Assembly (NCBI RefSeq): GCF_031178195.1 | Contig: NZ_JAPSJL010000002.1 | Coordinates: forward strand, 371,593-435,592 | Direction of reading: 5' to 3' | Origin: Zhihengliuella sp. | Lineage (GTDB): Bacteria; Actinomycetota; Actinomycetes; Actinomycetales; Micrococcaceae | Length of the DNA: 64,000 nucleotides | In this document: piece by piece, positions 1 to 64,000 of the stretch | How positions within the stretch are numbered: position 1 is the first letter of the stretch | How the letters are laid out: each line of letters starts with the position of its first letter | Position numbers and translations under genes: made by a program | Notes under the pieces: model-generated | The model's database searches: none | What the model was told of the DNA's origin: nothing | The model's input: only the letters and a program-made list of their open reading frames with translations

Positions 1-19
1 CGGCCGGGCCAGCGCCTGA
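1..19 (+). CDS. Possible 3' end of an upstream gene (pyrB?)
   Basis: The first bases read in frame 2 as Gly-Arg-Ala-Ser-Ala followed by TGA. Aspartate carbamoyltransferase (pyrB) normally precedes pyrC in actinobacterial pyrimidine operons, so this could be its last codons. Five residues cannot identify a protein; the call rests on gene order only. The gap from here to pyrC holds no other convincing gene. Confidence 0.25.
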
Positions 20-141
20 ACCGGCAGAGACGAACTGAATCCGGGCCGCCGACGGCGTGCCCGACCCGCACCTCGCCCGCGCCCCGCGCGCCGTAACAGC
101 GACCGGCGCGACGCGTGCGAGAACTAGACTTGGGAGTCACC

Positions 142-1488
142 ATGACCAGCACCGAAAACCACCCCGAGGCCTTCCTGATCCGCGGGGCCTCCCTGCTCGG
201 GGGCGACCCCGAGGACTTCCTCCTCGCCGACGGCGAGATCGCCGCAGTCGGCCCCGACGCGGCCGCCCACCCCCGCGCCGCCGGCGCCCGCGAGATCGAC
301 GCGGCCGGTCTGATCGCCCTCCCCGGCATGGTGGACCTCCACACCCACCTGCGCGAGCCGGGCCGCGAGGACGCCGAGACCGTCGAGACCGGCACCCGGG
401 CCGCCGCCCGCGGCGGGTTCACCGCCGTGCACGCCATGGCCAACTCGAACCCGGTCGCCGACACCGCGGGGGTCGTCGAGCAGGTCTGGAGCCTGGGCCG
501 CCGCAGCGGCTGGGTCGACGTCCGCCCGGTCGGCGCGGTCACCGTCGGCCTCGCGGGGGAGCGGCTCTCCGAACTCGGGGCGATGGCCGAGTCCCGCGCC
601 GGTGTCCGCGTCTTCTCCGACGACGGCATCTGTGTCTCCGACCCCGTCCTGATGCGCCGGGCCCTCGAGTACGTCAAGGCGTTCGACGGCGTCATCGCCC
701 AGCACGCGCAGGAGCCCCGCCTGACCGAGGGGGCGCAGATGAACGAGGGCGAGGTCTCCGCCGTGCTCGGCCTGCCCGGCTGGCCGGCGGTCGCCGAGGA
801 GTCGATCATCGCCCGCGACGTGCTGCTGGCCGAGCACGTCGGATCACGTCTGCACGTCTGCCATGTCTCCACCGCCGGAAGCGTCGACATCATCCGCTGG
901 GCCAAGGCGCGCGGCATCGCCGTCACCGCCGAGGTCACGCCGCACCACCTGCTCCTCACCGAGGAGCAGGTCCGCACCTACGATCCCGTGTACAAGGTCA
1001 ACCCGCCGCTGCGCCGGGAGGCCGACGTCCTGGCGCTCCGCGAGGCCCTCGCCGACGGAACGATCGACATCGTCGGCACCGACCACGCACCGCACCCGGA
1101 CGAGGCCAAGGAGTGCGAGTGGGCCCAGGCCGCCATGGGCATGACCGGCCTGGAGACGGCCCTCTCGGTGGTCCAGCACACGATGATCGAGACGGGCATG
1201 ATGACCTGGGCGGACTTCGCCCGCGTCACGTCGACGATCCCGGCGGCCATCGGCCGACTCGCCGACCAGGGCCGCCCGCTGGCCGTCGGCGAGCCGGCCA
1301 ACGTCGTCCTCGTCGACCCGGCGCACCGCTGGACGGTCGACCCCGGCACGATGGCTACGATGGGGCGGAACTCACCGTTCGCCGGCATGGAGCTCCCCGG
1401 CCGCGTCGAGGCGACGTTCTACCGCGGCACCCCCACGGTGCTCGACGCCGAGCTGAACACCCCGCGTGCCCTCGGGGAGCAGGCGTGA
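142..1488 (+). CDS. pyrC: Dihydroorotase
   Basis: Dihydroorotase, a zinc amidohydrolase that cyclises N-carbamoyl-L-aspartate to dihydroorotate, the third step of de novo pyrimidine synthesis, in the cytosol. The 448-residue product has the amidohydrolase metal motif (His67 and His69 in DLHTHLREPG) and the late TDHAPH motif (residues 313-318). The ATG at 142 is preceded by a GGGAG ribosome site; an in-frame GTG at 115 has no such site. It is the first complete gene of an operon in which each gene overlaps the next; the next gene starts on the GTGA at its stop codon. Length and motifs fit class I bacterial PyrC. Confidence 0.96.
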   Translation: MTSTENHPEAFLIRGASLLGGDPEDFLLADGEIAAVGPDAAAHPRAAGAREIDAAGLIALPGMVDLHTHLREPGREDAETVETGTRAAARGGFTAVHAMANSNPVADTAGVVEQVWSLGRRSGWVDVRPVGAVTVGLAGERLSELGAMAESRAGVRVFSDDGICVSDPVLMRRALEYVKAFDGVIAQHAQEPRLTEGAQMNEGEVSAVLGLPGWPAVAEESIIARDVLLAEHVGSRLHVCHVSTAGSVDIIRWAKARGIAVTAEVTPHHLLLTEEQVRTYDPVYKVNPPLRREADVLALREALADGTIDIVGTDHAPHPDEAKECEWAQAAMGMTGLETALSVVQHTMIETGMMTWADFARVTSTIPAAIGRLADQGRPLAVGEPANVVLVDPAHRWTVDPGTMATMGRNSPFAGMELPGRVEATFYRGTPTVLDAELNTPRALGEQA

Positions 1489-2036
1489 GCGACTACGGCC
1501 TCGCACTCGCAGCGACCCTCGGCGTCGCCGCAGTGCTCGTTCTGCTGATCGTGCGCGGCTGGCGGGGGCGCCTCAAGCGCCAGTCCGACGTCGCGGAGCC
1601 ACGGCCGGCCCCGCGAGGCCTCGGCGAGCCGCTGGCCTCCGCCGATGGGCAGTATGTCAGCACGACGACGGCGGGGGACTGGCTGGACCGCATCGCCGTG
1701 CACACGCTCGGCTACAAGGCCAACGCCACGCTCACCGTCCATCCCGAGGGTGTCCTCTACGCCCGCTCCGGCGCCCGGGACGTCTTCGTCCCGGCACGGG
1801 ACGCGATCGGCGTGCGCCGCGAGTCCGGAATGGCCGGGAAGTTCGTCGAGCGCGACGGACTGATCGTGCTCGAATGGCGCCTCGGCGGACGCCCGGTGGA
1901 CACCGGGTTCCGCGCCCGACGACCGGAGGCGGTCGCCGCCGTCCTCTCCGCCCTCGAAGAACTCACCGCGCCCGCTGCCGGCGGGCCCACGACCACACCT
2001 GACGCAGAACAGCCTGAACAGAAGGACACCAAGTGA
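1485..2036 (+). CDS. Membrane-anchored PH-like protein of the pyrimidine operon
   Basis: A 183-residue protein with one N-terminal transmembrane helix (about residues 6-24, [20 protein letters not shown]), a basic stretch just after it, and a soluble C-terminal domain with alternating beta strands and a [18 protein letters not shown] segment. It resembles the PH-like-domain proteins found between pyrC and carA in many Actinobacteria; the biochemical role is unknown. The GTG start overlaps the pyrC stop by four bases, and the next gene (carA) overlaps its stop by four bases, so all three should be translated together. The function is inferred only from its fixed place in the operon; no catalytic motif is visible. 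Confidence 0.85.
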
Positions 2037-3214
2037 CTGCACAGAAGACCTCCGAGCCCGCGCTGCTGGTGCTCGAAGACGGCCGCATCTTCCGCGGCCG
2101 CTCGTACGGCGCCGTCGGCACCACGCTCGGCGAGACGGTGTTCGCGACCGGCATGACGGGCTACCAGGAGACCATCACGGATCCGTCCTACGCCCGCCAG
2201 CTGGTCGTCCAGACCGCCCCGCACATCGGCAACACCGGCATGAACCGCGAGGACGCCGAGTCCCGTCGCATCTGGGTCGCCGGCTACATCCTCCGCGACG
2301 CCGCCCGCCGCCCGTCCAACTGGCGCAGCGAGAAGCCGCTCGACCAGGAGCTTGCCGAGCAGGGCATCGTCGGCATCCAGGGCATCGACACGCGCGCCTT
2401 GACCCGGCACCTGCGCAGCGTCGGCTCGCTCAAGGGCGGCATCTTCGCCGGTGACGCCGCTCGCCGCCCGGAGGCCGACCTGGTCGCCGAGGTGCAGGAC
2501 CAGCCCTCCATGAAGGGTGCCCGCCTGGCCGAGGAGGTCAGCGTCGACGAGGCGTACGTCGTCGAGCCGGCCGACTGTGGCTGGACCGGTGAACCCCGTT
2601 TCACGCTCGCCGCCATCGACCTGGGCATCAAGGGGATGACGCCGTTCCGCTTCGCCGAGCGCGGCGTGCGTGTGCACGTTCTGCCCGCAGCCTCGACCTA
2701 CGAGGAGATCATGGCCGTCCAGCCGGACGGCGTGTTCATGTCCAACGGTCCCGGCGACCCCGCCACGGCCGACGTCCAGGTGGAGCTCCTGCGGCGGGTC
2801 CTCGACTCCGGCACGCCGTTCTTCGGCATCTGCTTCGGCAATCAGATCCTCGGCCGCGCCCTCGGTTTCGGCACCTACAAGCTGCGCTTCGGGCACCGCG
2901 GCATCAATCAGCCGGTCATGGACAAGACCACCGGCCGGGTGGAGATCACCAGCCAGAACCACGGCTTCGCCGTCGACGCGCCCACCGATGGCGTCGTCAC
3001 GGCCCCCGAGGAGCGCTTCGGCCGCGTCGAGGTCAGCCACGTCTCCCTGAACGACGACGTCGTCGAGGGCCTGCGCTGCCTGGACCGCCCCGCCTTCTCG
3101 GTCCAGTACCACCCCGAGGCGGCGGCCGGACCGCACGACTCCGCCTACCTGTTCGACCGCTTCATCGATGTGATGGCCGCCCACGCCGAGACCCAGACCA
3201 AGGAAGTCAACTAA
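2033..3214 (+). CDS. carA: Carbamoyl-phosphate synthase small subunit
   Basis: Glutamine amidotransferase subunit of carbamoyl-phosphate synthetase; it releases ammonia from glutamine and passes it to CarB for carbamoyl phosphate used in pyrimidine and arginine synthesis. The 393-residue protein has the CarA N-terminal domain and a C-terminal class I glutaminase domain with the nucleophile Cys267 (GICFGNQ) and the His360/Glu362 pair (QYHPEA). The GTG start has a GAAGGA ribosome site seven bases upstream and overlaps the previous stop. Its own stop shares one base with the carB start (TAATG), a typical coupling arrangement. Confidence 0.98.
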
Positions 3215-6200
3215 TGCCGAAGCGCGAAGATCTCAAGTCCGTCCTCGTCATCGGCTCCGGCCCGATCGTCATCGGCCAGGCCGCTGAATTCGACTACTCG
3301 GGAACGCAGGCCCTGCGAGTCCTGAAGGAGGAGGGCCTGCGGGTCATCCTCGTCAACTCGAACCCGGCCACGATCATGACCGACCCCGAGTTCGCCGACG
3401 CGACCTACGTCGAGCCGATCACCCCTGAGGTGGTCGAGAAGATCATCGCCAAGGAGCGCCCCGACGCCGTCCTGCCCACGCTCGGCGGCCAGACGGCGCT
3501 GAACACGGCGATCGCCCTGGACAAGAACGGGGTCCTGGAGAAGTACGACGTCGAGCTGATCGGTGCGAACATCGCCGCGATCGAGCTGGGCGAGGACCGC
3601 GAGAAGTTCAAGGGCGTCGTCGAACGCTCCGGTGCGGAGTCCGCGCGGTCCGTCATCGTGCACAGTCTCGACGAGGCGTTCGCCGCCGTCGACTACCTCG
3701 GATACCCGATGGTGGTCCGCCCGTCCTTCACGATGGGCGGGCTCGGCTCCGGCATGGCCTACAACGCGGAGGACCTCCGCCGAATCGCCGGTGCGGGTCT
3801 GCAGTACTCTCCGACCACCGAGGTGCTCCTCGAGGAGTCCATCCTCGGCTGGAAGGAGTACGAGTTGGAGATGATGCGCGACAAGAACGACAACGTCGTC
3901 GTCGTCTGCTCCATCGAGAACTTCGACCCGGTGGGCGTGCACACGGGTGACTCCATCACCGTCGCCCCGGCGATGACGCTGACCGACCGCGAGTACCAGC
4001 GGCTGCGCGACATCGCGATCAACGTCATTCGCGAGGTCGGTGTCGACACCGGCGGCTGCAACATCCAGTTCGCGATCGAGCCGGACACCGGCCGCGTGGT
4101 CGTCATCGAGATGAACCCGCGCGTCTCACGCTCGTCCGCCCTGGCGTCCAAGGCCACCGGCTTCGCGATCGCCAAGATCGCCACGAAGCTCTCGCTCGGC
4201 TACACGCTCGACGAGATCCCGAACGACATCACGAAGAAGACGCCGGCGAGCTTCGAGCCGACGCTCGACTACGTCGTCGTGAAGGTCCCGCGCTTCGCGT
4301 TCGAGAAGTTCCCGGCCGCGGACAAGACCCTGACCACCACGATGAAGTCGGTGGGCGAGGCCATGGCGATCGGCCGCAACTTCACCGAGGCCCTGCAGAA
4401 GGCGTTGCGCTCGCTCGAGCAGAAGGGCGCCGAGCTGACGTTCGACGCGCCGGACGCGGACGAGGTCCAGCGGCTCCTGGACGCGTCGGAGAAGGGCAGC
4501 ACGGAGCGCCTCTCCAACGTCCAGCGGGCCCTGCTCGGCGGTGCGTCGATCGAGCGGGTCTTCGAGGCTACCAAGATCGACCCGTGGTACCTGGACCAGT
4601 TGGCCCTGATCAACGAGATCGCCGCCGAGATCCGCGACGCCGAGTCGCTGACCGAGGATGTGCTGCGCAATGCCAAGCACCACGGGTTCTCCGACGCGCA
4701 GATCGGCTCGCTGCGGAACCTGGACGAAGCCGTGGTCCGTGGCGTCCGCCATGCCCTCGGCATCCGCCCGGTCTACAAGACCGTCGACACCTGCGCGGCC
4801 GAGTTCGAGGCCTTCACGCCGTACCACTACTCCTCCTACGACGAGGAGAACGAGGTCGGCCGGCACGAGAAGCCCAGCATCATCATTCTCGGCTCGGGCC
4901 CGAACCGCATCGGTCAGGGCATCGAGTTCGACTACTCGTGCGTCCACGCGACGATGGCGCTGCGCGAGGCCGGCTACGAGACCGTGATGGTCAACTGCAA
5001 CCCGGAGACGGTCTCCACGGACTACGACGTCTCCACGCGCTTGTACTTCGAGCCGCTGACCCTCGAGGACGTCCTCGAAGTCATTCACGCGGAGCAGGCC
5101 ACCGGCGGCGTGCACGGCGTCTTCGTCCAGCTCGGCGGCCAGACCCCGCTGAAGCTGGCGGCCGACCTCAAGCGCGCGGGCGTGCCGATCCTCGGCACCA
5201 GCCCCGAGGCGATCGACCTCGCCGAGCACCGTGGCGCCTTCCAGCGGGTGCTCGACGCGGCCGGCCTGATCGCCCCGAAGAACGGGACCGCCGTCTCCTT
5301 CGAGGACGCCAAGCGCATCGCCGACGAGATCGGCTACCCGGTCCTCGTGCGGCCCTCCTACGTGCTCGGCGGCCGCGGCATGGAGATCGTCTACGACGAG
5401 CCCAATCTGGCCCGCTACATCGAGAACGCCACGGAGATCACCGAGGACCACCCGGTCCTCGTGGACCGCTTCCTCGAGGACGCGATCGAGATCGACGTGG
5501 ACGCGCTCTTCGACGGGACCGACCTCTACATGGGCGGGATCATGGAGCACATCGAGGAAGCCGGCATCCACTCCGGCGACTCCGCATGCGTCCTGCCGCC
5601 CATCACGCTGGGCTCGGACGTCATCGACCGCGTCCGCGAGGCCACCCGCCACATCGCCGCCGGCGTGGGCGTCCGCGGCCTGATCAACATCCAGTTCGCG
5701 CTCGCCTCCGACGTGCTGTACGTCATCGAGGCCAACCCGCGCGCGAGCCGGACGGTGCCGTTCACCTCGAAGGCCACCGGCGTCCAGCTGGCCAAGGCCG
5801 CCGCCCTCATCGGCACGGGCGCCACCATCGCGGCGCTGCGCGCCCAGGGGCTGCTCAATGCCGCCGGCGACGGCTCCACGCTGCCCCTGAGCGCACCCGT
5901 CTCGGTCAAGGAGGCGGTCCTCCCGTTCGCCCGCTTCCGGACCCCGGAGGGGCGCGTCGTCGACTCGCTGCTCGGCCCGGAGATGCGCTCGACCGGCGAG
6001 GTCATGGGCATCGACAAGTACTTCGACACCGCCTTCGCGAAGTCGCAGGCCGGGGCGAACAACCCCCTGCCGACCTCGGGCCGGGTCTTCGTCTCGGTCG
6101 CCAACCGCGACAAGCGCTCCATCGTCATCCCGGTCAAGCACCTGGCCGACCTCGGCTTCGAGATCGTGTCCACCGGCGGCACCGCGGACGTGCTCCGTCG

Positions 6201-6531
6201 CAACGGCATCGGCGCGACCGTGGTCCGGAAGGTCAGCGACGAGGCCGCCGAGGGCCAGGAGAGCATCGTGGACCTCGTCACCGACGGGAAGATCGACCTC
6301 ATCCTGAACACGCCGTCCGGCGGCGATGCCCGCGGGGACGGGTATGAGATCCGCGCGGCGGCCACGAGCGTGGGCGTCCCCGTAATCACCACCGTCGCCG
6401 AGCTCGGCGCGGCGATCCAGGCGATCGCCGCGATCCGCGAGTTCGCCTGGGACGTGACGAGCCTCCAGGAGCACGCGGCCGTGATCGCCGAGGGCATCGC
6501 GGATCAGGCGGAGGTCGTCGCCGGTGTCTAG
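3214..6531 (+). CDS. carB: Carbamoyl-phosphate synthase large subunit
   Basis: Synthetase subunit that makes carbamoyl phosphate from bicarbonate, ammonia and two ATP. The 1105-residue protein shows the expected duplicated architecture: a first ATP-grasp carboxyphosphate half (about 1-400), an oligomerisation region, a second ATP-grasp carbamate-kinase half (about 550-940, beginning near [14 protein letters not shown]) and a C-terminal MGS-like allosteric domain (after about 950, with the [14 protein letters not shown] segment). The paired motifs [16 protein letters not shown] and [16 protein letters not shown] mark the two halves. It overlaps carA by one base and pyrF by eight. The C-terminal domain is where UMP binds in the family. 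Confidence 0.98.
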
Positions 6532-7393
6532 CCTGGCGCCCGCCCGCCCGGAGCCGTTCGGCGCACGCCTCGCTGCGGCGATGGCGGAGCGAGGACAGCT
6601 CTGCGCCGGCATCGACCCCCACCCCGGGTTGCTCGCGGCGTGGGGACTCGGCGACGATGTCGACGGCCTCCGCTCCTTCTCGCTGGCCGCACTCGAGGCG
6701 TTCGCCCCGGTCGTCGCGGCGATCAAGCCCCAGGTCGCCCTGTTCGAGCGGTACGGATCGGCCGGGATCGCCGTGCTCGAGGAGCTGCTCGCCTCGGCCC
6801 GCGGGGCCGGGGTCCTCACCATCGCCGACGCCAAGCGGGGCGACATCGGGTCGACGATGGCCGCCTATGCGGAGGCATGGCTCCGCGACGGGTCGCCACT
6901 CGCTGCGGACTCCGTCACGCTGAGCCCGTACCTCGGGTTCGAGTCCCTCCGCCCGGCCCTCGACCTCGCGGAGGCCACCGGCCGAGGTGTCTTCGTGCTC
7001 GGACTGACCTCCAATCCGGAGGGCGCGTCGGTCCAGCACGTCGGGGGAGACCGCTCGGTCGCCCGGGGCATCGTCGACGCCGTCCGGGCGGAGAATGTCG
7101 CCGCAGCCCAACGGACGGATGCAGTCCCAGGACTCGGGCACACCGGACTCGTCATCGGCGCGACCGTGGGGGAGGCGCTGGAACGCCTGGGCATCGACCT
7201 CGGCACCACGGCGGCCCCGATCCTGGCGCCGGGGTTCGGTGCCCAGGGGGCGACGGCCGAGGACCTGCGTGTGCTCTTCGACACCGCCTGGCCGCAGGTC
7301 CTGGCCACCAGCAGCCGAGGGTTGCTCGCGGCCGGGCCCGACGGGTCCGCGCTGCGGGCCGCGGCCGAACGGACCCGCGACGCCCTGGCCTGA
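6524..7393 (+). CDS. pyrF: Orotidine 5'-phosphate decarboxylase (type 2)
   Basis: Converts orotidine monophosphate to UMP, the last step of the pathway. The 289-residue protein carries the decarboxylase signature [10 protein letters not shown] with Asp102, Lys104 and Asp107, and has the length of the type 2 (actinobacterial) subfamily. The GTG start overlaps carB by eight bases; a later start would lose the N-terminal strand. It is the last gene of the operon, followed by a strong hairpin at 7436-7472. pyrD is not here; it lies alone near 47.4 kb. Confidence 0.96.
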
Positions 7394-7435
7394 GCCGCGT
7401 CGCGCCGCTCCGCCGTTCCACGCGGCGCTGACAGG

Positions 7436-7472
7436 GGAGGATCCGGCCCGGCCGCCGCGGGCCGGATCCTCC
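7436..7472 (+). terminator. Hairpin terminating the pyr operon
   Basis: A perfect 15-bp inverted repeat (7436-7450 against 7458-7472, loop of 7 bases), very GC-rich, lies 42 bases after the pyrF stop. There is no T tract, as is common for actinobacterial terminators. Confidence 0.75.
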
Positions 7473-7490
7473 ACGTTCACTCAAACACCG

Positions 7491-7519
7491 TTGCTTCTTA
7501 GCCGACTGTTCGCTAGGTT
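7491..7519 (+). promoter_or_regulatory. Candidate promoter of mihF
   Basis: TTGCTT (7491-7496) and TAGGTT (7514-7519) are separated by 17 bases, between the pyr terminator and mihF. This is a reasonable primary-sigma promoter; the transcript start would be near 7526 and leave an untranslated leader of about 77 bases. Confidence 0.4.
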
Positions 7520-7602
7520 CGGAGCCACACCGAAGGTTTCGGGATGGCTCGTCTGGGGGCCGCCTCCGGGAACCGTCGAGCCGGCCAAAGGGGTACAGTG
7601 TC

Positions 7603-7917
7603 ATGGTTCTGAAATCGCTGTCCGATGAAGATCGTGCAAACGCGCGTGCCAAGGCACTGCGTTCCCGGAGCCGCAGGGCCGAGGTCAAGGAGGCCTTCCG
7701 GCAGGGGGTCATGGACATCGGCGAGATTCTGGAGCTTGGCGCCACCGACGAGGCCGTCGGCCGGCTACGCGTCGCCGACCTCCTCGAGGCCGTGCCCGGC
7801 ATCGGCGAAGTCAGGGCCACAGCCCTGATGGAGAAGCTGGGTATTTCGCCCAACCGCAGGGTCCGTGGGCTCGGACGCAAGCAACAAGCGGCGCTGATCG
7901 AACACTTCTCCCAGTAG
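7603..7917 (+). CDS. mihF: Actinobacterial integration host factor (mIHF)
   Basis: Small nucleoid-associated DNA-binding protein of the actinobacterial IHF type, unrelated to enterobacterial IHF. The 104-residue product has a helical N-terminus rich in Arg/Lys, a helix-two-turn-helix-like region with a VPGIGEVRA segment (about 64-73), and the conserved ending [22 protein letters not shown]. The place next to gmk is the standard one in Actinobacteria. The ATG at 7603 follows an AAAGGGG ribosome site. In the family it compacts DNA and is essential in mycobacteria. Confidence 0.95.
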
Positions 7918-7949
7918 GCCCGGCGAAGCGGGCCCAGACGAAAGGCACC

Positions 7950-8528
7950 ATGACCGCGCCGCAGCACCCGCAGATCACCGTTCTCGCCGGACCGACCGCT
8001 GTCGGAAAGGGCACCGTCTCCACCTACATCCGTGAGAACTACCCCGAGGTCTGGCTCTCCGTCTCCGCGACGACCCGCCCCCCGCGCCCGGGCGAGCAGG
8101 ACGGCGTCCACTACTACTTCATCTCCCGCGAGGAGTTCGACCGGCTGGTCCAGGCCGATCAGATGCTCGAATGGGCCGTCGTCCACGGCAAGAACTGCTA
8201 CGGCACCATCCGGGACAAGGTCCTCCAGGCCGCTGCCGGAGGGCGGCACGTGCTGCTGGAGATCGACTTGCAGGGTGCCCGCCAGGTGAAGAAGACCCTC
8301 CCGGACGCCAGGTTCGTGTTCCTGGCCCCTCCGTCCTGGGAGGAGCTGGTGCGCCGTCTGGTGGGCCGCGGCACCGAATCGGCCGAGGAGCAGCAGCGTC
8401 GCCTCGAAACCGCTAAACTGGAACTTGCCGCCGAGCCGGAGTTCGACGTCACGATCGTGAACGACGACGTCAAGCGCGCCGCCGACGAGCTGGTCTCCCA
8501 GATGGGGCTGGCCCCGCGCGACGTCTAG
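7950..8528 (+). CDS. gmk: Guanylate kinase
   Basis: Phosphorylates GMP to GDP with ATP. The 192-residue protein has the P-loop GPTAVGKGT at residues 14-22 and the GMP-binding stretch [17 protein letters not shown] (about 43-59). The ATG follows a GAAAGG ribosome site. It lies 32 bases after mihF and 44 before rpoZ, so these genes are probably co-transcribed, as in other Actinobacteria. Confidence 0.97.
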
Positions 8529-8572
8529 CCGACTCCAACCGAAACGACTTTCTACAGAAATCTGGAGGCTTC

Positions 8573-8836
8573 GTGTCCACGAACCTTGAGGGTGTTATCA
8601 ACCCGCCGATCGACGACCTGCTGAAGACCACCGACTCCAAGTACGCGCTGGTCATCAACGCTGCCAAGCGGGCACGTCAGATCAACGCCTACTACGCCCA
8701 GCTTCACGAAGGCCTGTTCGAATACGTCGGCCCGCTCGTCGACACCAAGCTCAACGAGAAGCCGCTCTCCATCGCCCTGCGCGAGATCAACTCCGGTGTC
8801 CTCCAGGTCAAGCCACTGGACGAGTCCGCCGCCTGA
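8573..8836 (+). CDS. rpoZ: RNA polymerase omega subunit
   Basis: Omega subunit, which helps assemble and stabilise RNA polymerase by binding beta-prime. The 87-residue product contains the conserved block [19 protein letters not shown] and ends with the actinobacterial extension. The GTG start is preceded by a strong GGAGG ribosome site at about eight bases. The order gmk-rpoZ-coaBC is conserved. Confidence 0.97.
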
Positions 8837-8855
8837 CCGGCGACGGGTCCACCCC

Positions 8856-10145
8856 ATGACGCAGCAGCGAATCGTCCTCGGTGTAGGCGGCGGCATCGCC
8901 GCCTACAAGGCCGCTTCGCTGCTGCGGCTGTTTAAGGAGCACGGCTTCCACGTCGACGTCGTCCCGACGGCCGCAGCCCTCGAATTCGTCGGGAAGCCCA
9001 CCTGGGAGGCCTTGAGCGGCAACCCAGTCACCGACACGGTCTTCGAGGCCGTCGACGCCGTCAACCACGTCCGGCTCGGCCAGCAGGCCGACGCGGTGAT
9101 CATCGCCCCGGCGACCGCCGATCTCCTGGCGAAGGCGGCTGCGGGCATGGCCGCGGACCTGTTGACCAACACGCTCCTGGCCACGCGCGCCCCCGTGCTC
9201 ATGGCCCCTGCCATGCACACGGAGATGTGGGAGCATCCGGCGACTCGGACCAACGTCGAGACGCTGCGTAGCCGGGGAGTCCACGTGCTCGACCCCGCCG
9301 TCGGACGGCTCACCGGCCGGGACACGGGTCCCGGCCGCCTCCCCGACCCGGAGGCGATCTACGCCGCGGCCCTGCGGTTACTCGCCGCCCCGGGGGCCAG
9401 TGGCGCTCCAGCCGCTGGAGTATCGCCCGCCCAGGACACGCCCGGCGCCTCTGGCCCCCTGGCCGGCCGAACCGTCGTCGTCACCGCGGGCGGCACCCGC
9501 GAACCGCTCGACCCGGTCCGCTTCCTCGGCAACCGATCCTCGGGGAAGCAGGGCATCGCCGTGGCCCGCGTGGCCCTCGCTGCAGGTGCCGCCGTCCGTT
9601 TCGTCGCGGCGCACATGGACGAACCGGCGCCGGAGGGCGTCGAGCTGACCAGGGCCGGCAGTGCCCTGGAGCTCCAGCACGCCGTCTCCGAGGCGGCCCG
9701 CGGAGCCGATGTCCTCGTCATGGCGGCGGCCGTCGCGGACTTCCGCCCGGCGGACTACACCGAGGCCAAGATCAAGAAGGACGACGACGGCGGCGCCCCG
9801 ACGATCCGGCTCGTGCGCAACCCCGACATCCTGGCCGATCTCGTCGAGGCCCGCGCAGCAGGCGGTCGGGCCGGGGCGGACCTGCCGTCGATCATCGCCG
9901 GATTCGCCGCGGAGACCGGCGACGGTGCATCCAGCGTGCTCGACTACGGGCGCCGGAAGCTCCAGCGGAAGGGCTGCGACCTCCTCGTCGTCAACGAGGT
10001 CGGCGTCGATCGCACCTTCGGACAGGACACCAACGACGCGACCATCCTGTTCCGGGACGACTCCGATCCGGTGCGCGTCGCTGGAACCAAGGACGACGTC
10101 GCCCGGGCCGTAGTCGACGCCATCGTCAGGGTGGGCAACCGGTAA
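8856..10145 (+). CDS. coaBC: Bifunctional phosphopantothenoylcysteine decarboxylase / phosphopantothenate-cysteine ligase
   Basis: Fusion enzyme of coenzyme A synthesis: the N-terminal CoaC flavoprotein half (about 1-190) decarboxylates phosphopantothenoylcysteine and the C-terminal CoaB half (about 200-429) ligates cysteine to phosphopantothenate. Visible are the NHVRLG active-site histidine region and PAMHTEMW substrate motif in CoaC, and [17 protein letters not shown] plus RNPDILADL in CoaB. The ATG at 8856 aligns with the family start [12 protein letters not shown]; a longer in-frame extension to 8796 would overlap rpoZ. A low-complexity Ala/Gly/Pro linker joins the two halves. Confidence 0.95.
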
Positions 10146-10155
10146 TGTTGTGCAG

Positions 10156-11358
10156 GTGACTGAAGCCAAAGCCCTCCGCCTTTTTAGTTCCGAGTCCGTG
10201 ACCGAGGGGCATCCGGACAAGATCTGCGATCAGATCAGCGATGCGATCCTCGACGCCATGCTCGAACAGGACCCGAACGCCCGCGTCGCCGTCGAGACGA
10301 TGACGACGACCGGACTCGTCCACGTGGCCGGCGAGGTCACCACGGAGGGATACGTCGAGATTCCCCGCCTCGTGCGCAGCACCATCCTGGGCATCGGGTA
10401 CGACTCGTCCGCGAACGGGTTCGACGGTGCGCGGTGCGGCGTGTCGATCTCCATCGGCCAGCAGTCGCCGGAGATCTCCGACGGCGTCAACAAGTCCCTC
10501 GAGGCCCGCGAGGGCCGGCTCGAGGATCCGCGCGACGCGCAGGGCGCCGGCGATCAGGGCTTCATGTTCGGATACGCCAGCGATGAGACCGACGCGCTCA
10601 TGCCCACCCCCATCTTCCTGGCCCACCGGCTCTCCGAGCGGCTGACGGAGGTGCGCAAGACCGGCGCCCAGCCGCTGCTGCGCCCCGACGGCAAGACGCA
10701 GGTCACCATCGGGTACGACGGCGACCGGCCCGTCGCCGTCGACACCGTCGTCGTTTCCGCCCAGCACGCCCGGGAGCTCGCGCTCGAGGACGTGCGGGAG
10801 ATCCTGCAGGACGACGTCGTCGCACCGGTGCTCGGGGCCAGCGGGCTCGACACGAGCCGGACCAAGGTCATCCTCAACCCGGCGGGGCCGTTCATCGTCG
10901 GGGGCCCCGTCGGCGACGCCGGTCTGACGGGCCGCAAGATCATCGTCGACACCTACGGCGGCTTCGCCCGTCATGGTGGCGGCGCGTTCTCCGGCAAGGA
11001 CCCCTCGAAGGTGGACCGCTCCGCCGCCTACGCCATGCGCTGGGTCGCTAAGAACATCGTGGCCGCGGGGCTGGCCCGCCGCGCCGAGGTCCAGGTCGCC
11101 TACGCGATCGGCCAGGCCCGTCCCGTCGGACTCTATGTCGAGACATTCGGCACGGAGACGGTCGACCCGGCCCGGCTGCCGCAGGCGATCCAGGAGATCT
11201 TCGACCTGCGCCCGCTCGGCATCATCCAGGAGCTCGACCTGCTCCGTCCCATCTACCAGGCGACCGCCGCCCACGGACACTTCGGCCGCACCGGGGCCGG
11301 TTTCCCCTGGGAGGAGACCAACCGGGTCGACGAGCTCCGGGCCTACTTCGGCGCCTAG
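10156..11358 (+). CDS. metK: S-adenosylmethionine synthetase
   Basis: Makes S-adenosylmethionine from methionine and ATP. The product of about 400 residues has the family signatures [20 protein letters not shown] near the start, [12 protein letters not shown], and [20 protein letters not shown] chose the GTG at 10156; a GTG at 10150 adds two residues. Neither has a good ribosome site, but TAATGT at 10143-10148 sits seven bases before 10156, so a separate leaderless transcript is possible in addition to read-through from coaBC. No SAM riboswitch is present: only ten bases separate the two genes. Confidence 0.95.
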
Positions 11359-11370
11359 GCGGTACCGAGA

Positions 11371-13428
11371 GTGGACGCCTCCCAGCCGTCCCTCCTGAGG
11401 GGCTTCGATGTCAGCGGTCCCGCCCCCGGGGGGCCGAAGGCAGCCGCGGATCACCCGATCGCCCGCGTCCTGCTGGAGACCCCCGTACCGCACCTCGACC
11501 AGCTGTACGACTACCTCGTGCCGGCCGACCTGGCCGCCGCCGCCGTCCCCGGCGCGCGCGTCCGGGCCCGGTTCGGCGGTCAGGAGCTCGGCGGTTTCAT
11601 CGTCGAGCGCACCGATACGGCCCAGCCCGGCGTGAAACTCCAGCCGCTGCACCGGGTAGTCTCCGCCGAGCCGGTGCTGATCCCCGAGGTCCTCGACCTC
11701 TGCCGGGCGGTCGCCGAGCGCTACGCCGGAGTCGTGCCCGACGTCGTCCGGGCCGCCGTCCCGCCCCGCGCGGCGCGCGTGGAGAAGGAGGAGCAGCAGC
11801 CGGTCCCCGCTGCGGGTGCCGGCGGGACGGGTCCGTCCGACTCGTCGCCGACCGCCCCCGCGCCGGGGCGGGGCGGCGTGCTGTCCCGCTACGACGGCGG
11901 AGCAGACTTCCTGGGTGCAGTCGCGCGCGGCGAGACGGTCCGCGCCGTCGCGACCATCGCTGCGACCCACGGGTGGCGCAGCGGGTTCGTGGCGGTGACG
12001 GAAGCGGTGGAGGCGGCCACGGCTGCCGGCCGCGGCGCCATCGTCGTGGTGCCCGACCAGCGCGACGTCGAACGGCTCTGCCGGCACTTCGACGAGCACC
12101 TCGGCGCGGAGACGTTCGCCCGGCTGGCGGCGGACGACGGCGCCTCCGAACGGTACCGCCAGTTTCTGGCGCTGAGCCGGGGGCGCGTCCGCATCGCCGT
12201 CGGCACACGGTCCGCGGCCTTCGCCCCGGTGCAGGACCCGGGGCTGCTCGTCATCTGGGAGGACCACGACCCGTCGCACGCGGAGCCGCGCGCGCCCTAC
12301 CAGCATGCCCGCGAAGTGCTCCTCCTGCGGAGCGGGCTGCAGGACGCGGCCCTCCTGATCGTCGGCACATCGCGCACGCCCGAGGCGCAGCGGCTCGTGC
12401 TCACCGGCTGGGCCACCGAGCTGACCCTGCCGAGGAGCGAGCTGCGCCGCACCGCTCCGCGCGTGCTCGCGACCTCCGATTCCTACCAGGCGGAGCGCGA
12501 CCCGGTCCTGCACGCGGCCCGGCTGCCCCGCGCCGCCTGGCAGGCGGCCCATGACGGACTGGAGCGCGGTCCCGTGCTGGTCCAGGTCGCCCGCACCGGA
12601 TTCATCCCGGCGCTGCGCTGCGAGCGGTGCCGCGAGGCGGCGCGCTGCCTCGAGTGCAACGGCCCGCTGGCGCTCTCCGAGCAAGGCGGGACGCCGCAGT
12701 GCCGCTGGTGCGGCGTCGTCGCCCACGGGTGGGCCTGCCTCGCCTGCGGGTTCCAGCGGCTCCGTGCGGCCAGTGTCGGGGCCGACCGCACCGCTGAGGA
12801 GCTCGGGCGGGCGTTCCCGCGCGCGCGGGTCGTCTCCGTCACGGGCGCGAACCCGCGGGACAGCGTGGCGGGCGCCGGAACACTGGTGGTCGCGACGCCC
12901 GGGGCCGAGCCGGTCGCCGACGGCGGCTACGCCGCTGTGCTCCTGCTCGACGGGGACCGCATGCTGGCACGGGACTCGCTGCGCACCGCGGAGGAGGTCC
13001 TCCACCGCTGGATGGCCGCCGCCTACCTCGGCCGGTCCAGCACCGACGGGGGAGTCGCGGTGGTGACCGCGGCGGACTCCGATCCGGTCCGCGCGCTGGT
13101 GCGCGGGGACGCGCCGGGCTATGCCGAGCGGGAACTGCTGCTGCGGCGCGAGCTCGGCCTGCCGCCGGCTGTGCGCAGCGCCGCCGTCACCGGTCCGTCG
13201 GCCGCCGTCGAGCGGTTCGTCTCCCGCCTGGAGCTGCCGGAGTCCGTGCGCCGGGTCGGACCCGTGATCGTCGAGGACGACGACGCCGTCAGGCATCGCT
13301 GGCTCCTCTTCTTCCGACACGCCGACGGCCCGTCGGTGACCGGGCAACTGCGGCACCTCAAGGCCGTCTCCTCGGCCAACCGGGAGCCCGTGGTCAACGT
13401 CCGGGTCGACGGGGACACGCAGCTCTGA
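11371..13428 (+). CDS. priA: Probable primosomal protein N', helicase motifs absent
   Basis: 685-residue PriA-family protein of replication restart. The N-terminal 3'-end-binding domain (about 28-140) and the zinc-binding segment with paired CxxC motifs (CERC, CLEC, CRWC, CLAC, about 415-465) are present. The Walker A GxxxxGKT loop and the DEEH box of true PriA helicases are missing: the matching regions read THGWRSGFVAVTE and WEDHD. Loss of helicase motifs is known for actinobacterial PriA, so the protein is probably a DNA-binding scaffold, not a motor. The GTG start lies 12 bases after metK with no strong ribosome site. Confidence 0.9.
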   Translation: MDASQPSLLRGFDVSGPAPGGPKAAADHPIARVLLETPVPHLDQLYDYLVPADLAAAAVPGARVRARFGGQELGGFIVERTDTAQPGVKLQPLHRVVSAEPVLIPEVLDLCRAVAERYAGVVPDVVRAAVPPRAARVEKEEQQPVPAAGAGGTGPSDSSPTAPAPGRGGVLSRYDGGADFLGAVARGETVRAVATIAATHGWRSGFVAVTEAVEAATAAGRGAIVVVPDQRDVERLCRHFDEHLGAETFARLAADDGASERYRQFLALSRGRVRIAVGTRSAAFAPVQDPGLLVIWEDHDPSHAEPRAPYQHAREVLLLRSGLQDAALLIVGTSRTPEAQRLVLTGWATELTLPRSELRRTAPRVLATSDSYQAERDPVLHAARLPRAAWQAAHDGLERGPVLVQVARTGFIPALRCERCREAARCLECNGPLALSEQGGTPQCRWCGVVAHGWACLACGFQRLRAASVGADRTAEELGRAFPRARVVSVTGANPRDSVAGAGTLVVATPGAEPVADGGYAAVLLLDGDRMLARDSLRTAEEVLHRWMAAAYLGRSSTDGGVAVVTAADSDPVRALVRGDAPGYAERELLLRRELGLPPAVRSAAVTGPSAAVERFVSRLELPESVRRVGPVIVEDDDAVRHRWLLFFRHADGPSVTGQLRHLKAVSSANREPVVNVRVDGDTQL

Positions 13429-13458
13429 GCGGACCGACCCGTCCTCGTTGCTGCGGCG

Positions 13459-14406
13459 TCACGGGCGCCATCGCCTCTGCCGCGACGACGCCCGGTGCGG
13501 CGCGCCGGCGAGGAATCCGCGCACCAGGGAAGCCGCCGCAGGGGCGGCTTCGTAGTGGATCAGATGCCCGACCCCGTCGATCATGCGCAGACGCGCGTCA
13601 GGGAACAGGTCGGCCAGCGCCCGCTGCGACGCCGGGCTGCCGAGTTCGTCCAGCGCCCCGGCCACGAGCAGCGTCGGCAGTGGAATCGAGGCGGCATAGT
13701 CGCGCACGGTGCAGGAGATCGAGGCGCCGAACGCCTCGAGGAGCGCGCGCCGGCTCGTGAACCCGCCGAAGTAGCGGCGGTGCTGCTCCCGGACGTAGTC
13801 CCGCGTCGCGCGGTCCCGTGACTTGGTCATGGCCAGACTCATCACATCGGTGACCAGCCGCCAGCGCAGCAGCCGTTCGCCGATCGGCGCTGGCAGCGCC
13901 TCGCCGCAGCGGTAGAAGAGGTGCGCCAGACGGGACAGGACCGCCTCCGAACCCTCCAGGGCCGGCTCGCTGATCGGGTTGATCAGGATGAGCCCCGACC
14001 ACCGGTGCGGCGAGGCCGCGGCGTGGGCGGCAGCCACGATCGAACCGAACGAGTGACCCAACAGGACGGCGTGGTCACCAATGGCGAGGTCCTCCACCAG
14101 CGCGGACAGCACGGCCGCATAGCCGTCGATGTCGTGCCGGTGCGGAGAGTCCTCGGGGATCTCCGTCGAGGAGCCGAAGCCGGGCAGATCCGGGACGACG
14201 AAGGTCGTTTCGGGCAGCGCCTCGATCAGGCGCGCGAGACCATGGTGGTCGCCGCGGAAACCATGGACCGCGACGACCGCCTCGGGGGGCGGGAGACGAC
14301 GGGCGCGGCCGGCCGCAACGGCGTCGGCGCTGCCGGGATAGGTCCAGCACCGCACGGTGGCGCCATGCAGCTCGTGGGTGCTGACCAGGGCGCGGCGGGG
14401 GCTCAT
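13459..14406 (-). CDS. Alpha/beta-fold hydrolase
   Basis: 315-residue alpha/beta hydrolase. The nucleophile elbow GHSFG places Ser119; VHGFRG (about 48-53) is the oxyanion region; a late VAGALDELG and IDGVGHLIHYE supply candidate Asp and His. No signal peptide is seen. Substrate is unknown; the family includes esterases, haloperoxidase-like enzymes and lipases. The start codon overlaps the stop of the preceding regulator gene (ATGA), so the two may form an operon. TAGGTT at 14413-14418 (minus strand) lies exactly six bases before the ATG, which also allows a leaderless transcript. Confidence 0.85.
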   Translation of the reverse strand: MSPRRALVSTHELHGATVRCWTYPGSADAVAAGRARRLPPPEAVVAVHGFRGDHHGLARLIEALPETTFVVPDLPGFGSSTEIPEDSPHRHDIDGYAAVLSALVEDLAIGDHAVLLGHSFGSIVAAAHAAASPHRWSGLILINPISEPALEGSEAVLSRLAHLFYRCGEALPAPIGERLLRWRLVTDVMSLAMTKSRDRATRDYVREQHRRYFGGFTSRRALLEAFGASISCTVRDYAASIPLPTLLVAGALDELGSPASQRALADLFPDARLRMIDGVGHLIHYEAAPAAASLVRGFLAGAPHRASSRQRRWRP

Positions 14407-15443
14407 GCCTCCAACCTACCGCCCTCCCGGCTGGGCGACCGGCGTGCCTGCTTCCGCTCGTGGAACTGGATCAATCGCCTGGCCGCGCCCTCGTCGACCA
14501 CGAGGTCGGTGATGTATCCGGCGGTCAGGGCCGCGGCGAGGGCGGGGACCTTGGACTTCCCGGCCACGGCGCAGACACGGCGCGGGACCTGGCGCAGCTG
14601 CTCCAGCGCCGGGCCCGTGGACCGGCGGTTGAGGTCGATCTCGGCCGTGCCGCCGTCGGACCGGTAGAACACCGTGGCGATGTCGCCGACCACTCCCTGC
14701 CTGCGGAGCTCGCGCACGTCGGCGGGGGAGAGGTAACCGCCTCGATACACGTGGCTGGGCACCTCGGCCCCGATGGTCCCGAGTCCGAACACGGCCAGCC
14801 CCATGTGCGCGTGCAGGTCCAGGACGCGGCGGACCGAGCGCTCCTGCCACATCAGCTCGCGGGTCTCCGGGTGGTCGAAGAACGTGGGAACGGGGAACTG
14901 CTCCACCCGGGCCGTGAAGGCCGTCTCGAACCGGTGCAGGATGTCGGAGGCGTAGCCGATGCCGGAGGACTGCGGGTTGCCCGAGCCATTCAGCTGGACG
15001 ATCACCGTGTCGTGCGTGGGCTTGCGCTTGAGGTGCCTGCTCAGGGCCGTCACGGTGGAGCCCCAGGCGACGCCGACGGTCATCTCCGAGTCGACCAGCT
15101 GGCCCACCAGGCCCGCTGCATGGAGGGCCACGCGGTCCAGGACCTGCGATTCGCCCAGCCCGCCGTCGGTCGGGACCACGTGGGCGCGGACATCGAAGAG
15201 CCGCGCGATCGCCGCGGCCGTCTCCGGACCCTGCAGCTGATGGTCGGTGATCGAGATCGTGACCATGCCCGAGTCGCGGGCGTAGGCGAGCAGCCGCGAG
15301 ACGGTGGAACGGGATGTGCCCAGGTCTCGGGCGATCGAGTCCATGGTGAGGTGCTGGACGTAGTACAGCTGCGCTGCCCGCAGGGCCTGCGCGTCCCGAC
15401 GTTGGGGCATGCCCCCTCGGTGATCGGCCTCACGTTTTCTCAC
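14403..15443 (-). CDS. SorC-family sugar-binding transcriptional regulator
   Basis: 346-residue regulator with an N-terminal helix-turn-helix (about residues 20-55: QLYYVQHLTMDSIARDLGTS then RSTVSRLLAYARDSG) and a C-terminal SorC/DeoR-type sugar-phosphate-binding domain (VGVAWGSTV, LGTIGA, VVDEGAARRLI). The GTG at 15443 is preceded by a GGGAGG ribosome site; the frame stays open upstream to 15605 but through the promoter region of glpD. It is divergent from glpD, with glpF and glpK beyond, so glycerol 3-phosphate or a related phosphate is the likely effector (inference). The family acts mostly as a repressor that leaves its operator on binding a phosphorylated sugar. Confidence 0.88.
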   Translation of the reverse strand: MRKREADHRGGMPQRRDAQALRAAQLYYVQHLTMDSIARDLGTSRSTVSRLLAYARDSGMVTISITDHQLQGPETAAAIARLFDVRAHVVPTDGGLGESQVLDRVALHAAGLVGQLVDSEMTVGVAWGSTVTALSRHLKRKPTHDTVIVQLNGSGNPQSSGIGYASDILHRFETAFTARVEQFPVPTFFDHPETRELMWQERSVRRVLDLHAHMGLAVFGLGTIGAEVPSHVYRGGYLSPADVRELRRQGVVGDIATVFYRSDGGTAEIDLNRRSTGPALEQLRQVPRRVCAVAGKSKVPALAAALTAGYITDLVVDEGAARRLIQFHERKQARRSPSREGGRLEA

Positions 15444-15491
15444 GGACCAGCTCACCTCCCGCCGTCGGATCGTGTCCCAGGGCACCATTTT

Positions 15492-15505
15492 TGCACATTC
15501 GTGCA
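15492..15505. promoter_or_regulatory. Candidate SorC-type operator
   Basis: The palindrome TGCAC-ATTC-GTGCA (two perfect 5-base arms, 4-base spacer) is in the divergent region between the regulator and glpD. A third half-site TGTGCA follows at 15521-15526. A TTGACC (15512-15517) between them could be the -35 box of glpD, although I see no good -10 box at standard spacing. The site's position fits control of glpD and autoregulation. Confidence 0.5.
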
Positions 15506-15597
15506 GTTCGTTTGACCGGCTGTGCAGGGAGTTCAAAGACTGAAGCCGCGCCCCCCGGACGGGGCCGCGAGTTCCCGACCAAGGAGTCCACCGCATC

Positions 15598-17289
15598 GTG
15601 CACACCGACCAGACCCGCCAGATCGTTCGTCAGCTCCGAGACCGCCCGCGGGCGCGAGTCCTCATCGTCGGGGGCGGCATCAACGGAGTCGCCACCTTCC
15701 GCGACCTCGCGCTGCAGGGCGTCGATGTGACGCTCGTCGAGCGCGGAGACTACTGCCAGGGAGCCTCTGGCGCCTCCAGCCACATGATCCACGGCGGCAT
15801 CCGCTATCTGGAGAACGGTGAGTTCCGGCTCGTCCACGAGTCGGTCCAGGAACGCAACGGATTGCTGGCCGTCGCACCGCACCACGTCAAACCGCTGCGC
15901 ACGACCATCCCGATCTTCTCCACGTTCTCCGGCATCCTGTCGGCGCCGATGCGCTTCCTGACCCACCGCTCCGGCACGCCGACCGAGCGCGGCGCCGTCC
16001 TGATCAAGCTCGGCCTGACGATGTACGACGCGTTCGCCGGCCTCCGTCGCCGCACGCCGTGGCACACCTTCCACGGCCGCCGCGCCAGCCTCGAGCAGCT
16101 CCCGGCGCTGCGCCCGGACGTGAAGTACACGGCGACCTACTTCGACGCCTCGGTGCACAATCCCGAGCGCCTCACGCTCGACGTCCTGCGCGACGGCCTC
16201 GCCGCCAACCCGAGGGCCCGGGCCGCCAATCACCTCGCCCTCGTCGGGCACGACGGCGAACGAGTCACCCTCCGCGACGAGCTCACCGGCGAGTCGTTCG
16301 AGTTCGCCGCCGACGTCGTCGTGAACGCGACGGGTGCGTGGACCGATCTGACGAACTCCGACCTCGGGACCGGCACCCAGTACATGGGCGGGACCAAGGG
16401 GTCCCACATCGTGCTGGACCACCCGGAGCTGCACGCCGCGTGCGCGGGTCGCGAGATCTTCTTCGAGCACACCGACGGACGGATCGTGCTGATCTACCCG
16501 TTGGGCGACCGGGTCCTCGTCGGGACCACCGACATCGACGCCGACATGAGCGAGGACCCCGTCTGCACCGAGGCCGAGGTCGACTACTTCTTCGAGCTCA
16601 TCGGCCACGTCTTCCCGGGCCTCACCGTGGAACGGGAGCAGATCGTGTACCGGTTCTCCGGCGTGCGCCCCCTCCCGCGGCACGACGAGACCGCCCCGGG
16701 ATTCGTCTCCCGCGACTACCGCATCGAGCGGCGCCAGGGCGGGAACACCGTCCTCTCGCTGGTCGGCGGCAAGTGGACGACCTTCCGGGCCGTCGCCGAG
16801 CACCTGACCGACGAGGTCCTCGGCGAGCTCGGGCTCCAGCGCTCCGTGCCGACCCGCGGCCTGGCGATCGGAGGCGGCCGGAACTACCCGACCACCGACG
16901 CCGGACGCCGCGCCTGGGTCTCGGCCCGCACCGACTTCGCCAGTGCGGAGCGACTCGACCTGTTCCTCGAGCGCTACGGCACCCGGGCCGACGAGGTCCT
17001 GCCGTACCTCGGCCCGGACGACGCGCCCCTGCGCGGGCTCGGCAACCCGAACGAGCTGTCCACGGGCGAGCTCGAGTACCTCGTCGCGAACGAGCAGGTC
17101 TTCCGCCTCGTCGACGTCCTCGTCCGCCGGACCTCGCTGGCCTTCCGCGGGCTGGTGACCCATGAGCTGCTCGAGCACCTGGCCGACGAACTGGCCGACC
17201 GGCTCGGCTGGGACGCAGCGCGCCGCGACGCGGAGCTCGCCGACAGCACGTCCGTGCTCGAGCGCCTGCACCAGGTCGCGCTGGCCTGA
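15598..17289 (+). CDS. glpD: Glycerol-3-phosphate dehydrogenase (FAD-dependent)
   Basis: Oxidises glycerol 3-phosphate to dihydroxyacetone phosphate and passes electrons to the quinone pool at the membrane. The 563-residue protein opens with the FAD dinucleotide fold (Gly25, Gly27 and Gly30 in VGGGINGV), has the ASSHMIHGGIRYLE motif (about 58-71) and a C-terminal GlpD domain. The GTG start follows an AAGGAG ribosome site. It feeds electrons to the same respiratory chain encoded at 51-61 kb. It is followed by a 14-bp tandem repeat and a hairpin, so it seems separate from glpFK. Confidence 0.96.
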   Translation: MHTDQTRQIVRQLRDRPRARVLIVGGGINGVATFRDLALQGVDVTLVERGDYCQGASGASSHMIHGGIRYLENGEFRLVHESVQERNGLLAVAPHHVKPLRTTIPIFSTFSGILSAPMRFLTHRSGTPTERGAVLIKLGLTMYDAFAGLRRRTPWHTFHGRRASLEQLPALRPDVKYTATYFDASVHNPERLTLDVLRDGLAANPRARAANHLALVGHDGERVTLRDELTGESFEFAADVVVNATGAWTDLTNSDLGTGTQYMGGTKGSHIVLDHPELHAACAGREIFFEHTDGRIVLIYPLGDRVLVGTTDIDADMSEDPVCTEAEVDYFFELIGHVFPGLTVEREQIVYRFSGVRPLPRHDETAPGFVSRDYRIERRQGGNTVLSLVGGKWTTFRAVAEHLTDEVLGELGLQRSVPTRGLAIGGGRNYPTTDAGRRAWVSARTDFASAERLDLFLERYGTRADEVLPYLGPDDAPLRGLGNPNELSTGELEYLVANEQVFRLVDVLVRRTSLAFRGLVTHELLEHLADELADRLGWDAARRDAELADSTSVLERLHQVALA

Positions 17290-17328
17290 TCTCCACGGCC
17301 TGGTCTCCACGGCCTGATCGCCACGGCC
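17287..17328. repeat. Three tandem copies of a 14-bp repeat
   Basis: Three head-to-tail units with the pattern TGRTCKCCACGGCC (17287-17300, 17301-17314, 17315-17328) begin exactly at the glpD stop codon TGA. The units differ at two positions only. They are non-coding and lead directly into the hairpin that follows. Confidence 0.85.
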
Positions 17329-17366
17329 GGGCACCCCGGGCCTTCACCGTCCGGGGTGCCCGGGCC
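17325..17366 (+). terminator. Hairpin between glpD and glpF
   Basis: An inverted repeat of 15 paired bases with one bulged G (17325-17339 against 17351-17366, loop of 11) stands 36 bases after the glpD stop. It is GC-rich without a T tract; it probably ends glpD transcription or protects its 3' end. Confidence 0.6.
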
Positions 17367-17479
17367 GACCCACAGTCCTGCCTCGATGGGCGTGTCCTTC
17401 CGCGCCCGAGGCCTCCACCACTGCACCTCGGACCGCACCACCCACCACCCGCAATCCACGACTGACAACGGAGTCAACC

Positions 17480-18211
17480 ATGACCCTGGAAGTGTTCCTC
17501 GCCGAGATGCTCGGCACCATGACCCTGCTGGCGTTCGGCGGCGGCGTCGTCGCCAACGTCGTCCTGGCCCGCACCAAGGGCTTCAACGGCGGCTGGCTGC
17601 TCATCAACTTCGGCTGGGGCCTCGGCGTCTTCTCGGGCGTCTTCGTGGCGGCCCAGTCAGGGGGTCATCTCAATCCCGCCGTGACGGTCGGGCTCCTCGC
17701 GAACCCGGACGTCACCGAGTACGCGCCGGGCGTCGCCATCACGCTGGCGAGCACGCTCCTCTACTTCGCGGCCCAGATGCTCGGTGCGTTCCTGGGAGCC
17801 GTGATCACCTGGCTGACCTACCGCAACCACTTCGATGCCGACGGGAACGACGCCGCGGTCAAGCTCGCCGTCTTCTCGACCGGCCCGGAGATCCGCAACA
17901 AGCCATGGAATGTGCTCACGGAGGTCGTCGGCACCTTCTTCCTCGTCTTCGTCATCGCCCGCTTCGGCGACACCCCGCACTCCCTGGGCCCGCTGGCGGC
18001 CGGCCTCCTGGTCCTCGCGATCGGCGCCTCCCTCGGCGGCCCGACCGGGTACGCCATCAACCCCGCCCGCGACCTCGGCCCCCGCATCGCGCACGCCCTG
18101 CTCCCCATCAAGGGCAAGGGCAGCAGCGACTGGGGCTACTCCTGGGTCCCGATCGTCGGCCCGCTGATCGGCGGCGCCCTCGGCGGCCTCGTCGCCGGCG
18201 CGGCCTTCTAA
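17480..18211 (+). CDS. glpF: Glycerol uptake facilitator (aquaglyceroporin)
   Basis: MIP-family channel for glycerol diffusion across the membrane. The 243-residue protein has six predicted transmembrane segments and the two half-helix pore motifs, [11 protein letters not shown] (about 62-72) and [10 protein letters not shown] (about 193-202). The Asp after NPAR is characteristic of glycerol-conducting members. The ATG follows a GGAG ribosome site. glpK starts 43 bases downstream and is likely in the same transcript. Confidence 0.96.
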
Positions 18212-18254
18212 ACCCCAGCCCACCCGCCTACACTCACCAGTCAAAGGAGACCCC

Positions 18255-19769
18255 ATGAGCTACATCATCGCGATCGACCAGGGCACCACCAGCAGCCGCG
18301 CCATCGTCTTCGACCACTCGGGCGACATCGTCTCGGTCGGGCAGAAGGAGCACGAGCAGATCATGCCGCGCGCCGGCTGGGTCGAGCACGACCCCGCCGA
18401 GATCTGGACCAACGTGCGCGAGGTCGTCGGTCAGGCGCTCTCCCGCGCCAACCTGACCCGGCACGACATCGACTCCGTCGGCATCACCAACCAGCGGGAG
18501 ACCGCCGTCGTCTGGGACAGGAACACCGGCGAGCCGGTCTACAACGCCATCGTCTGGCAGGACACGCGGACGCAGCGGATCGTCGACGAGCTGGCCGCCG
18601 ACGGCGGCACGGACCGATACAAGGACCGCGTCGGCCTCCCGCTGGCGACCTACTTCGCCGGGACCAAGGTCAAGTGGATCCTGGACAACGTCGACGGCGC
18701 CCGGGAGCGGGCCGAGGCCGGCGACCTGCTCTTCGGCACCACGGACTCGTGGGTCCTCTGGAACCTCACGGGCGGGACCAACGGGGGCGTCCACGCCACC
18801 GACGTCACGAACGCCTCGCGCACCCTGTTCATGGACCTGGAGACGCTGACCTGGAACCAGGAGATCCTCGACGACTTCGGCGTCCCGGCGTCGATGCTGC
18901 CGGAGATCAAGTCCTCCTCCGAGGTCTACGGCACCGTCGCCGGATCGCAGCTGCTCCGCGAGGTGCCGGTCGCCGGCATCCTCGGCGACCAGCAGGCGGC
19001 CACCTTCGGCCAGGCCGCCTTCGGGCAGGGCGACGCGAAGAACACGTACGGCACTGGTTGCTTCCTCATCTTCAACACCGGCGAGGAGATCGTCCGGTCG
19101 CAGAGCGGGCTCCTGACCACGGTCGCGTACAAACTCGGTGACGAGCGGACGGTCTACGCGCTCGAGGGCTCGATCGCCGTCGCCGGCTCCCTGGTGCAGT
19201 GGTTCCGCGACCAACTGGGCATCATCGCCACGGCCCCCGAGATCGAGCAGCTGGCCAGCAGCGTCGAGGACAACGGCGGGGTCTACATCGTGCCCGCCTT
19301 CTCGGGGCTCTTCGCCCCGCACTGGCGACCCGAGGCCCGCGGGGCGATCGTCGGCCTGACCCGCTTCGCCAACCGGAACCACCTGGCCCGGGCAGCACTG
19401 GAAGCCACGGCGTTCCAGACCCGCGAGGTGCTCGACGCGGTCAACTCCGACGCCGGGGTGCCGCTCAGCGAGCTCCGCGTCGACGGCGGCATGGTCGCCA
19501 ACGACGCGCTGATGCAGTTCCAGGCGGACATCCTCGGGGTGCCGGTGGTCCGGCCCCGCATCATCGAGACCACGGCCCTCGGCGCGGCCTACGCCGCTGG
19601 CCTGGCCACCGGGTTCTGGAACGATCTCGGCGAGCTCACGGCCAACTGGTCCGAGGACCAGCGCTGGGCGCCGGCGATGGAGGAGGCTGAGCGCGAGCGT
19701 CAGATGCGCCTCTGGCGCAAGGCCGTCCAGCGCACCCTCGACTGGGTCGACGAGGACGTGTCCGGCTGA
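18255..19769 (+). CDS. glpK: Glycerol kinase
   Basis: Phosphorylates glycerol to glycerol 3-phosphate, trapping glycerol that enters through GlpF. The 504-residue FGGY kinase begins [14 protein letters not shown] and has the [12 protein letters not shown] and [14 protein letters not shown] motifs. The ATG follows AAAGGAG. A 13-bp terminator hairpin follows. The product is the substrate of GlpD and a plausible signal for the SorC-type regulator. Confidence 0.97.
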
Positions 19770-19813
19770 CGTCCGGCCCCGCGGTCCCGGCACGGAAGAG
19801 CGACGGAGGCGAG

Positions 19814-19845
19814 GGGACGACGGCGGCGCGCACCGCCGTCGTCCC
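19814..19845 (+). terminator. Terminator after glpK
   Basis: A perfect 13-bp inverted repeat (19814-19826 against 19833-19845) with a 6-base loop, 44 bases after glpK and just before the leuS leader promoter. Confidence 0.7.
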
Positions 19846-19858
19846 GTCGCCGGTGCGC

Positions 19859-19864
19859 TAAACT
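19859..19864 (+). promoter_or_regulatory. -10 box of the leuS leader transcript
   Basis: TAAACT is followed by exactly six bases and the ATG of the leader peptide, so the predicted transcript start is at or next to that A. No clear -35 box is visible; the region 17 bases upstream is inside the glpK terminator. Confidence 0.5.
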
Positions 19865-19870
19865 GACCGC

Positions 19871-19897
19871 ATGGATCTGTCCCTCCAGCTAACGTAG
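19871..19897 (+). CDS. Leucine leader peptide of leuS (MDLSLQLT)
   Basis: An eight-codon reading frame, ATG GAT CTG TCC CTC CAG CTA ACG TAG, encodes a peptide with three leucines, the last read by CTA, a codon expected to be rare in so GC-rich a genome. It starts at the predicted transcription start and lies upstream of alternative RNA hairpins and an intrinsic terminator, all before leuS. This is the standard layout of ribosome-mediated attenuation: stalling at the Leu codons when charged leucyl-tRNA is scarce would favour leuS expression. Attenuation of leuS has been predicted in some Streptomyces. Confidence 0.7.
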
Positions 19898-19963
19898 CCG
19901 CGCGGAGCCCCGCCATCCGGGGCCATCGTGCGGCGACCCCTTGTCTACAAGGGGTTTTTGTTT
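19897..19963 (+). promoter_or_regulatory. leuS transcription attenuator
   Basis: Three elements follow the leader peptide. A hairpin GCCCCG/CGGGGC (19907-19912 with 19918-19923) lies inside a 5-bp stem GCCGC/GCGGC (19897-19901 with 19930-19934). A canonical intrinsic terminator has an 8-bp stem (19936-19943 with 19948-19955), a TCTA loop and a run of T (TTTTGTTT). The CCCC of the terminator's left arm (19937-19940) can instead pair with GGGG at 19919-19922, giving an antiterminator that competes with both hairpins. A T-box is excluded: there is no conserved GGTGG-type T-box motif. The terminator is the most T-rich one in the window. Confidence 0.7.
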
Positions 19964-20015
19964 GTCTGGGAGGAAATCTCCCGCACCCGTTCAACCAGCG
20001 AAGGCGAATCGACCC

Positions 20016-22508
20016 GTGAGCACGCAGCACAGCGAAACCCCAGAGGCCACGTACAGCTTCAAGGACATCGAAGCGAAGTGGGGGCCGGTGTGGGAGCAGA
20101 CGGGCGTCTTCACGGCTGCGGAGGACGACGCCCGCGAGCGGCGCTACGTGCTGGACATGTTCCCGTACCCCTCGGGCGACCTGCACATGGGCCACGCCGA
20201 GGCCTTCGCCATGGGCGACGTCGTGGCGCGCTACTGGCGCCAGTGCGGTTACAACGTCCTGCACCCGATCGGTTGGGACTCCTTCGGTCTCCCCGCGGAG
20301 AACGCCGCGATCAAGCGCAACGCGCACCCGGCGGAGTGGACCTACACGAATATCGACACCCAGGCGGCGTCGTTCAAGCGCTACGGCATCAGCGCGGACT
20401 GGTCCCGCCGTCTGCACACCTCCGACCCCGAGTACTACCGCTGGACCCAGTGGCTCTTCGCCCGCTTCTACGAGAAGGGGCTGGCCTACCGCAAGAACCA
20501 CCCGGTGAACTGGTGCCCCAAGGACCAGACCGTCCTGGCCAACGAGCAGGTCGTCGACGGTGCCTGCGAGCGGTGCGGAACACCCGTGACCAAGAAGTCC
20601 CTCAACCAGTGGTACTTCCGGATCACGGATTACGCAGACCGGCTGCTCGAGGACATGGACCAGCTCAAGGGGCACTGGCCGGAGCGCGTCCTGCTGATGC
20701 AGAAGAACTGGATCGGCCGCTCCGAGGGCGCGCACGTCGACTTCGCCATCGAGGCCGCCGGCGAGCGACCGGAGCAGAAGGTCACCGTCTTCACCACGCG
20801 CCCGGACACCCTCTACGGGGCCACGTTCTTCGTGGTCGCCGCGGACGCCGAGCTCGCCGACGAGCTGGTGACCGCCGACCGGCGCGCCGAGCTCGCCGCC
20901 TACCAGGAGCGGATCAAGGCCCTCAGCGAGATCGAGCGTCAGTCCACCGAGCGCGAGAAGACCGGCGTCTTCACCGGACGCTATGCGATCAACCCGCTCT
21001 CCGGCGAGAAGCTGCCCGTGTGGGCGGCCGACTACGTGCTGGCCGACTACGGGACCGGCGCCATCATGGCCGTGCCCGCCCATGACCAGCGCGACCTCGA
21101 TTTCGCCCAGACCTTCGACCTACCCGTGCGCGTCGTCGTCGACACCGGCGAGGAGGACCCGGCGGAGACGGGCGTCGCAACGGCCGGAGAGGGCACCCTG
21201 GTCAACTCCGGCGAGCTGGACGGCCTGGCCAAGGCCGAGGCGATCGCCCGCGCCGTCGAGATCCTCGAGGCCGCCGGCACGGGGGAGCGGACCGTGAACT
21301 TCCGTCTGCGCGACTGGTTGCTCTCGCGGCAGCGCTTCTGGGGCACGCCCATCCCGATCGTCCACTGCCCGGACTGCGGCGAGGTCCCCGTTCCCGACGA
21401 CCAGCTGCCCGTCCGTCTCCCGGACGACCTGAAGGGCGAGGACCTCGCGCCGCAGGGAACGAGCCCGCTCGCCGCTGCGACCGACTGGGTCAACACCGAC
21501 TGCCCGGCGTGCGGCGGACCCGCTCAGCGCGACACCGACACGATGGACACGTTCGTCGACTCGTCCTGGTACTTCCTGCGCTACCTGTCCCCGGACTACA
21601 CGGAGGGGCCGTTCGACCCCGAGGCCGCCCGGCAGTGGATGCCCGTCGGCCAGTACGTCGGCGGGGTGGAGCACGCCATCCTGCACCTGCTCTACGCCCG
21701 GTTCTTCACCAAGGTCATCCACGACCTGGGTCTGCTCGAGGTCTCCGAGCCGTTCGCGGCCCTGCTCAATCAGGGGCAGGTGCTCAATGGCGGCAAGGCG
21801 ATGAGCAAGTCACTCGGCAACGGCGTGGACCTCGGCGAGCAGCTGGACCTGTTCGGCGTCGATGCCGTCCGCCTGACGATGATCTTCGCCTCCCCGCCCG
21901 AGGACGACGTCGACTGGGCTGACGTCTCCCCGTCCGGCTCCGCGAAGTTCCTGGCCCGCGCGTGGCGCCTGGCCGGCGACGTCTCGAGCGAGCCGGGCGC
22001 CGACCCCGCGGCGGGGGACCCGGGCCTGCGTTCTGTCACGCACCGGACCGTCGCAGAGTCCGCCGAGCTGCTGGACGCGGGCAAGTTCAACGTCGTCGTC
22101 GCCAAGCTCATGGAACTGGTCAACGCGACCCGCAAGACCATCGACACCGGTGCGGGCGGGGCGGACCCGGCCGTGCGCGAGGCCGTCGAGGCCGCGGCCG
22201 TCATCCTCAGCCTCTTCGCGCCCTACACCGCGGAGGACATGTGGGCCCGCCTCGGCCACGAGCCGTCCGTGGCCAACGCGGGCTGGCCCGCTGTCGACCC
22301 GGACCTGCTCGTCGAGGACACCGTCATCGCCGTCGTGCAGATCAAGGGCAAGGTGCGCGATCGTCTCGAGGTCGCCCCCGACATCTCCGAGGACGAGCTA
22401 CGCGCGGCCGCCCTCGCGTCCTCGGCCGTCCAGCGGATCCTCGACGGTCAGGAGCCCCGGAAGGTGATCGTCCGGGCGCCCAAACTGGTCAACATCGTCA
22501 CCGCCTGA
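20016..22508 (+). CDS. leuS: Leucyl-tRNA synthetase
   Basis: Charges tRNA-Leu with leucine. The 830-residue class I synthetase has the HMGH signature (57-60), the AMSKS loop (595-599), the CP1 editing domain between them and the anticodon-binding C-terminal half. I place the start at the GTG at 20016, ten bases after GAAGG; the open frame runs upstream to 19941 but that lies inside the attenuator terminator. degV starts four bases after its stop. Expression is probably set by the attenuator at 19897-19963. Confidence 0.96.
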
Positions 22509-22512
22509 CGCC

Positions 22513-23460
22513 ATGGCAGCCGTGCGTGAGGGGACCGGGACGGGCTGGTTCGCGCGGCTGCGCGGACGGGCCGGCCGCGCGGACCCCTCCCGGTCGGCTC
22601 CCCGGCGGGTCGCCGTCGTCACGGACAGTGCTGCGGGGCTGCCGACCGCCTGGCTCGCACCGCACGGCGGCGGCGCGGTCGTGGTCCCCATCCCGGTCCT
22701 GATCGCGGGGGAGGAATTCCGGGAGGGGCACGACGACGTCGCGACCAGGCTCGCCATTGCCCTCGCCAGCGGGACTCCGGTCACGACGTCCCGCCCGGGT
22801 CCGGGGGCCTTCGCCGTGGTCTACGCGGAGCTCGCCGCGGCCGGGTATGAGTCCATCGTCTCGATCCATCTCTCGGGCCGGCTCTCGGGGACGGTCGATG
22901 CCGCCCGCATCGCGGCGGCCCAGGTGCGGCGGGAGCGGAACGTCGAGGTCACCGTCGTCGACTCCCGCACCGCGGGCCTGGCCGAGGGATATCTGGTCCT
23001 GGACGCGCTGCAGGCGGCGGCGGCAGGCGCCGGGGCGGAGGCAGTGGCGGCGGCCGCATCCCCGCCTCGGCTGCCCAGCATCGACTTCGTGGTGCCCAGC
23101 CTCGAACAGCTGCGGAGGGGCGGACGGATCTCCCGGGCCGCGTCGGTCGTGGGAACCATGCTGGCCGTGAAGCCGTTGCTCTCCGTCCAGGACGGTGCGA
23201 TCCAGGCGCGTGAGAACCCCAGGACCCTGGCCCGGGCAGTCGCCCGACTCGTCGACGTCGCCCGCGGCGAGGCGGAGGCCGTGATCGCCTCGGGCCGCAG
23301 ACCGCGCATCGCCCTGCACTACTTCGGTGCCCCGGAGCAGGCCGAGGAGATCCGCCACGAGCTGCTGGATCTGGCGGACGAGGACGTGCAGCTCGTCCCC
23401 CTCCCCGCGGTGCTCGGTGCGCACACCGGCATCGGCGTGGTTGCCATCGTCGTGGCCTGA
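22513..23460 (+). CDS. DegV-family fatty-acid-binding protein
   Basis: 315-residue DegV/FakB-like protein; members bind a fatty acid and may present it to a kinase. Visible are the N-terminal VAVVTDSAAGLP, the TSRPGPGAF stretch, and SIHLSGRLSGTVDAAR around the conserved Ser. The DegV domain starts about residue 32, after a short basic leader. It is four bases from leuS and likely co-transcribed. Whether a FakA partner exists cannot be seen in this window. Confidence 0.88.
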   Translation: MAAVREGTGTGWFARLRGRAGRADPSRSAPRRVAVVTDSAAGLPTAWLAPHGGGAVVVPIPVLIAGEEFREGHDDVATRLAIALASGTPVTTSRPGPGAFAVVYAELAAAGYESIVSIHLSGRLSGTVDAARIAAAQVRRERNVEVTVVDSRTAGLAEGYLVLDALQAAAAGAGAEAVAAAASPPRLPSIDFVVPSLEQLRRGGRISRAASVVGTMLAVKPLLSVQDGAIQARENPRTLARAVARLVDVARGEAEAVIASGRRPRIALHYFGAPEQAEEIRHELLDLADEDVQLVPLPAVLGAHTGIGVVAIVVA

Positions 23461-23540
23461 CTCGTCCTCCACAGGGCCGGGGCGGAGTGCCGGGATCAAC
23501 AGGGCCGTCCCGTGCTGCCGGCCCGAGCGGAGGCGCCGCC

Positions 23541-23546
23541 TAGCGT
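23541..23546 (+). promoter_or_regulatory. -10 box of comEA
   Basis: TAGCGT is six bases before the comEA ATG at 23553, predicting a leaderless transcript. No ribosome site is present before that ATG. Confidence 0.45.
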
Positions 23547-23552
23547 CGACGC

Positions 23553-24350
23553 ATGGTTCGTCATCGCTGGCAGACACGCCCCGGGGCCGGGATGCAGCCC
23601 CCGCCGCCGCAGCGGTTCCGGCTGACCTTCGGCCGGGGAGCCCTGATCTGCGTGCTCGTCGGTGTGCTGGCCTGGATCGCCGTGAGCCTGGTCGTCCGGC
23701 CCCTGGTCCTCAGCCCGGACATCGTCGGCACCGTGGCTCTGGAACGCGGGGCGGCCGGCGACGGAGAGGCCGGCGAGCCCGGAGCGGCGGGCGTGTCCGA
23801 CGGGAGTCCCGCCCGGGACGCGGCGTCGCCCGATCCGACCGATGCGTCCGACCCCTCGGTGGCTACGGAGGGCGGCGGGTTGGACGAGGGGTCAGCGCCC
23901 GGCGTCGGCGACGAGCCGTCGATCGTCATCGTCCACGTCGCCGGCGCCGTCGAGAAGCCGGGGGTCTACGAGCTGCCGGCCGGCGCCCGAGTCCATGACG
24001 CAGTGGATAGAGCCGGCGGCACGACGGCCGACGCCCAGACGAGCGCAGTGAACCTCGCCGCGGCCGCCGTCGACGGCCAGCAGATCCTGATCCCCACCGA
24101 GGACCAGGTGGCTGCCGGAGGCGCGGCACCGTCCCCCGCCGGCCCGGCCGGGGACGGTGTCCGCGTGCCGGTCAACACCGCCGATGCCGCCGGGCTGGAG
24201 GAGCTCCCCGGGATCGGGCCTGCTCTAGCGGCCCGGATCATCGAGTTCCGCGAGTCCAACGGTCCCTTCCAGGATCTGGCCGATCTCGACGCCGTCTCCG
24301 GAATCGGGCCCGCCATGATGGAGGAGCTCGACGGGCTGGTCTCGTTTTGA
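23553..24350 (+). CDS. comEA: ComEA-like DNA-binding competence protein
   Basis: 265-residue membrane-anchored DNA receptor. It has one N-terminal transmembrane helix (about 30-53), a long acidic Gly/Ser/Pro linker, a SLBB-type domain (about 127-190, VHVAGAVEKPGVYELPAG) and a C-terminal helix-hairpin-helix domain (VNTADAAGLEELPGIGPALAARI then LDAVSGIGPAMMEEL). In naturally transformable bacteria it binds incoming double-stranded DNA and hands it to ComEC, encoded next and overlapping. Pilus and uptake ATPase genes are not in this window. Confidence 0.93.
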   Translation: MVRHRWQTRPGAGMQPPPPQRFRLTFGRGALICVLVGVLAWIAVSLVVRPLVLSPDIVGTVALERGAAGDGEAGEPGAAGVSDGSPARDAASPDPTDASDPSVATEGGGLDEGSAPGVGDEPSIVIVHVAGAVEKPGVYELPAGARVHDAVDRAGGTTADAQTSAVNLAAAAVDGQQILIPTEDQVAAGGAAPSPAGPAGDGVRVPVNTADAAGLEELPGIGPALAARIIEFRESNGPFQDLADLDAVSGIGPAMMEELDGLVSF

Positions 24351-26935
24351 TTCGGCTCCAGGACCGGGCGCGCACGCTGGGGAAGGCCTGGGAGGCGCTC
24401 GGACGGGGACGGCCTCGTCAGGAGCCGGCCCTGGCCCTCCGCCAGCGCCTGCGGGAGGCCACCCGCCTGGATGCGCGGAGCCTGTGTGGGGTCGTCGGCG
24501 CCTGGAGTGCGGCCACACTGCTTCCGCCGGGCGAGCCGCTGATCGCAGTCTGGTCCGTGGTCGGCGGCAGCGCGCTGCTGGTCGGTGCCCTCTGGTTCAT
24601 CTGGCGGAACACCGGTGTCGTGGCATGGTCGTCGCACTGGTGGGGGCCCGTGGCCGTCGCAGCGGCGGGGTTCGTGCTCGTGGGCCTGCCTGTGGCCGCC
24701 GCGGCGCTGGCGGGGCACGCGCCGCAGCTGGACGATCATGTCGCCTCCCTCGATACTGTGCGGGCAGAGCTGACCCTCATAGACGATCCGCGCGAGGTCC
24801 GGGTTCCCGCGGGCGGGGGTGGGGAGAGCGGCGCAGACGTCGTCGTCGACGGCACCACGCGCCCAGGGGAGCGGGGGAGCGCGGCCGCGCTCACGGCGGA
24901 CGCGCGCATCGAGCGGTACTACTCCGAGGGCCGCTGGTTCCGCACCGGGACCCCGGTGGTCCTGCGGTTCCCGCCGTTGGAGGCGGGAGCCGCAGAGGGG
25001 AAGGGACCCACCGACCTCTCCCGCGGCGACCGGGTATACGGCCTCGTCCGGCTCTCGCCGACCGGTCCGGGGGCCACGCACCGGTTCTGGGCGGAGACCG
25101 CCGCGCCCCCGGATATCGTGCGGGCGGAGCGCGGCGGCCTCGCCGACACGCTGCGCGACCGGTTCTCGGACGCTGCCGTGCCCCTTCCGGAATATGGGCG
25201 TGCCTTGCTGCCCGGGATGGTCATGGGCGACCGGAGCGGCCAGGACGCTGCACTCGAGGACGCCATGAAGGCCGCCGGACTGGCGCACCTGACGGCGGTG
25301 AGCGGGGCCAATTGCGCGCTCGTCATGGGATCGGTTCTCTGGACGGCACGTCTGTGCAGGGCCCCGCGCGGACTCGGCTTCGCCGCCTCGGTCGCCTCGC
25401 TCGCGGCGTTCGTCGTCCTCGTCGGCCCGGATCCGAGCGTCATCCGGGCGGCTGCCATGGGCGCGATCGCCTGCGCCGCCGTGTACGGTGGGCGCGGGCG
25501 CCGCGCGTTTGCCGCCCTGTGCGCCTGCATCGTCATCCTGCTCGCGGTCGAGCCCGTCCTCGCCGGGGAGCCGGGGTTCCAGCTCTCCGTGCTGGCCACG
25601 GCCGGCATCGTCCTCCTCGGCCGGCCCCTCGCTCTCCTGCTGGCACGCGGTGTACCGGGATGGCTGGCCGATGGGCTGGCGATCAGCATCGCCGCCCAGC
25701 TCTTCTGCCAGCCGGTCATCCTCCAGATGACACCCACGTTCTCGACGTATTCAGTCCTGGCCAACCTCGTCGTCGCGCCGCTCGTCCCGGTCGTGACAGT
25801 CGTCGGAACGCTCGCGCTCGTCGCCGGCCTGCTGCCGGCCATCGTCGTCGCACCCCTCGTCTGGACGGCGGGGCTGCCCGCCCAGGCAGTCGGCGTCGTG
25901 GGGACGAGGGTCGCGGCGTGGCCAGAGGCCCGCATGCCGTGGCCCGCGGGCGCGCTCGGGGCGGCCCTCGCGATCTCGATCCTGCTTCTCGCGCTGTCGG
26001 CCGTCTGGCTGGCCTCCTCCGAGCAGCGCTCACGGCGGGTGCTCGCCGGCACCGCCGGTACCCTCGCAGGAGCCGTGCTGCTCGGCACCGTCCTCCCCGC
26101 CACCCGGTGGTTGGAGCCGGAGGTCGGTCAGTGGCGGGTCGCCGCCTGCGACGTAGGACAGGGCGACGCCTTGATCCTGAACCTCGGCGACCAACGCGCG
26201 GCCATGATCGATGTGGGCAACGAACCGGATCTGTTGGCGGACTGCCTCCGCGCCGTCGGCGTCTCCAGCATCGAGCTCCTCTTCATCACGCACCTCCACG
26301 CGGATCACTACGGGGCCTGGAGGGAGCTAGCCGACGTAGCGACTATTGGCACCGTCTACTATTCGACCGGGGACCCGGCCGCCGCCGCGGAATGGTCCGC
26401 GGAGATGGCAGACCTCACGGGTGTCCGGCCGGCGCAGCTCGCCGCCGGCCGTCACGGGAAGCGAGGACCGGTGGCATGGGAGGTGCTCTCGCCGGCCCAC
26501 GGTGAGACGCCGCGGAGCGAGAACGACGCTTCGCTCGTCCTCGACATGACCCTGGCCGGGACGCCCGTGCCGCTTCGCCTCCTGGCCACAGGGGACATCG
26601 AGATCGAGTCGATGAGTCGCCTGATCGACACGGGCGCGGTGCCCGACGTCGATGTGCTCAAGGTGGCCCACCACGGCGCCCGGAACGGTGGTCTGGAGAT
26701 TCTGGACGCGGCCCGTCCGGAGGCGGCGATCGTGAGCGTCGGCGCCGACAACAGCTACGGGCACCCTGCACCCGAGATCCGGGCCGGGTTCCGCAAGGCC
26801 GGGGTGCCCCTGTTCAGGACGGATGAGCACGGCACCCTCCTGCTCTCCGTCGAGAACGGCTCCGAGGGTCCCGAGCTCGTCGTGAGGTCTCTGCCGGCCG
26901 CTCGCGTCCACCGCCGTCGCTACGGGCCGCGGTAG
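24347..26935 (+). CDS. comEC: ComEC/Rec2-family DNA uptake channel
   Basis: 862-residue polytopic membrane protein. It has N-terminal transmembrane segments, an OB-like extracellular region (about 130-260), the Competence membrane domain (about 290-560, with AGLAHLTAVSGANCALV) and a C-terminal metallo-beta-lactamase-like domain with THLHADHYG (His649, His651, Asp653, His654). The family carries single-stranded DNA across the membrane; the C-terminal domain may be the nuclease. The likely TTG start overlaps the comEA stop codon, implying coupling; later starts would lose little, so the exact start is uncertain. Confidence 0.92.
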   Translation: MIRLQDRARTLGKAWEALGRGRPRQEPALALRQRLREATRLDARSLCGVVGAWSAATLLPPGEPLIAVWSVVGGSALLVGALWFIWRNTGVVAWSSHWWGPVAVAAAGFVLVGLPVAAAALAGHAPQLDDHVASLDTVRAELTLIDDPREVRVPAGGGGESGADVVVDGTTRPGERGSAAALTADARIERYYSEGRWFRTGTPVVLRFPPLEAGAAEGKGPTDLSRGDRVYGLVRLSPTGPGATHRFWAETAAPPDIVRAERGGLADTLRDRFSDAAVPLPEYGRALLPGMVMGDRSGQDAALEDAMKAAGLAHLTAVSGANCALVMGSVLWTARLCRAPRGLGFAASVASLAAFVVLVGPDPSVIRAAAMGAIACAAVYGGRGRRAFAALCACIVILLAVEPVLAGEPGFQLSVLATAGIVLLGRPLALLLARGVPGWLADGLAISIAAQLFCQPVILQMTPTFSTYSVLANLVVAPLVPVVTVVGTLALVAGLLPAIVVAPLVWTAGLPAQAVGVVGTRVAAWPEARMPWPAGALGAALAISILLLALSAVWLASSEQRSRRVLAGTAGTLAGAVLLGTVLPATRWLEPEVGQWRVAACDVGQGDALILNLGDQRAAMIDVGNEPDLLADCLRAVGVSSIELLFITHLHADHYGAWRELADVATIGTVYYSTGDPAAAAEWSAEMADLTGVRPAQLAAGRHGKRGPVAWEVLSPAHGETPRSENDASLVLDMTLAGTPVPLRLLATGDIEIESMSRLIDTGAVPDVDVLKVAHHGARNGGLEILDAARPEAAIVSVGADNSYGHPAPEIRAGFRKAGVPLFRTDEHGTLLLSVENGSEGPELVVRSLPAARVHRRRYGPR

Positions 26936-26969
26936 GATCGACTGTCGATCCCGACCCAGGAGGAAACCC

Positions 26970-27986
26970 ATGGCTGCTCCCCGCGCGCGACGCTCCGGCG
27001 GTCGGAACGCCGCGGACCCCCACGCGTGGCGTGGCCTCGAGCCCGCCCCCTTGATCCTGCTCACCGGGCCCGAGGAGTACATCGCCGCGCGGAGCGTCGA
27101 CCGCGTCCGGCGCCGGCTGCTGGAGCGTCGGCCCGACACGGAGGTGACGCGCTTCGACGCCGCGTCCTACAACCGGGGCGAGCTTCTGATGGCTGCCAGT
27201 CCGTCACTCTTCGGTGAGGACAAGCACCTCGAGGTCAGCGGCCTGGCGGCCATGAACGAGGACTTCCTCGAGGACGCCCTGCAGTTCCTCCGTCACGGCG
27301 CCGACACGGCGACCGTGGTGATGCACCATTCGGGGGGCAACCGAGGCAAGAAGCTGCTGGACGCGGTGAAGAAAGCGGGCGCCGTCGTCGTGGAGTGCCA
27401 GCCGCTGAAGAAGGACTCCGACAAGCTCGAGTTCGTCGCGCAGGAATTCAAGGAAAGCCGCCGGCGCATCGACTCCGAGGCGGCCCGTGCGCTCGTCGCC
27501 GCCGTCGGCAGTGACCTGTCCGAGCTCGCGGCGGCCTGCAGCCAGCTCGTCCAGGACACGACCGGCGAGGTCACGCACGAAGTCGTCGACCAGTACTTCG
27601 GAGGCCGCGTGGAGGCGACCGGATTCAAGGTCGCAGACGCCGCCCTGTCCGGTCGCGGATCGATCGCGCTCTCGACGCTTCGCCACGCGCTCTCGACGGG
27701 GACCGATCCGGTCCCGATCGTCGCCGCGCTGGCCGTGAAGCTGCGACAGGTCGCGAAGGTCGCTGGACAGCCGAGGTCGGTCGGGCAGCTGGCCCAGGAG
27801 CTGGGCATGCCGCCCTGGCAGGTCCAGCAGGCCCAGGAGCAGGCGCGGTACTGGTCGCAGGGCGACCTGGCGTCGTGCCTCCAGCTGCTCGCGGAGACCG
27901 ACGCCATGGTGAAGGGTGCCGGGCGCGACCCCGAGTACGCCATCGAGCGGGCCGTCGCACGGATCGCGGCCGCCGCGGGGCGGTAG
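26970..27986 (+). CDS. holA: DNA polymerase III delta subunit
   Basis: Clamp-loader delta subunit that opens the beta clamp. The 338-residue protein has the HolA N-terminal ATPase-like fold (LILLTGPEEYIAARSVDRVR, without a Walker A lysine, as normal for delta), the Lys-rich GNRGKKLLDAVKKAGA segment and the C-terminal collar domain. The ATG follows an excellent AGGAGGA ribosome site. comEA-comEC-holA-rpsT is a common actinobacterial order. Confidence 0.95.
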   Translation: MAAPRARRSGGRNAADPHAWRGLEPAPLILLTGPEEYIAARSVDRVRRRLLERRPDTEVTRFDAASYNRGELLMAASPSLFGEDKHLEVSGLAAMNEDFLEDALQFLRHGADTATVVMHHSGGNRGKKLLDAVKKAGAVVVECQPLKKDSDKLEFVAQEFKESRRRIDSEAARALVAAVGSDLSELAAACSQLVQDTTGEVTHEVVDQYFGGRVEATGFKVADAALSGRGSIALSTLRHALSTGTDPVPIVAALAVKLRQVAKVAGQPRSVGQLAQELGMPPWQVQQAQEQARYWSQGDLASCLQLLAETDAMVKGAGRDPEYAIERAVARIAAAAGR

Positions 27987-28030
27987 GCGCCCGACGGCGG
28001 CGGCGAGTCGGACCGCCGAGCGGGCATAGC

Positions 28031-28065
28031 AAAAGGCGGGCCGTTCCGTGGAGGAACGACCCGCC
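28031..28065 (-). terminator. Terminator of rpsT (also ends holA)
   Basis: A 13-base stem with one mismatch (28035-28047 against 28053-28065, loop of 5). AAAA at 28031-28034 becomes a TTTT tract on the minus strand, so it is an intrinsic terminator for rpsT; read the other way it also closes holA. Confidence 0.75.
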
Positions 28066-28088
28066 CGAAGCTTGAGCGACCCGACGGC

Positions 28089-28349
28089 CTAGAGCGCGGC
28101 GACCTTCTTGGCGATGGACGACTTGCGGTTGGCAGCCTGGTTCTTGTGCAGCACACCCTTGCTGACGCCCTTGTCGAGCTTGCGGTTGGCCGTGGTCAGG
28201 GCGGCCTCGGCGGCCTCCTTGTTCCCGGACTCAACAGCAGCGCCGACCTTGCGGATCAGGGTCTTCAGCTCGGACCTGTATGCGGCGTTGCGCAGACGGG
28301 CCTTCTCGTTGGTGAGGATGCGCTTCTTCTGGGACTTGATGTTTGCCAC
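28089..28349 (-). CDS. rpsT: 30S ribosomal protein S20
   Basis: S20, an early-binding protein of the 30S subunit. The 86-residue, highly basic helical product has the family start [21 protein letters not shown] and the ending [19 protein letters not shown]. It is convergent with holA. About 180 bases separate it from the next gene on this strand; that gap presumably holds the rpsT promoter and leader, with no other gene seen. Confidence 0.98.
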
Positions 28350-28531
28350 TTAGGTAAACTCTCTTGCTCTTGCGGATAAGGTCTGAGGGTTCTCTCCGAA
28401 GCCATTGACTGAGCGGCGTGGGGATACCTTTGGCGACCCCGGAGAACGCGTCCGCCGACCTGCGCGGACACTCAGCTATCCATACTAGCCGTCCGCCGTG
28501 CTCGGGGCAATGCCGGCGGGTCGGTGCGGCG

Positions 28532-29092
28532 TCAGCGGATCAGTCCGTCCGTCACGCGCTCGAAGTGTCTGCGGGGCAGGACTGCCCCCTCCCGCCGTAT
28601 TCCCTGGGGCAGGAGGCGGATGACGCGGTCGAGCTTGACTTCGCTCTCGCGACCGCGCGGATCCCACGGCCCGGCGCCGATGTCGACGTAGTCGGCGTCG
28701 TGGGCCCGGGCGTTGTTGCGATCCCGGCTGGTCAGCATGAGGCCGAGCAGGTAGGCGCCGTCGTGGCCGACGAGCAGGACCGGCCGGTCCTTGCCCTGTC
28801 CGAAGTCCTCCTCGTACGGGACCCAGGCCCAGACGATCTCGCCGGGATCCGGGAGCCCGTCCGGTGAGGGGGAGTAAGCGGGAGTGAGCGGTCCCGTGTA
28901 GTCGCCGGGGTAGCCGCCGTCGCGCCAGCTGCCGCCGTCGGCTCCGGGCGGGACCGGGCCGTTGCGTCGAGAGCTCTCGGGGGAGGAGGCGGGACGGCCA
29001 TCTCGGGAACCGCTGCGGGCCCGCTGCACCTCGCGGTAGACCCGGGTGGCGATCCGGGCGAACCGCCTCAACGAACGCATATTGATCTGCAT
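28532..29092 (-). CDS. PemK/MazF-like protein, solitary
   Basis: About 186 residues. The C-terminal half (from about residue 83) has the PemK/MazF fold features [16 protein letters not shown] and [10 protein letters not shown], plus LMLTSRD. The first 80 residues are a basic, Gly/Pro/Ser-rich extension of low complexity. Typical MazF toxins are about 110 residues and sit next to an antitoxin; no antitoxin frame is visible here, so toxin activity should not be assumed. I chose the ATG at 29092; another at 29119 adds nine residues. Neither has a ribosome site. TACTTT seven bases before 29092 would allow a leaderless transcript, divergent from lepA. Confidence 0.7.
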
Positions 29093-29109
29093 ACCGAAAA
29101 AAGTATCAG
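29082..29109 (+). promoter_or_regulatory. Candidate promoter of lepA
   Basis: TTGATC (29082-29087) and TATCAG (29104-29109) with a 16-base spacer. It overlaps the start region of the divergent PemK-like gene, so the two transcripts may interfere. Confidence 0.35.
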
Positions 29110-29193
29110 CCGGGTTCATGGGAGAATGATCGGGTCGTCCCGCAGGGAACGATCCCTGCCCCTGTCCGAAAACCCAGCGAGGTCCCCGAAACC

Positions 29194-31047
29194 GTGTCTC
29201 CTTTGGCCCGCAATGCTCCGGCCCCTTCGAAAACCGATCCGTCGGTGATCCGGAACTTCTGCATCATCGCCCATATCGATCATGGCAAGTCCACGCTGGC
29301 GGACCGCATGCTCCAGGCCACGGGCGTGGTGCAGCCGCGCGACATGAAGGCCCAGTACCTCGACCGCATGGACATCGAGCGCGAGCGCGGCATTACGATC
29401 AAGTCCCAGGCCGTCCGCATGCCGTGGGAGGACGAGAACGGCGTCACCTACGCGCTGAACATGATCGACACCCCGGGACACGTGGACTTCACGTACGAGG
29501 TCTCCCGTTCGCTCGCCGCGTGCGAGGGGGCAATCCTCCTCGTGGACGCGGCCCAGGGCATCGAGGCGCAGACCCTGGCGAACCTCTACCTGGCCATGGA
29601 GAACGATCTGACGATCATCCCCGTGCTCAACAAGATCGACCTTCCGGCGGCGCAGCCGGAGAAGTACGCCGCAGAGCTGGCGCACCTCATCGGCGGGGAC
29701 CCCGATGACGTCCTGCGGGTCTCGGGCAAGACCGGCGAGGGGGTCGAGGCGCTGCTTGACGAGATCGTCCGTCAGCTGCCCCCTCCCGTCGGCGACGCGG
29801 ACGCTCCGGCGCGCGCGATGATCTTCGACTCCGTCTACGACACCTACCGCGGGGTCGTCACCTACATCCGTGTGGTCGACGGCAAGCTGCAGCCGCGCGA
29901 GCGGATCAAGATGATGTCGACCGGCGCGACCCATGAGCTGCTCGAGATCGGTGTCAGCGCTCCCGAGCCGGTTCCGACGCAGGGCCTCGGCGTGGGTGAG
30001 GTGGGCTATCTCATCACGGGCGTGAAGGATGTGCGCCAGTCCAAGGTCGGTGACACGGTCACGAACCTGAACCGCCCGGCCGAGCAGCAACTCAGCGGCT
30101 ACGCTGATCCGAAGCCGATGGTGTTCTCCGGCCTCTACCCGATCGACGGCTCGGACTACCCGATCCTGCGCGACGCGCTCGACAAGCTCCAGCTGAACGA
30201 CGCCGCCCTCGTCTACGAGCCGGAGACCTCCGTGGCCCTCGGCTTCGGCTTCCGGGTCGGGTTCCTCGGCCTGCTCCACCTCGAGATCGTCCGCGAGCGG
30301 CTCGAGCGGGAGTTCAACCTCGACCTCATCTCCACGGCTCCGAACGTCGTCTACGACGTCATGACCGAGGACAAGCAGATCGTCACGGTCACCAACCCCA
30401 GCGAGTTCCCCGAGGGGAAGATCCTCGAGGTCCGCGAGCCGATGGTCTCCGCCACGGTGATCGCACCGAGCGAATTCGTCGGCGCGATCATGGAGCTCTG
30501 CCAGGGCAAGCGCGGCATCCTCGGCGGGATGGACTATCTCTCCGAGGAGCGCGTCGAGATGCGCTATCGCCTCCCGCTGGCCGAGATCGTCTTCGACTTC
30601 TTCGACCAGCTCAAGTCGCGCACCCGGGGCTACGCCTCGCTCGACTGGAAGGCGGACGGCGAGCAGACCGCGGATCTGGTCAAGGTCGACATCCTCCTGC
30701 AGGGCGATCAGGTCGACGCGTTCAGCGCGATCACCCACAAGGACAAGGCCTACTCGTACGGCGTCATGATGACCCGGAAGCTGCGCGAGCTGATCCCGCG
30801 CCAGCAGTTCGAGGTGCCGATCCAGGCGGCGATCGGCTCGCGCATCATCGCCCGTGAGAATATCCGTGCCATCCGCAAGGACGTTCTCGCCAAGTGCTAT
30901 GGCGGCGACATCAGCCGCAAGCGCAAGCTGCTCGAGAAGCAGAAGGAGGGCAAGAAGCGCATGAAGATGGTCGGCCGCGTCGAGGTGCCCCAGGAGGCCT
31001 TCATCGCCGCGCTGTCGTCCGATTCCTCGGCGGACAAGAAGAAGTAG
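29194..31047 (+). CDS. lepA: Elongation factor 4 (LepA)
   Basis: Ribosome-associated translational GTPase that back-translocates or assists stalled or assembling ribosomes. The 617-residue protein has the G1 loop AHIDHGKST, the [12 protein letters not shown] switch, [14 protein letters not shown], and the LepA-specific C-terminal domain with [16 protein letters not shown]. The GTG start is preceded by GCGAGG. hemW follows directly, with one base between the genes. Confidence 0.97.
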
Positions 31048-31048
31048 C

Positions 31049-32278
31049 GTGCCCTCCACCCTCCCGCTGGGCGATCCGGCGCCGTCCGACGGCGTGCTCC
31101 CGGCCTCCGCGGGCGTCGGGGCCGCGGAGCGCAGCTTCTCCGTCTACGTGCACATCCCGTTCTGCGCCGTCCGGTGCGGGTACTGCGACTTCAACACCTA
31201 TACGGCGACGGAGCTCGGCAGCGGCGCGAGCCAGGACGGCTATGCTGCGGCGGCGAGCCGCGAGGTCGTCTTCGGGGCGAAGGCCCTGCGGGCCTCGGGA
31301 CTCCCGGCCCGGCCCGCCGAGACGGTGTTCTTCGGCGGCGGCACGCCCACGCTGCTGCCGGCATCGGACCTCGTCTCCATTCTCGACACCGTCCGGGAGG
31401 AGTGGGGCCTCGCCCCCGGTGCCGAGGTGACGACCGAGGCGAACCCCGAGTCGGTCACCCCGGAGACCTTCCGGATCCTGGCCGAAGGCGGCTTCACCCG
31501 CGTCTCGCTGGGCATGCAGTCGGCCGTCCCGCACGTACTGCGGGTCCTCGACCGGACCCACCGCCCGTCCCGAGTGCCGCTGGCCGTGCAGTGGGCCAAG
31601 GACGCCGGCCTGCAAGTCAGCGTGGACCTGATCTACGGCACGCCGGGGGAGGCGCTGTCCGACTGGGAGCGCAGCCTGAGCGAAGCGATCTCCTACGCGC
31701 CCGATCACATCTCCGCGTATGCGCTCATTATCGAGGAGGGCACGCGGCTCGCCGCCCGGATCCGTCGCGGCGAGGTGCCGGATATCGACGACGACGATCA
31801 CGCCGACAAGTACCTCCTCGCCGAGCAACTGCTCTCCGCAGCCGGGTTCGGCTGGTACGAGGTCAGCAACTGGTCGCGAGGCCCGGAGAGCGAATGCCGG
31901 CACAACCTCGCCTATTGGCGCGGGGGTGACTGGTGGGGCGTCGGGCCGGGTGCGCACTCGCACGCCGGCGGGGTCCGGTGGTGGAACGTCAAGCATCCCG
32001 CGGCCTATCAGCGCCGGGTCGACGCCGGGGAGTCGCCGGCGGCCGGGCGCGAGCAGCCGGACGCCGAGGCCCGGCTGCTCGAGGACGTCATGCTGCGCTC
32101 CCGGCTCTCGGAGGGACTGGAGCTCCGGCGCCTGCCGGATGCCGCCCGAGAGGCCGTGGCGGGTCTGATCGCCGACGAGCTCGTCGACGGGCCCGAGGTC
32201 TTCCGGGGCCGGCTGCGACTCACCCTCAGGGGCCGGCTGCTCGCCGACGCCGTGGTCCGACGACTGCTCGGATTCTGA
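31049..32278 (+). CDS. hemW: Radical SAM heme chaperone HemW
   Basis: HemW-family radical SAM protein, formerly annotated as coproporphyrinogen III oxidase, now regarded as a heme chaperone for respiratory proteins. The CxxxCxxC cluster ligands are Cys39, Cys43 and Cys46 (PFCAVRCGYC); FFGGGTPT is the next conserved motif and RHNLAYWRGGDWWGVGPGAHS is typical of HemW. The GTG start is one base after the lepA stop. It is 409 residues, normal for the family, and convergent with the next gene. Confidence 0.93.
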   Translation: MPSTLPLGDPAPSDGVLPASAGVGAAERSFSVYVHIPFCAVRCGYCDFNTYTATELGSGASQDGYAAAASREVVFGAKALRASGLPARPAETVFFGGGTPTLLPASDLVSILDTVREEWGLAPGAEVTTEANPESVTPETFRILAEGGFTRVSLGMQSAVPHVLRVLDRTHRPSRVPLAVQWAKDAGLQVSVDLIYGTPGEALSDWERSLSEAISYAPDHISAYALIIEEGTRLAARIRRGEVPDIDDDDHADKYLLAEQLLSAAGFGWYEVSNWSRGPESECRHNLAYWRGGDWWGVGPGAHSHAGGVRWWNVKHPAAYQRRVDAGESPAAGREQPDAEARLLEDVMLRSRLSEGLELRRLPDAAREAVAGLIADELVDGPEVFRGRLRLTLRGRLLADAVVRRLLGF

Positions 32279-32332
32279 ACCGGTCCTCGGAATGCGGTTC
32301 CGGCCGGGCACCGATCACTCGCTGTGCGTGGA

Positions 32333-32740
32333 CTACTTGAAGAGGCGCAGGTTGAAGCGGTAGCGGTAGGGACGCCCGCGGTTCGCCTCGAGGCCGGCGA
32401 CGAGTCCGTTGACCGTCAGGCCCACCCAGACGGCGACCGCGATGACGGCGAAGAATCCGCCGATGACGGGGATGAGCGTCAGCAGGTTGCAGAGCAGGGC
32501 CACCACGGTGAGCGGGAACGTGAAATTCAGGGCCTCGCGGGACTCCTGGGCAGTGAACGGTCCGCGGTCGCGGTAGATGTAGTAGATGACAGCGGACGGA
32601 ATGCAGCCCAGGATCGCCCCGAAGTGGGCCATGGTGGCCCATTGGCGATCCTGAGTGGGGGTCAGCCGTTCGGCGGCCGGCGAAGAACCGTCAAACTGCG
32701 TGCTCGCGCGTTCCGTGGGTTCGCTGTACCTCTCGGGCAT
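32333..32740 (-). CDS. DUF4870 membrane protein
   Basis: 135-residue protein with a polar N-terminus followed by three hydrophobic segments (about 38-54, 72-94 and 95-112) and the DUF4870 features WATMAHFGAILGCIPS and ESREALNFTF. The ATG is preceded by an AAAGGA ribosome site. Function unknown; proteins of this family are small Tic20-like membrane proteins. Confidence 0.85.
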   Translation of the reverse strand: MPERYSEPTERASTQFDGSSPAAERLTPTQDRQWATMAHFGAILGCIPSAVIYYIYRDRGPFTAQESREALNFTFPLTVVALLCNLLTLIPVIGGFFAVIAVAVWVGLTVNGLVAGLEANRGRPYRYRFNLRLFK

Positions 32741-32891
32741 GTTGTCCTTTGTCCACCTGTCCTGGTCGTCTGCCGGGATGCCGACACCGCCAGTCTAATG
32801 GGGCGAGCCGGGAGGAGCCGCCACGCCGGCACGCCGGCCGCGTCCGCGTCCACGTGGGACGGGCGACGCGATGCCGTCACAGCCCGGCCAC

Positions 32892-33740
32892 TCAGCCGCC
32901 GTCGGCCGTGAGGAAATCGATGACCTCCTCGACTCTGCCGAGCAGGCTCGGCTCGAGGTCGGCATAAGTGCGCACGGCCCCGAGTAGTCGCTTCCATCCG
33001 TCCGCGACGTCCGCCTGCGATTCATGGGGCCATCCGAGCCCACGCAGGATCCCGGTCTTCCAGTCGAGCCCGCGGGGCACCACCGGCCAGGACTCGATGC
33101 CGATGACCTGCGGCTTGATGGCCTGCCAGACGTCCACGTACGGGTGTCCGACGACCAGCAGGTTGCCGGAGGCGCCGGGCACCCGCATGGCCTCGTCGGC
33201 GATCCGGGACTCCTTGGACCCCGGGACGAGGTGGTCCACGAGGACTCCGAGCCGGCGTTTCGGGCCGGGAGCGAACTCGCGCACCAGTCCCGCGAGGTCG
33301 TCGACCCCGTGCAGGGGTTCGACGACGATGCCCTCCACGCGCAGGTCGTGGCCCCAGACCTTCTCGACGAGCTCGGCGTCGTGCTTGCCCTCGACCCAGA
33401 TGCGCGAGGCCCGGGCTTCGCGTGCGCGGTGGTCCTGGACGACGACCGAGCCCGAGGCCGAGCGCAGGGAGCCGGTTGGAGGCTTCCGCTGGGGCGGGAC
33501 GAGTTCGATGGGTTCGCCGTCGAGGAGGAATCCGAACCCCAGGGGGAAGCTCTTGGTCCGCCCGCTGCGGTCCTCCAGGGCCACTGTGATCATTCCGCCG
33601 ACGCGTTCGATCCGGACCACGGCACCGACCCAGCCGGACTCGACGTCCTCGAGGACCATGTCCCGCTCTGCGGGGACCCGGCGGAGCTCCCTCTTCTGCT
33701 GCGGGGCGAGCTGCTGCGCACCCCAGGAGTAGTCGAACAT
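32892..33740 (-). CDS. DUF3097 family protein
   Basis: 282-residue cytosolic protein conserved in Actinobacteria as DUF3097. The start MFDYSWGAQQLAPQQKR follows an AAGGAG ribosome site; the frame stays open upstream but without such a site. Conserved segments include IWVEGKHDAELVEKVWG and LVDHLVPGSKESRIADE, which resemble a TOPRIM-like fold with acidic residues, suggesting nucleic-acid or nucleotide chemistry (inference). It is divergent from hrcA. Confidence 0.85.
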   Translation of the reverse strand: MFDYSWGAQQLAPQQKRELRRVPAERDMVLEDVESGWVGAVVRIERVGGMITVALEDRSGRTKSFPLGFGFLLDGEPIELVPPQRKPPTGSLRSASGSVVVQDHRAREARASRIWVEGKHDAELVEKVWGHDLRVEGIVVEPLHGVDDLAGLVREFAPGPKRRLGVLVDHLVPGSKESRIADEAMRVPGASGNLLVVGHPYVDVWQAIKPQVIGIESWPVVPRGLDWKTGILRGLGWPHESQADVADGWKRLLGAVRTYADLEPSLLGRVEEVIDFLTADGG

Positions 33741-33867
33741 GCGGCTCCTTCGGGTGGCGGTCGGGGCGTGCGGCGGCGCGGGGAGGCCGGTGCGCTCCAC
33801 GCCCACCGGAAACCTGCGGGCGCGGTCTGCCGGCGATCATGCTAGCAAGGCCCCATCCGTACTAGAC

Positions 33868-33894
33868 TTAGCACTTGAACGTGTCGAGTGCTAA
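33868..33894. promoter_or_regulatory. CIRCE operator of hrcA-dnaJ
   Basis: TTAGCACTT, nine bases, GAGTGCTAA: eight of nine arm positions pair and it matches the CIRCE consensus with one change. It overlaps the presumed -10 box TAGACT (33863-33868) by one base and lies 22 bases before the hrcA start, so HrcA should repress its own operon and release it on heat stress. Confidence 0.92.
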
Positions 33895-33916
33895 GCAGTG
33901 GAGACGGAGGAGAACG

Positions 33917-34930
33917 ATGTCCGATGCACGCCGCCTCGAGGTCCTGCGAGCCATCGTCGAGGACTTCGTCCAGTCCCGGGAGCCCGTGGGCTCCAAGGCG
34001 CTCCTGGACCGGCACAATCTGGGTGTCTCGGCGGCGACCGTGCGCAACGACATGGCCCTGCTCGAGGAGGAGGGCCTGATCGTCGCGCCGCACACCTCGT
34101 CCGGCAGGATCCCCACCGAGCGCGGCTACCGTCAGTTCGTCGACCGGATCGAGGAGGTCCGGCCGCTCTCGCCCGCAGAGCGGCGCGCGATCCACTCGCT
34201 CATGGAGGGCGCCGCCGACGTCGACGACATCCTCGAGGGCACCGTGCGCCTGCTGGCGCAGCTGACGAATCAGGTCGCCGTCCTCCAGGTCCCGCAGTTC
34301 AGCAACACGGCGGTGCGGCACATCGAGCTGGTAGGGCTGGGGGACCGTCGGGTGCTCGTCGTGCTCATCGGCTCGAATGGCAAGGTGGAGCAGCGGGTCG
34401 TACACTTGCAGGCCGATGTCTCGGACGAGGACCTGGTCCTCGTGAAGACGACGCTGCTGAACTCTCTGCACGGTCGCCGCCTGGATGAGATCGGCGGTCT
34501 GCTCGGCACGGCGGTCCACGCACTCCCACCGGCTCTCCAGTCCACCGGCGACGAGATCGCGGCAGCCGTCCACGGGCTCTCGGAGCACGGAGTCGTCGAC
34601 CGGATCATCATGGCCGGGACGGCGAATCTGGCACGCTCGGATCGGGACTTCGCCCTGACCATCACGCCGGTGCTGGAGGCCCTCGAGGAGCAGGTGGTGC
34701 TGCTGCGCCTCCTCTCCGAGATGGAACTCGACGCGCGCGGCATCGCCGTGAAGATCGGACGGGAGAACGTCTACGACGGACTCACGGAGACGTCGGTGGT
34801 CGCCACGGGGTACGGCCCCGAACAGCGCGCGAAGGTCGGCGTTCTCGGGCCCACGCGCATGGACTACGGGAGCTCCATGTCGGCCGTCCGTGCGGTGGCC
34901 CGCTACCTATCCCGCATTCTCGCCGGCTGA
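33917..34930 (+). CDS. hrcA: Heat-inducible transcription repressor HrcA
   Basis: Repressor that binds CIRCE and is released when GroEL is occupied by unfolded protein. The 337-residue protein has an N-terminal winged helix (MSDARRLEVLRAIVEDFVQS, LGVSAATVRNDMALLEEEGLI), followed by the ligand/dimerisation domain. The ATG at 33917 has a GGAGGAG ribosome site; an upstream in-frame ATG at 33875 would lie within CIRCE. dnaJ follows 78 bases later. Confidence 0.96.
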   Translation: MSDARRLEVLRAIVEDFVQSREPVGSKALLDRHNLGVSAATVRNDMALLEEEGLIVAPHTSSGRIPTERGYRQFVDRIEEVRPLSPAERRAIHSLMEGAADVDDILEGTVRLLAQLTNQVAVLQVPQFSNTAVRHIELVGLGDRRVLVVLIGSNGKVEQRVVHLQADVSDEDLVLVKTTLLNSLHGRRLDEIGGLLGTAVHALPPALQSTGDEIAAAVHGLSEHGVVDRIIMAGTANLARSDRDFALTITPVLEALEEQVVLLRLLSEMELDARGIAVKIGRENVYDGLTETSVVATGYGPEQRAKVGVLGPTRMDYGSSMSAVRAVARYLSRILAG

Positions 34931-35008
34931 CCGGCGAGACCAACAGACGTGGGTCCGCCTCCTTGGTTGGACTGACAGACGGACGTTCGAAAGGACAGAG
35001 TTAGCAAC

Positions 35009-36139
35009 GTGAGCGACTACTACGAGGTGCTGGGCGTCTCCCGGGACGCCTCCGCCGAGGAGATCAAGAAGGCCTACCGCAAGCTGGCCCGGAAGCTGCA
35101 CCCGGACGTGAACCCGGGTGCCGATGCGTCCGACCAGTTCAAGCAGGTCACCCGCGCCTACGAAGTCCTCTCGGACCCGCAGAAGCGTCAGAACTACGAC
35201 GCCACCGGCGACGAGAACGGGAACCCGCAGGGCTTCGGCGGCGGGTTCGGGGACGCTGGATTCGGCGGCTTCGGGGACATCTTCGAGCAGTTCTTCGGCG
35301 GTGGCGGACAGTCCGGGCCGGTCTCGCGCACGCAGCGCGGCCGCGACGCGCTCATCACGGCGTCGATCTCGCTGAAGGACGCCGTCCAGGGCGTGGTCTA
35401 CCCGCTCGAGATGGAGACCGCCGTGACCTGCGGGACCTGCCAGGGCAGCTGCTGCCGCCCCGGCACCTCTCCGAAGACCTGCCCCAACTGTCAGGGCCGC
35501 GGCAAGGTCCAGCGGCCCGTTCGCTCCGTCCTGGGGCAGATGATGACCCTCGAGACCTGCCACATCTGCCGCGGCCACGGGGACGTCATCGAGGACCCCT
35601 GCAACGAGTGCAACGGCCAGGGGCGCGTCCGCGAGCACGTCAGCAAGCAACTGAAGGTGCCCGCCGGTGTGGCCTCCGGCACGCGCATCCACCTCGCCGG
35701 GCAGGGTGAGGCAGGCCCCGGCGGTGGTCCTGCCGGAGACCTCTACGTGGAGATCGACGTGCGCCGCCATGCCGTGTTCGAGCGCGACGGCAACGATCTG
35801 CACGCCGTCATGAACATCCCCATGACGGCCGCGATCCTCGGCGCCGATATGAAGCTGGACACCTTCGACGGCGAGCAGGACATCACGGTCGAGCCCGGCA
35901 CGCAGTCGGGGCAGACGATCCGGCTCCGGGAGCTCGGCGTGCCCCGGCTGCGGGGGTCGGGCCGCGGCGACCTCATCGTGACGCTGCAGGTCGAGACGCC
36001 CACCAAGCTCACGGACGAGGAGCGGGAGCTGATCGAGAAGCTGGCCGAGCTGCGCGGGGAGGTCGTCGCCGAGGGCCGCCTCGCCGAGCGTGGCGGCATG
36101 TTCTCGCGACTGTTCGAGAAGCTCGGTCACCGGAACTAG
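35009..36139 (+). CDS. dnaJ: Chaperone DnaJ (hrcA-linked, DnaJ2 type)
   Basis: Type I J-protein, co-chaperone of DnaK. The 376-residue protein has a J domain with the HPD motif (KLHPDVNPG, about 28-36), a Gly/Phe-rich linker, four zinc-binding CxxCxGxG-type repeats (about 135-210) and the C-terminal substrate domain. The first zinc repeat reads CGTCQGSC, with Cys where Gly is usual; the zinc ligands are intact. The GTG start gives [15 protein letters not shown]. It is in the hrcA operon, so it is presumably HrcA-controlled. Confidence 0.96.
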
Positions 36140-36149
36140 GCGTCCGGCG

Positions 36150-36977
36150 ATGAGCAACCAGGCGTTCCTGGCGGCAGACGGGCAGCTCGACGGCGTCGAG
36201 CCGGGATCGCTCGTCACCGTCGACGGCGACGAGGGACACCACGCGGTGACGGTCAAACGCGTCCGACCGGGCGAAGGACTCGACCTGCTGGGCGGTCGCG
36301 GTCGCCGGGCCGCGGTCACGGTGGCGGACGTCGCCAAGCGTTCCTTCACGGCGCGCGTCGACCGGATCGTGGACGAGCCAGGGCCGGGGACCCGGGTGGT
36401 GCTGGTCCAGGCACTGGCCAAGGGCGACCGGGACCTGCAGGCCGTGGAGGCCGCCGTCGAACTCGGCGTCTCCGCCGTCGTGCCCTGGCAGGCGGAGCGG
36501 TGCGTGGTGCGCTGGGGCGGCGAGAAGACCGCCAAGGGACGCCAGAAGTGGGAGTCCACGGTCCGGTCGGCGGTCAAGCAGTCCCGACGCGCCTGGATTC
36601 CCGAGGTCGGCGTGCCCAGCACGACGGCGCAGCTCGCCGCCACGATCGGCGATCCGTCCGTGTCTGGGCCGCTGCAGAGCGCGGATCCCCACGGGCCGTC
36701 CGGCTCGCCCCGGCTGGTGCTCGTCCTCCACGAGGCCGCAGCCGAGCCGTTGACCGCACGAGTCCGCGCCGCCCTGCAGGACCTGGAGGCGGGATCCTCC
36801 CTCGGCGAGGTCTGGCTCCTGGTCGGCCCCGAGGGCGGGATCTCCGAACCGGAGATCGAGACGCTGCGGGCCGCCGGTGCACTGCCGGCCGTGCTCGGCC
36901 GTCACGTCCTGCGGTCCGGGACCGCCGGGCCGGCGGCGCTCGTCCTGACCCGTCACCTGGTCGGAGAGCTCGACTGA
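36150..36977 (+). CDS. rsmE: 16S rRNA (uracil-1498-N3)-methyltransferase
   Basis: SPOUT-fold methyltransferase that modifies U1498 of 16S rRNA. The 275-residue protein has the N-terminal PUA-like region (VDGDEGHHAVTVKRVRPGE), and the trefoil-knot motifs LVGPEGGISEPEIETL and LGRHVLRSGTAGPAAL that bind SAM. The ATG at 36150 lies ten bases after dnaJ and matches the family start; hrcA-dnaJ-rsmE is a conserved order. Confidence 0.95.
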   Translation: MSNQAFLAADGQLDGVEPGSLVTVDGDEGHHAVTVKRVRPGEGLDLLGGRGRRAAVTVADVAKRSFTARVDRIVDEPGPGTRVVLVQALAKGDRDLQAVEAAVELGVSAVVPWQAERCVVRWGGEKTAKGRQKWESTVRSAVKQSRRAWIPEVGVPSTTAQLAATIGDPSVSGPLQSADPHGPSGSPRLVLVLHEAAAEPLTARVRAALQDLEAGSSLGEVWLLVGPEGGISEPEIETLRAAGALPAVLGRHVLRSGTAGPAALVLTRHLVGELD

Positions 36978-37023
36978 TCATGCGGCGGAGGCCCGACCCG
37001 CGGCGGCGGCGGCCTCTCGGCGA

Positions 37024-37989
37024 CTAGTCCTCGGCGGCGACCCTGAAGACCTTGGACTCCCGTCCGGCCACCGAGCCGTCGCCGTCCTCGCCCCAGACCG
37101 AGACGCGGTAGAGCCCGTCGTCGAGGACCACGGGCACATCGAACTGGTCCTCGGGCAGATCGCCACGTCCGACGTCGACGACGCCACCGTCGACCGGAAC
37201 CGGATTCTCCAGCAGGTCGGCCTCCGTGCCGGTGCCCGCGGAGCCGATCCGCTCGACCCGCCAGTGCATGCCGCCCGGGTAGTCGATGCCGACGCCGGTC
37301 ACGTGGACCGTGCCGGGCGAGCGGAGCGAGCCGAACTGGGGCTCGATGATCCAGATCGGCGCCCGCAGCTCCGGGATCCGCGGCATCGGCTCGCCTGTCC
37401 GCAGGTGCCCGAACACCTCCCGATCGCTCCGGCCGTCCACGAGGAGGCGGACGCTCGGGCTCGAAGCATCGGAGAGCAGCCCTGCGGACGCGGCCGCTGC
37501 CGTCGCGGTGTAGACGATCTGCTGGACGGCCAGGCGGGCGTCGTCGGCGTCGAGGGTGCGGCGGAAGGCGTCGGAGGAGATGTCCACCGTGATGACGTTG
37601 TCCACGTCGATGGAGGCTCCGACCGTGGGCGTCGGGCTCAGGAGCGAGGCGTACTCCGAGTCGTAGGGCATGCCGTTGAGGAGGTGCCGCAGCGCGGTCA
37701 CCACGGGGTCGCCGTGGTCGTGGGCGCGGACGAACTCCCGGTAGAGCCGGCGCTCACCGTCGACCGTTCCGACCCAGTAGACAGGGGAGAGCTGCTTCGA
37801 GGAGAGGTCCTCCTCGCGGCCGTCCGCCGAGGACCCGACGCCGCTGGGGGCGTGGGTGGGCGCGGCCGTGCTCAGGTGGGTCGCCATGGAGGCATCCTCG
37901 ACCGGCGCGCACGCCGTGAGCACGCAGAGGCACGCGGACGAGGCTGCAGCCCAGCGGGCCAGCTTCAGTCTGCGGTGCGTCGATTCCAT
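37024..37989 (-). CDS. GerMN/Gmad2-domain lipoprotein
   Basis: 321-residue secreted lipoprotein. A signal peptide with a basic start and the lipobox VLTAC puts the lipidated residue at Cys27. A GerMN domain (about 75-175, with VYWVGTVDGERRLYREF and SIDVDNVITVDISSDAF) is followed by an immunoglobulin-like Gmad2 domain (about 205-320, ending VWGEDGDGSVAGRESKVFRV). These domains occur in spore-germination proteins and in LpqB, but this protein lacks the LpqB propeller and no MtrAB genes are near. Function unknown; surface location is likely. Confidence 0.85.
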   Translation of the reverse strand: MESTHRRLKLARWAAASSACLCVLTACAPVEDASMATHLSTAAPTHAPSGVGSSADGREEDLSSKQLSPVYWVGTVDGERRLYREFVRAHDHGDPVVTALRHLLNGMPYDSEYASLLSPTPTVGASIDVDNVITVDISSDAFRRTLDADDARLAVQQIVYTATAAAASAGLLSDASSPSVRLLVDGRSDREVFGHLRTGEPMPRIPELRAPIWIIEPQFGSLRSPGTVHVTGVGIDYPGGMHWRVERIGSAGTGTEADLLENPVPVDGGVVDVGRGDLPEDQFDVPVVLDDGLYRVSVWGEDGDGSVAGRESKVFRVAAED

Positions 37990-38401
37990 CCATGTCCTCG
38001 GCTCGGCGGGGCCCGGGTCTGCTGTGGTCCGGGTCCCGGTGGTTCTGGGGCCGGCCTCCATTGGCCGCGTCGAGCACGCGCGCACGCGGTTTGGCCGCGC
38101 GCACAGTGCACCGCAACAGCGTGCCACACCGGGGGCCCCAGCGCACCCGGTTCCGCAGGCTCCCGTGGAATCGTTTCCCGATCGAGACCAAAGGCGGGGT
38201 GTGGCGCCCCCTCCGTGCTCTCGCCGTGACCTGCGGTCCCGCGGGGTCGACGCCTCACCCGGTTCGCGTCCTGCGGGCCCCGACGGTCCCACGGCTCTGC
38301 ATACCCGTCCGCAGGGGCTCGCGTAGACTGGACGGCGGCACGTCACAGGCGTGCTGCGGCGACAGCGCCGCTCGATTCACGCAGGAGGCGTTCCCGCTTT
38401 T
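37990..38401. promoter_or_regulatory. Long intergenic region with phoH promoter
   Basis: 412 bases between the divergent lipoprotein gene and phoH. TAGACT at 38324-38329 is a good -10 box for phoH, and an AGGAGG ribosome site stands at 38382-38387. I find no tRNA, no leader peptide and no obvious conserved RNA; a short duplicated TTGGCCGCG occurs near 38064 and 38093. The minus-strand frame of the lipoprotein stays open here but lacks a signal peptide or domain. Confidence 0.4.
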
Positions 38402-39634
38402 ATGACCCAGGACCGAGACGCACGGGTGACCCGGGAGCAGGGCACCGACCCAGTTCGGGAGTCGGCTGCTGGCTCCGACGACGGCGGCCCGGCCGGGGAC
38501 GTCGGGCCCGTGCATGTGGTGACGTTCGGATCGACCGAGCAGATGGTCGCCTCGCTCGGCGCCCATGACGAGGTCCTACGGATCCTGGAGTCGGTGTACC
38601 CGGCTGCCACGCTGCACGTCCGCGGGAACGAGCTCTCCATCGGCGGTGCCGGACCGCACGCGGACAAGGCGCTCCGCGTGGTCCAGGAGGCCAGGACGCT
38701 GGCCGGCAAGGGGACGCGCGTGAACCCGCAGCTCGTGGAGCAGCTGGTCCGCATGGTCAATGAGGGCCAGCCGGCGGCGCCGGCGGGGGAGATCTTCGGG
38801 CTGAACATCCTGTCCAGCCGAGGCCGCAGCATCCGGCCCAAGACCGTGAACCAGAAGACCTACGTCGATGCCATCGACGATCACACGGTGATCTTCGGCA
38901 TCGGCCCGGCCGGAACGGGCAAGACTTACCTGGCCATGGCCAAGGCGGTCCAAGCGCTCCAGGCCAAGGAGGTCAGCCGGATCATCCTGACCCGCCCCGC
39001 GGTCGAGGCGGGGGAGAAGCTCGGCTTCCTGCCGGGAACTCTGACGGACAAGATCGACCCGTACCTGCGGCCCCTCTACGACGCGCTGCACGACATGATC
39101 GATCCCGAGTCGATCCCGCGCCTGATCGCCGCGGGGACGATCGAGGTGGCTCCGCTGGCCTACATGCGCGGCAGGACGCTCAACGACGCGTTCATCATCC
39201 TGGACGAGGCCCAGAACACCACGCCCGAGCAGATGAAGATGTTCCTGACCAGGCTCGGCTTCGGGTCCAAGATCGTCGTCACCGGCGACGTCACCCAGGT
39301 GGACCTGCCGGGTGGCACCAGCTCGGGTCTGCGGGTCGTCACGGACATCCTCCGCGGCGTCGAGGACATCGCCTTCTGCGAGCTCAGCGCCTCGGACGTG
39401 GTCCGGCACCGGCTGGTCTCGGACATCGTCACCGCCTACGAGGTCTGGGGCAACGAGCACGACGACGCCGCGGGACAGTCCCGTCGCTCGCCGTCCGATC
39501 GTCGGCGTGCTCCCCGCCGCTCCGCCGCGGGCACGCGTGCCGACGACGGTGCGCGGACGACCCGCAATCCCGCCGACGGCGCGCCCGGCAACGAGGCCGC
39601 GGACGGCGCCGCCACAGAGAGGAAGGGCGCCTAG
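38402..39634 (+). CDS. phoH: PhoH-like ATPase
   Basis: 410-residue PhoH-family P-loop ATPase, implicated in RNA metabolism. It has an N-terminal KH-like region (about 40-115), the Walker A GPAGTGKT at 168-175, the Walker B-like FIILDEAQNTTPEQMKMF and a disordered, Arg/Ala-rich C-terminal tail (after about 360). The ATG at 38402 is 14 bases after AGGAGG, slightly far; an upstream GTG at 38351 lacks a site. It heads the conserved phoH-ybeY-corC-era cluster and the next gene starts immediately after its stop. Confidence 0.94.
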   Translation: MTQDRDARVTREQGTDPVRESAAGSDDGGPAGDVGPVHVVTFGSTEQMVASLGAHDEVLRILESVYPAATLHVRGNELSIGGAGPHADKALRVVQEARTLAGKGTRVNPQLVEQLVRMVNEGQPAAPAGEIFGLNILSSRGRSIRPKTVNQKTYVDAIDDHTVIFGIGPAGTGKTYLAMAKAVQALQAKEVSRIILTRPAVEAGEKLGFLPGTLTDKIDPYLRPLYDALHDMIDPESIPRLIAAGTIEVAPLAYMRGRTLNDAFIILDEAQNTTPEQMKMFLTRLGFGSKIVVTGDVTQVDLPGGTSSGLRVVTDILRGVEDIAFCELSASDVVRHRLVSDIVTAYEVWGNEHDDAAGQSRRSPSDRRRAPRRSAAGTRADDGARTTRNPADGAPGNEAADGAATERKGA

Positions 39635-40108
39635 ATGGCGGTCGACGTCAACAACGAATCCGCCGTCGACGCGGACCTGGAGTCGATAGCGGCCCTCGGT
39701 CGCCACATCCTCCAGCAGCTCTACGTCCATCCCGAGACCGAGGTGTCCGTCATCCTCGTCGACGAGGAACCCATGGAGCGGCTGCACTTGGAGTGGATGG
39801 ACCTGCCGGGACCCACCGACGTCATGTCCTTCCCGATGGACGAGCTCAGCCCCGGACGCCCCGGGTCTCAGACACCGCCCGGCACGCTGGGCGACATCGT
39901 CATCTGCCCGCAGGTGGCCCGCGAGCAGGCGCGTCGCGGCGGGCACTCGACCGCCGACGAGCTCCTCCTGCTCACCACCCACGGCATGCTCCACCTGCTC
40001 GGCTTCGATCACGGCGAGCCGGCGGAGCGGGAGGAGATGTTCACGCTCCAGCGGAACCTTCTCGCGGAGTTCCTGGGCCGGCCCGCGCCCCAGGAGACGA
40101 TCGATTGA
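39635..40108 (+). CDS. ybeY: Endoribonuclease YbeY
   Basis: Zinc-dependent single-strand RNase for 16S rRNA 3'-end maturation and ribosome quality control. The 157-residue protein carries the metal motif THGMLHLLGFDH with His116, His120 and His126 and the TDVMSFPMDE segment. It starts directly after the phoH stop and overlaps the next start by four bases. Confidence 0.96.
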   Translation: MAVDVNNESAVDADLESIAALGRHILQQLYVHPETEVSVILVDEEPMERLHLEWMDLPGPTDVMSFPMDELSPGRPGSQTPPGTLGDIVICPQVAREQARRGGHSTADELLLLTTHGMLHLLGFDHGEPAEREEMFTLQRNLLAEFLGRPAPQETID

Positions 40109-41424
40109 TCGTTCTGGTCCTGACCGCCCTCGCGGTCTTCTGCGTCTCCTGCGCGGCGCTCCTCACCGCCGCCGAGTCCGCGTACTTCTTCCTCTCCCGC
40201 CAGCGGGCAGAGCAGATGCTCGCGGAGCGCCCGCGGCCGAAGCTGCGCCGTATCCTCGCCGACCCCGCGCCGCACACGCAGGCGGTCCGCTTCTGGCGCA
40301 TCTGGTTCGAGACGGCCGCCGCAGTCGCGCTCGGCATCCTCTACCACGACCTGCTCGACAACCTGTTCCTCGCCGGCCTGCTCGCCACGGCCTCGATGGC
40401 CGCCGTCGGGTTCGTCCTGGTCGGGGTGTCCCCGCGACGCCTGGGCCGGCTGCACGCCGACCGCGTCGTGGTGCTGACCGCCCCGCTGGTCCGCTTCCTG
40501 CGCTGGATCCTCGGGCCCGTGCCGTCCTGGTTGACGGCGCTCGGCTCCCGGCTCAGCCCGGGCGACCACGCCGACGACGAGGCCTTCTTCACGGAGGAGC
40601 AGTTCCGCGACATGGTCGACCGCGCCAACGAGGCGGACGTGCTCGAGGACGTCGAGGCGGACCTGATCCACTCCGTCTTCGAGCTCGGCGACACCCGGGT
40701 GCGCGCGGTCATGGTGCCGCGGACCGACATGGTCACCGTGGACGCCGGGACGGACCTGCACTCGAGCATGTCGCTGTTCCTCCGCTCGGGCTGCTCCCGC
40801 ATCCCGGTCATCCGGGACAGCGCCGACCAGGTGCTCGGCGTCGTCTACCTCAAGGACGTCGCGGCGGCGGTCCACGCCCGGCACGACGACGACCGGCGGA
40901 TCGAGGACCTCGCCCGCGACGTCCGCTACGTTCCCGAGTCCAAGGGCGTCGCCGAACTCCTCCAGGAGCTCCAGCACGAGTCCACGCACGTCGCGATCGT
41001 CATCGACGAGTACGGGGGCACGGCGGGCCTCGTGACCCTCGAGGACCTCATCGAGGAGATCGTCGGCGAGATCGACGACGAGTACGATGCGACCCGATAC
41101 GAGACCGAGGAGGTCGAGCCGGGCGTGTTCCGGATCGATGCCCGGCTCGCGATCGACGACCTGGGGGAGATCTTCGACAAGGAGTTCGACGAGGAGGAGG
41201 TCGACACCGTCGGAGGGCTCCTCGCCAAGACCCTCGGCCGGGTCCCGATCGTCGGCTCGGAGGTCTCGGTGGGCGGGCTCCGCCTCCATGCCGAGAGCCT
41301 CGAGGGCCGGCGCAACCGGGTGGGGCGCATCCTCGTCTGGCGCGAGGGCCCCGGCCAGACCGAACTGCAGGACGGCTCCGTAGGGCGCCGGACCACCGAA
41401 GACATCGCCGAGGAGACCGCATGA
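40105..41424 (+). CDS. CNNM/CorC-type hemolysin-family transporter
   Basis: 439-residue membrane protein of the CNNM/HlyC-CorC family, related to magnesium and cobalt efflux factors. An N-terminal DUF21 membrane domain (about 1-140, several transmembrane segments), a pair of CBS domains (about 190-315, with VMVPRTDMVTVD and GTAGLVTLEDLIEEIVGEI) and a C-terminal CorC_HlyC domain (about 330-415) are visible. The likely TTG start at 40105 lies eight bases after AGGAG and overlaps the ybeY stop. It overlaps era by four bases. Confidence 0.92.
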   Translation: MIVLVLTALAVFCVSCAALLTAAESAYFFLSRQRAEQMLAERPRPKLRRILADPAPHTQAVRFWRIWFETAAAVALGILYHDLLDNLFLAGLLATASMAAVGFVLVGVSPRRLGRLHADRVVVLTAPLVRFLRWILGPVPSWLTALGSRLSPGDHADDEAFFTEEQFRDMVDRANEADVLEDVEADLIHSVFELGDTRVRAVMVPRTDMVTVDAGTDLHSSMSLFLRSGCSRIPVIRDSADQVLGVVYLKDVAAAVHARHDDDRRIEDLARDVRYVPESKGVAELLQELQHESTHVAIVIDEYGGTAGLVTLEDLIEEIVGEIDDEYDATRYETEEVEPGVFRIDARLAIDDLGEIFDKEFDEEEVDTVGGLLAKTLGRVPIVGSEVSVGGLRLHAESLEGRRNRVGRILVWREGPGQTELQDGSVGRRTTEDIAEETA

Positions 41425-42422
41425 AGAAATCAGACCGCGACGTGGACCTGCCCGTCAGCAAGACCGCAGCCGGTGGCGAACTGTTCCGCTCCGAGATCCC
41501 GGAGGGCTACCGGGCAGGCTTCGCCTCCTTCGTCGGCCGGCCCAACGCCGGGAAATCGACGCTGACCAACTCCCTCGTGGGGCGCAAGGTCGCCATCACG
41601 TCGAACAAGCCGCAGACGACGCGTCACACCATCCGGGGAATCGTCCACCGCGACGACGCCCAGTTGGTGCTCGTCGACACTCCGGGCCTGCACCGGCCCC
41701 GGACCCTGCTGGGGCAGCGCCTCAATGATCTGGTGGCGGAGACCCTCTCCGAGGTCGACGTCGTCGGCTTCTGCCTCCCCGCCAACGAGAAGATCGGGCC
41801 GGGGGACCGGTTCATCGGGCAGCAGCTCGGCCTGCTCCAACGCAAGCCCGTCGTCGCCGTCGTCACCAAGGCTGACCTGGTCTCCCGCGACGCTCTCGCG
41901 GAGCAGCTGCTGAGCGTCACCCGCCTCGGCGAGGAGATCATCGACGGCGGCGGCTTCGCTGCCATCGTCCCCGTCTCCGCAACCAAGGACTACCAGGTGG
42001 ACGAGGTCGCCGACGTCCTGGTGGGGCTGCTGCCGGAATCGCCGCCGCTGTACCCGGACGGGGAGCTGACCGACGAGCCCGAGATCAAGATGGTCGCCGA
42101 GCTCATCCGCGAGGCCGCCCTCGAGGGCGTCCGCGACGAGCTGCCGCACTCGCTCGCCGTGGTGGTCGAGGAGATGATCCCGCGCGAGGACCGGCCGGCG
42201 GACAAACCGCTGATCGACATCCACGTCAACCTCTACGTGGAGCGTCCCTCGCAGAAGGCGATCATCATCGGCAAGGGTGGCACGCGGCTGCGCGAGGTCG
42301 GCTCCCGGTCGCGCAAGAGCATCGAGGCGCTGCTCGGCGTGCGCGTCTTCCTCGACCTGCACGTGAAGGTCGCCAAGGAGTGGCAGCGCGACCCCAAGCA
42401 GCTCGGGCGGCTCGGCTTCTGA
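41421..42422 (+). CDS. era: GTPase Era
   Basis: Essential GTPase that binds 16S rRNA during 30S assembly. The 333-residue protein has the P-loop GRPNAGKS (39-46), the DTPGLHRP switch, the TKAD base motif and a C-terminal KH domain with IIIGKGGTRLREVG. The ATG overlaps the previous stop (ATGA). About 37 residues precede the G domain, longer than in E. coli, as common in Actinobacteria. Confidence 0.97.
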   Translation: MKKSDRDVDLPVSKTAAGGELFRSEIPEGYRAGFASFVGRPNAGKSTLTNSLVGRKVAITSNKPQTTRHTIRGIVHRDDAQLVLVDTPGLHRPRTLLGQRLNDLVAETLSEVDVVGFCLPANEKIGPGDRFIGQQLGLLQRKPVVAVVTKADLVSRDALAEQLLSVTRLGEEIIDGGGFAAIVPVSATKDYQVDEVADVLVGLLPESPPLYPDGELTDEPEIKMVAELIREAALEGVRDELPHSLAVVVEEMIPREDRPADKPLIDIHVNLYVERPSQKAIIIGKGGTRLREVGSRSRKSIEALLGVRVFLDLHVKVAKEWQRDPKQLGRLGF

Positions 42423-42467
42423 GCCGCCCGCCGGAGCGGTCCGCGGTCGCAATAATGCCGCGGCGAC

Positions 42468-42498
42468 TTGCGGCGTCGGCCCGCGCCGGTGCTAGCGT
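42468..42498 (+). promoter_or_regulatory. Promoter of the leuA leader
   Basis: TAGCGT at 42493-42498 lies six bases before the leader ATG at 42505. TTGCGG at 42468-42473 could be the -35 box, but the spacer is 19 bases, which is long. The predicted transcript starts at the leader start codon. Confidence 0.45.
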
Positions 42499-42504
42499 GT
42501 GCCC

Positions 42505-42561
42505 ATGCGTTGGACGTCGCTTCTTCTAGTTCGCCGCGGTGAGGGCCCACGGGGAGACTGA
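42505..42561 (+). CDS. Leucine leader peptide of leuA
   Basis: An 18-residue frame, MRWTSLLLVRRGEGPRGD, with three consecutive leucine codons CTT CTT CTA (42520-42528) followed by a valine codon. Three Leu codons of types disfavoured in a GC-rich genome, immediately upstream of leuA, are the signature of a leucine-sensing leader. The stop codon lies in the loop of the first downstream hairpin. Confidence 0.75.
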   Translation: MRWTSLLLVRRGEGPRGD

Positions 42562-42625
42562 TCCCCCAGGCCGACCCCTCACTGCGGAGACTTCGTGCTG
42601 CCGGCCGTGCTCCCACGGGAGCGAG
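42539..42625 (+). promoter_or_regulatory. leuA leader RNA, LEU-element candidate
   Basis: Nested stems follow the leucine codons: GTGAGGG with CCCTCAC (42539-42545 and 42576-42582) enclosing GGGGA with TCCCC (42551-42555 and 42562-42566). A further small CTCC/GGAG hairpin lies near 42610-42621. A conserved pseudoknot called the LEU element has been described before leuA in most Actinobacteria; the position and the leader peptide fit, but I have not confirmed the pseudoknot pairing. No T-rich terminator is seen, so control would be at translation or via a Rho-type mechanism. Confidence 0.6.
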
Positions 42626-42638
42626 TCCCAACCGCTAG

Positions 42639-44414
<1,776 letters not shown>

Positions 44415-44480
44415 CCGGCCCGGGCCGGGCTCCCGCCCGAGGCGCGGGGTCCGGAGCCGGGCCCCGCACCGGTTCGGTGC

Positions 44481-44486
44481 GATAAT
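44481..44486 (+). promoter_or_regulatory. -10 box of recO
   Basis: GATAAT is six bases before the recO GTG at 44493; no ribosome site precedes the start, so a leaderless transcript is predicted. Confidence 0.5.
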
Positions 44487-44492
44487 TCATAG

Positions 44493-45242
44493 GTGCCCCG
44501 CTACAGCTTCACCTCCAAGTCGTATCGCTCCGCGGCGATCGTGCTGCGGACGCACAAGCTGGGCGAGGCGGACCGCATCGTCATCCTGCTCACCCCCAGC
44601 AACGGCCAGGTCCGGGCCGTCGCCAAGGGCGTCCGGCGGACGAGCTCCAAGCTCGGGGCCACGCTGGAGCCCTTCATGCTGGTCGAGGCGCAGCTCAGCC
44701 GTGGCCGGACCCTGGACATCGTCACCCAGGCGCAGCTGAAGTCGCCGTACGGGCACGCCCTCTCGCAGGACTACGCGCGCTTCACAGCGGCCAGCGCGAT
44801 GGCCGACGTCGCCGAGCGGCTCTCCGCGGACGAGCCGGACACGGCCGCCCAGTACCGCCTGCTCCACGGAGCCCTCGCGGCCCTCGCCCGCGGCGACGTC
44901 GACCCGGTCCTGCTGCTGGACTCCTATCTCCTGCGCTCGCTGGCGACGGCCGGCTGGGCACCCAGCTTCTCGGCCTGCGTCCGCTGCGGCGCACCGGGGC
45001 CCCATCAGGCGGTCAACATCCCGCTCGGCGGCGCCGTCTGCCACGCGTGCCGCCCGGCCGGCTCGATGTCACCGGCGCCGGAGGCGATGGCCCTGCTCGA
45101 CGCACTGCTCCGCGGCGACTGGGCCACCGCCGAGGCGAGTGAGGGGCCGGCCCGCCGGGAGGCGGCCAACGTTGTGGCAGGATACGTCCAGTGGCACCTG
45201 GAACGGGTCGTCAAGTCGCTCAAACTCGTCGAAAGATCGTAA
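44493..45242 (+). CDS. recO: DNA repair protein RecO
   Basis: Recombination mediator that helps load RecA on gaps. The 249-residue protein has an N-terminal OB fold ([19 protein letters not shown]), a helical C-terminal domain and a zinc site CVRCGAP...CHAC (about 162-190). The GTG start fits the family. Its stop shares one base with the uppS start (TAATG), so the two are translationally coupled. Confidence 0.94.
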
Positions 45243-46102
45243 TGGCCGGATTCTCGCAGCGCTCCTCCAGCAGTACCTCCGGCCTGGCCGGGTCGCGGCG
45301 TGGCCGGCCCGCCCCGGAGCGCCCGGCACCGCACCCCAGCGGGGCGACCCCGCCGCCGATCCCGTCGGAGCTCGTCCCGCGGCACGTCGCGATCGTGATG
45401 GACGGCAACGGCCGCTGGGCCAACCAGCGGGGCCTGCCCCGCACCGAGGGCCACCGCGCGGGGGAGGCCGCCCTGCTCGACGTCGTCGCCGGGGCGGTGG
45501 AGATGGGAGTCGAGTACGTCTCCGTCTACGCGTTCTCCACGGAGAACTGGCGCCGCAGCCCGGACGAGGTCCGCTTCCTCATGGGATTCTCCCGGCAGGT
45601 CCTGCGCAACCGCAGGGACCAGCTGGACCGATGGGGCGTGCGGGTCAAGTGGTCCGGCCGCACCCCGCGGCTGTGGCGCAGCGTCATCAACGAGCTGAAG
45701 GCCGCCGAGGAGCTGACAGCCGGGAACGAGGTGTGCCAGCTGACCATGTGCGTGAACTACGGTGGCCGCGCCGAGGTCACGGATGCCGTCCGGAGCATCG
45801 CCGCCGACGTCGAGGCCGGCCGGCTGAAACCGGGCGGCATCACTGAGCGGACCATCGGCCGCTACCTCTATGCGCCGGAGCTGCCGGACGTCGACCTCTT
45901 CCTGCGCAGCTCCGGCGAGCAGCGCACGTCCAACTTCATGCTGTGGCAGTCCGCGTACGCCGAGATGGTCTTCCTCGACGTCCTCTGGCCGGACGTGGAC
46001 CGGCGGACGCTCTGGCGCGCCATCGAGATCTACGCCCGTCGCGACCGCCGCTACGGGGGAGCGGTGGACGCTCCGGTCAGTCCGTCGTCCGAAGGCCGCT
46101 GA
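45242..46102 (+). CDS. uppS: Isoprenyl transferase (undecaprenyl diphosphate synthase)
   Basis: Cis-prenyltransferase that makes the polyprenyl carrier lipid for cell-wall synthesis. The 286-residue protein has the catalytic Asp54 in [14 protein letters not shown], EHxx-type HRAG, the [10 protein letters not shown] segment and [20 protein letters not shown] at the substrate site. A 45-residue Ser/Pro-rich N-terminal tail precedes the domain. It overlaps the convergent hydrolase gene by 26 bases at its 3' end. Confidence 0.95.
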
Positions 46103-47369
46103 CGTAACCGCCGACCCAGCGCCGGACGGCGTCGTAGGCGAACCTGCGGGGCTCCTCCTGCGACGTGAACACGTCGTGCATCCCACGATCCACGCTCACC
46201 ACCGTGACTTCGGGGCCGAGCTTCAGGGCGCGCTGGCGGGTCAGGTCGACGTCGAGCACCGAGTCCGCCTCCAGGTGGTCCGGCTTGAAGTGGGTGCTGA
46301 TCAGCGTGCGCCGACTGGTCAACACCAGGACCGGAGCCCGGACGTCCAGCCCGGCGGCGACCCGGGCATGGCCCTCGAGGATCCCGGCCATCCAGCCGGC
46401 TCGGATCGGGAAGGCGAAGCGCGGCCGCCACCGCGGATGCAGGTCCCACTGCCCCTGACCCGAGCTGCTCAGGGACTGCCAGTAGAAATCGACCTCGGGC
46501 AGGCGCACGCGGGCCTTGGGGCGCCGCCGCGCGACCGGCTCGAGGAGGCCGGTCGCCGCCAGCCGCATCACCCAGCTGCCCTGGAACTCCAGCCAGGGCG
46601 AATTGAGGATCAACGCGTGGACGGCTCCCGGGTTGCGGTGGGCCCACAGCGAGGCGATCAGGCCGCCGGTGGAGTGGGCGACCACGACGATCCGCTCGGT
46701 CGGCGCCTCCCGACGGATGAGCTCCAGCGCCCCCTCGAGGTCGGCGTCGTAGTCCTCCAGACGCTCCATGTAGCCCGGCGTCTGCCAGGGCCGGAGGCTC
46801 CGCCCGTAGCGATGCAGGTCCAACGCGTAGAACCGGGCTCCCAGCCGGTCCCAGAACTCGGCCATCGGGGCGTTGTAGAAGTAGTCGCTCCATCCGTGGA
46901 GGTACAGGACGGCGGTGCGCGGAGGACCCTGGGTCGCGGGCACCTGGGCCCGCCCGGCTTCCTGATCGCCTCGGGCGCCGTGCCCGGTGGCGCGGGGCCG
47001 GCCGGCTGCCCAGCTCCGCCACGTGTCGGAGACCGTGTCCAGGAGTCGCTCGATGCGCCGCCCGACCCCGGGGCCCGGCACCGAGCGGACCGTGTCCGAG
47101 GGGGCGGCGGCCTCCGCCGCCGGCGCGCCGTCCCACGACGGTTCGGGCCGATAGCGCACCAGCGAGGCGTACAGCGCGGTGTCCGTCGTCTGCGGATCCG
47201 CCTCGTCGTCGTCCCCGACCCGGAAGTTCGTGTACTCGAAGCCCGCGCCGAGCACGTCCGGACGCCACTGGCCGGGCGGGACGGTGGCCGCGTAGTCCTC
47301 GGACTCCGCCGGGTCCGGCACATCGGCCTGCTGCGGGTATCGCTGCGCGGCCGCGTGCTTGGAAGACAT
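46077..47369 (-). CDS. Alpha/beta hydrolase (serine aminopeptidase S33-like)
   Basis: 430-residue hydrolase. About 145 poorly conserved, acidic and low-complexity residues precede the hydrolase domain ([20 protein letters not shown]). The nucleophile elbow is VAHSTGG, and the late [12 protein letters not shown] supplies His; monoacylglycerol-lipase-like enzymes are the nearest fold. No signal peptide is seen. ATG at 47369 faces pyrD across 54 bases. The complementary strand is open over the whole gene, but only this strand shows recognisable motifs. Confidence 0.85.
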
Positions 47370-47423
47370 GGGACGAGCATAGCGATTCGCCCGCGCGGCT
47401 CCCGGTGGGCGAAAATACAACCC

Positions 47424-48503
47424 ATGCGCATCTATCCCGCCGTCTTCCGGCTCGTCTTCACCCGCATGGACCCGGAGACCGCCCACCGCCTCGCCTTCCA
47501 CGCCGTCCGCCTGGCCGAACGCGCGCGACTCTCCTCCGTGTACCGCGGGCGCGTCCGGCCGGCACCGCAGTTGGCGCGGACCGTCATGGGCCTCGACTTC
47601 CCCTCCCCGTTCGGTCTGGCCGCCGGGTTCGACAAGGAGGGCCACGGGGTCGCCGCGCTGTGCGATCTGGGCTTCGGCCACGTCGAGGTCGGCACCATCA
47701 CCGGGCAGGCGCAGCCGGGCAACCCGAGGCCGCGCCTGTTCCGCCTCGTGGACGACCGTGCGGTGATCAACCGGATGGGATTCAACAACGACGGCGCCGC
47801 GGCGGTCGCGCCGCGGGTCGCCGCGGTCCGCGAGGTCCTCGGACGCCGCTTCGGCCGGCGCCGCCCGATCGTGGGCGTGAACATCGGCAAGACGAAGGCC
47901 GTCGAGCTCGAGGACGCCGTCGAGGACTATCGCGTCAGCACCCGGCTGCTCGCCCCCCACGCCGACTACCTGGTGGTGAACGTCAGCTCCCCGAACACGC
48001 CGGGGCTCCGGCTGCTGCAGAGCGTCGACACGCTGAGGCCCCTGCTGACCGCCGTGCGCGAGGAGTCCGCCGCGGCCGCCGGCCGGACCGTGCCGCTGCT
48101 CGTCAAGATCGCCCCGGATCTCAGCGACGAGGACGTCTCCGACGTCGCCGCACTGGTGCGGGACCTCCGTCTCGACGGGGTGGTGGCGACCAACACCACC
48201 ATCGGGCGCGACGGGCTGCGCGCCGACCCCGCGCGGGTCGAGGAGATCGGTGCAGGCGGCCTGTCCGGGGCGCCGCTGAAGAAGCGGTCGCTCGAGGTGC
48301 TCCGCCGTCTCCGCTCCGAGCTCGGCAGCGACGTCGCCGTCATCTCGGTCGGCGGGGTCGAGTCCGGGGCGGACGTCCTCGAGCGCATCCGCGCCGGCGC
48401 CGACCTGGTGCAGGGGTACACGGCCTTCCTCTACGAGGGTCCGCTCTGGGCGGCGCGGATCAACCGCTACCTCGCCGAGCACCTCCCGGTCCGACCGGTC
48501 TAG
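47424..48503 (+). CDS. pyrD: Dihydroorotate dehydrogenase (quinone), class 2
   Basis: Oxidises dihydroorotate to orotate, giving electrons to quinone at the membrane. The 359-residue protein has the class 2 N-terminal membrane-association helix (about 1-40), GLAAGFDKEG, NRMGFNNDGA, VNVSSPNTPGLR with the active-site Ser, and GADLVQGYTAFLYEGP. It is separated from the pyr operon. GAAAAT seven bases before the ATG may give a leaderless transcript; no ribosome site is visible. Confidence 0.96.
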   Translation: MRIYPAVFRLVFTRMDPETAHRLAFHAVRLAERARLSSVYRGRVRPAPQLARTVMGLDFPSPFGLAAGFDKEGHGVAALCDLGFGHVEVGTITGQAQPGNPRPRLFRLVDDRAVINRMGFNNDGAAAVAPRVAAVREVLGRRFGRRRPIVGVNIGKTKAVELEDAVEDYRVSTRLLAPHADYLVVNVSSPNTPGLRLLQSVDTLRPLLTAVREESAAAAGRTVPLLVKIAPDLSDEDVSDVAALVRDLRLDGVVATNTTIGRDGLRADPARVEEIGAGGLSGAPLKKRSLEVLRRLRSELGSDVAVISVGGVESGADVLERIRAGADLVQGYTAFLYEGPLWAARINRYLAEHLPVRPV

Positions 48504-48559
48504 ACACTAGGGAGTGAGGGCTCGGCTCCAGGACTCCGGAAGGCCCGGCACAGCAGAAA

Positions 48560-48611
48560 CGACGGCGGCTCCCCCTCCGCGCCGGTGAGCGCGGGCGGGG
48601 AGCCGCCGTCG
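48560..48611. terminator. Bidirectional terminator between pyrD and the DUF3043 gene
   Basis: A perfect 15-bp inverted repeat (48560-48574 against 48597-48611) with a 22-base loop lies between convergent genes. Read on the minus strand it is followed by a short TTT. Confidence 0.75.
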
Positions 48612-48677
48612 TCTGTCGATCCACCGGAGCCGGCCGCCGGCCCTTCGCGGGGGCGGGAGCGGCACCGGCTGCCCGAC

Positions 48678-49274
48678 TCAGTCGCGGGGCGCCCCGCCGC
48701 GCTTGACCATGGGCTTGGGCAGACGCATCTTGCGGAACTGCAGCCCCCGCATCGCTGCGTACCAGAGGACGCCGCGCTCGCTCTCGCCGAATTCCGCGAC
48801 CAGGCGCTTCTTCAGCTGGCGGGTCATGATGAACGCATCCAGGATCGTCACGAGCAGGACCACCCAGAGCGCGATGGTCACGTTGGCCTGCACCGCCAGA
48901 TTGTCGACGAAGGCGAAGGACACGATCAGGAAGGCGAAGATGATGATCATCAGGAACTCGCCGATCATCCAGCGTGCGTCCACGAAATCGCGCGCGAACC
49001 GCTTCTGCGGACCCTTGTCGCGCGGCATCATGTAGCGATCGTCACCGGTCTCGTTGGCCAGGCGGAGCCGCTCCTGGGCCTCGATGCGGCGCTGCCGCTC
49101 CAGCTCGCGGCGCTCCTTCTTGTCCGAGGAGACCAGGGGCCGCTTGTTGCGGGCGACCTGCTCGCTGCGCCGCGGCGTCGGGGCGCCCTTGCCCCCACTC
49201 GGCGGCTCGTTCGATGCCGGGGCTTCAGCGGCCGTGGGCTCGGCTGTGACCTTGTTCCTATTGCGTCCAAACAC
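48678..49274 (-). CDS. DUF3043 membrane protein
   Basis: 198-residue protein typical of Actinobacteria. A long basic, charged N-terminus (about 1-95, KKERRELERQRRIEAQERLR probably helical) is followed by two transmembrane helices (about 106-127 and 131-150) and a short C-terminus RKMRLPKPMVKRG. Function unknown. The GTG start at 49274 lacks a ribosome site but has TAGACT exactly six bases upstream, so the mRNA is probably leaderless. It is divergent from the M20 dipeptidase gene, 70 bases away. Confidence 0.87.
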   Translation of the reverse strand: MFGRNRNKVTAEPTAAEAPASNEPPSGGKGAPTPRRSEQVARNKRPLVSSDKKERRELERQRRIEAQERLRLANETGDDRYMMPRDKGPQKRFARDFVDARWMIGEFLMIIIFAFLIVSFAFVDNLAVQANVTIALWVVLLVTILDAFIMTRQLKKRLVAEFGESERGVLWYAAMRGLQFRKMRLPKPMVKRGGAPRD

Positions 49275-49280
49275 CCCAGA

Positions 49281-49286
49281 AGTCTA
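49281..49286 (-). promoter_or_regulatory. -10 box of the DUF3043 gene
   Basis: TAGACT on the minus strand, six bases before the GTG start. It fits the leaderless pattern seen elsewhere in the window. Confidence 0.5.
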
Positions 49287-49332
49287 GCGGCACCGGAGCG
49301 TGAGGTAGAAAACAGCCGGGCGCGAGCGGGGA

Positions 49333-49338
49333 TAGTCT
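49333..49338 (+). promoter_or_regulatory. -10 box of the M20 dipeptidase gene
   Basis: TAGTCT, six bases before the ATG at 49345; no ribosome site is visible, so leaderless translation is predicted. Confidence 0.5.
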
Positions 49339-49344
49339 GAAGCC

Positions 49345-50748
49345 ATGACTTCGTACAATCACGTCGACGTGGCAGCCATCGCCGCACGCGTCGAGCAGGA
49401 ATTCCAGCAGACCGTCGCGGAGCTCAAGGAGCTGGTCGCGATCCCGGGCATCGCGTGGGAGGCGTTCGACGCCCGCGAGCTCGACCGCAGCGCCGAGGCG
49501 GTGCGGGAGCTGATCCGGACCACCGGCATCAAGGACGTCCGTGTCCTCACCGCGCCCACGCCCTCGGGAGTCGCGGGCAGTCCGGCCGTCGTCGCGCGTC
49601 GCCCCGCCGCGCCGGGCAAGCCCACCGTCCTGCTCTATGCGCACCACGACGTGCAGCCGCCGGGGGACCCGGCGCTCTGGAACACGCCCGCCTTCGAGGC
49701 CACCGAGATCGACGGGCGGCTCTACGGGCGAGGCGCGGCGGACGACAAGGCCGGGATCATGGCCCACGTCGCCGGGCTGCGCGCGGTGCTGGACGTCGTC
49801 GAGGACTTCGGGGTCGGCGTCACCTTCTTCATCGAGGGGGAGGAGGAGCACGGCTCGCCGAGCTTCCGGAACTTCCTGGAGGAGTACCGGGACCTGCTGG
49901 CGGCCGACGTCATCGTCGTCGCGGACTCGAGCAACTGGCGGATCGGCACGCCTGCGCTCACCACCAGCCTGCGGGGGATGACTGCCGCCGAGATCGAGGT
50001 CCGGGTGCTGGACCACGCGGTCCACTCCGGCATGTTCGGCGGCCCCGTGCTGGATGCGCCGACCATCGCCGGCCGTCTCATCTCCACCTTCCACGACGCC
50101 GACGGCAGCGTCGCCATCCCCGGCCTCGTCGCGGAGGAGAACGCGACCGTCGACTACCCCGAGGTGGACTTCCGCCGCGACGCCTCGACGGTGGACGGGC
50201 TGCGTCTCGCGGGGACCGGGCCGCTCACCGACCGGCTCTGGAACAAGCCCGCACTGTCGGTCATCGGGATGGACATCCCGACCGTCGCGGTCTCCTCCAA
50301 CACCCTCGTCCCCGTCACGCGGTTCAAGGTCAGTCTCCGCCTCGCGCCCGGGCAGGACGCCGAGGCGGCGGGCGAGGCCCTGCGCCGCCACGTCGAGCAG
50401 CAGGACCTCTTCGGAGCGGCCGTCACGGTGGAGGTGACGGAGCGGGGGAGCGCCTTCTCCACGGACACGACGACGCCGGCCGCCCAGGCGTGCCTCTGGG
50501 CCCTCGAGCATGCGTGGGGGACCTCGGCGGTGGAGACGGGCATCGGTGGCTCGATCCCGTTCATCGCCGATCTGACCGAAGTCTTCCCGGAGGCCTCGAT
50601 CCTGGTGACCGGCGTCGAGGACCCCGACTCGCGAGCGCACAGCGCGAACGAGTCCCTGCACCTGGGCGAGTTCCAGCGGGCGGTCACGGCGGAAGCACTG
50701 CTGCTGGCCCGCCTGGACGCGGCGGACGCCGGGCCGACGACGGCTTGA
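49345..50748 (+). CDS. M20-family dipeptidase
   Basis: 467-residue cytosolic metallopeptidase of the M20 family, with two zinc ions expected. Metal and catalytic motifs are AHHDVQP (His100, Asp102), GRGAADDKAGI, and IEGEEEHGSPS with the general-base Glu pair; the lid/dimerisation domain lies between about 205 and 350. Such enzymes cleave dipeptides; the exact substrate cannot be read from sequence. Confidence 0.9.
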   Translation: MTSYNHVDVAAIAARVEQEFQQTVAELKELVAIPGIAWEAFDARELDRSAEAVRELIRTTGIKDVRVLTAPTPSGVAGSPAVVARRPAAPGKPTVLLYAHHDVQPPGDPALWNTPAFEATEIDGRLYGRGAADDKAGIMAHVAGLRAVLDVVEDFGVGVTFFIEGEEEHGSPSFRNFLEEYRDLLAADVIVVADSSNWRIGTPALTTSLRGMTAAEIEVRVLDHAVHSGMFGGPVLDAPTIAGRLISTFHDADGSVAIPGLVAEENATVDYPEVDFRRDASTVDGLRLAGTGPLTDRLWNKPALSVIGMDIPTVAVSSNTLVPVTRFKVSLRLAPGQDAEAAGEALRRHVEQQDLFGAAVTVEVTERGSAFSTDTTTPAAQACLWALEHAWGTSAVETGIGGSIPFIADLTEVFPEASILVTGVEDPDSRAHSANESLHLGEFQRAVTAEALLLARLDAADAGPTTA

Positions 50749-50757
50749 TCCCCGGCG

Positions 50758-50763
50758 TAGAAT
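50758..50763 (+). promoter_or_regulatory. -10 box of the HesB/IscA gene
   Basis: TAGAAT, 61 bases before the start codon, just after the dipeptidase stop. No good -35 box is seen at 17 bases. Confidence 0.4.
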
Positions 50764-50824
50764 GGACGTCGAAGGGAACCCGGCAGCAACGCCGGCACCC
50801 GACACCATCAATGGAGGACTGATT

Positions 50825-51199
50825 ATGACCACCACCGCAAACGAGGCCGCGGCGGACGCGACCGAGATGCCGACCCACGGCGTCGAGCTCTCCGATGTCG
50901 CCGCCGAGAAGGTGCGCAGCCTGCTGGAGCAGGAAGGGCGCACCGACCTCCGACTGCGCGTCGCCGTACAGCCGGGCGGTTGTTCGGGCCTCATCTACCA
51001 GCTCTACTTCGACGAGCGCATCCTCGACGGCGACGCCGTGCGCGACTTTGACGGCGTCGAGGTCGTCATCGACAAGATGAGCGTGCCGTACCTCAACGGG
51101 GCCTCCATCGACTTCGAGGACACCATCTCGAAGCAGGGGTTCACGATCGACAACCCGAATGCGGGCGGGTCCTGCGCCTGCGGCGACTCGTTCCACTGA
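50825..51199 (+). CDS. erpA: HesB/IscA-type iron-sulfur insertion protein
   Basis: A-type iron-sulfur carrier that inserts clusters into target proteins. The 124-residue protein has the three conserved cysteines, Cys53 (GGCSG), Cys117 and Cys119 (SCACGDSF). The ATG at 50825 follows a GGAGGA ribosome site. It lies just before the respiratory genes, where the Rieske protein (qcrA) is an iron-sulfur client; that link is inference. It is followed by a strong terminator. Confidence 0.9.
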   Translation: MTTTANEAAADATEMPTHGVELSDVAAEKVRSLLEQEGRTDLRLRVAVQPGGCSGLIYQLYFDERILDGDAVRDFDGVEVVIDKMSVPYLNGASIDFEDTISKQGFTIDNPNAGGSCACGDSFH

Positions 51200-51229
51200 G
51201 CCGCCCCGCACAGCGACCAGAACAGCACT

Positions 51230-51286
51230 GAAACTCCGGCGTGACCTCGGATTGGCGACATATCCGGGCCGCCGGAGTTTCTTTCT
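51230..51286 (+). terminator. Intrinsic terminator after erpA
   Basis: A 12-bp perfect stem (51230-51241 with 51270-51281) enclosing a smaller CGGAT/ATCCG stem, followed by TTTCT; one of the few hairpins in the window with a T tract. Confidence 0.8.
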
Positions 51287-51340
51287 GCAAAGACGGCCCT
51301 CACGCGGTAAGCTCTACAGCGAGTAGTAGAACTAGGCTTC

Positions 51341-51388
51341 CTTCGTGCGTGCCCTCATCCGGCGTCGGATGGACGGGTCCAGACGAAG
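51341..51388 (+). promoter_or_regulatory. Structured leader upstream of ctaC
   Basis: In the 227-base gap before ctaC, CTTCGT (51341-51346) pairs with ACGAAG (51383-51388), enclosing CCC/GGG and a perfect CATCCG/CGGATG hairpin with a GCGT loop (51356-51371). It is not followed by a T run, so it is likely a 5' untranslated structure, not a terminator. The promoter was not resolved (TAGGCT at 51333-51338 is one possible -10 box). Confidence 0.35.
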
Positions 51389-51425
51389 AATCATTCAGCA
51401 CTAAAACAAAGAGGAAGGGCCGTCT

Positions 51426-52298
51426 GTGAGTTCGCAAGACCGAACCAACAGCCGCCGGCGGACAAGGACCCAGGTCCTGGCGCTCGCCGCGACGGGTGCG
51501 CTGTTGTTGACGGGGTGTTCGGAGCAAGCCCAGCGGGGCTGGCTGCCGAACGAGGATCGTGACACCACCAATCACACCGGGATGCTGCAGGATCTCTGGG
51601 TCAACTCCTGGATCGCAGCGCTCGCCATCGGCCTTCTGACGTGGGCGCTGATCATCTGGTGCATCGTCGCCTACCGTCGTCGCAAGAACGACACCGGTTA
51701 CCCGCGCCAGCTCAGCTACAACCTGCCGCTGGAGATCTTCTACACGGGCGTGCCGCTGATGCTGGTCCTGACGCTCTTCTTCTTCTCCGACAACACCCAG
51801 CGGACCGTCAACGAGCCCGTCGACTCGCCGCTCGTCGTCGACGTCCGCGCCAAGCAGTGGGCGTGGGACTTCAACTACTCGTACGAGGGCCAGGAGAACT
51901 ACTTCGCCGGCAAGCAGGCCCACCTCACCGGCGAGACCGGCGTGGAGGAGGAGCTCCCGACGCTGTACCTGCCCGTCGATGTGCCGGTGGAGTTCCAGCT
52001 CAACAGCCGCGACGTCATCCACAGCTTCTGGATCCCGGCCTTCCTGCAGAAGCTGGACATGATCCCTGGACGTACCAACTACATCCACCTCACCCCCCAG
52101 GTGGAGGGGACGTTCCAGGGCAAGTGCACCGAGCTCTGCGGTGAATACCACTCCGAGATGCTCTTCAATGTCGAGGTCGTCTCCGAGGCCGAGTTCACGG
52201 ACTACCTGGCCACGCTCCCCGAGGGCCACCTCGGCGAGGAATACGACCGGAAGCCCGACGAGATCGCCCGGCTGTCCAGCCACGGCGAAGGGGAGTAG
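51426..52298 (+). CDS. ctaC: Cytochrome c oxidase subunit II
   Basis: Subunit II of the aa3-type terminal oxidase. The 290-residue lipoprotein has a signal sequence with lipobox LLTGC (Cys31), two transmembrane helices (about 60-85 and 100-120), and a C-terminal cupredoxin domain with the CuA ligands in [12 protein letters not shown]. It accepts electrons from the QcrC cytochrome c domain in the actinobacterial bc1-aa3 supercomplex. GTG start with a GAAGGG site upstream; ctaD follows after five bases. Confidence 0.97.
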
Positions 52299-52303
52299 GA
52301 CCA

Positions 52304-54025
52304 ATGACCACCTACGAATACGCCACGGACGAGGCCAAGTCCCTCGCGCCGCGAGTCGTCCCGGTGTCCAAGGGACGCATCGTCGTCAACTGGATCACGT
52401 CGACGGACCACAAGACCATCGGGTACATGTACCTGATCGCCTCGTTCATGTTCTTCTGCATCGGCGGCGTCATGGCGCTGCTGATCCGCGCCGAACTCTT
52501 CGAGCCGGGCATGAACATCCTGCAGACGAAGGAGCAGTACAACCAGCTCTTCACGATGCACGGCACGATCATGCTGCTCATGTTCGCGACACCGCTCTTC
52601 GCGGGCTTCGCCAACGTGATCATGCCGCTGCAGATCGGTGCGCCCGACGTCGCGTTCCCGCGTCTGAACGCGCTGGCGTTCTGGTTCTTCCTGTTCGGCT
52701 CCTCCATCGCCGTCGCCGGCTACCTCACCCCGCAGGGTGCCGCCTCCTTCGGCTGGTTCGCGTACGCGCCGCTCTCGAGCACCACCTTCAGCCCGGGCGT
52801 CGGCGGTGACCTCTGGGTCTTCGGCCTGGCCCTCTCGGGCTTCGGCACGATCCTCGGCGCTGTCAACTTCATCACGACCATCATCTGCCTGCGCGCACCG
52901 GGCATGACCATGTGGCGCATGCCGATCTTCACGTGGAACACGCTGATCACGGCGATCCTCGTCCTGATGGCTTTCCCGCCGCTGGCCGCAGCCCTCTTCG
53001 GGCTCGGCGCCGACCGCCGCTTCGGCGCGCACATCTTCTCGCCCGACGCCGGCGGACCGGTCCTGTGGCAGCACCTGTTCTGGTTCTTCGGCCACCCAGA
53101 GGTCTACATCATCGCCCTGCCGTTCTTCGGCATCGTCTCCGAGATCTTCCCGGTGTTCAGCCGGAAGCCGATCTTCGGCTACAAGGGCCTCGTGTACGCC
53201 ACCATCTCCATCGCCGCGCTGTCCGTCGCCGTCTGGGCGCACCACATGTACGTGACCGGCGCCGTGCTGCTGCCGTTCTTCGGCTTCATGACGATGCTCA
53301 TCGCGGTCCCGACCGGTGTGAAGTTCTTCAACTGGATCGGCACGCTCTGGCGCGGTTCGATCACGTTCGAGACCCCGATGCTCTGGAGCATCGGCTTCAT
53401 GGCGACGTTCCTGTTCGGCGGCCTGACCGGCATCATCCTGTCCGCCCCGCCGCTGGACTTCCACCTCTCGGACACCTACTTCGTGGTGGCGCACTTCCAC
53501 TACGTGGTGTTCGGCACCGTGGTCTTCGCGATGTTCGCCGGCTTCTACTTCTGGTGGCCGAAGTGGACCGGGCGCATGCTCAACGAGCGCCTGGGCAAGA
53601 TCCACTTCTGGCTCCTGTTCCTGGGGTTCCACGGGACGTTCCTCATCCAGCACTGGCTCGGTGTCATCGGCATGCCGCGACGCTACGCCGACTACATGGT
53701 CGAGGACGGGTTCACCACCATGAACCAGTTCTCCACGGTCTTCGCCTTCGTGCTGGGCGCGTCCATGATCCCGTTCTTCTGGAACGTCTGGGTGACCGCC
53801 CGGCATGCCAGGAAGATCGAGGTCGACGACCCTTGGGGCTTCGGCGGTTCGCTCGAGTGGGCCACGTCCTGCCCGCCGCCGCGCCACAACTTCCATTCGA
53901 TCCCGCGGATCCGCTCTGAGCGCCCGGCGCTCGATCTGCACCACCCGGAGCTGACCGGCCGCTCCACGCCGGACAGCGTGGCGGGGCGGGTCTTCGGTCC
54001 GGCCGACCAGAAGGACAAGGGCTAA
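52304..54025 (+). CDS. ctaD: Cytochrome c oxidase subunit I
   Basis: Catalytic heme-copper subunit, which reduces oxygen and pumps protons. The 573-residue protein has twelve predicted transmembrane helices and the ligand motifs MHGTIM (heme a), [10 protein letters not shown] (CuB and cross-linked Tyr) and [10 protein letters not shown]. The ATG follows TAGGACC; the gene lies between ctaC and ctaF. Confidence 0.98.
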
Positions 54026-54028
54026 ACC

Positions 54029-54430
54029 ATGAAGATTGAATCCTGGCTGTTTCTGGGCGGCGTCTTCTTCTTCCTCCCCGTCGCGATCGTCTACGGCGTG
54101 ATGACCGAGTGGAACGAGTGGGTCGGCTTCCCGGCCCTGCTCATGCTGGTCGCCCTGTCCATGATGATCGGCGGCTACCTGCTCTTCACGGCGCGACGCG
54201 TGGGCCCGCGCCCCGAGGACCGCCTCGACGGCGAGATCCACGAGAACGCCGGCGTCATCGGCGCCTTCTCGCCCTGGAGCTGGTGGCCGATCTTCCTGGC
54301 CGCCGCCTGCGCGATCAGCTTCCTGGGCCTCGCGGTCGGCTGGTGGGTCCTCTACATTGGCGCCGGCTTCGCCGTCGTCGGTGTGATCGGCTGGACCTAC
54401 GAGTACAGCCGCGGCGACCACGCCCACTAG
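54029..54430 (+). CDS. ctaF: Cytochrome c oxidase subunit IV (actinobacterial)
   Basis: 133-residue membrane protein with four hydrophobic segments and the conserved start MKIESWLFLGGVFFFLPVAIVY. It is the small subunit of the actinobacterial aa3 oxidase. It starts three bases after ctaD and a large hairpin follows. Confidence 0.95.
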   Translation: MKIESWLFLGGVFFFLPVAIVYGVMTEWNEWVGFPALLMLVALSMMIGGYLLFTARRVGPRPEDRLDGEIHENAGVIGAFSPWSWWPIFLAAACAISFLGLAVGWWVLYIGAGFAVVGVIGWTYEYSRGDHAH

Positions 54431-54449
54431 CACCACGTAGCGCCGCATC

Positions 54450-54492
54450 GAGCGGGGCGGCGGCTCCCCATCGGGAGCCTGCCGCCCCGCTC
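54450..54492 (+). terminator. Terminator of ctaCDF
   Basis: A 19-pair stem with one bulged base (54450-54468 against 54473-54492) and a 4-base CATC loop. It ends the oxidase operon 20 bases after ctaF. Confidence 0.8.
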
Positions 54493-54524
54493 TTCGCATC
54501 CCCGGACGGAGGAGGACAGCCCCA

Positions 54525-55310
54525 GTGGCGAAGATCAGGGCCGCCGCCATCAGCGGCGACATCGACGCGGACTCCCGGATGCCCAAGCACCTGCAGCTGC
54601 GGGAGATCCTCCATGAGTACGTCCGGTCGGCCTGCAAGCCGGGTGACCTCCTGCCCTCCGAGCGCGAGCTCACGGCACGCTTCGGCGTCGCGCGGATGAC
54701 GCTCCGCCAGGCGATCGATGCGCTCACCGCTCAGGGGGTCCTGGAGCGTGTGGTCGGGCTGGGCACGTTCGTCGCCCGGCCGAAGATGGACCTCCAGGTC
54801 AAACTCACGTCCTACAGCGAGGAGATGCAGCGACGCGGCATGGTGCCCGCGGCGCGTGTGCTCCGCTTCGACGAGGTCCCGGCGGCCGGCGGGCTCGCCC
54901 GCGAGATGGAACTGGCCGACGGGACCCCCGTGGTGCGTTTCCGGCGCCTGCTCCTGGCCGACGGGATGCCGATGAGCCTGGACGAGAACTATCTGCCCAA
55001 GCACCGCGTACCAGGCTTCCTCGACGAACCGGCGCCCACGAGCCTGTACAGCAGCCTGGAGGAGCGTTACGGCCTGGTCATGGAGTGGGGAGAGGACCAG
55101 ATCGAGGCCACAGCCGCCACCGCCGGGAACGCACAGCTCCTGGCCGTCGACGTCGGCTCGCCCCTCCTGAAGATCCAGCGGCACGCGTATGTGCGCAGAG
55201 AGCTCGTCGACTACTCGATCTCCTACTACCGCGCCGACCGCTACAAGCTCTGGGTGCCGCTGCAGCGCCCCGGAGTTCGGCGCACGCCGGGGCAGGAGCA
55301 CCCGCAGTAG
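54525..55310 (+). CDS. GntR-family regulator with UTRA domain
   Basis: 261-residue regulator: an N-terminal GntR winged helix (about 20-85, with LLPSERELTARFGVARMTLRQAIDAL) and a UTRA ligand domain (about 95-245, HutC/DasR type). The family binds sugar phosphates or similar small molecules and usually represses. No transport or catabolic genes flank it in this window, so its ligand is unknown. GTG start with a GGAGGA site upstream. It is convergent with trpD. Confidence 0.9.
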   Translation: MAKIRAAAISGDIDADSRMPKHLQLREILHEYVRSACKPGDLLPSERELTARFGVARMTLRQAIDALTAQGVLERVVGLGTFVARPKMDLQVKLTSYSEEMQRRGMVPAARVLRFDEVPAAGGLAREMELADGTPVVRFRRLLLADGMPMSLDENYLPKHRVPGFLDEPAPTSLYSSLEERYGLVMEWGEDQIEATAATAGNAQLLAVDVGSPLLKIQRHAYVRRELVDYSISYYRADRYKLWVPLQRPGVRRTPGQEHPQ

Positions 55311-55358
55311 GCGAGCGGCCTGCCATGGCGCGGGGGAGCCGTTCGTTCCGCAGGGCCC

Positions 55359-56411
55359 TCAGCGGGTCGCGTCGATCCAGCGCTCGAGCGCGCCTGCGGC
55401 CGCCCCGGAGTCGATGGACTCCTCCGCCCGACGCAGGGCCGCCGCCAGACGCGTCTCCAGCGGTCCCTGCGCGGCGTCGTCGTACGCGAGGAGGCCCGCG
55501 GCCGCGTTGAGCACGACGGCGTCCCTCACGGGGCCTCTGGCGCCCTCCAGGACCCGTCGGACCACCTGGGCGTTGAAGGCCGAGTCGCCGCCGCGCAGAT
55601 CCTCGATCGTCACTCGTCCCAGGCCGAGCTCCCGGGGGTCGAGCGTCGACTCGGTGACCTCCCCGGAACGGACCTCCCAGACGCGGTTGCCCGACGTCGT
55701 CGTCAGCTCGTCGAGCCCGTCGTCGCCACGGAAGACCAGACCTCGACGGCCCCGCGAGGCGAGGACGCCGGCGATCAACGGTGCCATGCGGGTATCGGCG
55801 CAGCCGATCGCCGACGCCGTGGGGTTGGCCGGGTTCGTGAGCGGGCCGAGGAAGTTGAAGACCGTGGCCGTGCCGAGCTCGCGGCGGGGGACTGCCGCGA
55901 AGCGCATCGACGGGTGGAAGACCTGCGCGAAGCAGAACGTGATGCCGGCGGCGTCCAGGACGCCCGCCAGGGCCTCGACCGGGACGTCCAGGCGCACTCC
56001 GAGGGCCTCCAGGACGTCAGCCGACCCCGAGGCGGAGGAGGAGGCACGATTGCCGTGCTTGACGACGCGCGCGCCGGCCCCGGCACTGACGAGCGCCGCC
56101 ATCGTGGAGATGTTCACCGTGTTCTGCCGGTCGCCGCCGGTGCCGACGATGTCGAGCTTCTCGCCCGGGATCTCCAGCGGTCGGGCGACGCCGAGCATAG
56201 ACTCGACCAGGCCCGCGAGCTCCTCCACCGTCTCGCCCTTGGCACGGAGCGCCACGAGGAAGCCGGCCACCCTCACGTCGGAGGTGTTGCCGGCCATGAT
56301 CTCGCTCATCGCCCACGCCGCGTCGGCCTGGGAGAGGTCCTGTCCGGCGAGCAGCGAGGAGAGGATCGACGGCCAGTTTCGGAACTCTGGGGCGGCGCTG
56401 AACGTTGACAC
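55359..56411 (-). CDS. trpD: Anthranilate phosphoribosyltransferase
   Basis: Second step of tryptophan synthesis: joins anthranilate and PRPP. The 350-residue protein has the PRPP motif [15 protein letters not shown] and the metal-binding region of the fold. It is the only trp gene here; separate trpD next to ctaE is usual in Actinobacteria. The GTG start has no ribosome site, but TAACCT lies six bases upstream on the minus strand, so the message may be leaderless. Confidence 0.96.
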
Positions 56412-56417
56412 GCCAAC

Positions 56418-56423
56418 AGGTTA
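56418..56423 (-). promoter_or_regulatory. -10 box of trpD
   Basis: TAACCT on the minus strand, six bases before the GTG start. TTGCGC at 56443-56448 (minus strand) is a possible -35 box with a 19-base spacer. Confidence 0.4.
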
Positions 56424-56546
56424 TCTACGTTTTGTAGAAAGCGCGCAAATGTTTCTGCCCCGTCATTCCGCGGATGTAGCGCCTGACCGGCGGAAAAACG
56501 GGGCTGTCGGGCCCTGCCGCATTGGTGCGGAGGCCCTCCGGATAGG

Positions 56547-56552
56547 CATAAT
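56547..56552 (+). promoter_or_regulatory. -10 box of ctaE
   Basis: CATAAT, six bases before the ctaE GTG at 56559. TTGGTG at 56522-56527 is a possible -35 box, again with a 19-base spacer. No ribosome site precedes the start codon. Confidence 0.5.
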
Positions 56553-56558
56553 GGGGCT

Positions 56559-57197
56559 GTGACAACTGCGACTCATGCCCTCAATGCCCCGGTGCACGCT
56601 GCACCGAACCGTCCCAACATGGTGTCGGTGGGAACTGTCGTCTGGCTTGCCAGCGAGCTGATGTTCTTCGCCGCGCTCTTCGCCATGTACTTCTCGCTGC
56701 GCGCAGCAGTGCCCGAACTGTGGGCGACCGAGAGCGCCAAGCTCAACGTCCCGTTCGCTCTGATCAACACGATCATCCTCGTCTCGAGCTCCTTCTCCTG
56801 CCAGTTCGGCGTCTTCGCCGCTGAGAACCTTCAGCCGCGCCGCACCGGTGGACTGATGAACCTCAAGAAGTGGGGCATGGTCGAGTGGTTCATCCTCACG
56901 TTCATCCTGGGCGCCATCTTCGTCTCGGTTCAGGCGTACGAGTACACCGAGCTGGTGCACCACGGCGTCTCGCTGAGCTCCAACGCGTACGGCTCGGCGT
57001 TCTACATGACCACCGGCTTCCACGGCCTGCACGTGACCGGCGGCCTCATCGCCTTCCTGCTGATCATCGGCCGCGCGTACATCGCGAAGAAGTTCGGTCA
57101 CTTCGAGGCCACCTCGGCGATCGTGACGTCCTACTACTGGCACTTCGTCGACGTTGTCTGGATCGCGCTGTTCGCGATCATCTACTTCCTGAAGTAG
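56559..57197 (+). CDS. ctaE: Cytochrome c oxidase subunit III
   Basis: Subunit III of the aa3 oxidase, a 212-residue protein with five predicted transmembrane helices. Conserved features are [20 protein letters not shown] near the start, the Glu-containing helix and the ending [21 protein letters not shown]. It opens the ctaE-qcrCAB operon, 67 bases before qcrC. Confidence 0.97.
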
Positions 57198-57264
57198 CCG
57201 GCCCCGGCCTCCCGGCCGGACACGCTCCACCAACTTCCAAGAAAATTTAGTGAGGAACCAGCAA

Positions 57265-58053
57265 GTGAAGGCACTTTCGCAAAAGCGCCGGCATCCGCTC
57301 GCCGCTGTAGCGCTGCTCCTGATGGGTCTGCTTGTCACCGGTGGCCTGTACGCCGCCGCCAGCAGCGTCAATGAGGCGCAGGCCGCCAGCGCCTACAGCG
57401 CGAGCGACGTCGAGGAGGGCAACAAGCTCTTCCTCGCCAACTGCGCCACCTGCCACGGCCTGAACGCCGAGGGCACGGACTCTGGTCCCTCGCTGATCGG
57501 TGTGGGTGCCGCGTCGGTCGACTTCCAGGTCGGCACCGGCCGTATGCCGATGCAGATGCAGGGCCCGCAGGCGCAGGCCAAGCCGGTCCAGTTCGACGAA
57601 GAACAGACTCGCCAGCTCGCCGCGTACGTCGCGTCCCTCGCTCCCGGCCCCGCAGTGCCGGAAGCCGAGTGGCTCGACGCCAGCCTGGGCAATTCGGCCG
57701 AGGGCGGGGAGATCTTCCGCGTCAACTGCGCCATGTGCCACAACGCTGTCGGCGCCGGCGGTGCGCTGACCCGGGGCAAATTCGCCCCGTCGCTGGGCGG
57801 CGTCTCGGAGAAGCACATCTACGAGGCCATGGCCACTGGTCCCCAGAACATGCCGGTCTTCAACGACTCGAACATCACCCCCGAGGACAAGCGCGACGTG
57901 ATCACGTTCCTCAAGGAAGTCGAGGCGAACGGCTCGCCAGGCGGTGCCCAGCTGGGCTCGCTCGGGCCGGTTTCCGAGGGCCTCTTCGTGTGGACCGCCG
58001 GCCTGGGCATCATCATCGCCTTCACCATCTGGCTGACCTCGCGTCCCTCCTGA
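57265..58053 (+). CDS. qcrC: Diheme cytochrome c subunit of the bc1 complex (QcrC)
   Basis: About 262 residues. An N-terminal transmembrane anchor (about 13-30), two heme c sites CATCHG and CAMCHN, and a C-terminal transmembrane helix. It replaces cytochrome c1 and soluble cytochrome c, passing electrons directly to CtaC. I chose the GTG at 57265, seven bases after an AGGAA site; an in-frame GTG at 57250 has no such site. Confidence 0.95.
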   Translation: MKALSQKRRHPLAAVALLLMGLLVTGGLYAAASSVNEAQAASAYSASDVEEGNKLFLANCATCHGLNAEGTDSGPSLIGVGAASVDFQVGTGRMPMQMQGPQAQAKPVQFDEEQTRQLAAYVASLAPGPAVPEAEWLDASLGNSAEGGEIFRVNCAMCHNAVGAGGALTRGKFAPSLGGVSEKHIYEAMATGPQNMPVFNDSNITPEDKRDVITFLKEVEANGSPGGAQLGSLGPVSEGLFVWTAGLGIIIAFTIWLTSRPS

Positions 58054-58126
58054 GCCGTGGCGACGGGCCTAAGCGCCGCCTCACTACGTACCGAGAACAT
58101 TTTTGAGATAAAGGATGAGAGACAAC

Positions 58127-59170
58127 ATGGGCGACCAGAGTCACGGCAGTCCGCAGGGAGCGGGTGCCGTCGCTAAGGCTCAGGCCGGCTCCGTGGACAC
58201 GATCCAGGATCCGGGCCTTCCGCCGCACCGACCCCGTTTGACGGATACTGAGCCGCGGGCTGCCAAGCGAGCAGAGCGCCAGGTCGGCATTCTGTTCGCG
58301 ATCTCCATGATCGGGACGATCCTGTTCCTCGTCGGCTACTTCGCCGTCGGGCACCCGGAGTCGATCGCCGAGACGCGACTGCAGAACATGCTGCTGGGCC
58401 TCGGCACGGCCTTCGCCATGCTGGGCATCGGCGTGGGCATCGTCCACTGGGCCCGTACCCTGATGCCCGATCACGAGATCGCCGAGTCCCGGCACGAGGT
58501 GCGTACCGAGGAGGACCGCCGCGACGCCGAGGAGATCATCGACACGGTTCTCGAGGAGTCCGGCATCAAGCGCCGCCCCCTGATCCGCAACACCTTGATC
58601 GGTGCGATCGCGCTGGCACCGCTGCCCGCGCTGTTCATCCTCCGCGACCTGGACCTCACGAAAGCCTCCGCCGGTGAGATCGTCGAGCGCCTGCGCCACA
58701 CCGCCTGGGACGAAGGCGTCCGCCTGACCCGCGACCCCGTCGGCACGCCGATCAAGGCCTCCGACGTCCAGATCGGCTCCGCCTTCCACGTGATCCCCGA
58801 GGGTCTCAACGAACTCGAGGATCCGCTGAACGAGAAGGCCAAGGCCGTCGTCCTCCTGATGCGCCTGAACCCGGAGGATCTGAACATCTCGCCCGAGCGC
58901 GAGGACTGGCACTACGACGGCATCGTCGCCTACTCCAAGATCTGCACGCACGTCGGCTGCCCCGTGGCCCTCTACGAGCAGCACACGCACCACCTGCTGT
59001 GCCCGTGCCACCAGTCGACCTTCGACCTCACCGAGGAGTGCAAGGTCATCTTCGGCCCGGCCGCGCATCCGCTGCCTCAGCTGCCGATCACTGTGGACGA
59101 CGAGGGCTACCTCGTCGCGCGCAGCGATTTCCATGAACCTGTCGGACCCGGCTACTGGGAGCGTGGTTAA
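58127..59170 (+). CDS. qcrA: Rieske iron-sulfur subunit of the bc1 complex (QcrA)
   Basis: About 347 residues with three N-terminal transmembrane helices (actinobacterial type) and a C-terminal Rieske domain. The cluster ligands are Cys273 and His275 (CTHVGC) with Cys292 and His295 (CPCHQS); Cys278 and Cys294 are the usual disulfide pair. I chose the ATG at 58127 after AAGGA; one at 58115 is too close to it. It takes electrons from quinol and passes them to QcrC. Confidence 0.95.
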   Translation: MGDQSHGSPQGAGAVAKAQAGSVDTIQDPGLPPHRPRLTDTEPRAAKRAERQVGILFAISMIGTILFLVGYFAVGHPESIAETRLQNMLLGLGTAFAMLGIGVGIVHWARTLMPDHEIAESRHEVRTEEDRRDAEEIIDTVLEESGIKRRPLIRNTLIGAIALAPLPALFILRDLDLTKASAGEIVERLRHTAWDEGVRLTRDPVGTPIKASDVQIGSAFHVIPEGLNELEDPLNEKAKAVVLLMRLNPEDLNISPEREDWHYDGIVAYSKICTHVGCPVALYEQHTHHLLCPCHQSTFDLTEECKVIFGPAAHPLPQLPITVDDEGYLVARSDFHEPVGPGYWERG

Positions 59171-59175
59171 TCCTC

Positions 59176-60846
59176 ATGAGCACCCCTTCACATCAGTACC
59201 GGCCGGCGACCCGGACGGGTCGTATCGCGGACTTCGTCGACCAGCGCGTCGGCGCGTCCGGCATGGTCAAGGAGTTCGGCCGCAAGATCTTCCCGGACCA
59301 CTGGTCCTTCATGTTCGGCGAGGTGGCGCTGTACACCTTCGTCATCCTCCTGATCTCAGGGACGTTCCTCACGCTGTTCTTCGATCCGTCGATGGCGCAC
59401 ACGACGTACACGGGCTCCTACGATCCGCTGAAGGGCGTCGGCATGTCCGTCGCCTACCACACCGCCCTGGACCTGAGCTTCGACATCCGCGGCGGCCTCT
59501 TCATGCGCCAGCTCCACCACTGGTCGGCGCTGCTGTTCGTCGCTGCCGTCTCCGTGCACATGCTGCGCGTCTTCTTCACGGGCGCCTTCCGCAAGCCGCG
59601 CGAGCTGAACTGGGTCGTCGGCGGCGTGCTGCTGGTCCTGGCGATGGCCGCCGGCTTCACCGGCTACTCGCTTCCGGACGACCTGCTCTCCGGTAACGGC
59701 CTGCGGATCATCGACGGCATCATCAAGGCGATCCCGGTCGTCGGCACCTACGTCTCGGCGTTCATGTTCGGCGGCGAATTCCCCGGCACCGCGATCGTCG
59801 GCCGTCTCTACATGCTGCACATCATGCTGATCCCCGCCCTGATCCTGCTCATGGTCGCGGTGCACCTCTTCATGGTCGTCGTGCACAAGCACACGCAGTG
59901 GGCCGGTCCGGGTCGCACCGAGGACAACGTCGTCGGCTTCCCGGTGGGCCCGGTCTACGCTGCCAAGGCCGGTGGATTCTTCTTCATCGTCTACGGCGTG
60001 GTCGGTCTGATCTCCGGGTTCTTCACCATCAACCCGATCTGGAACTACGGCCCGTACGACCCGTCGCCGGTGTCCGCGGGTACGCAGCCCGACTGGTACA
60101 TCGGCTGGGCTGACGGCGCGCTCCGACTGATGCCGGGCATGCTGGGCGACTTCAGCTTCGACTGGATCATCCCGTTCCCGTGGGGTGACAACACCCTGGC
60201 CATGGGTGTCCTGGTTCCCGCGCTAGTCCTGGTGGGCCTGCTCGGCGCCATGTTCGCGTGGCCGTGGGTCGAACGCTGGGTCACCAAGGACGACCGCGAG
60301 CACCACCTGCTCGACCGTCCGCGCAACGCCCCGTTCCGCACGGGCGTCGGCGTCGCCGGCGTGGTCTTCTACTGCGTGCTCTGGGCCGCGGCTTCGTCCG
60401 ACCTCATCGCAACGCACTTCCACGTCGCGCTCAACGACGTCACCTACTGGCTCCGGACGCTCTTCTTCCTGGGTCCGATCCTCGGGTTCATCGTCGCCCG
60501 CCGCATCGCCCTGGCGCTCCAGCGCAAGGACCGCGAGATCGTCCTGCATGGCCGTGAGGCCGGCATCATCGAGATGTCCCCGGAGGGCGCCTTCTCCGAG
60601 CGCCACGAGCAGATCGACGACTACAAGCTCTACAAGCTCACGTCGTTCGAGTCGTACGAGGTGCTGCCGCCGCAGGCCGACCGGGCCGGACACGTCAGCC
60701 GCTCGGAGAAGCTCCGCGGCAAGGTCTCGAAGTTCTTCTTCGAGGACCGTGTGGCACCAGTGACGCGCGCCGAGCTCGAAGAGGCACGGTCGCACCACGG
60801 TCACCACGCCGTGGCCGCGGGGTCTCACGAGGAGCTCGGCCAGTAG
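59176..60846 (+). CDS. qcrB: Cytochrome b subunit of the bc1 complex (QcrB)
   Basis: 556-residue membrane protein binding two b hemes, with the quinol oxidation and reduction sites. Features: the N-terminal b6-like half with RQLHHWSALLFVAAVSVHML, GYSLPDDLL, the PEWY-like quinol site region (IWNYGPYDPSPVSAGTQPDW) and a long charged C-terminal extension specific to Actinobacteria. It starts five bases after qcrA and is followed by a large hairpin. Confidence 0.97.
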   Translation: MSTPSHQYRPATRTGRIADFVDQRVGASGMVKEFGRKIFPDHWSFMFGEVALYTFVILLISGTFLTLFFDPSMAHTTYTGSYDPLKGVGMSVAYHTALDLSFDIRGGLFMRQLHHWSALLFVAAVSVHMLRVFFTGAFRKPRELNWVVGGVLLVLAMAAGFTGYSLPDDLLSGNGLRIIDGIIKAIPVVGTYVSAFMFGGEFPGTAIVGRLYMLHIMLIPALILLMVAVHLFMVVVHKHTQWAGPGRTEDNVVGFPVGPVYAAKAGGFFFIVYGVVGLISGFFTINPIWNYGPYDPSPVSAGTQPDWYIGWADGALRLMPGMLGDFSFDWIIPFPWGDNTLAMGVLVPALVLVGLLGAMFAWPWVERWVTKDDREHHLLDRPRNAPFRTGVGVAGVVFYCVLWAAASSDLIATHFHVALNDVTYWLRTLFFLGPILGFIVARRIALALQRKDREIVLHGREAGIIEMSPEGAFSERHEQIDDYKLYKLTSFESYEVLPPQADRAGHVSRSEKLRGKVSKFFFEDRVAPVTRAELEEARSHHGHHAVAAGSHEELGQ

Positions 60847-60867
60847 TCCGAGGCTCCACGGCACGGA

Positions 60868-60914
60868 GAAGGCGGTGGGCGGCCGGGTCTAGAACCCGGC
60901 TGCCCACCGCCTTC
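60868..60914 (+). terminator. Terminator of ctaE-qcrCAB
   Basis: A 21-pair stem including one G-U pair (60868-60888 against 60894-60914) with a 5-base loop, 21 bases after qcrB. Confidence 0.8.
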
Positions 60915-61060
60915 GTCGTCCCGCGGTTCGAGTGACCGGTGGATAAGCTCCCCGGCGCTGGACCTCGGCGGGGGGAGTGGTGGCTCCGCCGGGCGACCCT
61001 CTCGGGCATCGCAGGCACGGGGCAGCTGCGGCCATGGCTCGGCCGGGCAGTCTGGGAGAC

Positions 61061-61107
61061 AGGCAAGGGGGCGTTCCGCCGTGATGCGGCGGAACGCCCC
61101 CTTGCCT
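61061..61107 (-). terminator. Terminator of the Lrp-like gene
   Basis: A perfect 20-bp inverted repeat (61061-61080 against 61088-61107) with a 7-base loop, 57 bases beyond the Lrp-like stop on the minus strand. No T tract. The 146 bases between this and the qcrB terminator hold no gene I can support. Confidence 0.75.
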
Positions 61108-61163
61108 CGTGGGACGAGGACTGGACGGACGCCGAGCGTCCGTCGTTCGGCAGCGGGAGTGCG

Positions 61164-61442
61164 TTACTCGAGCCCGAGGGAGAAGGCAGCATCCAAGTCG
61201 TGCTGCGAGAAGGCACGGAAGGCAAGGTGCGTCGTGGTCTCCACGACGCCGTTGGCCTTGTTCACCCGGTTGGAAATCACCTCGGCCAGATTCTCATAGT
61301 GACGGATCCTGACAATGGCGATAAGGTCCCAGTCGCCGGAGACGGAGTAGACCTCGCTGACGCCGTCGATCTCCGAGAGCTCCTGAGCACATTCCGGGAT
61401 GCTGTCGGTCCGGGCCTTGATCATGACAAAAGCGGTAACCAT
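61164..61442 (-). CDS. Lrp/AsnC ligand-binding (RAM) domain protein
   Basis: 92-residue protein made only of the AsnC/Lrp ligand domain (MVTAFVMIKARTD, DGVSEVYSVSGDWDLIAIVRI), with no helix-turn-helix. Stand-alone RAM proteins occur near the bc1-aa3 genes in many Actinobacteria; they form ring oligomers and bind small ligands. A TAGGAT box at 61496-61501 on the minus strand could be its -10 element. Role unknown. Confidence 0.88.
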   Translation of the reverse strand: MVTAFVMIKARTDSIPECAQELSEIDGVSEVYSVSGDWDLIAIVRIRHYENLAEVISNRVNKANGVVETTTHLAFRAFSQHDLDAAFSLGLE

Positions 61443-61498
61443 CTCAACCTCGATCTCGTCGGTACCCCGTGTTCGGGGGCGGTTCGTCTCCGCCTATC

Positions 61499-61903
61499 CT
61501 AGGCGTCCGTGCGGGGGAGTGCCCGACGACGAACGGACGTCGGCTCCGCGGATCCACGGCGCAGGGCGAACCCCGAGAGCGCACGCCGGCCGAGGAGGAG
61601 GACTCCGAGGGTGATCGCGGCGACGACGATGAACGCGACGGCAGCAGTGTCGCCGAAGAGGAGACGAAGAGAGATGCCGAAGGACACGGTGCCGGCCCAG
61701 ACCAGCACGCCCTGGGGCCAGAGGCGCGAGTGCGTCCTCGGAAAACGGCTCAGAGCCGACATCGCGAGGAGCGCGATCAGGAACGGGGCCGCCGTGGAGA
61801 GGAGGCCCAGCGGGGTCAAGGGTAGGTCGTGCTGCTGTCGTCCCAGCGCCGCGAAACCGACGACGAGTGCGAGATCGACGAGCAGGAGCCAGGCGGAGCG
61901 CAT
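61499..61903 (-). CDS. DUF3054 membrane protein
   Basis: 134-residue protein with four predicted transmembrane segments and the DUF3054 start LLLVDLALVVGFAALGRQQH. The last 25 residues are basic and probably cytosolic. Function unknown. No ribosome site, but TAGACT lies six bases before the ATG, predicting a leaderless mRNA. Confidence 0.87.
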   Translation of the reverse strand: MRSAWLLLVDLALVVGFAALGRQQHDLPLTPLGLLSTAAPFLIALLAMSALSRFPRTHSRLWPQGVLVWAGTVSFGISLRLLFGDTAAVAFIVVAAITLGVLLLGRRALSGFALRRGSAEPTSVRRRALPRTDA

Positions 61904-61909
61904 GCCTTC

Positions 61910-61915
61910 AGTCTA
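61910..61915 (-). promoter_or_regulatory. -10 box of the DUF3054 gene
   Basis: TAGACT on the minus strand, six bases before the ATG at 61903. It fits the leaderless pattern. Confidence 0.5.
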
Positions 61916-61967
61916 GTTGCGACGGCGACGGGTCCGCGGCGCGGGGGAGCAAGACAAACTCAGGGTC

Positions 61968-61996
61968 TTGTCGGCCGCTATACAAATTGTTATCCT
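61968..61996 (+). promoter_or_regulatory. Promoter of the SatD-like gene
   Basis: TTGTCG (61968-61973), 17 bases, TATCCT (61991-61996), then six bases to the ATG at 62003. This is the best complete promoter of the leaderless type in the window. It lies in an unusually AT-rich patch (61974-61998). Confidence 0.6.
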
Positions 61997-62002
61997 TGTG
62001 GG

Positions 62003-62653
62003 ATGTACGTGATGACGATCGACCAGCGGCGTTCCCGGCGGGGTCCGGATCGTGTGGCCGAGCTTCTCTCGACGTTGGCTTCGCAACGGACGCGCCGCTC
62101 GTTCGAACGGACGGCCGGCGACGAGATCCAAGGCGTCCTGGACGATGCCGAGACTGTTGTCCGGATCGCCCTGGATCTGGCCTCCGGCGAGGCCTGGAGC
62201 GTGGGGATCGGGGTCGGTTCCGTTGAGACGCCGATGCCGGAGCAGACCCGTGCCGGCAGGGGCCCCGCGTTCGAGTATGCGCGGGAGGCCGTCGAGCGCG
62301 CCAAGACGTCCGGCGGGCACATCGCAGTCGCGGGGGAGTCGCCGGAGCTGGAGCGAATCGAGGCGGAGCTCCAACTGATGGGAGCAGTCGCGGCCCGGCG
62401 CACCCAGACCGCCGTCGAGGCGGGCCTGCTCGTCCGGTCCGGGAAGACGCAGAGCGATGTGGCGCAGGCCCTGGGCATCAGCCAGCAGGCCGTCTCCAGC
62501 CGTCTGGCTCACGGACTCTGGTACGAGGTCGAGCATCTCCGCCGGTTGACCGTCCTCGCGCTAGAGGACGTACACGCCACGCTGGAACGCCCGGTGACCA
62601 CTGCGGCCACCGGGCGAGACACGCCTTTCCGAGAAGCAGGGGAGACCCTGTGA
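62003..62653 (+). CDS. SatD-like protein with C-terminal helix-turn-helix
   Basis: 216 residues. The N-terminal part resembles SatD-family proteins (RTAGDEIQGVLDDAE, WSVGIGVGSVE, GRGPAFEYAREAVERAK); the C-terminal part has a helix-turn-helix (about 142-175, LVRSGKTQSDVAQALGISQQ). The GDE..G and GIGVG pattern recalls the nucleotidyl-cyclase/GGDEF-like fold, which is only suggestive. Start at 62003 follows from the promoter spacing. It overlaps a membrane-protein gene by four bases, so they act as a pair. Confidence 0.7.
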   Translation: MYVMTIDQRRSRRGPDRVAELLSTLASQRTRRSFERTAGDEIQGVLDDAETVVRIALDLASGEAWSVGIGVGSVETPMPEQTRAGRGPAFEYAREAVERAKTSGGHIAVAGESPELERIEAELQLMGAVAARRTQTAVEAGLLVRSGKTQSDVAQALGISQQAVSSRLAHGLWYEVEHLRRLTVLALEDVHATLERPVTTAATGRDTPFREAGETL

Positions 62654-63198
62654 TACTGACCGCCGCCCTCTTGATGCTGGTCATCTCCCTGATCGGCGTC
62701 GTCTTGTTCCTACCGCCAGGCGCAGCGCTCTTCAGGCGCCAGCCGACGGCCTGGGCCATCGCACTGATCGGCCTCTTGGCAACCTCCGGTGTCCTCGCCG
62801 CCGCGGGTAGCGTCGACGGCCCCGGGCTCAATTTCGTGGCGGCGATCCTCGTGAGCGTCTCAGCCGCCCTGTTCGGCGGCAGCCATGTGACCGAGGCCGT
62901 CTTCCGCTGGGCATCGTTCAAGGGGCCCGACGGGACCCCGCATCCGGTCGGCGAGCCGAGCAATCCCGGGATCCTGCAGGGCGGGCTGTGGATCGGGCTG
63001 CTCGAGCGTGTGGCCATCGCGGCGACCCTCTGGGCCGGCTGGCCGGAAGGCCTGGCTGTGGTGCTGGCCGTCAAGGGGCTCGGACGCTTCGCCGAGCTCA
63101 AGGACCATGCCGCGGCGGAGCGTTTCATCCTGGGCACGTTCGCCAGCGTGCTCTGGGCTGCCGGTTGCTACGGCATCGGTCGTCTCCTCGGATCCTGA
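62650..63198 (+). CDS. Hypothetical membrane protein paired with the SatD-like gene
   Basis: 182 residues with about five hydrophobic segments (1-24, 33-52, 61-80, about 110-145, about 158-180). Conserved-looking stretches are GGLWIGLLER and VKGLGRFAELKDHAAAERFILGTFAS. I do not recognise a named family. The GTG start overlaps the previous stop (GTGA). A role in membrane signalling with its partner is inference. Confidence 0.75.
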   Translation: MILTAALLMLVISLIGVVLFLPPGAALFRRQPTAWAIALIGLLATSGVLAAAGSVDGPGLNFVAAILVSVSAALFGGSHVTEAVFRWASFKGPDGTPHPVGEPSNPGILQGGLWIGLLERVAIAATLWAGWPEGLAVVLAVKGLGRFAELKDHAAAERFILGTFASVLWAAGCYGIGRLLGS

Positions 63199-63284
63199 CG
63201 GGGGGGGCCGCGGTCGCCTCGACGCTCACCGCGGTCGGGGACCGTGGGTCGCGAGACCGGCGCCAACCCAACATTCAAGTTGAC

Positions 63285-63298
63285 ATAATGTACATTAT
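63285..63298. promoter_or_regulatory. AT-rich perfect palindrome (possible operator)
   Basis: ATAATGTACATTAT is a perfect 14-bp palindrome in a very GC-rich genome, directly joined to a consensus TTGACA box (63280-63285). It lies about 80 bases before the predicted transcript start of the reductase gene. Such sites are typical of TetR- or MarR-type operators, but no regulator is encoded next to it. Confidence 0.45.
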
Positions 63299-63330
63299 CG
63301 GCGGCAGATGTCTGGGCTGAGAGGGAGGCC

Positions 63331-63359
63331 TTCCACACTGTTCCGCACCCGACTAGTCT
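63331..63359 (+). promoter_or_regulatory. Candidate promoter of the DHFR-family gene
   Basis: TTCCAC (63331-63336), 17 bases, TAGTCT (63354-63359); predicted start near 63366, followed by a GAGGAG ribosome site. Confidence 0.4.
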
Positions 63360-63388
63360 GGCTCTCGGTCGACAACTCGAGGAGAGTC

Positions 63389-63964
63389 ATGGGACAGCTG
63401 ATTGCCACTGCCTTCGTCTCGCTGGACGGCGTCATGGAGGCACCGGGCGGCGAGGACGGGTATCGAAATGCCGGGTGGACGTTCGATGGGATCGACTTCG
63501 TCGAGGAAGCCTACGAGCTCAAAGCGGCCGAACAGGCGCAGGCCGGTTCGCTCATGCTGGGCCGTCGCAGCTACGAGGCGTTCGCACCGGTCTGGCCCTC
63601 CATGGAGGATGAATTCCCGCGCTACAACGCCATGCCGAAGTACGTCGTCTCCACGACGCTCGATCCCGGGCAACTCGTCTCCGACTGGGGTCGCATCGAG
63701 ATCCTCCGCAGCGCAGACGACGTCGCGGCCGTGAAACAGTCATCGATCGATCCGATCATCATCCATGGCAGCGGCGAGCTCGTGCGCAGCCTGACGGATG
63801 CCGGCCTGGTGGACAGGTTCCACCTGCTGGTCTTCCCGAAGCTGCTGGGCGCCGGCAAGCGGTACTTCAGCGAAGCGGACAAGGCTGCCCAGAATCTCCG
63901 GCTCGTCGAGAGCACCGCCTATTCGAACGGCGTCCAGAAACTGATCCTCGACCTCGTGCACTGA
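63389..63964 (+). CDS. Dihydrofolate reductase / RibD C-terminal family protein
   Basis: 191-residue member of the RibD-C/DHFR superfamily, a NADPH-dependent reductase fold of uncertain substrate. It has TAFVSLDGVMEAPGG near the start, LMLGRRSYEAFAPVWP, IIIHGSGELVRSL and LVFPKLLGAGKRYF. The ATG at 63389 follows GAGGAG. It is probably not the housekeeping FolA, which has different active-site motifs. The last 36 bases of the window after it hold nothing I recognise. Confidence 0.85.
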   Translation: MGQLIATAFVSLDGVMEAPGGEDGYRNAGWTFDGIDFVEEAYELKAAEQAQAGSLMLGRRSYEAFAPVWPSMEDEFPRYNAMPKYVVSTTLDPGQLVSDWGRIEILRSADDVAAVKQSSIDPIIIHGSGELVRSLTDAGLVDRFHLLVFPKLLGAGKRYFSEADKAAQNLRLVESTAYSNGVQKLILDLVH

Positions 63965-64000
63965 GCCCTGCGAGCGACTGAATCCGCGGTGCACGTGCGA

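Follow-up and report, generated by a model that had tools for sequence, protein, structure and literature searches.

A predicted leucine-responsive attenuator before leuS in Zhihengliuella and its family, built around a rare leucine codon beside a hairpin

The window, the whole 64,000-nucleotide stretch of Zhihengliuella DNA that was analysed, carries at 20016-22508 an open reading frame that we take to be leuS, the gene for leucyl-tRNA synthetase, from general sequence knowledge and from the first-pass annotation. The open reading frame upstream, which presumably encodes a glycerol kinase, ends at 19769. For the interval between the two genes, the first-pass annotation had described a -10 box TAAACT, an eight-codon leader with three Leu codons of which CTA is the last, a nested hairpin and a canonical terminator, and all of these elements are confirmed where it placed them: the box is present at 19859-19864, the leader was recovered by translation of 19871-19897, the hairpin was located by folding at 19897-19934 and the terminator, with its U-rich tail, came from a terminator scan and a fold. 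The features of the locus, together with a second leader discussed below, are as follows.

19859-19864, plus strand: -10 box TAAACT, putative promoter of the leader (sequence; TANNNT box in relatives)
19871-19897, plus strand: leader peptide MDLSLQLT, 8 codons followed by the stop TAG, predicted to be leaderless (translation)
19889-19891, plus strand: anchor (sensor) Leu codon CTA, with stem 1 beginning 5 nt later (codon conservation)
19897-19934, plus strand: stem 1, the nested first hairpin, starting from the G of the leader stop codon (folds, covariation)
19935-19963, plus strand: intrinsic terminator, hairpin 19935-19956 and U-rich tail to 19963 (terminator scan, fold)
20016-22508, plus strand: leuS, leucyl-tRNA synthetase, GTG start, the gene under putative control (open reading frame, LeuS-like matches in relatives)
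42505-42561, plus strand: separate leader before leuA (MRWTSLLLVRRGEGPRGD; Leu codons CTT CTT CTA), not part of the leuS switch (sequence)

The leader ATG at 19871 stands 6 nt past TAAACT, and the Leu codons of the peptide are, in order, CTG, CTC and CTA. The terminator hairpin directly abuts stem 1 and runs into the tail TTTGTTTGTC, and leuS starts 52 nt downstream of the attenuator segment (19859-19963). A leader reading frame with Leu codons therefore lies before leuS with an intrinsic terminator between leader and gene, as in ribosome-mediated attenuators, and the leader, predicted to be leaderless, and its terminator sit directly upstream of the gene, as in actinobacterial leuS attenuators. 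The RNA of 19860-19970 folds at -50.9 kcal/mol, about 4 sd below its shuffled counterparts (mean -37.3, sd 3.4, n=200; 0/200 as stable), and the terminator scan returned 2 overlapping sites on the 19935-19956 stem vs 0.1 expected. The promoter scan found no sigma-70-consensus promoter, -35 consensus included, and the -10 box, together with its conservation in relatives, is therefore the basis for assigning a leader promoter. Rfam 15, T-box included, gave 0 matches at the gathering score in the whole window and, on 19800-20050, sub-threshold matches only, none of them relevant. Between the upstream gene and the -10 box there is also a perfect 13-bp inverted repeat without a U-run (19814-19845; GGGACGACGGCGG / CCGCCGTCGTCCC), and similar repeats occupy the same place at loci L008-L011; it is perhaps the terminator of the upstream gene, and its 3' arm would overlie the -35 region of the leader promoter.

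It is conservation in relatives, rather than the lone sequence, that carries the attenuator beyond chance. We sought leuS in 197 genomes of the family, found it in 195 and read the upstream region in 149, among the matches listed. In 117 of these 149, leuS is preceded by a -10 box and then a short leader containing Leu, and TTTT stands at the expected place of the terminator in 114 of the 117, so that peptide and terminator, on whose conservation the first-pass annotation had staked its reading, are both kept. The leader is found in 116/120 genomes of 19 genera (the exceptions are L106, L109, L119 and L217), and in the genera g3, g4, g6, g11, g12 and g13 it is found in 1/29, a doubtful case (L221); leuS can therefore do without it. 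Removal of L221, L153 and L148, which failed the TTTT filter, left a set of 114 leaders, in which the TANNNT box precedes the leader start by 6 nt (89/114) or 7 nt (25/114), the leader is 8 codons long in 93 and the start codon is ATG in 103. By eye, the sequence past the U-run (similar to TTTTGTGTGTCCGG; e.g. L012, L094) looks alike in many genera, and this likeness extends further than an intrinsic terminator should need.

Stem 1 is held in place on both sides, as it begins 5 nt after the anchor codon in 86/111 leaders and ends 0-1 nt from the terminator in 97/111. When its outer seven positions were anchored without folding, 6.26/7 were paired (genus mean, 111 leaders), vs 5.12/7 with 3' arms swapped in from other genera (sd 0.11, best of 200 runs 5.45) and 4.20-5.69 of 7 when the 5' arm was displaced by 1-3 nt. 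The outer four pairs are nearly invariant and the variation lies in pairs 5-7; stem 1 thus covaries across relatives. Of the comparative signals that the first-pass annotation had put forward, the covariation of this stem is borne out, as is the conservation of one of the Leu codons, whereas the antiterminator pairing did not rise above controls, as detailed below. When the RNA was masked to 15 nt past the start of the codon at which the ribosome would stall, a position taken to be the ribosome edge, predicted formation of stem 1 fell from 0.99 to 0.01 (110 leaders). In three g8 genomes (leader MSALELSQPR) the stop beside the anchor is lost and reading continues into stem 1, and 11 of 19 leaders from outside the family likewise lack this stop and are translated into the stem. 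The Leu codon of such leaders still occupies its usual place before stem 1, and the spacing between codon and hairpin, rather than the stop, therefore looks like the kept feature. In L103, L133, L134 and L153, natural leaders, the TAG beside the anchor reads CAG, and stem 1 is translated.

The codon kept at this place is rare. Next to stem 1, the 114 leaders have the Leu codons CTT (82), CTA (28), CTG (3) and CTC (1), i.e. CTT or CTA in 110/114, and simply taking the last Leu codon gives 81, 28, 2 and 3, respectively. CTT and CTA account for 6 and 4 of the 436 Leu codons in nine window genes, and together for 0 to 13% of the Leu codons in leuS of nine genera. Of 80 named loci, 34 matched (five of the 80, L023, L028, L042, L045 and L071, had <300 nt upstream); 11 of these are near relatives (L012-L022), 19 were picked by eye as Leu-run leaders, and L046, L052, L061 and L075 were left out. 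The 19 leaders picked by eye come from other families (Nocardioides, Nonomuraea, Actinomadura and others); their anchor is CTT in 19/19, and CTT and CTA together make up 27 of 1241 in the corresponding leuS genes. The first-pass annotation had pointed to three Leu codons in the leader, but 15/114 leaders, 9 of them in one genus, have a single one, and the conserved feature is one rare Leu codon in a fixed position. In genus g23, for instance, the anchor is the only Leu codon in 9/9 leaders kept (e.g. MNPKRNLV; the dropped L148 has two), and in the genus of the window, where the anchor is CTA in 5/5, the other Leu codons are spaced or absent (MVLRPVLR, MVVPPVLR). The rare codon would serve the sensitivity of the switch.

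The choice between the two rare codons is shared with another leader of the same genome. The leuA leader of the window (42493-42561) repeats the arrangement TAGCGT, 6 nt, ATG, and we compared the leuS and leuA leaders in 95 genomes. In the genera with a CTA anchor before leuS (g1, g22, g23, g27, g30), the leuA leader contains CTA in 28/28 genomes, vs 4/66 in the genera with a CTT anchor, and two of those four (g18) have CTA elsewhere in the leuS leader. The match of leuS anchor to leuA last codon is looser (CTT/CTT 59, CTA/CTA 17, CTA/CTT 7, CTT/CTA 2, CTA/CTC 1, CTA/CTG 1, CTG/CTT 3, CTC/CTT 1, no leuS leader 4); we prefer the count of any CTA because the last Leu is an imperfect guide in g23, where the final Leu of the run varies. 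On the LeuS tree the CTA anchor needs 2 changes, having arisen at least 2 times, one origin being in a well supported clade and the other in g27; forcing the six CTA rows together was rejected (p-AU 0.021), and with g18 added it was not (0.071). With just 2 independent pairs, the paired test of leuS against leuA cannot reach significance. CTA is also the one Leu codon that the ilvB leader contains in this genome and in four congeners. At L246 (G000 contig C15, before an ilvB-like gene) this leader reads MQSIITVLRVTERVA, with a terminator-like GGGGTTTTTTT further downstream, and the single CTA recurs in L242-L245.

A reduced form of the leuS leader occurs in genus g28. In three of the five g28 genomes read (L160, L180, L185), MAYFLG, a leader whose one Leu codon is CTT, leads straight into a terminator that occupies the place of stem 1, and the other two (L175 and L181) have two hairpins. 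The terminator of the three is predicted at 0.91-0.98 when free and, when masked, at 0.00 with the edge at +15 and 0.00-0.36 at +12. With the terminator in that position, a stalled ribosome would itself keep it from folding, and the one-hairpin form would, in this model, act by direct occlusion of the terminator.

The conservation of leader, Leu codon position, covarying stem 1 and terminator in 19 genera supports well the reading of the locus as a leucine-responsive, ribosome-mediated transcription attenuator of leuS, to which we assign a probability of roughly 0.6, and which probably raises leuS output when leucine is low. We propose the following series of steps. Transcription would start at the leader ATG, judging from the -10 spacing, and a ribosome would initiate on the leaderless mRNA. 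With ample charged leucyl-tRNA, the 8 codons would be finished, the ribosome would leave and stem 1 would form; the terminator would then fold alongside, and most transcripts would end near 19963. When leucyl-tRNA is scarce, the ribosome would stall with the rare CTA in its A site and cover the 5' arm of stem 1, and the freed 3' arm and loop could then delay, or compete with, folding of the terminator 5' arm, which would allow readthrough into leuS. The weakest step is how loss of stem 1 would lead to readthrough, because no specific antiterminator is conserved. The classical attenuation logic of the first-pass annotation is well supported, by conservation in 19 genera, as far as a leucine-responsive leader attenuator of leuS is concerned, and falls short at its antiterminator.

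The textbook version of this mechanism has three segments, with a specific antiterminator that was placed, in the first-pass annotation, at GGGG 19919-19922 and CCCC 19937-19940. Both strings exist and are complementary; folding, however, engages GGGG in the inner 6-bp hairpin and gives almost no GGGG/CCCC pairing. When masked transcripts were folded, cut ahead of the terminator 3' arm, 1.1/9 terminator-arm nucleotides of the window paired upstream if the mask was set at the last Leu codon, and 4.6/9 if it was set at the stop codon, which runs contrary to that logic. Some relatives can form an antiterminator, as in the congener L011, where 7.5/8 arm nucleotides pair upstream under the Leu-codon mask, and the ilvBNC attenuator of Corynebacterium glutamicum is described with three hairpins including one (PMC11857589). 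Set-wide, however, the 110 relatives average 3.33 nt of cognate upstream pairing (genus mean), within the range of segments from other genera (3.10, sd 0.20, max 3.45) and below shuffled ones (4.07); the arm is paired to at least 60% in 10/110 leaders and to less than 30% in 50/110. Across the 110 leaders, then, no antiterminator mutually exclusive with the terminator rises above swapped or shuffled controls, and the proposed GGGG/CCCC element is not upheld; a conserved antiterminator is not supported, although a single species may have one, and we regard the textbook version as unlikely. Folding of the full-length RNA gives the terminator a mean of 0.99 whether masked or not (lowest 0.91 masked), and any antitermination must therefore be kinetic. 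The locus would accordingly work like a ribosome-mediated attenuator with a different or kinetic switch. Such a switch could lie in stem 1 itself, acting as a pause or termination-helping hairpin, either through stacking on the terminator or through a pause of RNA polymerase, so that a stalled ribosome lowers termination by removing it. Its position 0-1 nt from the terminator in 97/111 leaders, its covariation and the want of a conserved antiterminator argue for this possibility, while the three one-hairpin relatives, which are entirely without stem 1, speak against it; on balance we hold it possible but doubtful.

A further alternative concerns the anchor codon, whose CTT/CTA bias might stem from a cis cause, i.e. 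RNA structure or sequence near the hairpin, instead of codon rarity. The fixed distance between anchor and stem 1 would agree with this. Third-base G/C is, however, kept at the neighbouring codons (142/188, 238/377 and 80/111) and is found in 4/114 at the anchor, so that general AT-richness does not explain the bias either. A pairing of the Leu-codon run with the region before leuS, as proposed for the LEU element of leuA, was tried and rejected, being no better than with swapped partners (4.96 vs 4.76 bp; duplex energy -8.36 vs -8.06 kcal/mol). The choice of CTT or CTA moreover tracks the separate leuA leader (28/28 vs 4/66 genomes), and we consider a cis cause very unlikely. The simplest reading of the CTT/CTA match is a cause in trans such as tRNA supply; there are no tRNA genes within the 64,000-nt window. 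Our tentative wider proposal, which we rate at a little under even odds, is that actinobacterial Leu leaders would be built on one rare sensor codon, with CUU or CUA set genome-wide and leuS, leuA and perhaps ilvB switching together, as a case of selective tRNA charging on the scale of lineages in which the codon follows the first-emptied leucine isoacceptor, and that the leuS switch would need no conserved antiterminator and could be reduced to a single hairpin with a single Leu codon. A literature search with most subscription journals outside its reach found neither the CTT/CTA anchor rule nor a joint leuS/leuA codon switch in actinobacteria.

The leuS attenuator itself is of an already known kind; what deserves further attention is the rule of the rare codon and the form with one hairpin. 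Classical leuS attenuators, with a Leu-codon leader and a terminator hairpin before leuS, were predicted in Streptomyces avermitilis and S. coelicolor by Seliverstov et al. in 2005 (PMC1262725), as the first-pass annotation had noted for some Streptomyces. Its suggestion that a leaderless version would be new does not hold, since the 2021 reannotation of S. lividans TK24 already describes LeuL2 (MRAVRLLLSEPR), leaderless and with a terminator hairpin and uridine stretch, before leuS (PMC8079986). Compared with the published descriptions for Streptomyces, the window leader has 8 codons, its Leu residues are spaced as L-x-L-x-L and CTA comes last, and the antiterminator named in the 2005 prediction is unsupported here (PMC1262725). 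The LEU element of actinobacterial leuA leaders is similarly Leu-rich, and the leuA leader of the present genome ends in the same rare codon as its leuS leader; unlike the leuS switch, the element lies before leuA and has been described as forming a pseudoknot, with no obvious terminator (PMC1262725). The mutation work on the ilvB and leuA leaders of S. coelicolor, as cited in PMC1262725, did not fit classical attenuation and counts against the attenuator reading here. The C. glutamicum ilvBNC attenuator shares a leader 1 nt past the transcription start, a first hairpin, a terminator and a CUU control codon, and differs in an overlapping antiterminator that shares GCC with the terminator, in its response to other amino acids and in serving a biosynthetic operon (PMC11857589). 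The enterobacterial leu attenuator likewise uses rare CUA control codons, the replacement of which by CUG lowered sensitivity in Salmonella typhimurium, and the theory of codons suited to attenuators takes up the CUA of this leader; it controls a biosynthetic operon, however, and not a synthetase gene, with a classical II:III antiterminator in the general model (PMC1183508).

The results extend a single predicted attenuator to a comparative set of more than 100, which shows what selection keeps: neither a Leu run nor an antiterminator, but a single rare Leu codon whose distance to a hairpin is fixed. The one-hairpin form would represent a leucine-regulated terminator reduced to a minimum. If the wider proposal is true, the theory of selective charging, developed on Escherichia coli, would become testable in another phylum through the tRNA supply of the CUA and CUU lineages.
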